Assembly (NCBI GenBank): GCA_947624055.1
Contig: CANQIW010000002.1
Location: 1 to 45,259 of the forward strand
Direction: 5' to 3'
DNA length: 45,259 nt
Origin: an uncultured Lachnospiraceae bacterium
GTDB lineage: Bacteria > Bacillota > Clostridia > Lachnospirales > Lachnospiraceae
This document shows positions 1 to 45,259 of the stretch, in pieces; position 1 is the stretch's first letter, and the number at the start of each line of letters is the position of its first letter. A model generated the notes under the pieces. That model saw only the letters and a program-made list of their open reading frames with translations, did not search any database and was not told where the DNA came from. The translations under genes were made by a program, and so were the position numbers.

Positions 1-135
1 GCGGCGCGCGCGCAGCTTGCGGAGCTTCTGAAGTACGCGACCATCATCGTATCCAGCCTTCCGCTGATCGTGATGTACCCGTTCTTCCAGAAATACTTCG
101 ACAGCGGCATCATGGCAGGTTCCATCAAGGGTTAA
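1..135 (+). CDS. C-terminus of a carbohydrate ABC transporter permease (truncated by window start)
   Basis: Open frame 1 ending ...KYATIIVSSLPLIVMYPFFQKYFDSGIMAGSIKG*, typical of MalG/LplC-type permease C-termini; directly upstream of a solute-binding protein gene. Confidence 0.8.
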   Translation, partial: AARAQLAELLKYATIIVSSLPLIVMYPFFQKYFDSGIMAGSIKG

Positions 136-184
136 TCAAACGAAAAATTAAAACATACTTAAAAAAAGAAAGGAGATTCATGCA

Positions 185-1813
185 ATGAGAAAAGCAGCAA
201 AGAGCATGATCGCTGCCGCACTGGCAGCCAGCATGGTGGCGTCCTTTGGGATGTCCGCTATGGCAGAGGACTTCTTTCCGGTAGAGGACACCGTCACCCT
301 GACAGGTCTGATCAGCTATCCGGACAGCACGGAGTCCGATCCGAACAACCGCACCATCTTCAAGAGGCTTGAGGAGAAGTCCAACGTACACATCGAGTGG
401 ACGGCGATCCCGAACAGCCAGTGGGGCGAGAAAATTCAGACCACGATGTCCAGCCCGAAGAATCTGACGGACTTCATCTTTACCGCAGGTTTCTCGGACA
501 GTGGCCTTCTCAGATACGGCGATTTCGGCGCGATCATTCCGCTGAACGATTACATCACGCCGGAGATCATGCCGAACCTGTGCGCGGTATATGAGAAATT
601 CCCGGAGTACAAGGCGATGACGACGGATGTAGACGGAAATATCTGGTCCTTCCCGTGGATCGAGCAGCTCGGTTCCGGCAAGACGGCCATCCAGTCTGTC
701 GGCGATATGCCGTTCATCAATACGGCATGGCTCGACTTCCTCGGACTCGAGATGCCGGGTACGGTCGACGAGTTCAAGGACGTCCTGATCGCGTTCCGCG
801 ACAACGCGTCCAAGCTTCAGGAAGAGTTCGGCATCGAGGGCGACATCATTCCGATGTCCTGCATCGTGAACGACGGCAACCAGGATCCGGCACTTCTGAT
901 CAACGGCTTCGGCGAAGGCTACGGCGACTGCGACCAGGGCAGACATATCGCGGTGACGAACGACGGAGAGGTGATCTCCACCGCTACCACGGAAGGCTTC
1001 AAGAAGGGTATGGCATGGCTGCATGAGCTGTATGCTGAGAACCTGATCGATCCGGAAGCGTTCACGCAGGATTGGTCCACCTACGTAGCGAAGGGCAAAT
1101 CCGGACGCTACGGCGTCTGCTTCAGCTGGGACGTAGGAAACATTGCTACTCTGGAAGGCTGGGCTCCGCTTCCGCCTCTTGAGGCTGACACGAAGAACAT
1201 CACGGCAGAGAACGGTTCCTACACGAGCGGTTACGACCGCGGACGCTGCGTTGTGACGGCGGTCGCCGAGGATCCGGAGATGGTATGCCGCTGGCTCGAC
1301 CTGATGTATGATCCGTTCCAGTCCCCGCAGAATAACTGGGGTACCTACGACGAGGACGACGAGTTCGATATCTTCGAGCTTGGTGAGAATGAGAATGGCG
1401 AGCCGATGCTGCAGCACGCTCCGCTGGGCGACGCTTCCCCGGTAGAGGTTCGTGAGGCTGAGAACGTAGCGGGACCGCTGGCAGTGCTCGACGAGTACTA
1501 TGGCGTATATGTGACCTGCCCGGACGACGCGCAGTACCGCCTCGACTGGATCAAGGACATCTACACGCCGGAGATGCACAACGACAATGTATTCCCGAAC
1601 GTGTTCATGAGCCAGGAAGATACAGAGCAGCTCTCCAACCTTGAGGCTGACCTGAACAAGACGATCAATGCGACCAGATCCGACTGGATCATGAACGGCT
1701 TTGACGACGCTGCATGGGAGCAGTTCCAGTCCGACCTTGAGGCTTATGGACTGAGCGACTACCTTGCGATCGAGCAGAAGTACTACGATGCGTATGTGGC
1801 AGCGTCAGAGTAA
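185..1813 (+). CDS. Extracellular solute-binding protein of an ABC transporter
   Basis: 542 aa, signal peptide MRKAAKSMIAAALAASMVASFGMSAMA, family-1-like SBP composition, adjacent to permease. Confidence 0.85.
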   Translation: MRKAAKSMIAAALAASMVASFGMSAMAEDFFPVEDTVTLTGLISYPDSTESDPNNRTIFKRLEEKSNVHIEWTAIPNSQWGEKIQTTMSSPKNLTDFIFTAGFSDSGLLRYGDFGAIIPLNDYITPEIMPNLCAVYEKFPEYKAMTTDVDGNIWSFPWIEQLGSGKTAIQSVGDMPFINTAWLDFLGLEMPGTVDEFKDVLIAFRDNASKLQEEFGIEGDIIPMSCIVNDGNQDPALLINGFGEGYGDCDQGRHIAVTNDGEVISTATTEGFKKGMAWLHELYAENLIDPEAFTQDWSTYVAKGKSGRYGVCFSWDVGNIATLEGWAPLPPLEADTKNITAENGSYTSGYDRGRCVVTAVAEDPEMVCRWLDLMYDPFQSPQNNWGTYDEDDEFDIFELGENENGEPMLQHAPLGDASPVEVREAENVAGPLAVLDEYYGVYVTCPDDAQYRLDWIKDIYTPEMHNDNVFPNVFMSQEDTEQLSNLEADLNKTINATRSDWIMNGFDDAAWEQFQSDLEAYGLSDYLAIEQKYYDAYVAASE

Positions 1814-1856
1814 TGAAATAACCGAAACAGTTTTTTCTATATCCATTCTTAAGAGG

Positions 1857-1890
1857 GACCGCCCGGAATGCTTTCCGGGTGGTCTTTCTT
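1857..1890 (+). terminator. Rho-independent terminator after the SBP gene
   Basis: GACCGCCCGGAA-tgct-TTCCGGGTGGTC followed by TTTCTTC; 12-bp stem. Confidence 0.85.
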
Positions 1891-2112
1891 CGAAGGAGAT
1901 TACGCTGTGTTTTACGGCTTTTTATGCGCAGATCCACGTAGAGTATTTTACTGCTGTCGCAGCATGCGGGTCGCGCGGCGACAGGGTAAAATATCCCTAT
2001 CCGCTTACAAAAGACTTGCAAAATCCCTCACATGTAGTAAAATAAACTACATAATAAAAAAATAAAAACTAAATCGTGTGGTTTACTGCACGAGAAAATG
2101 TGAGGGAAATTT

Positions 2113-3009
2113 ATGTATCAGATTATCAGTGACGGTTCATGCGATCTGCCGGAACAACTGGCGAAAGACAAGGGAATAGAGGTGGTTCCGTTCTATGTCT
2201 CCTTTGACGAAAAGACCTATTACAAAGAGATTTCGGAGATGCCTATCCGGAAGTTTTACGACCTGATGGTGGAACAGGAGAACGTCGTCTTCCCGAAATC
2301 GTCCCTTCCGTCGATCGAAGACTACATTGATTCTTTTGAAAAATATGTAAAGCAGGGGATCCCCATCATCTGCATCTGTATCACCGAGAAGTTCAGCGGT
2401 TCCTGCCAGGCGGCGATGAACGCGAAGAACATTCTGCTGGAGACCTACCCGGACGCGAAGATCGAGGTGATCAATTCCACGATCAACACGGTGCTGCAGG
2501 GTATGTACGTGCTGGAGGCGGTAAAGCTGCGGGATCAGGGCGTGCCCTATGAAGAAGCCGTAAAACGCCTTCTGGACATCCGGGAGACGGGCAGGATCTT
2601 CTTCACAGTGGGGAATGTGGAATACTTAAAGCATGGGGGAAGGATCGGAAAGCTTGCCGGCGTCGCGGCTTCCATATTGGGGATCCGGCCGCTGATCACG
2701 CTGAAGGAAGGGGAAATTTTCCCGTCCGGGCTGTCAAGAAGCCGTAAGAGATCCCTGGAGGCGGTGATGAACCTGCTGGACAGCCATATAAAATCCCTCC
2801 TTGCCGCCGGGGAGAAGATGGAGGACTATGTGGTGGACGTGGGATACGGCTACGATATCCCGGAGGCAAGGGCTTTTCTTGAAAGGCTCAAGGAGAGGTT
2901 CCGCAGTGTTCTGGATGTGGAGCAGATCCGGCTGTACCAGATAGGCGCCGGGATCGCCGTGCATACCGGCCCGTATCCGCTTGGGATAGGATTTCTCAAA
3001 AAAGCGTAA
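2113..3009 (+). CDS. DegV family fatty-acid-binding protein
   Basis: 298 aa, starts MYQIISDGSCDLPEQLAKDKGIEVVPFYVSFD, contains TVGNVEYLKHGGRIGKL, classic DegV signatures. Confidence 0.93.
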   Translation: MYQIISDGSCDLPEQLAKDKGIEVVPFYVSFDEKTYYKEISEMPIRKFYDLMVEQENVVFPKSSLPSIEDYIDSFEKYVKQGIPIICICITEKFSGSCQAAMNAKNILLETYPDAKIEVINSTINTVLQGMYVLEAVKLRDQGVPYEEAVKRLLDIRETGRIFFTVGNVEYLKHGGRIGKLAGVAASILGIRPLITLKEGEIFPSGLSRSRKRSLEAVMNLLDSHIKSLLAAGEKMEDYVVDVGYGYDIPEARAFLERLKERFRSVLDVEQIRLYQIGAGIAVHTGPYPLGIGFLKKA

Positions 3010-3015
3010 GACTCG

Positions 3016-3048
3016 AATGCCGTCGACAGCAGTCGGCGGCATTTGTTG
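3016..3048 (+). terminator. Terminator after degV-family gene
   Basis: AATGCCGtCGAC-agca-GTCGgCGGCATTTGTTGTT stem-loop. Confidence 0.65.
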
Positions 3049-3233
3049 TTCAAGTGGCAGCGGGAGCGCCAAATTTTGAAATAACAAAAACTACAAAAAT
3101 ATCCACAAAAAGATATTGAAATATCACTTAAATTGTGTTATCATTCAAATAACATCTGAAGACCAACGGCATTCGCCGACCATTCCCAGTTTATGTTTTC
3201 TGATGAAGTAGAAATACAGGTAAAGGAGAGTCT

Positions 3234-6200
3234 ATGAAAAATTTAAAAAGTTTCAGGAAAGCAGGCGCGCTTTGCTTCGCCTGTGTAGTTGTAATTCTGT
3301 TTTCTTTGAGCGCGTATCTTGAGGCCAGCGAGATCGTTTTGCCGGAAAGCGTTTCGGCAAAGGAGAGGGAACTGGCTGCTGAGGCTGCGGCGACGCAGGA
3401 GGAAGGGCAGGATATGCAGCGTATGATTGGGGATGAGGAAAATGCGGGGACAGAATCGAACGAACAGGCTGTCTCCGGCCGGGAGGCGCAGACGGAACAG
3501 CCCGGAGAAGATAGAGAGACGGAAGAACAGACGGGAAATCCCGGAGAGAGCGAAAATTCGGATCCTCAGACGGAATTTTCCGGAGAAAATATAAAGCCGG
3601 AGGAACAGACGGAGTCTTCCGGGGAAAGCGCGAAGCCGGAGGAGCAGACGGAGTCTTCCGGGGAAAGCGCGAAGCCGGAGGGACAGACGGAGTATTCCGG
3701 GGAAAGCGCGAAACCGGAAGGACAGACGGAGTTTTCCGGGGAAAGCGCGAAACCGGAAGGACAGACAGAGCTTTTCGGGGGAAATACAGATGCGGGGAAT
3801 TTGATGGGGTCGGACGCGGCAGGCGCAGGCTCTGGGGATCAGACGGAGCTTTCCGAAGAAAGTACAGACCCGGTGAGTCAGACAGAGCGTGAGACGGAAG
3901 ACGCCATATATGAGACAGAGGAGACAGTGGAAGAAGAGCAGACAGAGGCCGACGATCTGACCCTGGAGGAGGTGATGGAGGAGGCGCAGAAGCAGAACAT
4001 TGATTTTCTGGGACTTGCGCCCGGCGAATCACTGACGTTCTATATGCCGGCCGAGCAGGGAGACGGGATCATGACGATCGCGGCGGTCACGGCAGTCACG
4101 GTGACGAGAGCAGCCGTTCCGTATAAGTATTCGGATTACGGATACGGAAATCTGGAGACATATAAGTACACGGTATCATTTAACGACATTACAGCTACCG
4201 CGTATTGCATCCAGCCTACGAACTCTTCACCGGGCAGCAGCAGGTCTTATAAAATCACGAAGCTTAAAGGCGCGAAGGAGCTTGCGAAGGTATGCTATTA
4301 CGGAACGAAAGCTGCCGGGAATGAGGGCTTTTTCGCGGAAAAACACCCGAAGTTTTCCGAGGGACAGAGATTTATCATCACACATATTGCCGCGGCGTAC
4401 GCAAACGGAAGTCCGGACGCTTTTACCGGCGCGTCCGGGCAGGCGCAGACGCTCGCTCTGGAGCTTTATGAATACTGCCTTTCGCAGCCTGACATTCCGG
4501 AGGTAGAAATGGAATTTTCGGACGCGAAAGTGAAGGCTTATGTTGACGTGTCTGTTGACTCGAGCCTTCAGAGGACAGATAATATCGTCTTTAAGGCGGA
4601 TCCTCTTCAGACGATTACATTTGATCTTCCTGCCGGAGTCAAACTGCACAATGTGTCGGCAGGTACAGAAAGCGAAGCCGGAAAAAAAGTGACGATCGGA
4701 GGCGGAACGGTATTTTATCTGTCGGCGCCGATCACACAGGCCTCCGATGTCGGAGCGGTATGGTCATCAACAATGAAAGGCGGCCTGAAAAAAGACTATT
4801 CCGCCTATAAGATCACGACAAACGCCAATGAGCAGGATCTTGCCCTTGTGTTCGGAGACGGGATAGAGGAAGAGAAATTTATTGATTTTTCCGTGCAGTG
4901 GGTAGAGCCGACCACCGTCGTGATCCAGAAGAATGACGCTGAGACCGGAAAAGGGTTACAAGGCGCGGTGTTCGGCGTATTTTCTGACAGCGCGTGCACG
5001 CAGCCGATCCTGCAGATGCCGGCAACGGACGCGGCCGGAGCGTCCACGGTGACTCTGGCTCCGGCGCAGGAAACCGTGTATCTGCAGGAGATAGCGGCGC
5101 CGGCGGGTTATGTAAGCGACCCGCAGATCCATACGGTGAATACAGGGGAGGCAGAGCATACTGTCTATTATACGATATCCAACAAAAGCGTCAGAGGAAA
5201 GCTTAAGCTTGTCAAAAAGGATGCGCAGACAGGTACGCCGCAGGGGGATGCCGTTCTGGAGGGCGCGGTCTACGGATTGTATGCCCGCGAGGACGTCGTG
5301 CATCCGGACGGTTCGACAGGCGTGATGTTTCGGGCGGGGGAGCAGGTGGCAACGCTCGTGACGGATGCGGCTGGAACGGCCTCTGTGGATAATCTCTATA
5401 TGGGAAAATATTATGTCAGGGAGATCAGCCCTTCGAGAGGTTATCTTCTGGACACGGCTGAGTATGACGTTTTGTTTGAAAATACAAATGCACAAGAGGT
5501 GGTGATCGAGAAGGAATGCGTCTCGGGGGAGACTGTGATCCGTCAGCCGTTCCAGATCATCAAGATCGCGGGAAACGGGAAGACGGATACGGATCTTTTG
5601 AAGGGCGCTGGTTTCTCGGCTTATCTGGAAAGCAGGCTTGGAAAAAGGGAAGACGGTTCCTGGGATTTCACTTCAGCTGTTCCGGTTGCGCTGGGGAGGA
5701 ACGGTGAGACGGAGATCTTTACGGATGAAACCGGTTACGCGGTTTCGGCCCCGCTGCCTTTCGGCACATACATCGTGCGTGAGACGACTGTTCCGGCAGG
5801 TTTCGCTCCGGTAGCCGATTTTGAAGTGAGGATCGTGGAAAACAGTCCGGAAAAGCCGCAGGTCTGGAGGGTTTTGCAGGACAAGGAGTTTGAGGCAAAG
5901 CTGAAAATTATCAAAAGAGATGATGAGACGCAGAAAAATGTTTTAAAAGAGAATACGGAGTTTAAGGTATTTAACACAGATACCGGAAAATATGTGGAGC
6001 AGGTGACTTATTATCCCAAAAAAGTAAAGCATACGTCCTATTTTACCGATGAAGAGGGAAGCCTGACCCTGCCGCAGAACTTGCCGCGCGGACACTATCG
6101 GATTGAGGAAGTCTCTGCTCCGGATGGATATACGGCCGGGAAAAACGCCCTGGAAGTGACGGTGGATGACAATGTGGCATACCGGGTGGATGAAGACACG

Positions 6201-8330
6201 GGTGACGTCCTGATCGAGGCTGTCGCGATGAACCATCCGGTAAAAGGACAGCTCCGGGTTGTCAAAAAAGGGCAGGTGCTTCGGAAATTTGACAGGGAAT
6301 TCCTCTATGAGGAACAGCTGCTTTCGGGTGCGGTCTACGAGGTGTATGCCGCTGAGGATATCTATACGGCGGACGGGCAGAAAGACGAAAACGGCGAACG
6401 GATCCTGGAGTATGCCGAGGGGACACTGGTCGGCACGGTGACGACAGAGGAAGACGGAGAGGGCATTTTGGATGACCTGCCCTTGGGGAAATACCGGATT
6501 GTTGAGAAAACCGCTCCGGATGGCTATGTGCTCAACAGCGAAGAGCAATACGCGGAATTTGTATATGTGGATCAGGATACGCCGGTCATCACGGAGCGTG
6601 TGGAATTCGTGAACGAACTTCAGAAAGCGATGGTTACCGCTGTCAAGAAGAATGCGACAAACGGAGCCGTCCTTTCCGGGGCAGAGTTTGGACTCTACGC
6701 GAAGGAGGACATGATACGGGATAAAGAGACGATTGTTGAGGCTGACACACTGCTTGCGACGGCGGTGACGGGAGAGGACGGGAAAGCGGTGTTTGACCTT
6801 GGCCTCCCGCCCGGAGCATATTATGTCAGGGAGCTTCAGCCGCCGAAAGGATTTTTGCCGACGGATAAGACGGTTGATCTCACGTTTTCCTATGAAGGAC
6901 AGGAGACAAAGACTGTTCCGCTCGAGGCGGTTTTTGAGAATGAACCGACGACAGTGAAGGTGACAAAAGCGGATATAACGACGGGAGCAGAGCTTGACGG
7001 GGCAGCTCTGAGCGTGCTGGACAAAGACGGGAAGGTGATTGATTCCTGGGTTTCCGAGAGGGGAAAGCCCCATTTCATCACAGGGCTTTCTATCGGGGAG
7101 ACCTACAGGCTTCGTGAGGAGCTTGCGCCGTACGGGTATCTCCGCGCGGAGGAAGTGAAGTTTACCGTGTCAGGCTCAGGGGAGATTCAGGAAGTCAGAA
7201 TGGAGGACGCCGTGCCGGTTGGCCGCATTATAATCAGCAAGACCGGTGAATTTGCGGATTCTGTCACCTGGGGAGAGATGGTTTCAGGAACCTTGGAGGC
7301 AGTTTTCGGTTATGTTTCCGGTTCCCTGAAAGAAGTTGTCTTTGAGGTTCACGCGGCGGAGGACATTAAGGCTGCTGACGGTGTCAGCGGAGACTATTAC
7401 AAGAAGGATGAACTGGTAGAGACCATTACGACAGACGTGCTCGGATACGCGAGAGCGGACGGGCTTCCGCTCGGAAGATATTATGTGGTCGAGAAAAAGA
7501 CGGCGGAGGGCTTTGTGCTGGACGGAGAGCCGAGGGAGATCGACCTGACCTACAGGGATCAGGATACCCCGGTGGTGCTCTACGACGAAGAATGGCAGAA
7601 CAGCCGCCAGAAGGTCACGGTGAGTGTGCTGAAAAAAGAGAAAGGAACGGATCAGGCGTTGGCAGGAGGCGTCTTTGCGCTCTGCGCCGGGAAGGACATT
7701 GTCGGGGCAAGCGGAAAGGTGCTTATAAAAGAGGACGATGTGATTGAGCAGAAGACGACAGGAAAGGACGGACGCCTTACCTTTTCCGCGGATCTTCCGA
7801 TTGGCGGCCAATACTATGTCAGGGAAGTGAAAGCTCCTGCCGGGTACGTGACGACGGACAAAGTAAAAAAATTTACCTTTTCATACGCCGGGGAGAGTAC
7901 GCCGCAGGCGGTATATGACTTTACATTTCATAACCGGCCGACCAGAGTGAAGGTCTCCAAGACGGATATCACATCGGGAGCGGAGCTGCCCGGAGCCCGG
8001 CTTCAGGTGAAGGATGAAAATGGGAACGTTGTCGACAGCTGGGTCTCGGGGACGAAGCCTCATATGATACGGAAGCTGGAGGCGGGAAAAACGTACACGC
8101 TGCGCGAGGAGACCGCGCCGGAGGGCTATCTGGTCGCGGAGGAGGTAAAATTCAAGGTGAAAAATACCGGAAAGATACAGACTGTCGTGATGAAGGACGC
8201 GAGAGAGCCGGAGGTGAAGCCGGGCGGCGCTCCGAAGACCGGAGATGATACGAATTTCCTGTACTGGGCGGCAGTGATGGCCGCGTCGGTGTGCGCGCTG
8301 GTATTTCTGCGCGCCGTGAAACGACGCTGA
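3234..8330 (+). CDS. Large thioester-domain/Cna-B (SpaA-type) surface adhesin with sortase-like C-terminal signal
   Basis: 1698 aa; signal peptide, Glu/Gln/Ser repeat stalk, TAYCIQP (TQxA/thioester-like), many repeated Cna-B-like units (e.g. KADITTGAELDGAALSV, YVREVKAPAGYVTTD), C-terminal APKTGDDTN + TM + KRR. Confidence 0.88.
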   Translation: MKNLKSFRKAGALCFACVVVILFSLSAYLEASEIVLPESVSAKERELAAEAAATQEEGQDMQRMIGDEENAGTESNEQAVSGREAQTEQPGEDRETEEQTGNPGESENSDPQTEFSGENIKPEEQTESSGESAKPEEQTESSGESAKPEGQTEYSGESAKPEGQTEFSGESAKPEGQTELFGGNTDAGNLMGSDAAGAGSGDQTELSEESTDPVSQTERETEDAIYETEETVEEEQTEADDLTLEEVMEEAQKQNIDFLGLAPGESLTFYMPAEQGDGIMTIAAVTAVTVTRAAVPYKYSDYGYGNLETYKYTVSFNDITATAYCIQPTNSSPGSSRSYKITKLKGAKELAKVCYYGTKAAGNEGFFAEKHPKFSEGQRFIITHIAAAYANGSPDAFTGASGQAQTLALELYEYCLSQPDIPEVEMEFSDAKVKAYVDVSVDSSLQRTDNIVFKADPLQTITFDLPAGVKLHNVSAGTESEAGKKVTIGGGTVFYLSAPITQASDVGAVWSSTMKGGLKKDYSAYKITTNANEQDLALVFGDGIEEEKFIDFSVQWVEPTTVVIQKNDAETGKGLQGAVFGVFSDSACTQPILQMPATDAAGASTVTLAPAQETVYLQEIAAPAGYVSDPQIHTVNTGEAEHTVYYTISNKSVRGKLKLVKKDAQTGTPQGDAVLEGAVYGLYAREDVVHPDGSTGVMFRAGEQVATLVTDAAGTASVDNLYMGKYYVREISPSRGYLLDTAEYDVLFENTNAQEVVIEKECVSGETVIRQPFQIIKIAGNGKTDTDLLKGAGFSAYLESRLGKREDGSWDFTSAVPVALGRNGETEIFTDETGYAVSAPLPFGTYIVRETTVPAGFAPVADFEVRIVENSPEKPQVWRVLQDKEFEAKLKIIKRDDETQKNVLKENTEFKVFNTDTGKYVEQVTYYPKKVKHTSYFTDEEGSLTLPQNLPRGHYRIEEVSAPDGYTAGKNALEVTVDDNVAYRVDEDTGDVLIEAVAMNHPVKGQLRVVKKGQVLRKFDREFLYEEQLLSGAVYEVYAAEDIYTADGQKDENGERILEYAEGTLVGTVTTEEDGEGILDDLPLGKYRIVEKTAPDGYVLNSEEQYAEFVYVDQDTPVITERVEFVNELQKAMVTAVKKNATNGAVLSGAEFGLYAKEDMIRDKETIVEADTLLATAVTGEDGKAVFDLGLPPGAYYVRELQPPKGFLPTDKTVDLTFSYEGQETKTVPLEAVFENEPTTVKVTKADITTGAELDGAALSVLDKDGKVIDSWVSERGKPHFITGLSIGETYRLREELAPYGYLRAEEVKFTVSGSGEIQEVRMEDAVPVGRIIISKTGEFADSVTWGEMVSGTLEAVFGYVSGSLKEVVFEVHAAEDIKAADGVSGDYYKKDELVETITTDVLGYARADGLPLGRYYVVEKKTAEGFVLDGEPREIDLTYRDQDTPVVLYDEEWQNSRQKVTVSVLKKEKGTDQALAGGVFALCAGKDIVGASGKVLIKEDDVIEQKTTGKDGRLTFSADLPIGGQYYVREVKAPAGYVTTDKVKKFTFSYAGESTPQAVYDFTFHNRPTRVKVSKTDITSGAELPGARLQVKDENGNVVDSWVSGTKPHMIRKLEAGKTYTLREETAPEGYLVAEEVKFKVKNTGKIQTVVMKDAREPEVKPGGAPKTGDDTNFLYWAAVMAASVCALVFLRAVKRR
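3580..3775 (+). repeat. Degenerate 39-bp tandem repeat (13-aa unit QTExSGESAKPEx)
   Basis: Repeated gacagacggagtnttccggggaaagcgcgaarccgga units read directly. Confidence 0.85.
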
Positions 8331-8460
8331 CTCTCTGACGGGCGCAGGAGGCGGACGGAAAAGAAAAGTCTTTCACAAACCGGAAGAATATGCTATACTC
8401 TGTCTTGACGGAAATTTGTCAGTGTGATCTGATGCGTGCTCACATGATACGGAGACAGCA

Positions 8461-10524
8461 ATGAAAGAGGACAAGGTCAAAAATAAAGTACATCTGAAAT
8501 ACAGTGGCAAGCTGATGCGGCACTGGTACTGGTGTGTACTTCTGCCGCTCCTGCTGCTGGGTCTGACGGCTGCTGTGCTTTATGTGAATACAACAGCAGG
8601 TTTTATTGTCGGCGGTTTTACGGGAGTGGTACTGCTGACGGTACTGCTTCTGGATCTGTATTACCGGCCGCGCGTATTGTCCGAGCTTGTGGATTTCGCG
8701 AACCGGTATCACGGCGTGGAGCATGAAATGCTGAAGCAGTTCGTGATCCCTCACGGGCTCGTTCAGACGGACGGAAGAGTGCTCTGGATGAACGACAGGC
8801 TGGCGGAGCTTGTCGGGAAGAAGGAAGGCGGGCACAGGAACATCACCGCCTTCTTTCCTGAGCTTGACATGTCTGTCCTTTCTCCCCGGGAGGACGGGGG
8901 AAACGCGGAAATCACGCACGGGGGCAGGATCTACAATGTCTGTATGCGGCGGATTTCTCTGGATGAGATGCTTCGCGAGCTTCCGGGTGTGGATGCGGCG
9001 GAGGGCGAAATCAGCGTGGTGGAGATCTACTTTTTTGACATCACGGAGATCAACGCGCTCAAGAAGGAGAATTTCGAGCAGAAGCCGATTGTCGGCCTGC
9101 TCTACATGGATAATTATGACGAGGTGGTGGACAGCGTTGAGGACGTCCGCCGTTCGATGCTGGAGGCTCTGATCGACCGCCGGATCACAAGGTATGTCTC
9201 CGCGATGGGAGGACTGATCAAGAAGCTTGAGAAGGACAAATATCTTCTTGTGATGAACCAGAAGGGGCTTACGGGGATGGAGGAAGACCGTTTCTCCATC
9301 CTGGAGGATGTGAAGACGGTAAATATCGGGAACGCGATCAGCATGACGATCAGCATCGGTATCGGCCTGAACACTCCGGATTACGCGCAGAATTATGAGG
9401 CGGCGCGCGGCGCAATGGAGATGGCGCTTGCCCGCGGCGGGGATCAGGTTGTGGTCAAGGATCATGAGAATCTGACGTTCTTCGGCGGCAAGACGCAGCG
9501 CGCCGAGCGGAATACGCGCGTGCGCGCCCGGGTAAAGGCGCAGGCTCTGCGTGAGCTGATCAACACGAAAGACCGTGTGATCGTGATGGGTCACAAGATC
9601 ACAGACATTGATTCGCTCGGCGCGGGCGTGGGCGTGTGCAGAGCCGCACAGGAGACCGGGAAACCGGCGCATATCGTCCTCGGGGACATCAACAGCTCGA
9701 TCCGGGCCTGGGTGACGGCGCTTCAGGGAGAGGGACATGAGGAAAAGCTGTTCCTGACCCATGAGCAGGCCATCGAGATGACCAACCAGAACACAGCGGT
9801 CGTCGTTGTCGACACGAACCGTCCGGCGATGGTGGAGTGTGAGGAACTGCTGTATCTGACGAAGACGATCATCGTGCTGGATCATCACAGACAGGGGACG
9901 GAGAAGATTGAAAACGCTTCCCTGTCTTATATCGAGCCGTCCGCGTCGTCGGCCTGTGAGATGATCGCGGAGATCCTTCAGTATTATGATGAGGAGATCC
10001 GGCTGAAGCCGGTCGAGGCGGACAGTATTTGCGCGGGGATCATCGTCGACACGAATAATTTCGTGGCGAAGACCGGGATGCGCACCTTTGAGGCCGCCGC
10101 GTTTCTGCGCAGAAAGGGCGCCGACATGACGCGTGTGCGCAAATATTTCCGAAACGATATGGATACCTACAAGGCGCGCGCGGAGGCGGTGCGCCACGCG
10201 GAAGCGTTCATGGACTGTTACGCGATCAGCGTCTGTCCGAGCGAAGGACTCGAGAGTCCGACGGTGATCGGGGCGCAGGCTGCGAACGAACTGCTGAATA
10301 TCATCGGGGTCAAAGCCTCCTTTGTGCTGACGGAGTTTAATCAGAAGATCTATATCAGTGCGCGTGCGATCGACGAGGTGAACGTGCAGATCATCATGGA
10401 GCGGTTGGGCGGAGGCGGGCACATCAATATCGCCGGAGCGCAGCTTGACAATGTGAGCATCGATGAAGCGCGCGTGAAGTTAAAAGAAGTACTGACACAG
10501 ATGACGAAAGAAGGGGCGATTTAG
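8461..10524 (+). CDS. gdpP: Membrane-anchored cyclic-di-AMP phosphodiesterase, DHH family
   Basis: 687 aa: two N-terminal TM helices, PAS-like, degenerate GGDEF, DHH/DHHA1 (VMGHKITDIDSLGAG, VLDHHRQG, GGGGHINIAGAQ); adjacent to rplI and dnaB as commonly found in Firmicutes. Confidence 0.93.
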   Translation: MKEDKVKNKVHLKYSGKLMRHWYWCVLLPLLLLGLTAAVLYVNTTAGFIVGGFTGVVLLTVLLLDLYYRPRVLSELVDFANRYHGVEHEMLKQFVIPHGLVQTDGRVLWMNDRLAELVGKKEGGHRNITAFFPELDMSVLSPREDGGNAEITHGGRIYNVCMRRISLDEMLRELPGVDAAEGEISVVEIYFFDITEINALKKENFEQKPIVGLLYMDNYDEVVDSVEDVRRSMLEALIDRRITRYVSAMGGLIKKLEKDKYLLVMNQKGLTGMEEDRFSILEDVKTVNIGNAISMTISIGIGLNTPDYAQNYEAARGAMEMALARGGDQVVVKDHENLTFFGGKTQRAERNTRVRARVKAQALRELINTKDRVIVMGHKITDIDSLGAGVGVCRAAQETGKPAHIVLGDINSSIRAWVTALQGEGHEEKLFLTHEQAIEMTNQNTAVVVVDTNRPAMVECEELLYLTKTIIVLDHHRQGTEKIENASLSYIEPSASSACEMIAEILQYYDEEIRLKPVEADSICAGIIVDTNNFVAKTGMRTFEAAAFLRRKGADMTRVRKYFRNDMDTYKARAEAVRHAEAFMDCYAISVCPSEGLESPTVIGAQAANELLNIIGVKASFVLTEFNQKIYISARAIDEVNVQIIMERLGGGGHINIAGAQLDNVSIDEARVKLKEVLTQMTKEGAI

Positions 10525-10526
10525 TT

Positions 10527-10973
10527 ATGAAGGTTATTTTACTGCAGGATGTGAAAGCTCTCGGGAAGAAGGGCGACGTTGTGGAGGTCAGCGAGGGCTA
10601 TGCCCGCAACATGCTGCTCAAAAAGGGCATGGGCAAGGAGGCCACGAGCGGGAATATGAACGATCTGAAACTGCAGAAGGCGAACGCGGAGAAAGTCGCG
10701 AAGGAGCTGCAGGAGGCGGCTGAGATCCTGGGAAGGGAGCTGAAAGACAAAGAGATCAGGGTCGCGGTGAAGGCCGGGGACGGCGGCCGCGTATTCGGCT
10801 CCGTGTCCTCAAAGGAGATTGCGGAGGAGATCAAAAGGCAGCTCGGCCGGGAGGTGGACAAGAAGAAGATTCTCCTGGACAGCCCGATCAAGACGCTTGG
10901 CGTGACGGAAGTCTCCATCAAGCTGCACCCGAAGGTGACGACGGAGATCCGGGTGAATGTCGCCGCATTGTAA
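10527..10973 (+). CDS. rplI: 50S ribosomal protein bL9
   Basis: MKVILLQDVKALGKKGDVVEVSEGYARNMLLKKGMGKEAT, canonical L9 N-terminus. Confidence 0.97.
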   Translation: MKVILLQDVKALGKKGDVVEVSEGYARNMLLKKGMGKEATSGNMNDLKLQKANAEKVAKELQEAAEILGRELKDKEIRVAVKAGDGGRVFGSVSSKEIAEEIKRQLGREVDKKKILLDSPIKTLGVTEVSIKLHPKVTTEIRVNVAAL

Positions 10974-11021
10974 AAAAAGGATGGAGTAACGCTGGAGTGA
11001 CATAGCTGTGAACGCAGTGGG

Positions 11022-12371
11022 ATGACCGAGAGGAGAGATATTGTGGACGAATCGACGCTCAGGCGGGTTATGCCATACGACATGCAAGCAGAGCAGTCTG
11101 TGATCGGAGCTATGCTTCTGGACCGAGATGCGGCCACGATCGCGACAGAGATGCTGACCCCGGATGATTTTTATCAAAAACAATATGGAATTCTTTTTGA
11201 GGCGATGTCCGAGCTCTATCGCGAGGATATGCCGATCGATCCCGTTACGCTTCAGAGCCGCCTGAAGGCAAAGGATGTTCCTCCGGAGGTCAGCAGCATG
11301 GAATTTGTGGGGGATCTGATCGCATCAACGCCGACATCCGCTAACATAAAATCTTATGCGCAGATCGTGGCCGATAAGTCGCTGCTGCGCAGGCTGATCC
11401 GGACAAACGAGGAAATCGCGTCGGTCTGCTACGAGGGCAAGGATACTGTAGAGAATATCATGGAGACTACAGAGGAGAAGATCTTCCGGGTTCTGCAGAG
11501 AAATTCCGGCGACGAATTCACGCCGATCCGGGAAGTCGTGTTAGGGGCTCTGGACAAGATCGAGGCGGCAAGCCGGGCGAAGGGAAATGTGACCGGACTT
11601 GCGACCGGCTTCATTGATCTGGATCACAAAACATCCGGGTTTCAGCCGTCGGATCTGATCCTGATCGCGGCTCGCCCGTCCATGGGGAAGACGGCGTTTG
11701 CCCTGAATATTGCGGAATACATGGCGCTTCGAAAAGGACTGACAGTGGCAATTTTCAGCCTTGAGATGTCGAAGGAACAGTTGGTCAACCGTCTGTTCTC
11801 GCTGGAGTCCCGTGTGGATTCACAGGTTCTGCGAAACGGAAGCCTGAGTGACAGCGACTGGTCAAGCCTGATCGAGGCCGCGTCTGTGATCGGACACTCA
11901 AATCTGATCATCGACGATACGCCCGGTATTTCGGTTGGAGAGTTGCGCAGCAAGTGCAGGAGATACAAGCTGGAGCATGATCTTGACATTATCATCATCG
12001 ATTATCTTCAGCTCATGCAGGGAGGCCGGAATTCGGAGTCGAGGCAGCAGGAGATCTCGGATATTTCCCGTTCCCTGAAGAAGATTGCGCGTGAGCTGCA
12101 GATCCCGGTGGTTGCGTTGTCGCAGCTTTCGCGCGCGGTGGAGCAGCGGCCGGATCACCGCCCCATGCTCTCGGATCTGAGGGAATCCGGAGCGATCGAG
12201 CAGGACGCGGATGTTGTGATGTTCCTGTACCGTGATGATTATTACAATCATGATACGGAAAAGAAAGATATCGCGGAGGTTAACATTGCCAAGCAGAGAA
12301 ACGGTCCGACCGGTACGATTGAGCTCGCCTGGCTGCCGCGTTTTACAAAATTTGCGAATTTGGAAAAATAA
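11022..12371 (+). CDS. dnaB: Replicative DNA helicase
   Basis: 449 aa with Walker A AARPSMGKTAFALNIA, IIIIDYLQLMQGG, SDLRESGAIEQDADVVMFLYRD. Confidence 0.97.
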   Translation: MTERRDIVDESTLRRVMPYDMQAEQSVIGAMLLDRDAATIATEMLTPDDFYQKQYGILFEAMSELYREDMPIDPVTLQSRLKAKDVPPEVSSMEFVGDLIASTPTSANIKSYAQIVADKSLLRRLIRTNEEIASVCYEGKDTVENIMETTEEKIFRVLQRNSGDEFTPIREVVLGALDKIEAASRAKGNVTGLATGFIDLDHKTSGFQPSDLILIAARPSMGKTAFALNIAEYMALRKGLTVAIFSLEMSKEQLVNRLFSLESRVDSQVLRNGSLSDSDWSSLIEAASVIGHSNLIIDDTPGISVGELRSKCRRYKLEHDLDIIIIDYLQLMQGGRNSESRQQEISDISRSLKKIARELQIPVVALSQLSRAVEQRPDHRPMLSDLRESGAIEQDADVVMFLYRDDYYNHDTEKKDIAEVNIAKQRNGPTGTIELAWLPRFTKFANLEK

Positions 12372-12500
12372 ACGGTTCTTTTTTGCTGTGTCTCGTCATA
12401 TATTTAGTAAGGGAGCATAGGCACATATGTCTTGCGCGTGAACGATATCCGGAGGCGGACATGCCTTCGGGACAGGGGCAGCAGATAAGAGGAGAATCGT

Positions 12501-13175
12501 ATGGCAGAGAAGGAGTATTCGGTCTCGGAAGCAGTGCGGCTCATAGGTGTTGAGTCGCACGTTTTGCGTTACTGGGAGGAGGAGCTTTCGGTAGAGATCC
12601 GCCGCAGCGCGCAGGGACACAGGGTCTACAGCGAGGAGAATATTGATACGTTTCGGCGGGTCAGAGAGCTGAAGGAAAAGGGTCTGCAGCTCAAGGCGAT
12701 TCGTCTTCTGCTGGATGAACGGGGCTGTCTGACGTCCGGCCTGCCGCCGACGGACGCCGGATTCGCGGAGCAGATCCGTGGACTGGCTGGGGAGGACGGA
12801 TGTGCAAAGCGGGCAGGAGGCCGGAATCCGGACAGCGGGTACGCGGAACAGACCGGCGAAACGGCAGGATCGGGCGCGTACGCGGCCCGAACAGACGACG
12901 CCAGGGAAATACTGCGCGCGGAGATCGTTCCGGTGGACGAGCCGGAGCCAATGCGTCGATTCGAGCAGCTCCTGCGCCGTCTGATAGAGGAGGTCGTTTC
13001 AGAGCAGAATGAGAAGCTGGAGGAGACGATCGCGGCGCGGGTGCGGGAAGAGCTGGAGGAGTTTGGCCTGCAGTATGGGCAGATCGCCCGGAGGGAAGCG
13101 GCCGCGGCGCTGGAGGCGGAAGGGAAACGAAGCGGGGCGCTTGCACGCGCGCTGAGAAGGCTGTTCCGGCGTTGA
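12501..13175 (+). CDS. MerR-family helix-turn-helix regulator
   Basis: N-terminus EYSVSEAVRLIGVESHVLRYWEEELSVEIRRSAQGHRVYSEENI is a MerR HTH. Confidence 0.85.
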   Translation: MAEKEYSVSEAVRLIGVESHVLRYWEEELSVEIRRSAQGHRVYSEENIDTFRRVRELKEKGLQLKAIRLLLDERGCLTSGLPPTDAGFAEQIRGLAGEDGCAKRAGGRNPDSGYAEQTGETAGSGAYAARTDDAREILRAEIVPVDEPEPMRRFEQLLRRLIEEVVSEQNEKLEETIAARVREELEEFGLQYGQIARREAAAALEAEGKRSGALARALRRLFRR

Positions 13176-13396
13176 AGGGACCAGAGCAGACATATCCCTG
13201 CGGATATATTGGCTTTCGGCTAAAAATAAGGACTGCGGCGAACCGGCTCACTCAATAAGGAATAAACCGATCCGGGCAGTCCTCCGGCGCCGTATGATCA
13301 ATCCGACGCGTTGTGTGCTGTCGCTATGTAAGCAGATGATCTGTTGCGATTCAAATCCGGCCGAAGCGTCAACGGCGCGGGCCGTGAGAGCAACGC

Positions 13397-13567
13397 TTAT
13401 TCTGCGGAGATAGCGCCTGTCGGGCATGCAGCTTCGCATGTGCCGCATTCAAGACAGACATCAGCGTCGATTACGTACTTTCCATCGCCCTCAGAGATAG
13501 CGTCTGCCGGGCACTCGCCTGCGCATGTGCCGCAAGCCACGCATTCGTCAGAAATTACATATGCCAT
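13397..13567 (-). CDS. 2[4Fe-4S] ferredoxin (56 aa, not in the supplied ORF track)
   Basis: Reverse strand translation MAYVISDECVACGTCAGECPADAISEGDGKYVIDADVCLECGTCEAACPTGAISAE*: two CxxCxxCxxxCP motifs; AAAAGGAGGATT Shine-Dalgarno upstream. Confidence 0.95.
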   Translation of the reverse strand: MAYVISDECVACGTCAGECPADAISEGDGKYVIDADVCLECGTCEAACPTGAISAE

Positions 13568-13733
13568 AGCCGAATCCTCCTTTTAGAATACGAATTACAG
13601 ATCCCTCATGGAATCTCTGCCTTATTCTAATACAAATCCGCGAAATACACAAGCAGAAATATAAATTTTGAGATGTATTTCTGTGGAAATTTTTATTGAC
13701 GGCTATATATGGCTATATATGGAACAGTGAGCC

Positions 13734-13762
13734 TTGCATAATACGTGGAATCGTATTATAAT
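13734..13762 (+). promoter_or_regulatory. Sigma-70-type promoter for the DUF1858 gene with internal inverted repeat
   Basis: TTGCAT-17 nt-TATAAT; ATAATACG-tggaat-CGTATTAT lies across the spacer. Confidence 0.75.
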
Positions 13763-13850
13763 ATGCCGTAGGGTTTCCGCCCCGCTCTGGACGGCCGGTA
13801 TATACAGGCTTTTCGGAGAAATATCGAAGGGAACGAAGGAGGGATACGAA

Positions 13851-14063
13851 GTGGCGGTTAAGATCACTAAGGATATGACGATCGGAGAGATTCTTCAGGT
13901 GAATCAGGGGCTTGCTCCGGTTCTGATGGCAGGCGGGATGCATTGCGTAGGTTGCCCGTCTTCTCAGATGGAGACGCTGGAAGAGGCGGCGATGGTACAC
14001 GGGATCGAGACGGACGTACTGCTTGCCAGACTGAACGCGTTTCTGGAAGCTCTGGAGAAATAG
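13851..14063 (+). CDS. DUF1858 domain protein (hybrid-cluster-associated disulfide redox type)
   Basis: GTG start; [51 protein letters not shown]; CxxC-containing DUF1858 pattern. The track ORF at 13734 starts too early. Confidence 0.88.
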
Positions 14064-14078
14064 GCATCTGAGTGGGAA

Positions 14079-14105
14079 GGGACTGCTTTGGCAGTCCTTT
14101 TTTTG
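14079..14105 (+). terminator. Rho-independent terminator
   Basis: GGACTGC-tttg-GCAGTCC followed by a T tract. Confidence 0.9.
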
Positions 14106-14190
14106 TTCATTTTAACAAAATGAAAAAACCTGTTAGGCAAAACATAAAAAAATTATTTCGTCCCGGGGAAAATATAAGCGAAATGATTCC

Positions 14191-14219
14191 TTGACGAATG
14201 AATAAACTCGTGCCATAAT
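14191..14219 (+). promoter_or_regulatory. Sigma-70-type promoter for HPr-like gene
   Basis: TTGACG-17 nt-CATAAT. Confidence 0.65.
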
Positions 14220-14287
14220 GTCAAAAATTAAACACATTGGAATCAGGCACATAACCTGAAACACAGGACCAGATAGGAGGGATTTAT

Positions 14288-14515
14288 ATGCTGGACAAGA
14301 AAATCCGCCTGAAGACCATCAATGATGTCAGGGAGTTTGTCGACGAGGCCGCGAAGTGTAAATTTGACGTAGATATTTTCTATAATCGTATAATCGTAGA
14401 TGCCAAGTCGCTTCTTGGCGTTATGAGCATGGATCTGACAAAGCCTCTGACGGTAAAATATTCACCGGAAGACTGCTTTTTCGGCAAAATACTTGATAAG
14501 TACGCGGTTGCGTAA
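14288..14515 (+). CDS. HPr family phosphocarrier-like protein
   Basis: 75 aa; [50 protein letters not shown] resembles HPr fold with KSLLGVMSM motif but lacks the usual N-terminal active-site His context. Confidence 0.75.
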
Positions 14516-14634
14516 AAAGGCAGCTGCCAGAGATTCACGAAAGACTGTCGGGAAACAGGACCCGTCCTGCAGGGAACGGACTGTTTCGCGGCAGTTTTTG
14601 TCATTTGAGAAATTCCGGTTTCGGAAAAATCCGC

Positions 14635-14663
14635 TTGCATTCTTGTATATGCTGGTATATAAT
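14635..14663 (+). promoter_or_regulatory. Promoter of copA
   Basis: TTGCAT-17 nt-TATAAT. Confidence 0.8.
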
Positions 14664-14673
14664 ACAGGAAAAC

Positions 14674-14690
14674 ATACCCCACAGGGGTAT
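14674..14690 (+). promoter_or_regulatory. CsoR-type copper operator
   Basis: Perfect inverted repeat ATACCCC-ACA-GGGGTAT immediately downstream of the copA -10; resembles CsoR operators. Confidence 0.75.
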
Positions 14691-14769
14691 ATGGATCAAA
14701 TCGCTTTTTTCCGGTCGCATCGCTGCGGAGGCAGCAGGACAGGAGAGACAGAGAGCAAGGAGTGAGAGC

Positions 14770-17298
14770 ATGGAGCAATATCTGGTTACCGGGATGAGCT
14801 GCGCGGCCTGCAGCGCCAGGGTTGAAAAGGCGGTCCGGAAGGTGGACGGCGTCACGGGCTGTTCCGTGAGTCTTTTGACGAATTCCATGGGCGTGGAGGG
14901 GACGGCGTCCCCCGAGTCGGTCATAAGGGCTGTCAAGGATGCCGGCTACGGCGCATCGCTGAAGGGGAAGCGTGAGGCGGCTGGTACGTCTGCCACAGCA
15001 GTGCCGGACTATGACGACGCGCTGACCGACACGGAGACGCCGAAGATGAAGCGCAGGCTGATCGCGTCGCTGTGTCTGCTGATCCCGCTGATGTATGTCT
15101 CGATGGGACATATGATGTGGGGCTGGCCGTTGCCTCGCTTCTTTGACGGGAACCATATCGCGGCGGGACTGGTGCAGCTTCTGCTCACCGCCGCGGTGAT
15201 GGTCATCAACCAGAAATTTTTCATAAACGGTGTCAGAGGCGTCCTGCACGGTGCGCCCAACATGGATACGCTTGTCGCGCTCGGAGCAGGGGCGTCCTTC
15301 GGATACAGCGTCTACGCGCTGTTTGCGATGACCGGTGCGCAGGCATCCGGCGACCATGCGGCCATTATGGGCTATATGCATGAATTTTACTTTGAGTCCG
15401 CGGCTATGATCCTGACGCTGATCACGGTCGGGAAGATGCTCGAGGCGCGCTCCAAAGGCAGGACGACCGACGCGCTCAGGGGGCTCATGAAACTCGCCCC
15501 GAAGACCGCCACGGTGCTGCGGGACGGAGCCGAGACAGAGGTAGGTATCGAGCAGGTACGCATCGGGGATCGTTTCGTGGTTCGACCGGGCGAGAATATT
15601 CCGGTGGACGGAGTCGTTGTCGAGGGGAACAGCGCGGTCAATGAGTCTGCGCTGACCGGCGAGAGCATTCCGGTTGACAAGACGGAAGGGGACAGCGTTT
15701 CGGCAGCGACTGTGAATCAGTCGGGTTTTCTGATCTGTGAGGCGACGCGGGTCGGCGAGGATACAACGCTGGCGCAGATCATTCAGATGGTCAGCGACGC
15801 GGCGGCGACGAAAGCGCCGATCGCTAAGATCGCGGATCGTGTGTCGGGCGTGTTCGTGCCGGCGGTGATCGCGATCGCGCTCGCGACGATCGCACTCTGG
15901 CTTCTTGCGGGACAGGGCGTCGGTTTCGCTTTGGCGCGAGGCATTTCGGTGCTGGTGATCAGCTGTCCGTGCGCGCTCGGGCTTGCCACTCCGGTCGCGA
16001 TCATGGTTGGCAACGGTATGGGGGCGAAGCACGGGATCCTGTTCAAGACGGCGGTGTCGCTGGAGGAGACCGGCAAGGTGGAGATCGTCGCTCTCGACAA
16101 GACCGGGACGATCACGAGTGGGGAACCGCGCGTCACAGACGTTTGCCCGGCGGAGGATGCGCGCACGGATGAACATCTGCTTGACGCCGCGTTTGCGCTG
16201 GAGCGCAGGAGCGAGCATCCGCTGGCGAAAGCAGTACTCTCCCTGGCGCAGGAGCGCGGACTTTCGCCGCGAGAGACGGATGATTTTCAGGCGCTTCCGG
16301 GCAACGGCCTGAGCGCGACCTGCGAAGGACACAGCCTCGCGGGCGGCAATCTCGCGTTTATCCGCACCATGGCGGAGATCCCGGAAGAAATGGAAGAAAA
16401 GGCAGCCGCGCTGGCTTCTGAGGGCAAGACACCGCTGTTCTTCAGCGAAGACGGGAAGCTTCTGGGCATCATCGCGGTCGCCGATGTAGTCAGGGAGGAT
16501 AGCCCGAAGGCTGTGCGGGAACTTCAGAATATGGGGATCCGCGTCGTCATGCTGACGGGAGATAACGAGCGGACCGCGAAGGCGATCGGGGCGGTCTCAG
16601 GCGTGGATGAAGTGATTGCCGGGGTGCTCCCGGACGGTAAGGAGAGCGTGGTACGCAGCCTGCAGAGGCGGGGGAAGACGGCGATGGTCGGCGACGGGAT
16701 CAACGACGCGCCGGCGCTTACAAGGGCGGACATCGGCATCGCGATCGGAGCCGGAACGGACGTCGCGATCGATGCGGCTGACGTGGTACTGATGAAAAGC
16801 AGGCTGTCGGATGTCGCGGCCGCGATTCGCCTGAGCCGGGCGACTCTGCGCAATATCCACGAGAATCTGTTCTGGGCGTTTTTCTACAATGTGATCGGGA
16901 TTCCGCTGGCCGCCGGCGTGTGGTATCCTTTGTTTGGCTGGAAGCTGAATCCGATGTTCGGCGCGGCGGCCATGAGCCTGTCGAGTTTTTGCGTGGTGAC
17001 AAACGCGCTGCGTTTGAACCTGTTCCGGATGTACGACACGTCGCGGGACAGAAAGATAAAAAAGAGAAAGCGAAAGGAGTCAAAAGAGATGGAAAAGACA
17101 ATGGAGATTAAGGGAATGATGTGCGGCCACTGTGAGGCGCGTGTGAAGAAGGCGCTTGAGGCGCTGCCGGAGGTGACGGAGGCTCTGGTGAGTCATGAGA
17201 ACGGCACGGCGGTCGTGAAGCTGGGCGCGGCGATCGAGGACAGCGCGCTGAGGAAGGCAGTCGAGGATCAGGACTACGAGGTAACCGCGATTCGATGA
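14770..17298 (+). CDS. copA: Copper-translocating P1B-type ATPase with N-terminal HMA and fused C-terminal HMA (CopZ-like) domain
   Basis: [18 protein letters not shown] motif ([11 protein letters not shown]), [19 protein letters not shown], and C-terminal [15 protein letters not shown]; in-frame ATG at 14770 is a better start than 14605. Confidence 0.93.
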
Positions 17299-17354
17299 CT
17301 GTCTGTCCGGAAGGACATAGGTGGGCGCGGAAGGCGGAAACGGCGTGACGAGAT

Positions 17355-17418
17355 GAAAAACAGGGAATTTCCGGGAGAATGCGGCGGAAGTATTTTTTCG
17401 GAGATATCCCTGTTTTTT
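17355..17418 (+). terminator. Probable terminator after copA
   Basis: AAAACAGGGA ... TCCCTGTTTTTT inverted repeat with long loop. Confidence 0.55.
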
Positions 17419-17560
17419 CGTTCTTAGGAATTTCTTAAGAAAACTACACGGAAACCATTCATTGTTTTTAATTGTGTGCGTGTTATAATCACAGTACAAA
17501 AAACAAAATTTATTTCTATAGACATGTGGAGACATGATAGAAAGAGAGGGAGGAGTAAAT

Positions 17561-20512
17561 ATGAAGAATGTGAAGAAAAGGCTTCTCGGATTACTGATGG
17601 CGGGGCTGATGGTCTGTCTCCCCGCGATGCAGGCGCTTGCGCAGACTTATGATGTGAGCGTGATGGATCCGGCGCCGGTTCTGTTTCCGGGAGATGAGCT
17701 GGCGGGTATTGTCACGCCGCTTGCGCTGGAGGGCGAGCCTGTCGCGCTGGGTGAGGAAATGCCGGCAGTCTGGACAAACGACGACAAAGACAAGGTGTAT
17801 ACCGCGGCGGCAGCGGAGGATGGTTCCATTCAGCTCACGCTGGCCGGGTATGAGCTGGACGTGACGGGCGGTACATCCGTTGCGGCCGATGAGACGACAG
17901 GACCGATCGGAGGACATTATGTCCCGACATCCGATGAGATTGAAAATCTGGAAGAGGGTGCGCCGAAGACAGACCGCGCGTATTATCCGGCTTTCACCAT
18001 CGTGAAGATCAGGGCGGAGGAGCCGGATGAGGGCATGGAATTCGAGAAATGGACCGTAGAGCCTGAGGACGTTATCCTCGAGGATGAGCTGAGCAGTGAG
18101 ACAACTGTGACTTTGCCTGAGAAGAAGGTCTCCATCACGGCGAATTATCGTCCGATACAGACCGAGACGCAGGCTGACCCGAACGCGGAGGGTGTGGCTG
18201 ATCCGAATGCGGAGGGTATGGCTGACCCGAACGCGGAGGGCGTAGTCGATCCGAACGCAGAGGGCGTGGCTGACCCGAACGCAGAGGGCGAAGTCAATCC
18301 GAACGCAGAAGGCGTGACGGATCCGAACGCGGAGAATGTGGCTGATCCGAACGCGGAGGGTGTAGTCGATCCGAACGCGGAGAACGTGACTGACCCGAAC
18401 GCGGAGGGTGTAGTCGATCCGAACGCGGAGGGTGTGACCGACCCGAACTTGGAAGGCAGCGCGGATCCTGCTCCGGAAGGCACAGGTGAGCCGGATGTGG
18501 TAGTTGTAGGGGGAGAAAACACGGATCCGAATGCGGATCTGGAGATTGATCTGGGCGGGGGAACCGCTCCGGAATATGATACCATGATGCCTGACGGGTC
18601 TGGCACGGAGGTGTCTGCTCCTTCCGACAGCATATTTGACAGTGCCGGAGACAACGAGGAGTTTCCGGTTACGACGAACGATGAGTACAATTCTGATCCG
18701 GAAGCAAATCCGGTTGAGACAGGAAATTTAGTGGCCGTGAACGGTGGAAAGGCGGAAGCGAACGGGGCAGAGCTGACTCTTCCGTGCGCTGTGGAAGCCG
18801 GGACGGTGGTCACGCTTACAGCTGAGGACAGAGAAGGATCTCTCTTCACAGGCTGGGCGGCAGGCACGACAGACGAGACAGGGGCAGAGATTGCGATCGA
18901 CGTCGCTTTCACTGTGAACCCTGACAATCCTCTGGCTGCGTCTTTTGAGATGCCGGACACGGATGTGACGATTACTGCCACGTACGAACTGATTCCGGTT
19001 GAACCGTCTCCGGTTGCAGACCCGACACCCGATCCGACGCCTACAGTGCCTGAATCTGAGCCTGTAGCGCCAGTATCCGAGCCGACACCTGCAGCGCCTG
19101 ATCCGACGCCGGCGGCATATCCGGTCACAGTAACTTACGGAACGGTGGATGTACAGGGCGCAGCGCTTGCGGAAAGCAGTTTTCAGGAGGGAGCGACGGT
19201 CACTGTTACTGCTGCCGACAGGGCTGCGGAGAATCTTCAGTTCAGCAGCTGGGCAGTGACATCAGGCAATGCAGCTCTGGCAGATGCTTACGCAAAGACA
19301 ACGACCTTCACGATGCCGGCCGCGGCCGTGACGCTCACAGCTAACTATGCGCCGGTTCAGACGGAACCGCAGGTATTTAATGTGACGGTGACAGGCGGCG
19401 TCGTCACTGCGACGGGTGCGGCGACAGGCTCCTTCGCGGCTGGAACCGTGGTTCAGCTGCAGGCGAACGCTCCGGATACCGGGATGAAGTTCTCGAAATG
19501 GTCTGCGAAGACAGAGACAGGCGAAGGTGTCGCAGATTCCCTGTTCTCAGCAGTGGGAGAGACGGCGACGAACTTTACGGTTCCGGCTTCCAATGTGACG
19601 GTGACTGCGGAATATATTCCGGTCACATATAAGATCAGGGTGAATGACGGTACGGCGGATTACGAGAAAGCTGCCGGGGGCACGAAGGTGAAGATTACCG
19701 CGGATGAGGCTCCGGAGGGAATGGAATTTGACTACTGGAAGGTGGACAGTGGAAATATGTCTCTGAAGAATTCTTCGAAGGAGGCGACAAGCTTCACGAT
19801 GCCGTTCGCCAAGGTAGAGGTGTCCGCGCATTATCGCATGAAAGAATACCGGGTGACGGTACAGAACGGCAAGGCCGACAGCAGCACTTATTATATGGGA
19901 CAGGAGGTTTCCATTTATTCCAACTATCCGGCAAGCGGCAGAGTGTTCGACCAGTGGCAGGCGGTCAGCGGGAAGGTAACGTTTGCGGATGCTTCCAGAT
20001 GGAAGACGACGTTCAAGATGCCGGCGAGCGACGTGACGGTCACTGCCGCGTACAAGGACGGCCCGTCTCCGGAGAGCAATCAGGTTCTGGATCTCGTAGC
20101 GGGCGGAGAGTACATCACGGACAGCACGATCAAGTTTACGGCAGCAGGCGCCGGAATGGATAACAGCAATCCGAATCCGGGCGATTACCGCTATCGTCCG
20201 ACCGGTTATCAGATCGGTAATGTGACGGGTTCCTGGCAGGCGTCGCCGTATACGACATCCATGTCGATCAAGGCACGCGGCGATTATGTGCTGAAGGTAA
20301 ATTACACCAAGGATGTCTTTGACGGAACCAACTGGGTGTCGGACGGAACGACTGATACCAGATCCGTGAATTTCCGGGTGCTGACTCCTGCGGAAGCGGT
20401 AGCGACGGGCGATGAGACACCGATCATGATGACGGCGATCCTTGCCGGTGCGTCCTGTCTGCTGTTCCTGCTTCTGCTGAGCGTGTTTATCCGCAGGAGA
20501 AAGAATTCCTGA
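17561..20512 (+). CDS. Secreted/cell-surface protein with DPNAEG repeats and divergent InlB B-repeat domains
   Basis: ATG at 17561 after GGAGT; signal peptide MKNVKKRLLGLLMAGLMVCLPAMQALA; repeated ...F.W....TTFTMPA..VTVTA.Y units; C-terminal TGDETP + TM + RRRKNS. Confidence 0.85.
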   Translation: MKNVKKRLLGLLMAGLMVCLPAMQALAQTYDVSVMDPAPVLFPGDELAGIVTPLALEGEPVALGEEMPAVWTNDDKDKVYTAAAAEDGSIQLTLAGYELDVTGGTSVAADETTGPIGGHYVPTSDEIENLEEGAPKTDRAYYPAFTIVKIRAEEPDEGMEFEKWTVEPEDVILEDELSSETTVTLPEKKVSITANYRPIQTETQADPNAEGVADPNAEGMADPNAEGVVDPNAEGVADPNAEGEVNPNAEGVTDPNAENVADPNAEGVVDPNAENVTDPNAEGVVDPNAEGVTDPNLEGSADPAPEGTGEPDVVVVGGENTDPNADLEIDLGGGTAPEYDTMMPDGSGTEVSAPSDSIFDSAGDNEEFPVTTNDEYNSDPEANPVETGNLVAVNGGKAEANGAELTLPCAVEAGTVVTLTAEDREGSLFTGWAAGTTDETGAEIAIDVAFTVNPDNPLAASFEMPDTDVTITATYELIPVEPSPVADPTPDPTPTVPESEPVAPVSEPTPAAPDPTPAAYPVTVTYGTVDVQGAALAESSFQEGATVTVTAADRAAENLQFSSWAVTSGNAALADAYAKTTTFTMPAAAVTLTANYAPVQTEPQVFNVTVTGGVVTATGAATGSFAAGTVVQLQANAPDTGMKFSKWSAKTETGEGVADSLFSAVGETATNFTVPASNVTVTAEYIPVTYKIRVNDGTADYEKAAGGTKVKITADEAPEGMEFDYWKVDSGNMSLKNSSKEATSFTMPFAKVEVSAHYRMKEYRVTVQNGKADSSTYYMGQEVSIYSNYPASGRVFDQWQAVSGKVTFADASRWKTTFKMPASDVTVTAAYKDGPSPESNQVLDLVAGGEYITDSTIKFTAAGAGMDNSNPNPGDYRYRPTGYQIGNVTGSWQASPYTTSMSIKARGDYVLKVNYTKDVFDGTNWVSDGTTDTRSVNFRVLTPAEAVATGDETPIMMTAILAGASCLLFLLLLSVFIRRRKNS
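18172..18480 (+). repeat. 24-bp tandem repeat encoding (A/V/T)DPNAEGV
   Basis: About a dozen consecutive gaYCCGAACGCGGAGGGYGT units. Confidence 0.93.
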
Positions 20513-20568
20513 CAGAAAAAGACCTTGCTGCGGAAACAGTGAAGAATCATTAAAGAAACAGTAAAATC

Positions 20569-20630
20569 ATATGCTCCCTCTTCGGAGGGCGGGAGTCGAT
20601 CGACAGCCTGTCTCCGGAGAGGGAGCATTG
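20569..20630. terminator. Bidirectional terminator between convergent genes
   Basis: ATGCTCCCTCT-tCGGAG ... CTCCGGAGAGGGAGCAT long stem between convergent ORFs. Confidence 0.65.
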
Positions 20631-20633
20631 TTT

Positions 20634-21452
20634 TCAGAGTATAAATCGGCGTATGATCTCGGCGAGACCGTCATGGTTGTTGTCGGCCTTTGTGACATAA
20701 TCGCCGTGCTCCGCGACGCCGGGAAAGGCGTTGCGCATGACGGCGCCGATGTGTGCGGCCTCCAGCATGGAGATGTCATTCTGGGCGTCCCCGGCGGCCA
20801 CGGAATTCTCAAGAGGGATGTCCATGTATTCACACATCCACCGGATCGCGGATCCCTTGGAGACGCCCTTCGGCACGATCTCCAGATAAGTGTCGCTGGA
20901 AAAGAAGCTGGAGACAGTATCCGGATAAGCCGACAATACATCTCTGCGAAAGGTTTCCAGATATTCATGGGAATCATAGTGAATCGCGAGGATTTTGTAA
21001 GGGTCTGTGGTCAGTGCGCGCCCGATATCTGGGACGACACGGAAGCAGTGACCTGTGAAGCGCTCATAGTCGCGGAGCATCTGGTTGTCATGTTCGGAGA
21101 GCACATGTGTGCGGTCGTAGGTCTGGATATGGATCCCCCGCGCGGCAGCCGCATCAAATAAAGGCCGTGCCAGTGCGCGCGGCAGCGTTCTGCTGTAGAT
21201 GGTTTTCTGGTGATACAGGTCATAGATCTGTCCGCCGTTCCAGGCGATGACATAGCAGCCTTCCCCGGAAAATCCGAGACGTTCGGCCAGCATGAGCGCG
21301 CTCGGCAGAGAGCGGCCTGTAGAGATCACGATGGCATGTCCTTTGGCGAGCAGCTCATCGATGGCGGCCTGATTGCCGGGAGAGATCAGTTTTTCATCAT
21401 TCAGGAGAGTTCCGTCCAGATCTGTGAACAGTATTTTTTTATCTGATTGCAT
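20634..21452 (-). CDS. Cof-type HAD-IIB phosphatase
   Basis: MQSDKKILFTDLDGTLLNDEKLISPGN, AAGDAQNDISMLEAA. Confidence 0.93.
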   Translation of the reverse strand: MQSDKKILFTDLDGTLLNDEKLISPGNQAAIDELLAKGHAIVISTGRSLPSALMLAERLGFSGEGCYVIAWNGGQIYDLYHQKTIYSRTLPRALARPLFDAAAARGIHIQTYDRTHVLSEHDNQMLRDYERFTGHCFRVVPDIGRALTTDPYKILAIHYDSHEYLETFRRDVLSAYPDTVSSFFSSDTYLEIVPKGVSKGSAIRWMCEYMDIPLENSVAAGDAQNDISMLEAAHIGAVMRNAFPGVAEHGDYVTKADNNHDGLAEIIRRFIL

Positions 21453-22308
21453 GGTCAGCCGCCTCCCGGCGCTTCGCGCGCAGTTCATCCAGAACGGAGC
21501 TGGGAATCCTCAGGTTGCCATCTATCCCTGTACCGAGAGAGATGGATGGCTTGTTGGAACCGTGGAAGTCTGATCCGCCCGAAGGAGCCAGATCATATTT
21601 CCGGGCAAGCGTGAGAAGATCCGCACTTTGCTCTTCGCTGTACGTAGAGTAGTAGACTTCCATTCCGATGAGGCCGGCATCTTTTGTTTTGCAGATCAAT
21701 TCCTCAAGCTGCGTCCGCGTCAGCCGGTACTGGAACGGATGCGCTAGGATCGGAATGCCGCCGTACGCGCGGATCAACCGGACCGCGTCGCAGGGGGTGC
21801 TCTTCTCGCGCGGAACGAAGTATTTGCAGTCCTCGCCGATATAGGTGCTGAACGCTTCGCTGATGTCTTTCACATAGCCGTGATCGAGCAGATAGCGTCC
21901 GAAATGCGCCCGCGTCCATGCGATCGGGCCGAAGGACTGCTCCATTTTCTCCCAGGTGATGTCGATGCCGTCGGCGGCCATGCGGTCGATCATTTTGCGG
22001 TTGCGGAAGAGACGTTCGTCGCGGTATTCCGCGACTTTCTTTTGAAATTCCAGGTTTTCCAGCTCGAATTCCAGACCGACAATGTGGACATCCATGCCGA
22101 GGTATTCTGTCGAAAACTCTACGCCCGGAATGACCTCTACCCCATATTCGGAAGACGCCGCGAGCGCTTCCGCGATCCCGGCGGTATTGTCGTGATCAGT
22201 CAGGGCAAACGCGGACAGGCCGCACTCGGAAGCCAGACGGACGACATCCCGCGGCGCGAGCGTGCCGTCTGATTGATTGGAGTGAACGTGAAGATCAATG
22301 TATTTCAT
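21439..22308 (-). CDS. PHP-domain metal-dependent phosphoesterase
   Basis: MKYIDLHVHSNQSDGTLAPRDVVRLA...ALTDHDNTAGI, GGSDFHG. Confidence 0.93.
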   Translation of the reverse strand: MKYIDLHVHSNQSDGTLAPRDVVRLASECGLSAFALTDHDNTAGIAEALAASSEYGVEVIPGVEFSTEYLGMDVHIVGLEFELENLEFQKKVAEYRDERLFRNRKMIDRMAADGIDITWEKMEQSFGPIAWTRAHFGRYLLDHGYVKDISEAFSTYIGEDCKYFVPREKSTPCDAVRLIRAYGGIPILAHPFQYRLTRTQLEELICKTKDAGLIGMEVYYSTYSEEQSADLLTLARKYDLAPSGGSDFHGSNKPSISLGTGIDGNLRIPSSVLDELRAKRREAADHAIR

Positions 22309-22447
22309 GCTGAGGATTCCCTCCTTACAAATTAGGTTTGCACTTTATCATGAGCTATACACGAGTATAGACGAAAAGCGCCGGAATGTAAACAGAAAAA
22401 ACACGATGGGTTTCCACTGCCGGACACGAGGCAGACGGCGACATGTG

Positions 22448-22476
22448 TTGACACCGAAACCGCTTTGTGCTAGTGT
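22448..22476 (+). promoter_or_regulatory. Promoter of csoR-like gene
   Basis: TTGACA-17 nt-TAGTGT. Confidence 0.6.
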
Positions 22477-22524
22477 GAAACTGTCAGTAAACGCGGGCAG
22501 AGTCCCTTTGCGCAGGAGGAAATT

Positions 22525-22968
22525 ATGGAGAGAATCAGCGGTTTTCCGCAGACGGAAGATACCGGAAGCACAGAAAATCACGCCGGGTGTCCCGGATGCC
22601 GGGGACAGAAACAGCCGGCCGGGGATATGACGGCAGAAAAGAGACAGATAGAAGAAGCGGTATCGGAGAATGAGTCTTTGGAATGCGGGTGCAGGCTGAA
22701 GCACCGGGAGGGTGAGGAATACCGGAATCTGATGAATCGCCTGAAACGCATCGAAGGCCAGATCCGGGGCATTCAGGGAATGGTGGAGGAGGAGCGTTAC
22801 TGTGTGGACATTCTGACACAGGTAATGGCAGTGCAGTCTGCGCTGAACAGCTTCAACAAGGCGCTGCTGTCGAACCACATCAAGACCTGTGTTGTCCGGG
22901 ACATACAGGCCGGCAACCACGAGGTCGTAGACGAACTCTGCGGTACGATCCAGAAGCTGATGAAGTAG
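22525..22968 (+). CDS. CsoR-family metal-sensing transcriptional repressor with long N-terminal extension
   Basis: RLKRIEGQIRGIQGMVEEERYCVDILTQVMAVQSALNSFNKALLSNHIKTCV: DUF156 core with C/H/C ligand set; ~65-aa extension containing CPGC and CGC. Confidence 0.9.
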   Translation: MERISGFPQTEDTGSTENHAGCPGCRGQKQPAGDMTAEKRQIEEAVSENESLECGCRLKHREGEEYRNLMNRLKRIEGQIRGIQGMVEEERYCVDILTQVMAVQSALNSFNKALLSNHIKTCVVRDIQAGNHEVVDELCGTIQKLMK

Positions 22969-22997
22969 TGCCTGGGTCGGCCGATCCTTCCGGAATT

Positions 22998-23771
22998 TTA
23001 TTCGACAGCAGCCACCGCAGCCTGTTCGGTTTCAGCGAGGGAAAGGTCAATCCCGGTGAAATAGGCGATCGCCTTGAGCGTGTTCGCGCTGTTTTCCGGA
23101 TGCCATGCACAGCAGAGAATCGGCTGCTCGGTCATTCCGCCGTAGTTCTTGTAGAATTCGCTGCCGGACAGATCGATGCCCATCGGGACAGGATCCGAAT
23201 AGGAGATGACTTCCCCCATATCGTCGGTCTCTGCCACTTTGTTTTCGACCAGCAGATCGGAAAGCTGAGTGTACATATCTTCCGGAAGGAGCTCTCGCAG
23301 ATCGCAGAAAAGCCCCTGCCCGGACTGCTCCAGGAAGACGTCGCGGGGACAGACGATCAGGTCGATCGCGCCGGCCAGGAGCCTTGTCCGGTAGGCCATA
23401 TCCATCTGGTAATTGTCGAGCAGATAGCTGTCGGAGCGCATGAAGTCGTTTTTGCGCTCCAGACCGATCTGTTCCTCAAAAAAGCTGTCCATCTCTTCGC
23501 TTTGCGCGGGAAGGGTACCGTTCAGGAAACAGAGGGAGAGGCGGCACTCGGAGCGGTTGAAGATGGTTGTGTTTAAAATACAGACGACGAGTACGACCGC
23601 AGCGATGACCACAAGTGTCATCTTCAGATAATAGTCCTTGTAATAGCCCAGGCGCTGCCGGAACGGAAGCTCTTTGATCTCTTCTTTTGTGATCGTGTCT
23701 TTGGAGCGCTGATAGATCATGGCGTCGTCGTCCAGCGCTGTCTTTTTGAATTTTATATACTTACTGTCCAT
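22998..23771 (-). CDS. Hypothetical single-pass membrane protein
   Basis: MDSKYIKFKKTALDDDAMIYQRSKD...MTLVVIAAVVLVVCILNTTIF; coherent ORF with one TM helix. Confidence 0.7.
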   Translation of the reverse strand: MDSKYIKFKKTALDDDAMIYQRSKDTITKEEIKELPFRQRLGYYKDYYLKMTLVVIAAVVLVVCILNTTIFNRSECRLSLCFLNGTLPAQSEEMDSFFEEQIGLERKNDFMRSDSYLLDNYQMDMAYRTRLLAGAIDLIVCPRDVFLEQSGQGLFCDLRELLPEDMYTQLSDLLVENKVAETDDMGEVISYSDPVPMGIDLSGSEFYKNYGGMTEQPILCCAWHPENSANTLKAIAYFTGIDLSLAETEQAAVAAVE

Positions 23772-24070
23772 CGTTTTCCTTCCTTGTTTTCTTGCTGTTT
23801 TTCTCATTATAGTCTCTTTTTCCACAAAAGAAAAGGGCTTTTGTCCGGATTTCGACTGCGGTTTCTGACTGTTTTTGTGTACCCACTCAAAATAAATGTC
23901 AAAAACAGCTCCACGTCGAGACGACGAACGACGACGCGGGAAATGGCGGGAAAAGCCGATAAATCAAGGGAAAAACCGATTTTTTGAGCGCTCGCATCCG
24001 TGTTCGTTGACAAATATAATGAGAATATCGCTTTTTTTCGCGTCGATTCGGTGAATGGCGTGAGGAAGAA

Positions 24071-24112
24071 TGAAAAAACCGCGGGAATAAGCAGCTTCTC
24101 GCGGTTTTTTCA
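24071..24112. terminator. Strong bidirectional terminator adjacent to the prophage end
   Basis: TGAAAAAACCGCG-16 nt-CGCGGTTTTTTCA, perfect 13-bp stem. Confidence 0.85.
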
Positions 24113-24192
24113 CCATTATCTACATAGAAAGAGATGGTGTTAACTACCGTCTACAATTCTAACACCGATCTGGTGATCTGACAAGCGCCTGC

Positions 24193-24340
24193 GCGTTACT
24201 TTTGCGCGTCACGGCGTCACAATTCCGAGACGCGAACGCGTCAAACCTTGATAAAATGGGCGTTACACGATGACAACGGCGGAGCGTAACGACGGCGACA
24301 TGGCCCCGGATCCACATCGTGACATGGCTACGGGCGTCAC
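24193..24340 (+). repeat. Six GCGT(T/C/A)AC motifs at prophage left end, candidate transposase-binding sites
   Basis: GCGTTAC 24193, GCGTCAC 24206, GCGTCAC 24214, GCGTTAC 24260, GCGTAAC 24284, GCGTCAC 24334. Confidence 0.5.
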
Positions 24341-24341
24341 A

Positions 24342-24452
24342 GACCAAAGGGACAAAACTGAAATATTTCCCGAAGGATGTCCCTTTGGCGTATTTATGGG
24401 ATTTTCTCGGATTTTTGGGCACAAAAACAAGCTGCCGACCAAAGGGACAAAA
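24342..24452. repeat. GACCAAAGGGACAAAA direct repeat with an inverted partial copy between
   Basis: Identical 16-mers at 24342-24357 and 24437-24452; TGTCCCTTTGG (inverted) at 24378-24388. Confidence 0.8.
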
Positions 24453-24486
24453 AAGCGGATTATAAATAATCCAAAATAACCCAAAA

Positions 24487-24960
24487 TTACGCAGAAATTA
24501 TGCCATTGCTCCCATTATTATCTTCATCCGTGCCGGGTACTTTGTTCGAAAAGATAACTTGAAAGTTTGGATCAGGTTCGTTGAGGATATTGAATGATCC
24601 GGCACCCCCCCTCAAATTTTTGCGCAATTTCATTTGGACAATCTCTAAAGTTTCTTCCTTATCATCTTTATTCAGTAAACGGAAAGAGGCAATAAGAACT
24701 GTTTCCATTTCTCCCAAATCGGAGATTACAGCCTTCTCCGATTTGGGAGATTTTCCCGTTAATAACCAGTCGATAGAACACTGTAAAGTATTTGCAAGTT
24801 GCACGAGGGTGTTAGCAGCCGGGAGTCTATTTCCATTTTCTATCTCACTCATATTTCCAGAAGAAATCCCAGTTAATTCTTTAATATCGTTTTGTGTCAA
24901 CTTTAGATCCTTTCTCCGGCTTTTTATTCTTTGCCCTATTAATGACATATTCAAATTCAT
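24487..24960 (-). CDS. XRE-family phage repressor (Mu c-like role)
   Basis: MNLNMSLIGQRIKSRRKDLKLTQNDIKELTGISSGNMSEIENGNRLPAANTLVQLANTLQCSIDWLLTG; GGAGG-tctta-ATG; divergent from the early operon. Confidence 0.88.
   Translation of the reverse strand: MNLNMSLIGQRIKSRRKDLKLTQNDIKELTGISSGNMSEIENGNRLPAANTLVQLANTLQCSIDWLLTGKSPKSEKAVISDLGEMETVLIASFRLLNKDDKEETLEIVQMKLRKNLRGGAGSFNILNEPDPNFQVIFSNKVPGTDEDNNGSNGIISA
24710..24750. promoter_or_regulatory. Pair of TCTCC-N6-GGAGA operator-like palindromes inside the repressor gene
   Basis: TCTCCCAAATCGGAGA (24710-24725) and its exact reverse complement TCTCCGATTTGGGAGA (24735-24750). Confidence 0.7.
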
Positions 24961-24972
24961 TAAGACCTCCAT

Positions 24973-25008
24973 TCTCCGATATAGAAATAAAATCTCCTGT
25001 AAAAGAAA
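24973..25008. promoter_or_regulatory. Two degenerate repressor operator-like sites
   Basis: TCTCCGATATAGAAAT (24973-24988) and TCTCCTGTAAAAGAAA (24993-25008) match the left half of the perfect operator. Confidence 0.5.
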
Positions 25009-25015
25009 ATTACAG

Positions 25016-25044
25016 TTGACATTCTCCGTTATAGGAGATATTAT
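25016..25044 (+). promoter_or_regulatory. Prophage early promoter (Pe) with embedded operator
   Basis: TTGACA (25016-25021)-17 nt-TATTAT (25039-25044); TCTCCGTTATAGGAGA (25023-25038) fills the spacer. Confidence 0.85.
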
Positions 25045-25182
25045 ATTTTCGGAAGGGTTATTAATCATTCTAAATAATACCACATCAATGAGATTTTCTC
25101 AATCGCAAAACGGACGTTCGTCCGAACTGGTGCCGATCTGAAGGCCCGGAACAGTAAACAGAACAGGAAAGAAGGGAAGGAG

Positions 25183-25359
25183 ATGAAGAACGGGAAGAGG
25201 CCGACGCTGAAGCAGAAGACACTGATGCGCTCGCACGGGTACGATCCGGAAGACTGGCTGGTCACGAAGGACATGACGGGGCAGCTGGAAATCGTGAACC
25301 GGGCATCGCTGAAGCGGCTTGGGAAGCCGAAGTTCCGGAGGCTGTCAAAAGACATTTGA
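25183..25359 (+). CDS. Small phage protein, DUF6906-like (58 aa)
   Basis: MKNGKRPTLKQKTLMRSHGYDPEDWLVTKDMTGQLEIVNRASLKRLGKPKFRRLSKDI*, preceded by AAGGGAAGGAG. Confidence 0.75.
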   Translation: MKNGKRPTLKQKTLMRSHGYDPEDWLVTKDMTGQLEIVNRASLKRLGKPKFRRLSKDI

Positions 25360-25400
25360 TAAGATGTCACCGGCAGGACACTGCCTGACATAGACAGGGA

Positions 25401-25414
25401 GCAGCCGGAGCTGC
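25401..25414 (-). terminator. Hairpin after minicistron 1
   Basis: Minus strand GCAGC-TCCG-GCTGC just after the stop of the 66-aa ORF; weak T tract. Confidence 0.5.
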
Positions 25415-25425
25415 CCCGCCCGGCG

Positions 25426-25626
25426 TCAGCGGGTGATGCTGTAGGATCCATAAGATCCCGAAGCATCCTCGCAGACGCGCATCTGGTACATCCGGCCGGG
25501 CACCGGGCTCTTCGCCTGATACTCACGGACAGATGTACCATCAGCCGCTTCGATCGAGTACACAAGCTGCCAGTTCGGACTCTGAGAGCACTGCGCACAA
25601 GACGAAGCGGATGACCGCTGTACCAT
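25426..25626 (-). CDS. 66-aa minicistron 1, unknown family
   Basis: MVQRSSASSCAQCSQSPNWQLVYSIEAADGTSVREYQAKSPVPGRMYQMRVCEDASGSYGSYSITR*; SD AAAGGAGGTGGG. Confidence 0.8.
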   Translation of the reverse strand: MVQRSSASSCAQCSQSPNWQLVYSIEAADGTSVREYQAKSPVPGRMYQMRVCEDASGSYGSYSITR

Positions 25627-25681
25627 CCAACCCACCTCCTTTCTGGTCTGGGCCGTTTGAAGGTTAGCGGGATACGACCTG

Positions 25682-25711
25682 ATTATATCAAACGTGGTCC
25701 AGAAAGGGAAG
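25682..25711 (-). promoter_or_regulatory. Promoter of minicistron 1
   Basis: Minus strand CTTCC box exactly 24 nt upstream of TATAAT. Confidence 0.6.
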
Positions 25712-25730
25712 CGGGTGATGGTATAGCAAA

Positions 25731-25753
25731 AAAGAAGGAGCAGCCGAAGCTGC
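25731..25753 (-). terminator. Terminator of minicistron 2
   Basis: Minus strand GCAGC-TTCG-GCTGC-TCCTTCTTTTTT. Confidence 0.8.
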
Positions 25754-25765
25754 CCCCGCCCGGCG

Positions 25766-25966
25766 TCAGCGGGTGATACTGTAGGATCCATAAGATCCCG
25801 AAGCATCCTCGCAGACGCGCATCTGGTACATCCGGCCGGGCACCGGGCTCTTCGCCTGGTATTCACAGACGGATGTACCATTAGCCGCTTTGACCACGCG
25901 CACGAGTTTCCACGTTGGCACGAAGAAAGGGTGCGCTCCGGACAAAGCAAAGTAGTTATACCGCAT
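25766..25966 (-). CDS. 66-aa minicistron 2, unknown family
   Basis: MRYNYFALSGAHPFFVPTWKLVRVVKAANGTSVCEYQAKSPVPGRMYQMRVCEDASGSYGSYSITR*; SD AAGGAGG 8 nt before ATG. Confidence 0.82.
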   Translation of the reverse strand: MRYNYFALSGAHPFFVPTWKLVRVVKAANGTSVCEYQAKSPVPGRMYQMRVCEDASGSYGSYSITR

Positions 25967-26020
25967 CACTTTCACCTCCTTCTGCGTGCAGGAGTGTGGT
26001 GAAAAACGACACGCAGTTAC

Positions 26021-26050
26021 ATTATAGCAAAAGCAATCCTAAAAAGGAAG
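26021..26050 (-). promoter_or_regulatory. Promoter of minicistron 2
   Basis: Minus strand CTTCC box exactly 24 nt upstream of TATAAT. Confidence 0.65.
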
Positions 26051-26065
26051 TGGGTGGCGGTATAG

Positions 26066-26092
26066 CAAAAAAGGGGCAGCCGAAGCCGCCCC
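26066..26092 (-). terminator. Terminator of minicistron 3
   Basis: Minus strand GGGGCGGC-TTCG-GCTGCCCC-TTTTTT; the G-U wobble pairs only in minus-strand RNA. Confidence 0.85.
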
Positions 26093-26100
26093 ACACCGCA

Positions 26101-26301
26101 TCAGCTTATAGCGCGGCAGGAACCATAAGATCCCGCAGCGTCTTCGCGGATGCGGTACTGGAACATCCGCCCGTGGTATGGACGAGCAGTCTCATATTCA
26201 CGGACAGATGAACCGTTTGCCGATTCGATCGAGTACACGAGTTTCCAGATTGGCGTCTTTGCCTCGTGCATCCCGGTCGGATCGGGGTAACAAAACGACA
26301 T
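26101..26301 (-). CDS. 66-aa minicistron 3, unknown family
   Basis: MSFCYPDPTGMHEAKTPIWKLVYSIESANGSSVREYETARPYHGRMFQYRIREDAAGSYGSCRAIS*; SD AAAGGAGG. Confidence 0.82.
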   Translation of the reverse strand: MSFCYPDPTGMHEAKTPIWKLVYSIESANGSSVREYETARPYHGRMFQYRIREDAAGSYGSCRAIS

Positions 26302-26350
26302 TGTTTCCACCTCCTTTCTACGTGCAGGAATGGAAACAACACGCAACTAC

Positions 26351-26380
26351 ATTATAACAGAGCAGATGCTGAAAAGGAAG
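26351..26380 (-). promoter_or_regulatory. Promoter of minicistron 3
   Basis: Minus strand CTTCC box exactly 24 nt upstream of TATAAT; overlaps the Shine-Dalgarno of the rightward ner-like gene. Confidence 0.65.
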
Positions 26381-26388
26381 TGATGAAC

Positions 26389-26604
26389 ATGGCATGGCAG
26401 AACGCGAACCTGACCCCGCTCGGGCGAGAAATCAAACACAAGTTAATAGACTGCGGGATGACGCAGCGGCAGCTGGCGGCATCCCTCGGCATCGCACCAC
26501 AGTATATCACGAAGATCCTGTCGGGCCAGCGGAGCGGGGAACGGTACATCCTGAAGATCTGCACGATGCTCGACATCAACATCAACGAGTACACCGCAGC
26601 ATAG
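26389..26604 (+). CDS. Small XRE HTH protein, Ner-like
   Basis: MAWQNANLTPLGREIKHKLIDCGMTQRQLAASLGIAPQYITKILSGQRSGERYILKICTMLDININEYTAA; directly upstream of the transposase. Confidence 0.85.
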   Translation: MAWQNANLTPLGREIKHKLIDCGMTQRQLAASLGIAPQYITKILSGQRSGERYILKICTMLDININEYTAA

Positions 26605-26617
26605 GAGGGGGAGAGCG

Positions 26618-28738
26618 ATGGCAGCACAAACAGCATATATCACCCTCGACGAAGCGGCGGCCTTAGAGGGCATAAGCTACGAAGCAATTAAGAAAAGGAC
26701 ACAAAGATCTCCAGAGAAGATGGGGATCAAGAAGGAGAAGCGCGAGAGCGCAGGCAAGGATCTGACGCTCGTGTCGGTCAACAGCCTCTCAAAGCAGGCG
26801 CGTGCCGCCTGGCGGGAGCGGGAACGGCTGCGGGCGCTGGCCGCGGATCCGGAGGACGCCGAAGGGCAGGAGCCGGTGAAGCAGGGGCGGCCCTGGTACG
26901 TGGACACGGACATCGACTGGTACATGCACCAGTACAGCGACGCCTACTACAAGGGCGTGGAGCTGGGCAACGTGGTCCGGGAGTTCCTGGCCTACGACCT
27001 GGACGAGCGCACGAAACACGCGGAGCAGTTCGCGCAGGAGCGCCTGGGCAAGGGCGCGCGGACGATCTACCGGTACGCGAAGGCATACATGGAGGCGCTG
27101 GCCTGGCAGGACAAGATGGAGAAGGAGACCGGGTGCAACTACGAATACTTCCGGATCCTCTGCCTCTGCCGGAAGCCGCGCGACGCGGGGACGTTCCCAA
27201 GCTTCGCGCCGGAGGTCAAGCAGACGATCAAGAACATCTGGTTCGACGCGGGCTTCGCGGGCAACCGGGGCACGCGCGAGATGCTCTACGAGAAGCTGGA
27301 GGACATCCAGCAGCTGAAGGGATGGGAGAAGATCCCGAGCTACCAGAGCGTGGTGCGCTACATCGCCTGGCTGATGGAAGACGAGGGCATGAAGAACGCG
27401 CACTTCCTGGCGGCCAACGGCATCCGGGACTACAAGAACCGGAAGATGCAGAAGAAGCGCAGGGACACGAAGGGGCTGGAGGTGCTGGAGATCGTCCAGG
27501 GCGACGAGCACACCTTCGACTGCTGGGTGACGGTCCGGGCGAAGAACGGGAAGCTGGTGCCGATCAGGCCGAAGCTGGTCTGCTGGATCGACACGCGCAG
27601 CCGCTGGATCCTCGGCGACATCATGTGCCGGGACGCGAACGCGCAGATCCTGAAGCAGAGCCTGCTGAAGCTGATCTACCACGACGCGGGGAGCGTGCCG
27701 AAGTATCTCTACATAGACAACGGCAAGGACTACACCGCGAAGGAGATGATCGGCGTGGACCGCAAGGACCGGCACGACCAGGAGGCGAAGGACGAGCACT
27801 TCGCGATGGCGTTCGACGACGCGACGCGCGGCTTCTACCGTGCGATCGGGATCGAGGACGAGCACATCGCGATGCCCTACGAGCCCTGGACGAAGGGGCA
27901 GATCGAGCGCTTCTTCGGGACGGTATGCAGCCGGTTCACGAAGTGGCTCGCGAGCTACACCGGCACGCTGACCGGATCGCTGACGTCCGCGAAGGTGAAC
28001 AAGGACATCCAGCGGATGGCCGAGCAGGGCAGGCTGCTGACACTCGAAGAGTTCTACGAGCGCTGGACGACCTGGAAGATGGAAAAGTACAGCGAGTGGA
28101 AGCACGCGGAGCTGAAGAAGGCGGGCGAGGAGTACAGGACGCCGCTGTCGCTCTTCGAGAACGGCGAGCGCTACTTCAAGGCCCCGCCCGCGAAGGTGCA
28201 GGCGACCATGCTAATGATGAAGGAAGACCGGGTGCGGGTGTACAACACCGGCATCGAGCGCCGCGGCCACTACTACATGGACGAGGACGGCGAGCTGATC
28301 CGGCACATCGGCGAGAGCGTGACGATCAAGTGGGACCCGGACGACGTGACGAGCATCTACGTCTTCGACCAGAAGGGCAGGCTGATCTGCGAGGCCGCAA
28401 GCCAGGAGCTGCTCCAGTTCGGGACGGTGAGCGACGACGTCCTGAAGGAGCACCGCAGGCGGCAGAACGCGCAGGTGAAGCGTGACCGGGAAATCCTGAA
28501 GGAAGCGACCACGCCGTTCGGGGAGCTGAACGCGCAGGAAGGCATCCGCAGGGAGGTGGCCGGGATGGACGGACTGCTGGTCGGCAGGGCACCGAAGGGC
28601 AACACGGTTCAGTTCCCGGACAGCCGCCACGTGCAGCAGAACTACAAGGAGCTGAAGAAGGAGCGCGCGGGCTCACGCTACATGAGCGCGCAGGCACAGA
28701 AGGCGCTGGAGCGCCTGAAGACGATCGGGGAGGCGTGA
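26618..28738 (+). CDS. MuA-like DDE transposase
   Basis: 706 aa; N-terminal HTH (ITLDEAAALEGISYEAIKKR), rve core (VQGDEHTFDCWV, LYIDNGKDY, YEPWTKGQIERFFGT), Mu-transposase C-terminal region. Confidence 0.95.
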   Translation: MAAQTAYITLDEAAALEGISYEAIKKRTQRSPEKMGIKKEKRESAGKDLTLVSVNSLSKQARAAWRERERLRALAADPEDAEGQEPVKQGRPWYVDTDIDWYMHQYSDAYYKGVELGNVVREFLAYDLDERTKHAEQFAQERLGKGARTIYRYAKAYMEALAWQDKMEKETGCNYEYFRILCLCRKPRDAGTFPSFAPEVKQTIKNIWFDAGFAGNRGTREMLYEKLEDIQQLKGWEKIPSYQSVVRYIAWLMEDEGMKNAHFLAANGIRDYKNRKMQKKRRDTKGLEVLEIVQGDEHTFDCWVTVRAKNGKLVPIRPKLVCWIDTRSRWILGDIMCRDANAQILKQSLLKLIYHDAGSVPKYLYIDNGKDYTAKEMIGVDRKDRHDQEAKDEHFAMAFDDATRGFYRAIGIEDEHIAMPYEPWTKGQIERFFGTVCSRFTKWLASYTGTLTGSLTSAKVNKDIQRMAEQGRLLTLEEFYERWTTWKMEKYSEWKHAELKKAGEEYRTPLSLFENGERYFKAPPAKVQATMLMMKEDRVRVYNTGIERRGHYYMDEDGELIRHIGESVTIKWDPDDVTSIYVFDQKGRLICEAASQELLQFGTVSDDVLKEHRRRQNAQVKRDREILKEATTPFGELNAQEGIRREVAGMDGLLVGRAPKGNTVQFPDSRHVQQNYKELKKERAGSRYMSAQAQKALERLKTIGEA

Positions 28739-28742
28739 CGGC

Positions 28743-28874
28743 ATGGCGGACAGGATCCTGCGGTTTGCCGGGGCAGTCTTCTGGGGCATCTTCTGGCTGG
28801 TCTGCACACTGGTGAGCCTGCTCTTCCTGCCGCTGGATCTGTTCAACCCGGAGTTTTGGGACCAAAGACGATAA
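28743..28874 (+). CDS. 43-aa predicted membrane peptide
   Basis: MADRILRFAGAVFWGIFWLVCTLVSLLFLPLDLFNPEFWDQRR*; one TM helix, between A-like and B-like genes. Confidence 0.55.
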   Translation: MADRILRFAGAVFWGIFWLVCTLVSLLFLPLDLFNPEFWDQRR

Positions 28875-28897
28875 CAGGAGAAAGAGAGGGTATAAAC

Positions 28898-29920
28898 ATG
28901 AACGAAGCAACTACCAACACGAACAAAAAGGAAGGGACGCCGACGGAGCTGGCGCTGGCCGTGACGGAGCGCCTGGCGAAGATCCACTGCACGAAGCAGG
29001 AGCTGGCGATCATGACGGGATGCAGCCGGTCGATGATCTCACAGTACCTCTCCGGCACGTACCGGAGCAACCCGGAGACGGTCGAGACGGTGCTGCGCAG
29101 GTGGATGGACGAGACGGAGGCCGAGTACGGCGACGGCCGGAAGTGGCTGGACGGCGAGGCGGCCGCGCAGGAGGCAGACGCGCAGGCGGCCGCCCCGGAG
29201 CCGGGCAGGCTGCCGGAGAAGATCCGCTACTTCGAGAGTGACGACTACCGCAAGGTGATCGGGCTGTGCCAGAGCTGCCAGGAGGACAGGGCGCTCGGCA
29301 TCGTGGTCGGCCGCTCCGGCTACGGCAAGACGCACGCGCTCCAGCGCTACGCACAGCTGCCGCGCGTCTGCTACCTCGAATGTGACGACACCATGAGCAG
29401 CAAGGACATGCTGGAGGAGATCGAGGAGCGCCTGGGGCTGCTGGCCGAGGGCGGCACGATCCACCGGAGGGTGAAGCGGATCCGCGAGTTCCTGCGGGTG
29501 AACGCGGGCTACCTGATGATCTTCGACGAGGCGGACAAGCTGATGAACAAGTACACGACCGCGAAGCTGGAGATCATCCGCGGGATCTTCGACAAGGTGG
29601 ACGTGGGCGTCGTGATCGCGGGGGAGCCGCGGCTGGAGACGGACCTGAAGCAGCACCTGGTCCGCTTCTCGAACCGGGTGGACTTCTATCACAAGATGCA
29701 CGGGCTGACGCACGCGGAGCTGGAGCGCTACCTGGCGGGCTGGGACATCACCGAGGACGCGGCCGCGGAGCTGGCGCAGCGTGCCTACGCGGCACGGGGC
29801 GGGTGCTTCCGGCTTTTAGACCGGACACTGAACAACGTGCTGCGCGTCCTGCGTGAACGCGGGGAGACGAAGGTCACGCTGGACACCGTGCGCGAGGCGA
29901 GCGGCATGATGATGCTGTAG
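28898..29920 (+). CDS. MuB-like AAA ATPase (target DNA activator)
   Basis: HTH N-terminus, Walker A VGRSGYGKTHALQRYA, Walker B LMIFDEADKL; ATG at 28898. Confidence 0.93.
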   Translation: MNEATTNTNKKEGTPTELALAVTERLAKIHCTKQELAIMTGCSRSMISQYLSGTYRSNPETVETVLRRWMDETEAEYGDGRKWLDGEAAAQEADAQAAAPEPGRLPEKIRYFESDDYRKVIGLCQSCQEDRALGIVVGRSGYGKTHALQRYAQLPRVCYLECDDTMSSKDMLEEIEERLGLLAEGGTIHRRVKRIREFLRVNAGYLMIFDEADKLMNKYTTAKLEIIRGIFDKVDVGVVIAGEPRLETDLKQHLVRFSNRVDFYHKMHGLTHAELERYLAGWDITEDAAAELAQRAYAARGGCFRLLDRTLNNVLRVLRERGETKVTLDTVREASGMMML

Positions 29921-29933
29921 AGGCGAATAACCG

Positions 29934-30296
29934 ATGAAAAAGAACTGTGGAAACTGCTGGCGCAGGATCATCATGAGCCGGTACTGCCCGCTGATGGAAG
30001 CAAATGTGAACCTGAAAAAGCAGAGGAACCGGTGTAAGTACTGGGTTCCGGGAGGAGACCCGGCCGACATAGATACAGGAAGAAAGAGAGGTATTAGCTA
30101 TGAGGAAGATCACGATCGAAGTGGAAGGCATGAACGAGGACAGGATCATCGAGCAGATGGAGAAGGCCGCACGGATGGCGGCGAGGGCAGGGCGGAGCAC
30201 ATACGTCATGTGCAGGACGGACGAGGCGCAGATGCAGACGCCGAGGGCGCTGCCGGGGCCGTCCGTGCCGTCGTTCGTCCAGCGCGGCAAGCGTGA
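29934..30296 (+). CDS. Cys-rich small phage protein; 3' part uncertain
   Basis: MKKNCGNCWRRIIMSRYCPLMEANVNLKKQRNRCKYWVPGG plausible; remainder is out of frame over the next gene. Confidence 0.4.
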   Translation: MKKNCGNCWRRIIMSRYCPLMEANVNLKKQRNRCKYWVPGGDPADIDTGRKRGISYEEDHDRSGRHERGQDHRADGEGRTDGGEGRAEHIRHVQDGRGADADAEGAAGAVRAVVRPARQA

Positions 30297-30318
30297 GCAC
30301 ATGGGGGTGGTCTGGTGA
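30100..30318 (+). CDS. Hypothetical phage protein
   Basis: MRKITIEVEGMNEDRIIEQMEKAARMAARAG; AAGAGAGG upstream; overlaps next start. Confidence 0.7.
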   Translation: MRKITIEVEGMNEDRIIEQMEKAARMAARAGRSTYVMCRTDEAQMQTPRALPGPSVPSFVQRGKREHMGVVW

Positions 30319-30764
30319 GCATGAAGCGGGAGAAGAGCCCGGACCCGACGATCCGGACGCTGTGGGGGCTCGCAAGGAGCAGGGAGCTGTCCATGACGGG
30401 CGAGGAGCTGCACCTGGTCGTCCAGGCGCAGACCGGCAAGGACTCGATGAAGAAGCTGACGAAGAAGGAGATCGCGCGCGTGGCCTACGTGCTGGGGCAG
30501 ATGAAGGATTCCGTGCGGGGTGGACGCCCGGCGAAGGACAGGACGTCGAAGGCGACGGACAACCAGATGAAGAAGCTGAAGCACCTGGCGGAGGACGCCG
30601 GGTGGGAGGCGAAGCGGCTGAACGGCCTGACGCGCCGCATGTTCCGCATGGACTCCCCGGAGTGGCTGGACTACACGCAGATGTCAAAGCTGATCGAGGC
30701 CGTGAAGGCGATCACGAAGCGGGAGGCGGAAGATGAAGGACTGCAAAGTCACACTGACGGTTAA
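30315..30764 (+). CDS. GemA-like regulatory protein (DUF1018)
   Basis: TIRTLWGLARSRELSMTGEELHLVVQAQTGKDSMKKLTKKE ... MKKLKHLAEDAGW; matches GemA pattern and synteny. Confidence 0.88.
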   Translation: MSMKREKSPDPTIRTLWGLARSRELSMTGEELHLVVQAQTGKDSMKKLTKKEIARVAYVLGQMKDSVRGGRPAKDRTSKATDNQMKKLKHLAEDAGWEAKRLNGLTRRMFRMDSPEWLDYTQMSKLIEAVKAITKREAEDEGLQSHTDG

Positions 30765-30972
30765 GGACGACATGGTGAACCTGGAGGGCAGGAACATCAG
30801 CATGGTCGAGCTGACCGAGCTGTGCGGTATCCTCCAGGTGATGACCGGCGTGCGGGCGCTGGTCCTCGGCAGCAGCCTGGACGACGTGAAGGATAACCTG
30901 CTCGACGTGCACTTGGCAGCGATGCGCGTGGTCGAGGACAAGGAACAAAAAGTAAAGGAGGAAGCAAGATGA
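30733..30972 (+). CDS. Hypothetical phage protein
   Basis: 79 aa ORF MKDCKVTLTVKDDMVNLEGRNISMVELTELCGILQVM, overlapping neighbours in operon style. Confidence 0.65.
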   Translation: MKDCKVTLTVKDDMVNLEGRNISMVELTELCGILQVMTGVRALVLGSSLDDVKDNLLDVHLAAMRVVEDKEQKVKEEAR

Positions 30973-31238
30973 AACTGGTGATTGAAACAACAGATAAGGG
31001 CTGGCAGGAGAAGCTGACGGTCGGGCGGACGACCTACGGCATCCAGTTCCGCATCCAGGAGGACGGGGGTGTCCGGTCGGATGAGGGCCTCACGTTCTGC
31101 GGGATGCTGAAGAAAAGGGGCGTGGATCCCGATACTGCGGAGAAGATCCTGAAAGCCATTGACCTGCCCGTAGGGATTGAGGTCGGCTTTGGGATGTACA
31201 GCATTGAGGAGCAGAATAAAAAGGAGGGAACAGCATGA
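30969..31238 (+). CDS. Hypothetical phage protein
   Basis: 89 aa, 4-bp overlaps with both neighbours. Confidence 0.7.
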   Translation: MKLVIETTDKGWQEKLTVGRTTYGIQFRIQEDGGVRSDEGLTFCGMLKKRGVDPDTAEKILKAIDLPVGIEVGFGMYSIEEQNKKEGTA

Positions 31239-31465
31239 CAGTTTATAAGAAACTGTCGAACCACGGTTCGATCAGCATCCCGGTGGCAGTACGCCGGGAC
31301 CTGGGACTTCAGGGGAAGGACCCGATGGAGCTGACCGTCGTGGGCGGGGAGATCCGGCTGCGGGCATACACGCCGCGCTGTGTCTTCTGCGGCGGGACGG
31401 AAGGCGTGAAGCTGCTGATGGGCAAGGGCATCTGCCCGGCCTGCACGGAAAAACTGAAAGCATAA
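31235..31465 (+). CDS. AbrB/SpoVT-like DNA-binding domain fused to zinc ribbon
   Basis: MTVYKKLSNHGSISIPVAVRRDLGLQGKDPMELTVVGGEIRLRAY + CVFC...CPAC. Confidence 0.8.
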   Translation: MTVYKKLSNHGSISIPVAVRRDLGLQGKDPMELTVVGGEIRLRAYTPRCVFCGGTEGVKLLMGKGICPACTEKLKA

Positions 31466-31479
31466 GGAGGAGGGACGGT

Positions 31480-32157
31480 ATGGCAAACCTGAACACCAAG
31501 ACAAGCAGCGAGCTCGTGGACGACCTGATCCGCTACGACCGGCTGCGGCTGAACACAAAGAGGAACATGGACGCGCTCCAGGCGGAGGTGCAGAAGCGCG
31601 GGCTCTCGATCATGGACGACCGGAGCAAGCAGTTCGTGAGGTTTTACGGGAACGAGGGCTCGTGCAGCGTGTCCGACCGGCGCAGCCTGGACATCCTGAA
31701 CCCCGACCGGCTGAAGCTGTGCGTCTCCGAGGGCGTCTTCAACAGGAACGTTACGGTGACGACCGAGACGAAGTACAAGCTGACGCCGAGATTCGAGGAG
31801 ATGCTGAAGGCCCTGTTCACGGGCGACTACTCGTTCGAGTACGGGCTGGCGGAGTTCGTCCACGCGCACATGCACATGGCCCCGGACGCGAAGCAGGAGA
31901 AGCTGCTGCTGAAGCGGCTGAAGGGCGACTACGAGAAGGACCGCAAGACGCTGAACGCGGCGTTCGACGTGGACGAGGACTGGGACGCGGAGCTGCTGTA
32001 CATCCACCAGATCAAAAACGGAGAGCTGATCCGCGCGTTCCTGCCGGACGACATGATGGACGCGGCGATGACGGAGCTGAAGAAGTGCATCATGGTCGAG
32101 AGCAAGGTGGCGGTCGCGCTGGACTACGAGGAGGAGAACAATGCGGGGAAAGTTTGA
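31480..32157 (+). CDS. Hypothetical phage early protein (225 aa)
   Basis: MANLNTKTSSELVDDLIRYDRLRLNTKRNMDALQAEVQKRG; good SD and operon position. Confidence 0.65.
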   Translation: MANLNTKTSSELVDDLIRYDRLRLNTKRNMDALQAEVQKRGLSIMDDRSKQFVRFYGNEGSCSVSDRRSLDILNPDRLKLCVSEGVFNRNVTVTTETKYKLTPRFEEMLKALFTGDYSFEYGLAEFVHAHMHMAPDAKQEKLLLKRLKGDYEKDRKTLNAAFDVDEDWDAELLYIHQIKNGELIRAFLPDDMMDAAMTELKKCIMVESKVAVALDYEEENNAGKV

Positions 32158-32380
32158 GCTGTGGGTGATCATCTTCCTGCAGGTGGTATCGCTGGAAGCG
32201 CAACAGCCGAAGCCAGACCTGATGGAGATCATCGTGGTCATGGGTATGCTGGTCATGTGCAAGAAGACACTGCTGTGGTGGAAGGAGGAACAGAAGGATG
32301 GCTACAAGTACGATCAACATCATCATCATCTGCGTCACGCTCGTCGCGGTCTGTGCGATGAACGGAGGCGGCAGGGATAA
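32141..32380 (+). CDS. Small membrane protein, C-terminus uncertain
   Basis: MRGKFELWVIIFLQVVSLEAQQPKPDLMEIIVVMGMLVMCKKTLLWWKEEQ; 3' end overlaps the next small ORF out of frame. Confidence 0.45.
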   Translation: MRGKFELWVIIFLQVVSLEAQQPKPDLMEIIVVMGMLVMCKKTLLWWKEEQKDGYKYDQHHHHLRHARRGLCDERRRQG

Positions 32381-32396
32381 GAAGGGAGGACGCTGA
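32298..32396 (+). CDS. 32-aa single-TM peptide
   Basis: MATSTINIIIICVTLVAVCAMNGGGRDKKGGR*; GGAGG 8 nt upstream. Confidence 0.5.
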   Translation: MATSTINIIIICVTLVAVCAMNGGGRDKKGGR

Positions 32397-32397
32397 C

Positions 32398-33933
32398 ATG
32401 GCGGCAAAGAAGAAAGTTTTCATTATCGCGGGACACGGCGAAGGGGATCCGGGCGCGTGTTCCGTATGGGGGCACGAGGCGGACTACACGAGGGAGCTGG
32501 CGACGCTGGTCAAGAAGGCGATCGGCACGAGGGCGTCGGTCACCATGTACGACCAGAACAAGAACTGCTACACGCAGAGCAAGGCCGGGCACGTGCCGGA
32601 CTATGCGAAGTACGACTTCACGCTGGAGGTGCACTTCAACGCGAAGGCCAAGAAGGACCCGTATGGAGACGGGAGCTACACGGGCGTGGGCGGCTACATC
32701 CACCCGAACAACGCGGGCAGGGGCATCGCCAGGACGATCATCGACCGCGTGGTGGCGCTGGGCTTCAGGGAATGGCTGCTCGACAACTCGACCGGCCTGC
32801 TGAACCTGAACCGGGCGCAGGCGGCGGGCGCGAAGTATTTCCTTTTAGAGACCGCGTTCATCGACGACGGCGACGACATGGCCTGGTACACCGACCGCAA
32901 GGGCCTCGTGGCGCAGGCGGTCGCTCAGGGGATCCTGGACGGCCTGGGCGTCTCCGGGACGGCGTCGAAGCCGGAGGTGGCAGAGGAGGAATACTACCGC
33001 GTGCGCAAGAGCTGGGAGGACGAGAAGAGCCAGCAGTTCGCGGGCACGGAGGCGAACGCGCGGAAGCTGTGCGGGACGCTTCCGGGGTACAGCGTCTACG
33101 ACCCGGCCGGGAAGTGCATCTACACGAATGAGGCGAAGGGGACGCAGGCGTCCGAGTTCAAGGGCTGCACGGAGGCGGAGTTCGTCGAACGCCTGGGAGG
33201 TCTCTATGCGGCGGAAGGAATCGCCACGGGGATCCTGGGCTGCGTGCTGTTCGCGCAGGCGATCCTGGAGAGCGGCTACGGCCAGACAGACCTCGCACAG
33301 AAGGCGAACAACCTGCACGGGATGAAGTGCAGCCTGTCCGGGAACGTATGGGCAGGCACGACCTGGAACGGCGACAAGTACACGAAGATGTCACCGGAGT
33401 GCGACGCCGCGGGGAACACCTGGATGCAGGAGAGCGACTTCCGCTGCTATGAGAGCATCGAGGCGTCGATCGAAGACCACAGCGCCTACCTGCTGAACGC
33501 GCCGGACGGGAACAGGCAGCGCTACGCAGGACTCTCTGGCGAGAAGGACTACCGCAAGGCCGCGCAGATCATCAAGGACGGCGGCTACGCGACGGACCCG
33601 AAGTACGTGGAGAAGCTGGTGAGCATCATCGAGCGGTGGGACCTGACGCGTTTCAACGCCGACGCGCAGCCGGGGCAGCCGAAGCCGCAGGAGCAGCCGA
33701 AGGAACCGGAGCAGGTGGCACAGCCGTCCGGCGTGCCGTACCTGATCGAGACGACCTGCGACTACCTCTACATCCGGAAGAAGCCGCGCAAGAGCGCGAA
33801 GGTGACGGGGAGCATCCAGGAGAAGGCCGGGCACAAGCTGAAGTACACGATCGTGGAGGAGAAGCGGAACTGGGGACGCTTAAAGAGCGGCATCGGCTGG
33901 ATCTGCCTAGCCTACACGAAGAAGGTGTCCTGA
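32398..33933 (+). CDS. Bicatalytic endolysin: amidase (Amidase_3) + glucosaminidase + SH3
   Basis: VFIIAGHGEGDPGACS; FVERLGGLYAAEGIATGILGCVLFAQAILESGYGQTDLAQKANNLHGMKC; C-terminal SH3-like repeat. Confidence 0.85.
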   Translation: MAAKKKVFIIAGHGEGDPGACSVWGHEADYTRELATLVKKAIGTRASVTMYDQNKNCYTQSKAGHVPDYAKYDFTLEVHFNAKAKKDPYGDGSYTGVGGYIHPNNAGRGIARTIIDRVVALGFREWLLDNSTGLLNLNRAQAAGAKYFLLETAFIDDGDDMAWYTDRKGLVAQAVAQGILDGLGVSGTASKPEVAEEEYYRVRKSWEDEKSQQFAGTEANARKLCGTLPGYSVYDPAGKCIYTNEAKGTQASEFKGCTEAEFVERLGGLYAAEGIATGILGCVLFAQAILESGYGQTDLAQKANNLHGMKCSLSGNVWAGTTWNGDKYTKMSPECDAAGNTWMQESDFRCYESIEASIEDHSAYLLNAPDGNRQRYAGLSGEKDYRKAAQIIKDGGYATDPKYVEKLVSIIERWDLTRFNADAQPGQPKPQEQPKEPEQVAQPSGVPYLIETTCDYLYIRKKPRKSAKVTGSIQEKAGHKLKYTIVEEKRNWGRLKSGIGWICLAYTKKVS

Positions 33934-33934
33934 G

Positions 33935-34270
33935 ATGGACGGCTGGGTGAAGGAGCTGGTCGGGGAGCTGACGGAAGAGGACATCGCGGAGCAGTACCGG
34001 CCGATCACGGATATCATCGGGATCGAGCGCTTCGCCGAGCTGGCAGACTACGCGAAGGGCGACGAGCTGTACTTCCCGAAGCCGGAGAGCATCGTGGCAC
34101 CTGCCCGGAACAGGCGGGTGAAGGCTGAATACAACGGCTACAACCAGAAGGAGCTGGCCGAGAAGTACAACCTGACGACGGTGCAGATCCGCAACATCCT
34201 GAAAGACGAACCGACGCCCGGACAGATGACGATCTTCGACATGATCGACGACGGCGGGGGCGGCGGATAA
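33935..34270 (+). CDS. Mor-family transcriptional activator of middle operon
   Basis: ITDIIGIERFAELADYAKGDELYFPKPESI...YNGYNQKELAEKYNLTTVQIRNILK; Mor/C HTH. Confidence 0.88.
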   Translation: MDGWVKELVGELTEEDIAEQYRPITDIIGIERFAELADYAKGDELYFPKPESIVAPARNRRVKAEYNGYNQKELAEKYNLTTVQIRNILKDEPTPGQMTIFDMIDDGGGGG

Positions 34271-34274
34271 AATC

Positions 34275-34318
34275 GGGAAATATTTCCCCTAAAGGTTACA
34301 GACGAATAAGCGTACGAT
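34275..34318 (+). promoter_or_regulatory. Candidate Mor-dependent middle promoter
   Basis: GGGAAATATTTCCC (34275-34288) and TACGAT -10 (34313-34318); palindrome centre at -43.5 if TSS is 34325. Confidence 0.55.
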
Positions 34319-34351
34319 AAGAGCATAGCGAAAGCTATGCTCTTTTCGTAC
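34312..34351 (+). terminator. Early-operon terminator
   Basis: GTACGAtAAGAGCATAGC-GAAA-GCTATGCTCTTtTCGTAC, 11+6 bp stem. Confidence 0.75.
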
Positions 34352-34374
34352 CGTCGGGAAGGAGGCGCAAAAGC

Positions 34375-34710
34375 ATGGAATTTTTGAACAACATCGACAT
34401 CAACGCACTGGTGGACGGGACGAAGCTCCTGGCCGTCCTCGGCCTTCTGGCCTTTCTCGTGTCCTGCATCACGGAGGTCCTGAAGGCGTGGAAGTGGCTC
34501 AACGAGAAGATACCGTCCGCACTGCTCGTGACCGGCCTGTCGCTGGTCATCTGCCCGGCAGCCCTGCTGGGGATGATGAACTACGCGAAGCAGCCGATCA
34601 CGTGGTACGAGGTATTCGCTTCATTCCTTGCAGCGTTCATCGTCGCACTGGTCTCCATGAACGGGTGGGAACACGTGACAGACCTGGCGAAGCGGATGCT
34701 GCGGAAATAA
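34375..34710 (+). CDS. Holin
   Basis: 111 aa, several TM helices (LLAVLGLLAFLVSCITEV, ALLVTGLSLVICPAALLGMM, FAAFLAAFIVALV), first gene after Mor. Confidence 0.75.
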   Translation: MEFLNNIDINALVDGTKLLAVLGLLAFLVSCITEVLKAWKWLNEKIPSALLVTGLSLVICPAALLGMMNYAKQPITWYEVFASFLAAFIVALVSMNGWEHVTDLAKRMLRK

Positions 34711-34714
34711 GCGC

Positions 34715-35068
34715 ATGGATTACGTGATCACGTTCTCCGACGTCATGACCGGGGTGATCAGCCTGGTGCTGGCCGTGCTGGCCTGGCTGATCAAGAACTG
34801 GATCAGCGAGCTGAAGGAGAGCAACAACCAGAACAGGGAAGCAATAAAAGCAATCGACGAGAAGTACGAGAAGAGGATCAGCGAGCTGGAGGATGAAACA
34901 AGCCAAGAGGTCCGCGGGCTGGAGACGCGGATCAATGAGTTCAAGAGCGACTTTGCCACGACGTTCGTGTTGCGGGAGGACTACTTCCGGGCGATGAACA
35001 AGATGGAGGACTCGATCAAGAACATCGACAGCAAGATCGACAAGCTGCTGATGCGCAGCGACAAGTGA
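34715..35068 (+). CDS. DUF2730-like phage protein
   Basis: N-terminal TM followed by coiled coil; located upstream of DUF3486 as in Mu-like phages. Confidence 0.7.
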   Translation: MDYVITFSDVMTGVISLVLAVLAWLIKNWISELKESNNQNREAIKAIDEKYEKRISELEDETSQEVRGLETRINEFKSDFATTFVLREDYFRAMNKMEDSIKNIDSKIDKLLMRSDK

Positions 35069-35082
35069 ATGAGGGGTAAGAG

Positions 35083-35397
35083 ATGAACGGAGCAGAGAAG
35101 GAAGAAGTGAAACGGAACAAAGCGGTCCGCGGCTACATCATCCGCTGCCTGGTCAAAGGATTCAACAACACGGCGCTGACCCGCCAGGTCTCGAACGCGA
35201 TGATCTCGGCGGGCCTGATCCTGTCGCCGGACATCGGGAAGTATATCTCGTACCTGGAAGACGCCGGGTACGTGGAGATCACGGACGAGAAGGTGACAGC
35301 CTACACGGCCTACAGCGAGGACGCGGTGATCCGCCTGACGAAGGCGGGCGTGGACCTTGCGGAGGGCACGATCAGCGACCCGGGGGTGGACATCTGA
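35083..35397 (+). CDS. Phage protein with winged-helix-like sequence (Mu gp26-like position)
   Basis: 104 aa, between DUF2730 and DUF3486. Confidence 0.6.
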   Translation: MNGAEKEEVKRNKAVRGYIIRCLVKGFNNTALTRQVSNAMISAGLILSPDIGKYISYLEDAGYVEITDEKVTAYTAYSEDAVIRLTKAGVDLAEGTISDPGVDI

Positions 35398-35960
35398 TGG
35401 GCAAGCAGCGCAGGAAGACCCGGATCAGTTCCAAAGTGGACGAACTGCCGGAGGAGATCCGGCGCAGCGTGGACGTCATGCTGGCGGACACGTCGAACAC
35501 GTACCAGTACATCAGCGACAGCCTGAAGGCGCAGGGGCACGACATCAGCAAGAGCGCGATCGGCCGCTATGCGATGCGGTCGAGCACGGCGATGCAGAGG
35601 CTCCTGGAAGCGCAGAGGCAGACGGAGAAGCTGGTGCAGGTCGTCCAGCAGAACCCGGACGCCGACTACACGGAGGCGGGGATGCGGATGCTGATGGACG
35701 GGCTGATCAATAAGATGGCGACGGCTGAGGAGGAGTTCGACCAGCTGCCGATTGACAAGGCCGGGCGCCTGCTGGCGAGCCTGTCGCGCACGAAGGTCTA
35801 CAAGGACCGCGTGCGGCAGGACATGCAGAAGAAGGCGGAGACGGCCTTCAAGGAGATGGAGAAGGAGATCCTGAAGGTGATCCGGGACGACGAGGACTCC
35901 CGGCTCATGATGAAGGAGATCCTGCGCAAGGCAAAAGAGAGGATGCTGACGGATGATTGA
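35397..35960 (+). CDS. DUF3486 family protein (Mu gp27, small terminase)
   Basis: RTRISSKVDELPEEIRRSVDVMLADTSNTYQYISDSLKAQGHDISKSAIGRYAM. Confidence 0.9.
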   Translation: MGKQRRKTRISSKVDELPEEIRRSVDVMLADTSNTYQYISDSLKAQGHDISKSAIGRYAMRSSTAMQRLLEAQRQTEKLVQVVQQNPDADYTEAGMRMLMDGLINKMATAEEEFDQLPIDKAGRLLASLSRTKVYKDRVRQDMQKKAETAFKEMEKEILKVIRDDEDSRLMMKEILRKAKERMLTDD

Positions 35961-37722
35961 CCTGCTTGAATATGAACAGGAGCTGGAGCTGCCGGAGGAA
36001 GACCTGGAGCTGGCGGCCGCGCAGGAAGCGCAGCGCAGCCTCTTCCTCGAATACGCAGCGCGGGACGGGGCGTTCCGGGAGAAGCGCAGGGCACTGGCCG
36101 CGGACTACACGGCGGGCAGGAAGCCGCTGACCGGCCCGGACGGCGTGCGCCGTGCGCTGGCGGCGATCGACCTCGGATACTTCGGGCGGGCATACCTGCC
36201 GCACTATTTTGTGCGCCGGTCGCCGAAGTTCCACGACGAGCTCGACGGGCTGTGGATCCGCGGCGTCATGAAGGGCATGGACCCGGAGAAGGACGCGAAG
36301 GTGATCAGCAGGGCGAAGGGCTCGCACACGGTCACGGCAGCACCGAGGGGACACGCGAAGAGCACGAACTTCACGTTCAAGGACAGCCTGCACGCGATCC
36401 TGTACATGTACAAGCATTATATCCTTATATTATCCGATTCGACCGACCAGGCCGAAGCGTTCCTGGAGGACATCCGGACGGAGCTGGAAGACAACGCCGC
36501 GATCCTGGAGGACTTCGGGGAACAGAAGGGACAGAAGGCATGGCGCTCCGGCGTCATCCTGACGAGGACGGACGTCAAGGTGGACGCGGTCGGCTCCGGC
36601 AAGAAGATCCGAGGCAGGAAGCACCGGAACTGGCGGCCCGACCTGATCGTCCTGGACGACATCGAGAACGACGAGAACGTCAACACGGCGGAGCAGCGCA
36701 GGAAGCTGAAGAGCTGGTTCGACAAGGCGGTCTCGAAGGCGGGGGACACCTACACGGACATCATGTACATCGGGACGGTGCTGCACTACGACAGCCTGCT
36801 CTCGAACGTGCTGAAGAACCCGCGGTACAAGGCGCGCACCTACCGGGCCGTGACCGGCTGGGCGCAGAACACGCAGCTGTGGGACGAGTGGGAGACGATC
36901 TACACGAACCTGTTCGACGAGTTCCACGAAGACCACGCGCGCGAGTTCTACGAAGAGCACAAGGCCGAGATGCTGGAGGGCACGGAGGTGCTGTGGGAAG
37001 ACAAGCTCTCCTACTACGACCTGATGGAGATCCGCGTCGCCGAGGGCGTGGCCTCGTTCAATTCCGAGCTACAGAACGACCCGGTGGATCCGGAGAACGC
37101 GACGTTCCAGGAGGAATGGTTCGAGTTCTACGACGACGCGCCGCCCGACTTCGCGGGCCCGGACTTCTTCCTGGTGGGGGCGAACGACCCGTCACTGGGC
37201 AAGAACAAGAAGAGCGACACCAGCGCGATCATCGGGCTGGCGATGGACAGGAAGACCGGCTACATGTACGTGCTCGACGCGGACATCGCGCGGCGGCATC
37301 CGGACGTGATCATCGACGACGCGATCGCGCTGGCCGCACGGTACCGCAGGGACTTAAAGCCGCTGCGGGCGTTCGGGGTGGAGACCGTGCAGTTCCAGTT
37401 CTTCTTCAAGGAAGTGATGGCACAGCGGTCGGCCGAGGCGGGGGAGCATCTGCCGATCGAGGAGATCCAGAGCACCGGGAACAAGCTGATGCGGATCGAG
37501 AGCCTGCAGCCGCTGGTGAAAAACCACTATATAAAGTTCAGCAGGCGCCACAAGACGCTGCTCGCGCAGATGACCGAGTTCCCGATGGGCCGCAACGATG
37601 ACGGTCCGGACGCGCTGAAGATGGCGGTGGACACCGCGATGAAGGTGCGCGGATCCACGGGGAAGGTCGGCTACGTGAGCGTGCTGCGGCGGAAGCTGGG
37701 CAGGAGCAAAGGGGCATACTGA
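35953..37722 (+). CDS. Phage terminase large subunit (Mu gp28-like)
   Basis: APRGHAKSTNFTFKD Walker A, LIVLDDIENDENV, nuclease region NDPSLGKNKKSDTSAI. Confidence 0.9.
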   Translation: MIDLLEYEQELELPEEDLELAAAQEAQRSLFLEYAARDGAFREKRRALAADYTAGRKPLTGPDGVRRALAAIDLGYFGRAYLPHYFVRRSPKFHDELDGLWIRGVMKGMDPEKDAKVISRAKGSHTVTAAPRGHAKSTNFTFKDSLHAILYMYKHYILILSDSTDQAEAFLEDIRTELEDNAAILEDFGEQKGQKAWRSGVILTRTDVKVDAVGSGKKIRGRKHRNWRPDLIVLDDIENDENVNTAEQRRKLKSWFDKAVSKAGDTYTDIMYIGTVLHYDSLLSNVLKNPRYKARTYRAVTGWAQNTQLWDEWETIYTNLFDEFHEDHAREFYEEHKAEMLEGTEVLWEDKLSYYDLMEIRVAEGVASFNSELQNDPVDPENATFQEEWFEFYDDAPPDFAGPDFFLVGANDPSLGKNKKSDTSAIIGLAMDRKTGYMYVLDADIARRHPDVIIDDAIALAARYRRDLKPLRAFGVETVQFQFFFKEVMAQRSAEAGEHLPIEEIQSTGNKLMRIESLQPLVKNHYIKFSRRHKTLLAQMTEFPMGRNDDGPDALKMAVDTAMKVRGSTGKVGYVSVLRRKLGRSKGAY

Positions 37723-39311
37723 TGGCGAAAGGGAAGAAGAAAAAGCAGAAAAAAACATTTGACCCGAACGTGGACACGGGGATCCTGCGGCCGGTCTACA
37801 CGACGGTGGCGGCCGGGGACCTGAACGACAGGTACTCGGACTATCCGAGCAAGGGGCTGACGCCGCAGAGGCTCGCGAGGATCCTGCGGGAAGCGGACGA
37901 GGGCAACGTCCGGGCACAGATGGAGCTCTTCGAGGAGATGGAGGAGAAGGACGCGCACCTGTTCTCACAGCTCCAGACGCGCAAGCTGGCAGTGACCGGC
38001 CTGCCGTGGGAGATCCAGCCGTACTCGCAGGAGCCGCAGGACGAGGCGATCGCGGACTTCATCCGCGAGCAGTTCCAGGACATCGAGAACTTCGACGACA
38101 TCCTGATCGACCTGATGGACGCGGTCGGCAAGGGCACGTCGGTCATGGAGCTGGTGTGGGGGCTGGACAGCCAGGGCAGGAACGTCGTGGACGACATCCT
38201 CTACGTGCACCCGAAGAAGCTGCTGTGGAGCTGGGAGAAGGAGCAGGTGCTGATCTGCACCGAGCAGTTCCCGGCAGGCGTCGAGATGCCTGCGAACAAG
38301 TTCATCCTGCACAATTACAAGGCCAAGAGCGGCCACCCGGCGCGCTCCGGCATCATGAGGATCGTGTCCTGGATGTACCTCTTCAAGAACTACACTGTGA
38401 AAGACTGGGTGGCGTTCTGCGAGGTGTACGGGATGCCACTGCGGCTCGGCAAGTACGACCAGGCGGCGAGCGAGGCGGACAAGAAGGAGCTGATGAACGC
38501 GATCATCCGGATCGGCAGCGACGCGGCCGGGATCATCCCGGACACGACGATGATCGAGTTCAAGGAGAGCAACAAGACGACCAGCTCGGACATCTACGAG
38601 AACATGGCGCGCTACTGCGACGAGCAGATCAGCAAGGCCGTCCTCGGCCAGACGCTGACGTCGGACAGCGGCGGCGGATCCTACGCGCAGGCCAAGACGC
38701 ACGACAAGGTGCGGCACGACCTCACGGTGGCAGACGCGAAGGCGCTGGCGGTCACGCTGCGGCGCGACCTGATCCGCCCGCTGGTCGAGTATAACTTCGG
38801 CATGGAGGCGAACCTGCCGTTCATCATCTTCGCGGCGGACGAGGAGGAAGACCAGAAGGAGAAGGCGGACGTCCTGAACACGCTGTCGTCGATGGGCCTG
38901 CCGATCCCGACGAGCTACCTCTACAAGACGTTCAACGTGCCGAAGCCGGACGACGGGGACGAGATCCTGAAGCGGCCGGAGACACAGCAGCCCCCGGCAT
39001 GGGAGGGGACGCCGTCCATGAAGGACGTGCCGCTCAAAGAGGGCGGCGCGGACGGGCAGGCGGAGCAGGAAGAGCTCGACGAGATCGTGGAGCTGTCCGT
39101 GAAGCAGATGGCAGACATCACCAGGCGGATGATCCAGCCGCTGATCGAGAAGGTGAAGGGCTGGGACGGCACGCTGGAGGAGCTGGCCGGGAAGCTGAAG
39201 GATCCGGAGGAGCTGGAGCAGCTGTATGACGACATGGACGACGCGGAGCTGTCCGACCTGCTATTCCAGGCCGGGTACCTCGGCAGGCTGATCGGGAGGA
39301 CGCAGGCATGA
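37722..39311 (+). CDS. DUF935 portal protein (Mu gp29)
   Basis: RLARILREADEGNVRAQMELFEEMEEKDAHLFSQLQTRKLAV. Confidence 0.93.
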   Translation: MAKGKKKKQKKTFDPNVDTGILRPVYTTVAAGDLNDRYSDYPSKGLTPQRLARILREADEGNVRAQMELFEEMEEKDAHLFSQLQTRKLAVTGLPWEIQPYSQEPQDEAIADFIREQFQDIENFDDILIDLMDAVGKGTSVMELVWGLDSQGRNVVDDILYVHPKKLLWSWEKEQVLICTEQFPAGVEMPANKFILHNYKAKSGHPARSGIMRIVSWMYLFKNYTVKDWVAFCEVYGMPLRLGKYDQAASEADKKELMNAIIRIGSDAAGIIPDTTMIEFKESNKTTSSDIYENMARYCDEQISKAVLGQTLTSDSGGGSYAQAKTHDKVRHDLTVADAKALAVTLRRDLIRPLVEYNFGMEANLPFIIFAADEEEDQKEKADVLNTLSSMGLPIPTSYLYKTFNVPKPDDGDEILKRPETQQPPAWEGTPSMKDVPLKEGGADGQAEQEELDEIVELSVKQMADITRRMIQPLIEKVKGWDGTLEELAGKLKDPEELEQLYDDMDDAELSDLLFQAGYLGRLIGRTQA

Positions 39312-40045
39312 GCGCGCCGACCTACGAGGGGAGCTTCGCGGGCTTCATCTTCAAGCGGGCTGTGGACTTCCTGAAGCGGCGCAGGAGCGTCACGAAGGAC
39401 GAATGGATGGCGATGGCCGACGAGGAGCGGGCGAAGAGCTTCATGGTCTCAGGCTACGAGAAGGTGCAGGTGATCCAGCGTTTCAAGGAGGCACTGGACG
39501 AGGCCGTGGAGCAGGGCAAGACCGGCGCGCAGTTCCTGGAGGAGATGAACGGCTTCCTGGCGGACGCGGGCTACGGGCTGATGAACCCGTGGAAGAGCGA
39601 CGTGATCTTCCGGACGAACGTGCAGACGGCCTACAACGTGGGACACTACCAGAGCATGACACAGCCGGAGACGCTGCGGCTCCTGCCGTACTGGCAGTAC
39701 AAGACGGCCTACGACGACAAGGTCCGCCCGGACCACGCGCTGATGCACAACCGCGTCTGGCGCGCCGACGACCCGGTGTGGGACATCTGGTACCCGCCGA
39801 ACGGCTTCCGCTGCCGCTGCACCGTGGTGGCGAAGAGCCGGGCGCAGGTGGAGCGTGAAGGGCTTGTGGTGGAGACGAGGCCGCCGAGGGGCGTGGACAT
39901 CACGACCGGCGAGACCGGCGGGCTCCTGAAGCCGGACAAGGGCTTCTCGACGAACCCGGCGAAGCACGTCTACAAGCCCGACCTGTCGAACATAGACCGG
40001 ACGCTCGCGCAGATATACCAGAGGCGCATGAAGGCGAGGCGCTGA
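39308..40045 (+). CDS. Minor head protein, Mu gpF family
   Basis: WKSDVIFRTNVQTAYNVGHYQSM...DDPVWDIWYPPNGFRCRCTVV. Confidence 0.93.
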   Translation: MSAPTYEGSFAGFIFKRAVDFLKRRRSVTKDEWMAMADEERAKSFMVSGYEKVQVIQRFKEALDEAVEQGKTGAQFLEEMNGFLADAGYGLMNPWKSDVIFRTNVQTAYNVGHYQSMTQPETLRLLPYWQYKTAYDDKVRPDHALMHNRVWRADDPVWDIWYPPNGFRCRCTVVAKSRAQVEREGLVVETRPPRGVDITTGETGGLLKPDKGFSTNPAKHVYKPDLSNIDRTLAQIYQRRMKARR

Positions 40046-40107
40046 GAGCCGCACAGAGCGAGCCGAGGGGCGCAGGGCGTGGGATTGCCGCAAGAAAACC
40101 GTCCACC

Positions 40108-40131
40108 CGCGTTATAACGCGTTATAACGCG
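40108..40131. promoter_or_regulatory. 24-bp perfect palindrome upstream of gene I-like protease
   Basis: CGCGTTATAACGCGTTATAACGCG; only sizeable gap in the head gene cluster. Confidence 0.6.
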
Positions 40132-40165
40132 GTTACAGGGCAAAACAGGAAGGGGAACGAAGGAC

Positions 40166-41194
40166 ATGATCGAACAAATAGCGATGACAGCAGACCACAT
40201 CGAGGTGCGGGACGGGGTGCCGGAGGAGATCAAGATCCTGCCGCTGGGCAGGGTGGAGAGCAAGAAGGGCACGTTCCTGGTCGATGACCTGTCTGCTGAG
40301 ATGATACTGCGGGAGTTCAAAGACCGGAAGCTCGACCTGGTGGTGGACTACGAGCACCAGACGATGCTGAACGTGCAGGCACCCGCGGGCGGATGGATCC
40401 GCGAGCTCCGCAAAGGGGAGGACGCGATCATCGCAAAGGTGGAATGGACGGACAAGGCTGCCGAGTACCTGAAGAACAAGGAATACCGGTACCTGTCGCC
40501 GGTCGTGAAGATCCGCAAGGACGGACGCGTGACGGCGATCCATTCCGTGGCACTGACCAACGTCCCGGCGATCAACGGCATGTTTGCTATGTGCGCCGAC
40601 AACGACGGGACGCTGGACGAGTTATTCAACGAAGAGATCGAAAAGGAGGACGAAGACATGGATCTCAAAGAAATCGCAAAACTGCTCGGACTTCCGGAGG
40701 ATGCAACCGAGGAGCAGGTGCGCACTGCCCTGGCGGGAGTGGCGGCCAAGATGAAGGAAGGGAGCGCAGAACAGGAAGTGGTGGCGAACAGCACGATCCT
40801 CGGCCTGCTGGAGCTTCCGGACGAAGCCAGGACGGAGGACGTCACGGCGAAGATCATGGCGCTGAAGGCGGGCGACGCGACGCTGGCGCAGCGCGTCCAG
40901 GATCTGGAGGGCCAGATCAAGGGCAAGGCCGCGGACGACGCGGTGGCTGCCGCACTGAAGGACGGGAAGATCGCGGCAGCGCAGAAGGGGTGGGCGAGGA
41001 GCTATGCCCTGAAGGATCCGGAAGGCTTCAAGGCGTTCGTGGAGCAGGCCCCGGCGATGGTGCCGCAGGGCAGGATGGCGCTGAAGGACGCGCCGGAGGG
41101 CAAGGATCCGGACGGGAACCAGAAACTGATCCTGAAGAACCTCGGCATCAGCGACGAGGACTTCGAGAAGTACGCAGACAAGGAGGGCGAGTAA
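40166..41194 (+). CDS. Mu gpI-like protease/scaffold
   Basis: IKILPLGRVESKKGTFLVDD...LDLVVDYEHQTML...; scaffold-like C-terminus. Confidence 0.9.
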   Translation: MIEQIAMTADHIEVRDGVPEEIKILPLGRVESKKGTFLVDDLSAEMILREFKDRKLDLVVDYEHQTMLNVQAPAGGWIRELRKGEDAIIAKVEWTDKAAEYLKNKEYRYLSPVVKIRKDGRVTAIHSVALTNVPAINGMFAMCADNDGTLDELFNEEIEKEDEDMDLKEIAKLLGLPEDATEEQVRTALAGVAAKMKEGSAEQEVVANSTILGLLELPDEARTEDVTAKIMALKAGDATLAQRVQDLEGQIKGKAADDAVAAALKDGKIAAAQKGWARSYALKDPEGFKAFVEQAPAMVPQGRMALKDAPEGKDPDGNQKLILKNLGISDEDFEKYADKEGE

Positions 41195-41195
41195 G

Positions 41196-41615
41196 ATGAT
41201 CAGAACAGGGAACGAGAAGCTGGACAACCGGACGATCGTGCTGCCGGTGGCCGCAAAGGCCACGCTCACCGAGGCGACGATCGCGGCGGTGAACGAGAGC
41301 GGCTACGCCGTACCGGGGAGCAAGGCCGAGAAGCTGACGGTGGCCGGATGCGTGCAGCGTCCCGCGGACAACAGCGCAGGGGCTGACGGGGCCGTGGACG
41401 TGGAAGTGCGCAGGGGCACGTTCGTGTGGGACAACGACGGCACGATCGAGAAGACCGACGTGCTGAAGATGTGCTACATCGCGGGGCCGACCAGCGTCAC
41501 CAAGACGGACACCGGCGCGAGCGTATGCGGCAGGATCCTGGCCGTGGACGACGACGGCGTGACCGTGGACATGACGGACATCGTGGTGCCTGCACAGGCA
41601 TCCGAGGCAGTATAA
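41196..41615 (+). CDS. Capsid cement/decoration protein (DUF2190-like)
   Basis: 139 aa between protease and major head protein; beta-rich. Confidence 0.6.
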   Translation: MIRTGNEKLDNRTIVLPVAAKATLTEATIAAVNESGYAVPGSKAEKLTVAGCVQRPADNSAGADGAVDVEVRRGTFVWDNDGTIEKTDVLKMCYIAGPTSVTKTDTGASVCGRILAVDDDGVTVDMTDIVVPAQASEAV

Positions 41616-41631
41616 AAGGAGGACAAGGGAC

Positions 41632-42531
41632 ATGATTGTTAACCAGGCAAACCTGCGCGAGCTGACGGTCGGCTACAGCGCAGCGTTCAACAAAGCTTTG
41701 CAGGAAGTAAAGACCGACTACCAGAAGATCGCGACGGTGGTGCCGTCGAGCACGGCGGAGAACAGCTACAAGTGGCTGGGGCAGCTGCCCGACCTGCGCG
41801 AGTGGATCGGCGAGAGGGAGATCCAGCACATGGACAGCTTCGGGTACACGATCCGGAACAAGAAGTTCGAGCGGACGCTGGGCGTGCCGCGTGAGGACAT
41901 CGAGGACGACCAGTACGGCATCTATTCGCCGATGTTCTCGCAGATGGGCGAAGCGGCTGGCCTGCATCCGGACAAGCTCGTCTTCGGGCTTCTGGCCAAA
42001 GGCTTCGACGAGAAGTGCTACGACGGGAAGGCGTTCTTCGCGACCGACCACAAGAGCGGCAAGGCGACCTTCAGCAATAAGGGGACGAAGAAGTTCAACC
42101 GCGACACCTACATCGAGGCGCGCGCGGCGATCATGAACCTGACCGGGGACAAGGGCGACCCGCTCAACCTGGTACCGGACCTTCTGATCGTGTCGCCGTC
42201 CTACGAGCAGGAGGCGCGCGAGACGCTGATGGCCGAGATCATCGACGGCACGTCCAACGTGATGAAGGGCACGGCGGAGCTCCTGGTCTCCACGCAGCTC
42301 GCAGGCGAGAACGCGGACAAGTGGTTCCTGCTGTGCACCAAGAAGTTCCTGAAGCCGATGATCTACCAGGAGCGCAAGAAGATCAAGTTCACGCAGCTGA
42401 CCAAAGACGACGACATGAACGTGTTCATGCACGACGAGTTCCTGTACGGCGCGGACGGGCGCAGCAACGCGGGCTTCGGCTTCTGGCAGATGGCCTGGGG
42501 ATCTGACGGCACCGTGGCGGCGGCTGGCTGA
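41632..42531 (+). CDS. Mu-like major head subunit gpT
   Basis: YSAAFNKALQEVKTDYQKIATVVPSSTAENSYKWLGQLPDLREWIGERE. Confidence 0.95.
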   Translation: MIVNQANLRELTVGYSAAFNKALQEVKTDYQKIATVVPSSTAENSYKWLGQLPDLREWIGEREIQHMDSFGYTIRNKKFERTLGVPREDIEDDQYGIYSPMFSQMGEAAGLHPDKLVFGLLAKGFDEKCYDGKAFFATDHKSGKATFSNKGTKKFNRDTYIEARAAIMNLTGDKGDPLNLVPDLLIVSPSYEQEARETLMAEIIDGTSNVMKGTAELLVSTQLAGENADKWFLLCTKKFLKPMIYQERKKIKFTQLTKDDDMNVFMHDEFLYGADGRSNAGFGFWQMAWGSDGTVAAAG

Positions 42532-43013
42532 TGTACTGCACGATCGACGAAGTGCTCTCCATGCTGAAGGACGACATGATCGACGCGATCCTCGGCCCTG
42601 AGATCATCGAGGACGCCGAGGAGAGGCGGGCAAAGATCACGCCGTTCTGCCAGCTGGCGATCGAGGACGCGTGCGCGGAGATCGACGGCTACCTCTACAA
42701 GCGGTACCCGCTACCGATGAAGAGAGCGCCGGAGGTGCTGCGCAAGTTCGCCAAAGACATCGCGGTCTACAACCTCGCGAGCCGCACCGGCATCGACGAG
42801 GACGAGCGCGAGAACACGATCTACATCCGGTACAAAAACGCGATCCAGTACCTGACGCTGGTGGCGAAGGGCACGGTGAGCATCGGGCCGGACAGTGACG
42901 GCGGAGAAGGCGGCGGGGGAGACGACGGGACGGGCGAGGGAGCTGCGCAGGACGGCTTCCGCCTGAGCTCGAACGAGCGGATCTTCTCGCGGGACAGCAT
43001 GAGGAGCTGGTGA
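42531..43013 (+). CDS. DUF1320 protein (Mu gp36)
   Basis: MYCTIDEVLSMLKDDMIDAILGPE...FCQLAIEDACAEIDGYLYKRYPLP. Confidence 0.9.
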   Translation: MYCTIDEVLSMLKDDMIDAILGPEIIEDAEERRAKITPFCQLAIEDACAEIDGYLYKRYPLPMKRAPEVLRKFAKDIAVYNLASRTGIDEDERENTIYIRYKNAIQYLTLVAKGTVSIGPDSDGGEGGGGDDGTGEGAAQDGFRLSSNERIFSRDSMRSW

Positions 43014-43015
43014 TA

Positions 43016-43513
43016 ATGTCATCTATCAGGGTAAACATAGACGGGGAGACCGAACAGCTGCTCGCAAAGCTGAACGGGCTCGCAGGGCTTGACAAGGCTG
43101 GCGTGAACAACGCGCTGGCGGAAGCCCTGCGGACCGGGGTGCAGGAGCGCTTCGAGAGCGGCACGTCGCCGGAGGGCAAGGCGTGGCCGCGGTCAATCCG
43201 TGCCGGGGCAAGCGGGCAGACGCTCGTGGTCACGGCAGCGCTGAAAAATTCGATCAACACACGGGCGAGCGCGCAGGGCGCGGAGGTCGGCACGAACCTG
43301 ATCTACGCGGCCACGCACCAGTTCGGGGCGTCCGGCAGGACGATCCGCGCCCGGAGCAAGCCGTTCCTGGCGTTCCAGGTGGGCGGCAGATGGATCCGGA
43401 AGAAGCAGGTCACGGTGAACATACCGGCCCGGCCGTTCCTGGGAATATCTGACAGCGACCGGCAGAACATCCAGGACATCATCGACGAAGCTATCGCGGA
43501 GGCAGGAAGATGA
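43016..43513 (+). CDS. Phage virion morphogenesis protein (Mu gpG)
   Basis: FESGTSPEGKAWPRS...TAALKNSINTRASAQGAEVGTNLIYAATHQFG...RPFLGIS. Confidence 0.9.
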   Translation: MSSIRVNIDGETEQLLAKLNGLAGLDKAGVNNALAEALRTGVQERFESGTSPEGKAWPRSIRAGASGQTLVVTAALKNSINTRASAQGAEVGTNLIYAATHQFGASGRTIRARSKPFLAFQVGGRWIRKKQVTVNIPARPFLGISDSDRQNIQDIIDEAIAEAGR

Positions 43514-43995
43514 CGAAGAAGGAATACCTGGAGACCTCGCTGAAGGACGGCGGGATGACAGGGAGGATATACCAGAGCGTCGGGGAGCTGAAGCACGCGC
43601 AGGGCACCTTTTACGGCGCGGTGCTGCGGGGCAAGGACACGCCGACGAGATCGAAGTCAAAAAAATTTTATAGGGACCAAGAGGACTGCTCGATGCTGCG
43701 GCGCAAGCACTACGACTGCGTGACGGAGTACAACGTCATCATCGCGGCGGCGACCGAAGAGAAGGCCGAGGAGGTGCTGGAAGGCTTCCTGGTCTGCCTG
43801 GGGAAGGGCTTCATCGACGACAACGGCAACTGGGTGGGGATCGAACCAGATGAGACGGACTGGGTGGACGAGGACGACAGCGTCCTGAAGGCGAAGGTGG
43901 CGGTGCAGGTGATCATAAAATGCAGGTATGGCATCTACACGGACGTGGCGGCCGGGGCGCTGCCGCCCGCGACCGTGATCTTCACGGATGAATAA
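43510..43995 (+). CDS. Phage tail completion/terminator-like protein
   Basis: 161 aa, syntenic with Mu gp37-like position. Confidence 0.55.
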   Translation: MTKKEYLETSLKDGGMTGRIYQSVGELKHAQGTFYGAVLRGKDTPTRSKSKKFYRDQEDCSMLRRKHYDCVTEYNVIIAAATEEKAEEVLEGFLVCLGKGFIDDNGNWVGIEPDETDWVDEDDSVLKAKVAVQVIIKCRYGIYTDVAAGALPPATVIFTDE

Positions 43996-44011
43996 ATAGG
44001 AGGACAGGGAC

Positions 44012-44218
44012 ATGGAAGCAAAAGAAGTAAAAACTGTAAAAGCAGTAAAGACGCAGAAGCCCGTGGAAGCATGGGCCGAAGCCAAAGCGACGGACGCGGC
44101 CACGCTGGCAGGCGTGAAGGCATCCAAAGGATGGAAGACCGGGAAGAGCGTGACGGAGGCCGAGTACGACGCGGCCGTCAAGGCGTTCCGCACCGCTCCG
44201 GCAGATGGGAGGAAGTAA
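44012..44218 (+). CDS. Small phage protein (DUF2635-like position)
   Basis: 68 aa Ala/Lys-rich ORF between tail completion and sheath-like gene. Confidence 0.5.
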   Translation: MEAKEVKTVKAVKTQKPVEAWAEAKATDAATLAGVKASKGWKTGKSVTEAEYDAAVKAFRTAPADGRK

Positions 44219-44222
44219 GACT

Positions 44223-45259
44223 ATGTTATCAAGTGTAGAGCTTAACATCAACGACAGCATGGCAGGCGCTGGCGGCGGGACAGGAACCGGCGCGTTCTGC
44301 GTGATCGGCGTGAGCAGTACCAAGAGCGCAAGCCCGATCGCGGTCCGCTCCAGCATGGACACGAACCAGATCCGCGAGACGCTGGGAAAGAGCCCGCTGG
44401 CAGACGCGTGCATCGACGCGATCGACGGCGGTGCGAGCCTGATCTACTGCCTGCCGGTCGAGGCGACCACGCAGGGCAAGTTCTCCGAGGTCGAGGTGAG
44501 TGGCACCAGCGACGCGACGATCAGCGTTTCCGGAGAGCCGACGAACGAGTTCTCGGTCAAGATCCGGATTGAGAGCACCGGCGCGGTGAACGAGGCGACC
44601 TGTTCGATCTCCGAGGACGGCGGCACGACCTGGGGCGACGAGATGACGATCCCGCTCTCCGGGGAGTACGAGTTGCCGAACACCGGCGTCAAGCTGAAGT
44701 TCGCGTCAGAGGAAAGTAAGAAGTTCCAGGCGGGCGACGTCTTCAGCTTCACGGCGACTGCGCCTGCAGCAAGCAACGGTGACATCATCTCGGCGGCGAA
44801 GAAGCTGCTCAACTACACGGGTGCGTATGAATGGATCCACGTCAAGGGCGTGACCACCGCGGCGCTGTGGTCGTCACTGGAGACGGTGGCGATGCAGTGG
44901 GAGAAGGAGAGCGGCAGACCAGTCTTCTTCATCGTCGAGCAGCGCAATGCGGCCGCGGAGGAGGACGCCGCGGCATATGTGGAGGCGATCGAGAAGGACG
45001 CCAAAGGCGTGAAGGGCCGCCACGTCGCCGTCATCCGGACGTGGATGCGCTACGTGAGGCTGGACGGCAAGGAGCAGGACATCAACTTCGCCGGAGTCTT
45101 CTGCGGCTGGCTGGCGAGGACGAAGGAAAGCACCAGCACGGCGTTCGTGCAGGAGTTCTCGCTTCCGGAGGGCAAGGTGGTCAAGCTGCTTCCGGAGGGC
45201 ATCGAGGACTACATGGAGGTGCTGGAGGCGGCGCGCTACGTCGAGCTGCGCACCTACAA
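44223..45259 (+). CDS. DUF2586/tail-sheath-like protein, truncated by window end
   Basis: MLSSVELNINDSMAGAGGGTGTGAFCVIGVSSTKSASPIAV..., open to the window end (absent from track because no stop). Confidence 0.75.
   Translation, partial: MLSSVELNINDSMAGAGGGTGTGAFCVIGVSSTKSASPIAVRSSMDTNQIRETLGKSPLADACIDAIDGGASLIYCLPVEATTQGKFSEVEVSGTSDATISVSGEPTNEFSVKIRIESTGAVNEATCSISEDGGTTWGDEMTIPLSGEYELPNTGVKLKFASEESKKFQAGDVFSFTATAPAASNGDIISAAKKLLNYTGAYEWIHVKGVTTAALWSSLETVAMQWEKESGRPVFFIVEQRNAAAEEDAAAYVEAIEKDAKGVKGRHVAVIRTWMRYVRLDGKEQDINFAGVFCGWLARTKESTSTAFVQEFSLPEGKVVKLLPEGIEDYMEVLEAARYVELRTY

Follow-up and report, generated by a model that had tools for sequence, protein, structure and literature searches.

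Predicted cognate operators within the interdomain linker codons of a Mu-like prophage repressor gene

Does the repressor gene of a prophage carry binding sites for its own product among its codons and, if so, how might such sites act? The question is raised by the window (the whole stretch of 45,259 bp that was analysed), which holds the left part of a Mu-like transposable prophage, with a MuA-type transposase and a MuB-type ATPase beside a divergent repressor (Table 1). The left end of the prophage was inferred at ~23878 (TGTACCC...), where nucleotide similarity to the related L020 prophage stops. The original prediction had placed within the repressor coding sequence a pair of palindromes that are exact reverse complements of each other and share the form TCTCC-N6-GGAGA with a palindrome in the early promoter. 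The pair is present at the positions originally given, with 9 nt between the two sequences and 25 bp from centre to centre, and the common form was confirmed. Exact TCTCC-N6-GGAGA occurs only three times in the window, namely as OL1, OL2 and O1. Dinucleotide shuffles gave a mean of 0.06 such sites per window (0/100 shuffles reached 3), and the 2.5-Mb assembly contains 7, of which 3 lie within 330 bp at the repressor locus. When the 45-kb window was scanned with the Pe operator, only O1, OL1 and OL2 matched at 13/16 positions or better (>=13/16).

Table 1. Genes, promoters and predicted operators of the immunity region and early operon, in window coordinates
Feature	Position	Strand	Description
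Phage repressor gene, 157 aa	24487-24960	-	ORF with GGAGG ribosome-binding site; Pfam HTH_19 (8e-15); XRE/P22-c2-like HTH and short C-terminal helical hairpin
OL2, linker operator (predicted)	24710-24725	-	TCTCCCAAATCGGAGA; exact TCTCC-N6-GGAGA; codons 79-84; linker register +28; 313 bp from O1
OL1, linker operator (predicted)	24735-24750	-	TCTCCGATTTGGGAGA; exact TCTCC-N6-GGAGA; codons 71-76; linker register +3; 288 bp from O1
O3, imperfect operator	24973-24988	-	12/16 to O1; 50 bp from O1; just upstream of repressor ribosome-binding site
O2, imperfect operator	24993-25008	-	One good half-site; 12/16 to O1; 30 bp from O1
Early promoter Pe	25016-25044	+	TTGACA-N17-TATTAT; -35 at 25016-25021, -10 at 25039-25044; 11/12 consensus positions; reads toward ner-like, MuA and MuB genes
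O1, early-promoter operator (predicted)	25023-25038	+	TCTCCGTTATAGGAGA; fills the 17-bp spacer between -35 and -10 of Pe
Candidate repressor promoter	25074-25102	-	TTGAGA-N17-TATTAT, extended -10; consensus match only
ner-like small HTH gene	26266-26604		ORF
MuA-like transposase	26618-28738	+	Pfam DDE_2, Mu-transpos_C; PHROG 310
MuB-like AAA ATPase	28856-29920	+	Pfam AAA_22, TniB

The Pfam matches of the repressor include HTH_19 and HTH_3, consistent with a Cro/C1-type HTH domain, and profile and fold comparisons matched the P22 c2, 434 and SinR repressors, with P22 c2 as the best PDB match by both. A LexA-like self-cleaving C-terminal domain of the P22/lambda type is absent, no peptidase domain being found among the Pfam matches. 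The structure of the repressor monomer was modelled in AlphaFold2 using 15 relatives, yielding helices to residue 68, a coil at residues 69-82, two C-terminal helices at residues 83-116 and a low-confidence tail. OL1 and OL2 together encode S71-E84 (SPKSEKAVISDLGE), modelled as a low-confidence coil between the HTH domain and the C-terminal helical hairpin (mean pLDDT of 57 for the linker block 71-80), in agreement with the location between the HTH and C-terminal parts that had been claimed for the palindromes.

Related repressor loci were drawn from viral contigs and bacterial genomes, and 25 non-redundant loci were analysed. The operator of each locus was defined as the 16-bp sequence in the Pe spacer, chosen by a fixed promoter-scoring rule blind to the gene, with a single manual exception (L021, for which the 16-bp spacer was lengthened to the full palindrome). 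The Pe-type promoter design with a spacer operator was kept in all relatives examined, the promoter always read away from the repressor in the loci used, and the spacer 16-mer was palindromic or nearly so in most relatives. Equivalents of O2 were found at about +30 (28-32) in most relatives and of O3 at about +50 in many, and a sequence resembling the candidate repressor promoter also lies upstream of the L008 and L020 repressors. A search of a phage DNA collection returned zero nucleotide matches and distant repressors only, and a plasmid search returned no match. One match of 28 bp to the linker inverted repeat, at 93% identity, lies in an AAA-ATPase gene of another genome (L022:1501-1529) and was judged to be due to chance.

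When the whole coding sequence was searched for the best copy of the locus's own operator, this copy fell in the linker in 22/25 non-redundant loci. Own operators scored 310 on the linkers against 252.7 ± 6.0 for permuted operators (25 loci; 200,000 permutations, largest 284), giving a z of 9.6 and p <= 5e-6, a value that overstates independence since the loci are kin by descent. For two stretches of the HTH domain and one of the C-terminal part, the same permutation test gave no excess of own operators (p of 0.70, 0.37 and 0.85, respectively). By register after the conserved glycine codon, the mean own-operator score over the 25 loci was 9.9 at +3 and 8.2 at +28, and 3.8-6.3 elsewhere. The correspondence can be read directly from single loci, such as L014 (Pe operator TCTTCAATATACGAGA, linker copy TCTTCAATTAACGAGA), L017 (TTTCGGAAAAACGAGA and CTTCGGATAAACGAGA), L021 (TATCGGATATTAGATA and TATCGGATTTTGAATA) and L059 (TCTTCGTATCCGAAGA and TCTTCGGAAACGAAGA, the latter matching at 15/16 to the reverse complement), and in L063 the operator is completely different from that of the window (TATGCTAATTAGCATA in Pe, TATGCTAATGAGCATA in the linker). 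Loci that were fetched once the pattern had been noticed also fit (L051-L053, L058, L061, L038, L059, L060, L062 and L063), including one from a different bacterial family (L038), whose linker matches its own operator at 13/16, a match equalled by 0/22 foreign operators. Linker matches are weak in L058, L032, L016 and L053, and several phages have one recognisable linker site, not two. Linker operators are not universal among the relatives, because L039 and L041, from other bacterial families, do not have them and L040 is doubtful. As a separate observation, the L021 repressor gene (L021:1559-1948) contains an apparent frameshift near its start, yet the match between its linker and Pe operators is retained.

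The original claim that repressor operators lie inside the repressor gene is thus strongly supported across the relatives, with one or two copies of the own operator at the same linker registers, co-varying with the early-promoter operator. In this family of Mu-like phages of gut bacteria, it is very probable that the repressor gene harbours sites at which its own product binds, and the comparative evidence allows the linker sites to be assigned with high confidence as cognate operators of the repressor. Descent alone does not account for the joint change of two copies within one phage. The window, L020 and L024, which are close by operator, each contain two perfect TCTCC-N6-GGAGA linker sites, whose spacing is 25 bp in all three and whose N6 centres differ, and the linker columns identical among the three are mainly TCTCC......GGAGA twice. 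Third positions at synonymous codons were identical in 6/7 linker codons of these three loci versus 9/35 HTH codons (Fisher p of 0.005).

Comparison of mosaic repressors was consistent with the same reading. L009 and L063 have 43/47 C-terminal residues in common and only 32/67 HTH residues; their operators differ, and each linker matches its own. L059 is a mosaic of the same kind (43/47 C-terminal and 33/67 HTH residues). In these mosaics the linker matches the own operator, and therefore the HTH domain, the linker operator and the Pe operator appear to change as one unit. Considered separately, the joining of near-identical C-terminal domains to different HTH domains in L009, L059 and L063 suggests that domains were exchanged in the linker or close to it.

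As to how the sites might act, we favour, at slightly better than an even chance, a model in which the linker DNA doubles as a tandem operator pair, OL1/OL2, beyond O1 and the imperfect O2 and O3, that would be filled after O1 and would stall RNA polymerase and cap repressor synthesis. Repressor dimers would fill O1 first, switching off the lytic operon, and at a higher repressor level OL1 and OL2 would be filled, probably together. The 25-bp pair would suit two neighbouring dimers, resembling OR1-OR2 of lambda and P22, in which adjacent operators ~2.5 turns apart are suited to cooperative dimers. The tandem operators of lambda and P22 are spaced by 23-24 bp; the present operators differ in lying in coding sequence, and the present repressor in being without a large C-terminal domain. 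Once bound, OL1 and OL2 would stall RNA polymerase within the repressor gene ahead of the C-terminal domain, and since the sites are upstream of that domain, any transcript halted there would fall short of coding for the whole repressor. The placement of the sites favours this roadblock: they are transcribed with the gene, precede the C-terminal domain and avoid the equally variable C-terminal tail. The roadblock is put slightly ahead of DNA looping, the other mechanism offered in the original prediction, and both may act. A consideration against a pure roadblock is that autoregulation could already be served by the leader sites O2 and O3, so that the need for further roadblocks is not obvious.

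By analogy, a roadblock of this type has experimental precedents. The small HTH regulator C.Kpn2I, which controls the Kpn2I restriction-modification system, exerts negative feedback by binding within its own gene, where it stalls RNA polymerase (PMC6237814), and lac O3 serves LacI as a roadblock on lacI (PMC3711431). The likeness to C.Kpn2I is that of an HTH regulator with a binding site within its own coding sequence, predicted here from sequence in 22/25 loci. However, C.Kpn2I has a single reported site, close to its start codon, whereas the phage has a tandem linker pair, which co-varies with specificity across phages, together with early-promoter and leader operators. The pair is also comparable to the stoperators of L5-like mycobacteriophages in being extra repressor sites beyond promoters with a possible block to elongation. 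Stoperators are many asymmetric sites spread over the genome, outside promoters, that can block elongation; in contrast, only three good sites are found in 45 kb here, palindromic and all in the immunity region, and the undispersed arrangement is therefore not a stoperator system.

In the roadblock model, the linker sites would travel with the DNA-binding-domain segment, so that a phage gaining a new HTH domain would also gain matching internal sites, and the linker amino acids would then be partly dictated by the linker DNA. We consider it evenly balanced whether this extends to a full immunity cassette, in which the HTH domain, the leader operators and the two linker-codon operators would move and evolve as a unit, specificity being exchangeable, the internal sites always matching and the operator dictating linker residues. 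The comparison reveals a coding sequence in clear double use, its linker codons being at the same time a changing pair of predicted operators whose position is kept while the operator sequence changes completely. A model that can be tested follows for how temperate phages keep the level of the repressor in step with its specificity as immunity modules recombine. The operator of any new member should be readable from two independent places, the Pe spacer and the linker, and operator searches confined to intergenic DNA would miss the linker sites.

The strongest alternative is that OL1 and OL2 are auxiliary looping operators, from which bound repressor would contact repressor at O1 and shut Pe more tightly; we regard this as tentative and more probably wrong than right as the main function, and it may be combined with the roadblock. 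It draws on the same evidence for cognate operators, the second cognate site being 255-345 bp from O1 across loci, and the distance from OL to O1 exceeds DNA stiffness. The +3 sites cluster weakly in 10.5-bp helical phase with O1 (R of 0.50, p about 0.02 with descent left uncorrected), but p rose to about 0.09 when unique distances were used and to 0.08 with best-site distances, and R fell from 0.67 with 12 loci to 0.50 with more loci. Moreover, OL1 and OL2 are 2.4 turns apart and therefore cannot both be in phase with O1, and formation of a repressor tetramer is putative, the structure having been modelled as a monomer only. The lac O2 operator lies in lacZ, that is, in the regulated gene, and is used in looping, as are OL-OR of lambda. 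Like lac O2 and O3, the pair would consist of auxiliary operators situated within coding sequence or adjoining it, with looping or autoregulation by roadblock as their role, and the difference from O2 is that the phage pair is in the linker of the repressor gene, within the immunity region. The principle of operators in the own or adjacent gene is known from C.Kpn2I and lac O3/O2; no report of operators in a phage repressor linker was found in openly searchable papers.

It is very improbable that the operators double as a transposition enhancer of the Mu type, bound by the N-terminus of the transposase. The operator region of Mu is also its enhancer (O/E, PMC3820752), the element described here is Mu-like and the sites lie 0.8-1.2 kb away from the left end inferred at 23878. 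In a separate comparison, the layout resembles O1-O2-O3 of Mu, with the repressor gene near the left end, an early promoter reading away to ner, A and B and several operators between. However, the present repressor is of the XRE/P22-c2 type and Pfam gives no match for residues 1-121 of the transposase, so that no sign was seen of the homology that allows site sharing between repressor and transposase in Mu; the linker sites, moreover, track the operator of the repressor exactly. To our knowledge, linker operators in the repressor gene have not been described for Mu.

Still less probable is an amino-acid constraint on the linker that yields operator-like DNA by accident. The peptide pattern S-P-x-x-E ... 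I-S-x-x-G-E is partly common to relatives, but synonymous recoding loses the linker sites (combined p of 1.3e-7), random synonymous recoding regaining both in 0.7-2.5 per 10,000 draws; in addition, other operators are accompanied by other linker peptides, and the linker comes out as a coil in the structural model. Least probable of all is that an RNA hairpin on the repressor mRNA is the feature and the operator likeness secondary, since the strong fold of the window (-27.7 kcal/mol, z of -7.9) is replaced by two separate small hairpins in L020 and by no stable fold in L014, though both keep the operators, and the N6 centres of the two linker sites lack complementarity in relatives.

The 16-bp inverted repeat and the 16-bp hairpin with a 9-nt loop that had been described therefore exist in the window; as a functional feature they were not upheld, given the non-complementary centres and the missing long hairpin in relatives. 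For a perfect 16-bp inverted repeat to arise, two palindromes are required that are, by chance, complementary in their centres as well; the repeat is regarded as incidental. Zero occurrences of the exact inverted-repeat pattern were found in the viral contigs searched, which agrees with the repeat being local. Template switching between adjacent palindromes could create such a perfect inverted repeat. A similar long inverted repeat (TTCGATATCTGAT ... ATCAGATATCGAA) was observed in the L026 linker (L026:3992-4378), formed from its two operator copies, and the operator there differs from that of the window.

Two further features were noted in the window. Three tandem paralogous short ORFs of about 60-80 aa, ending ...GRMYQMRVCEDASGSYGSYSITR or similar, are located between Pe and the ner-like gene on the reverse strand (25426-26346), and relatives of these ORFs occur in L020 and L047. 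The MuB-like ATPase carries an N-terminal HTH of its own at residues 42-78 (weak Pfam HTH_3 match).
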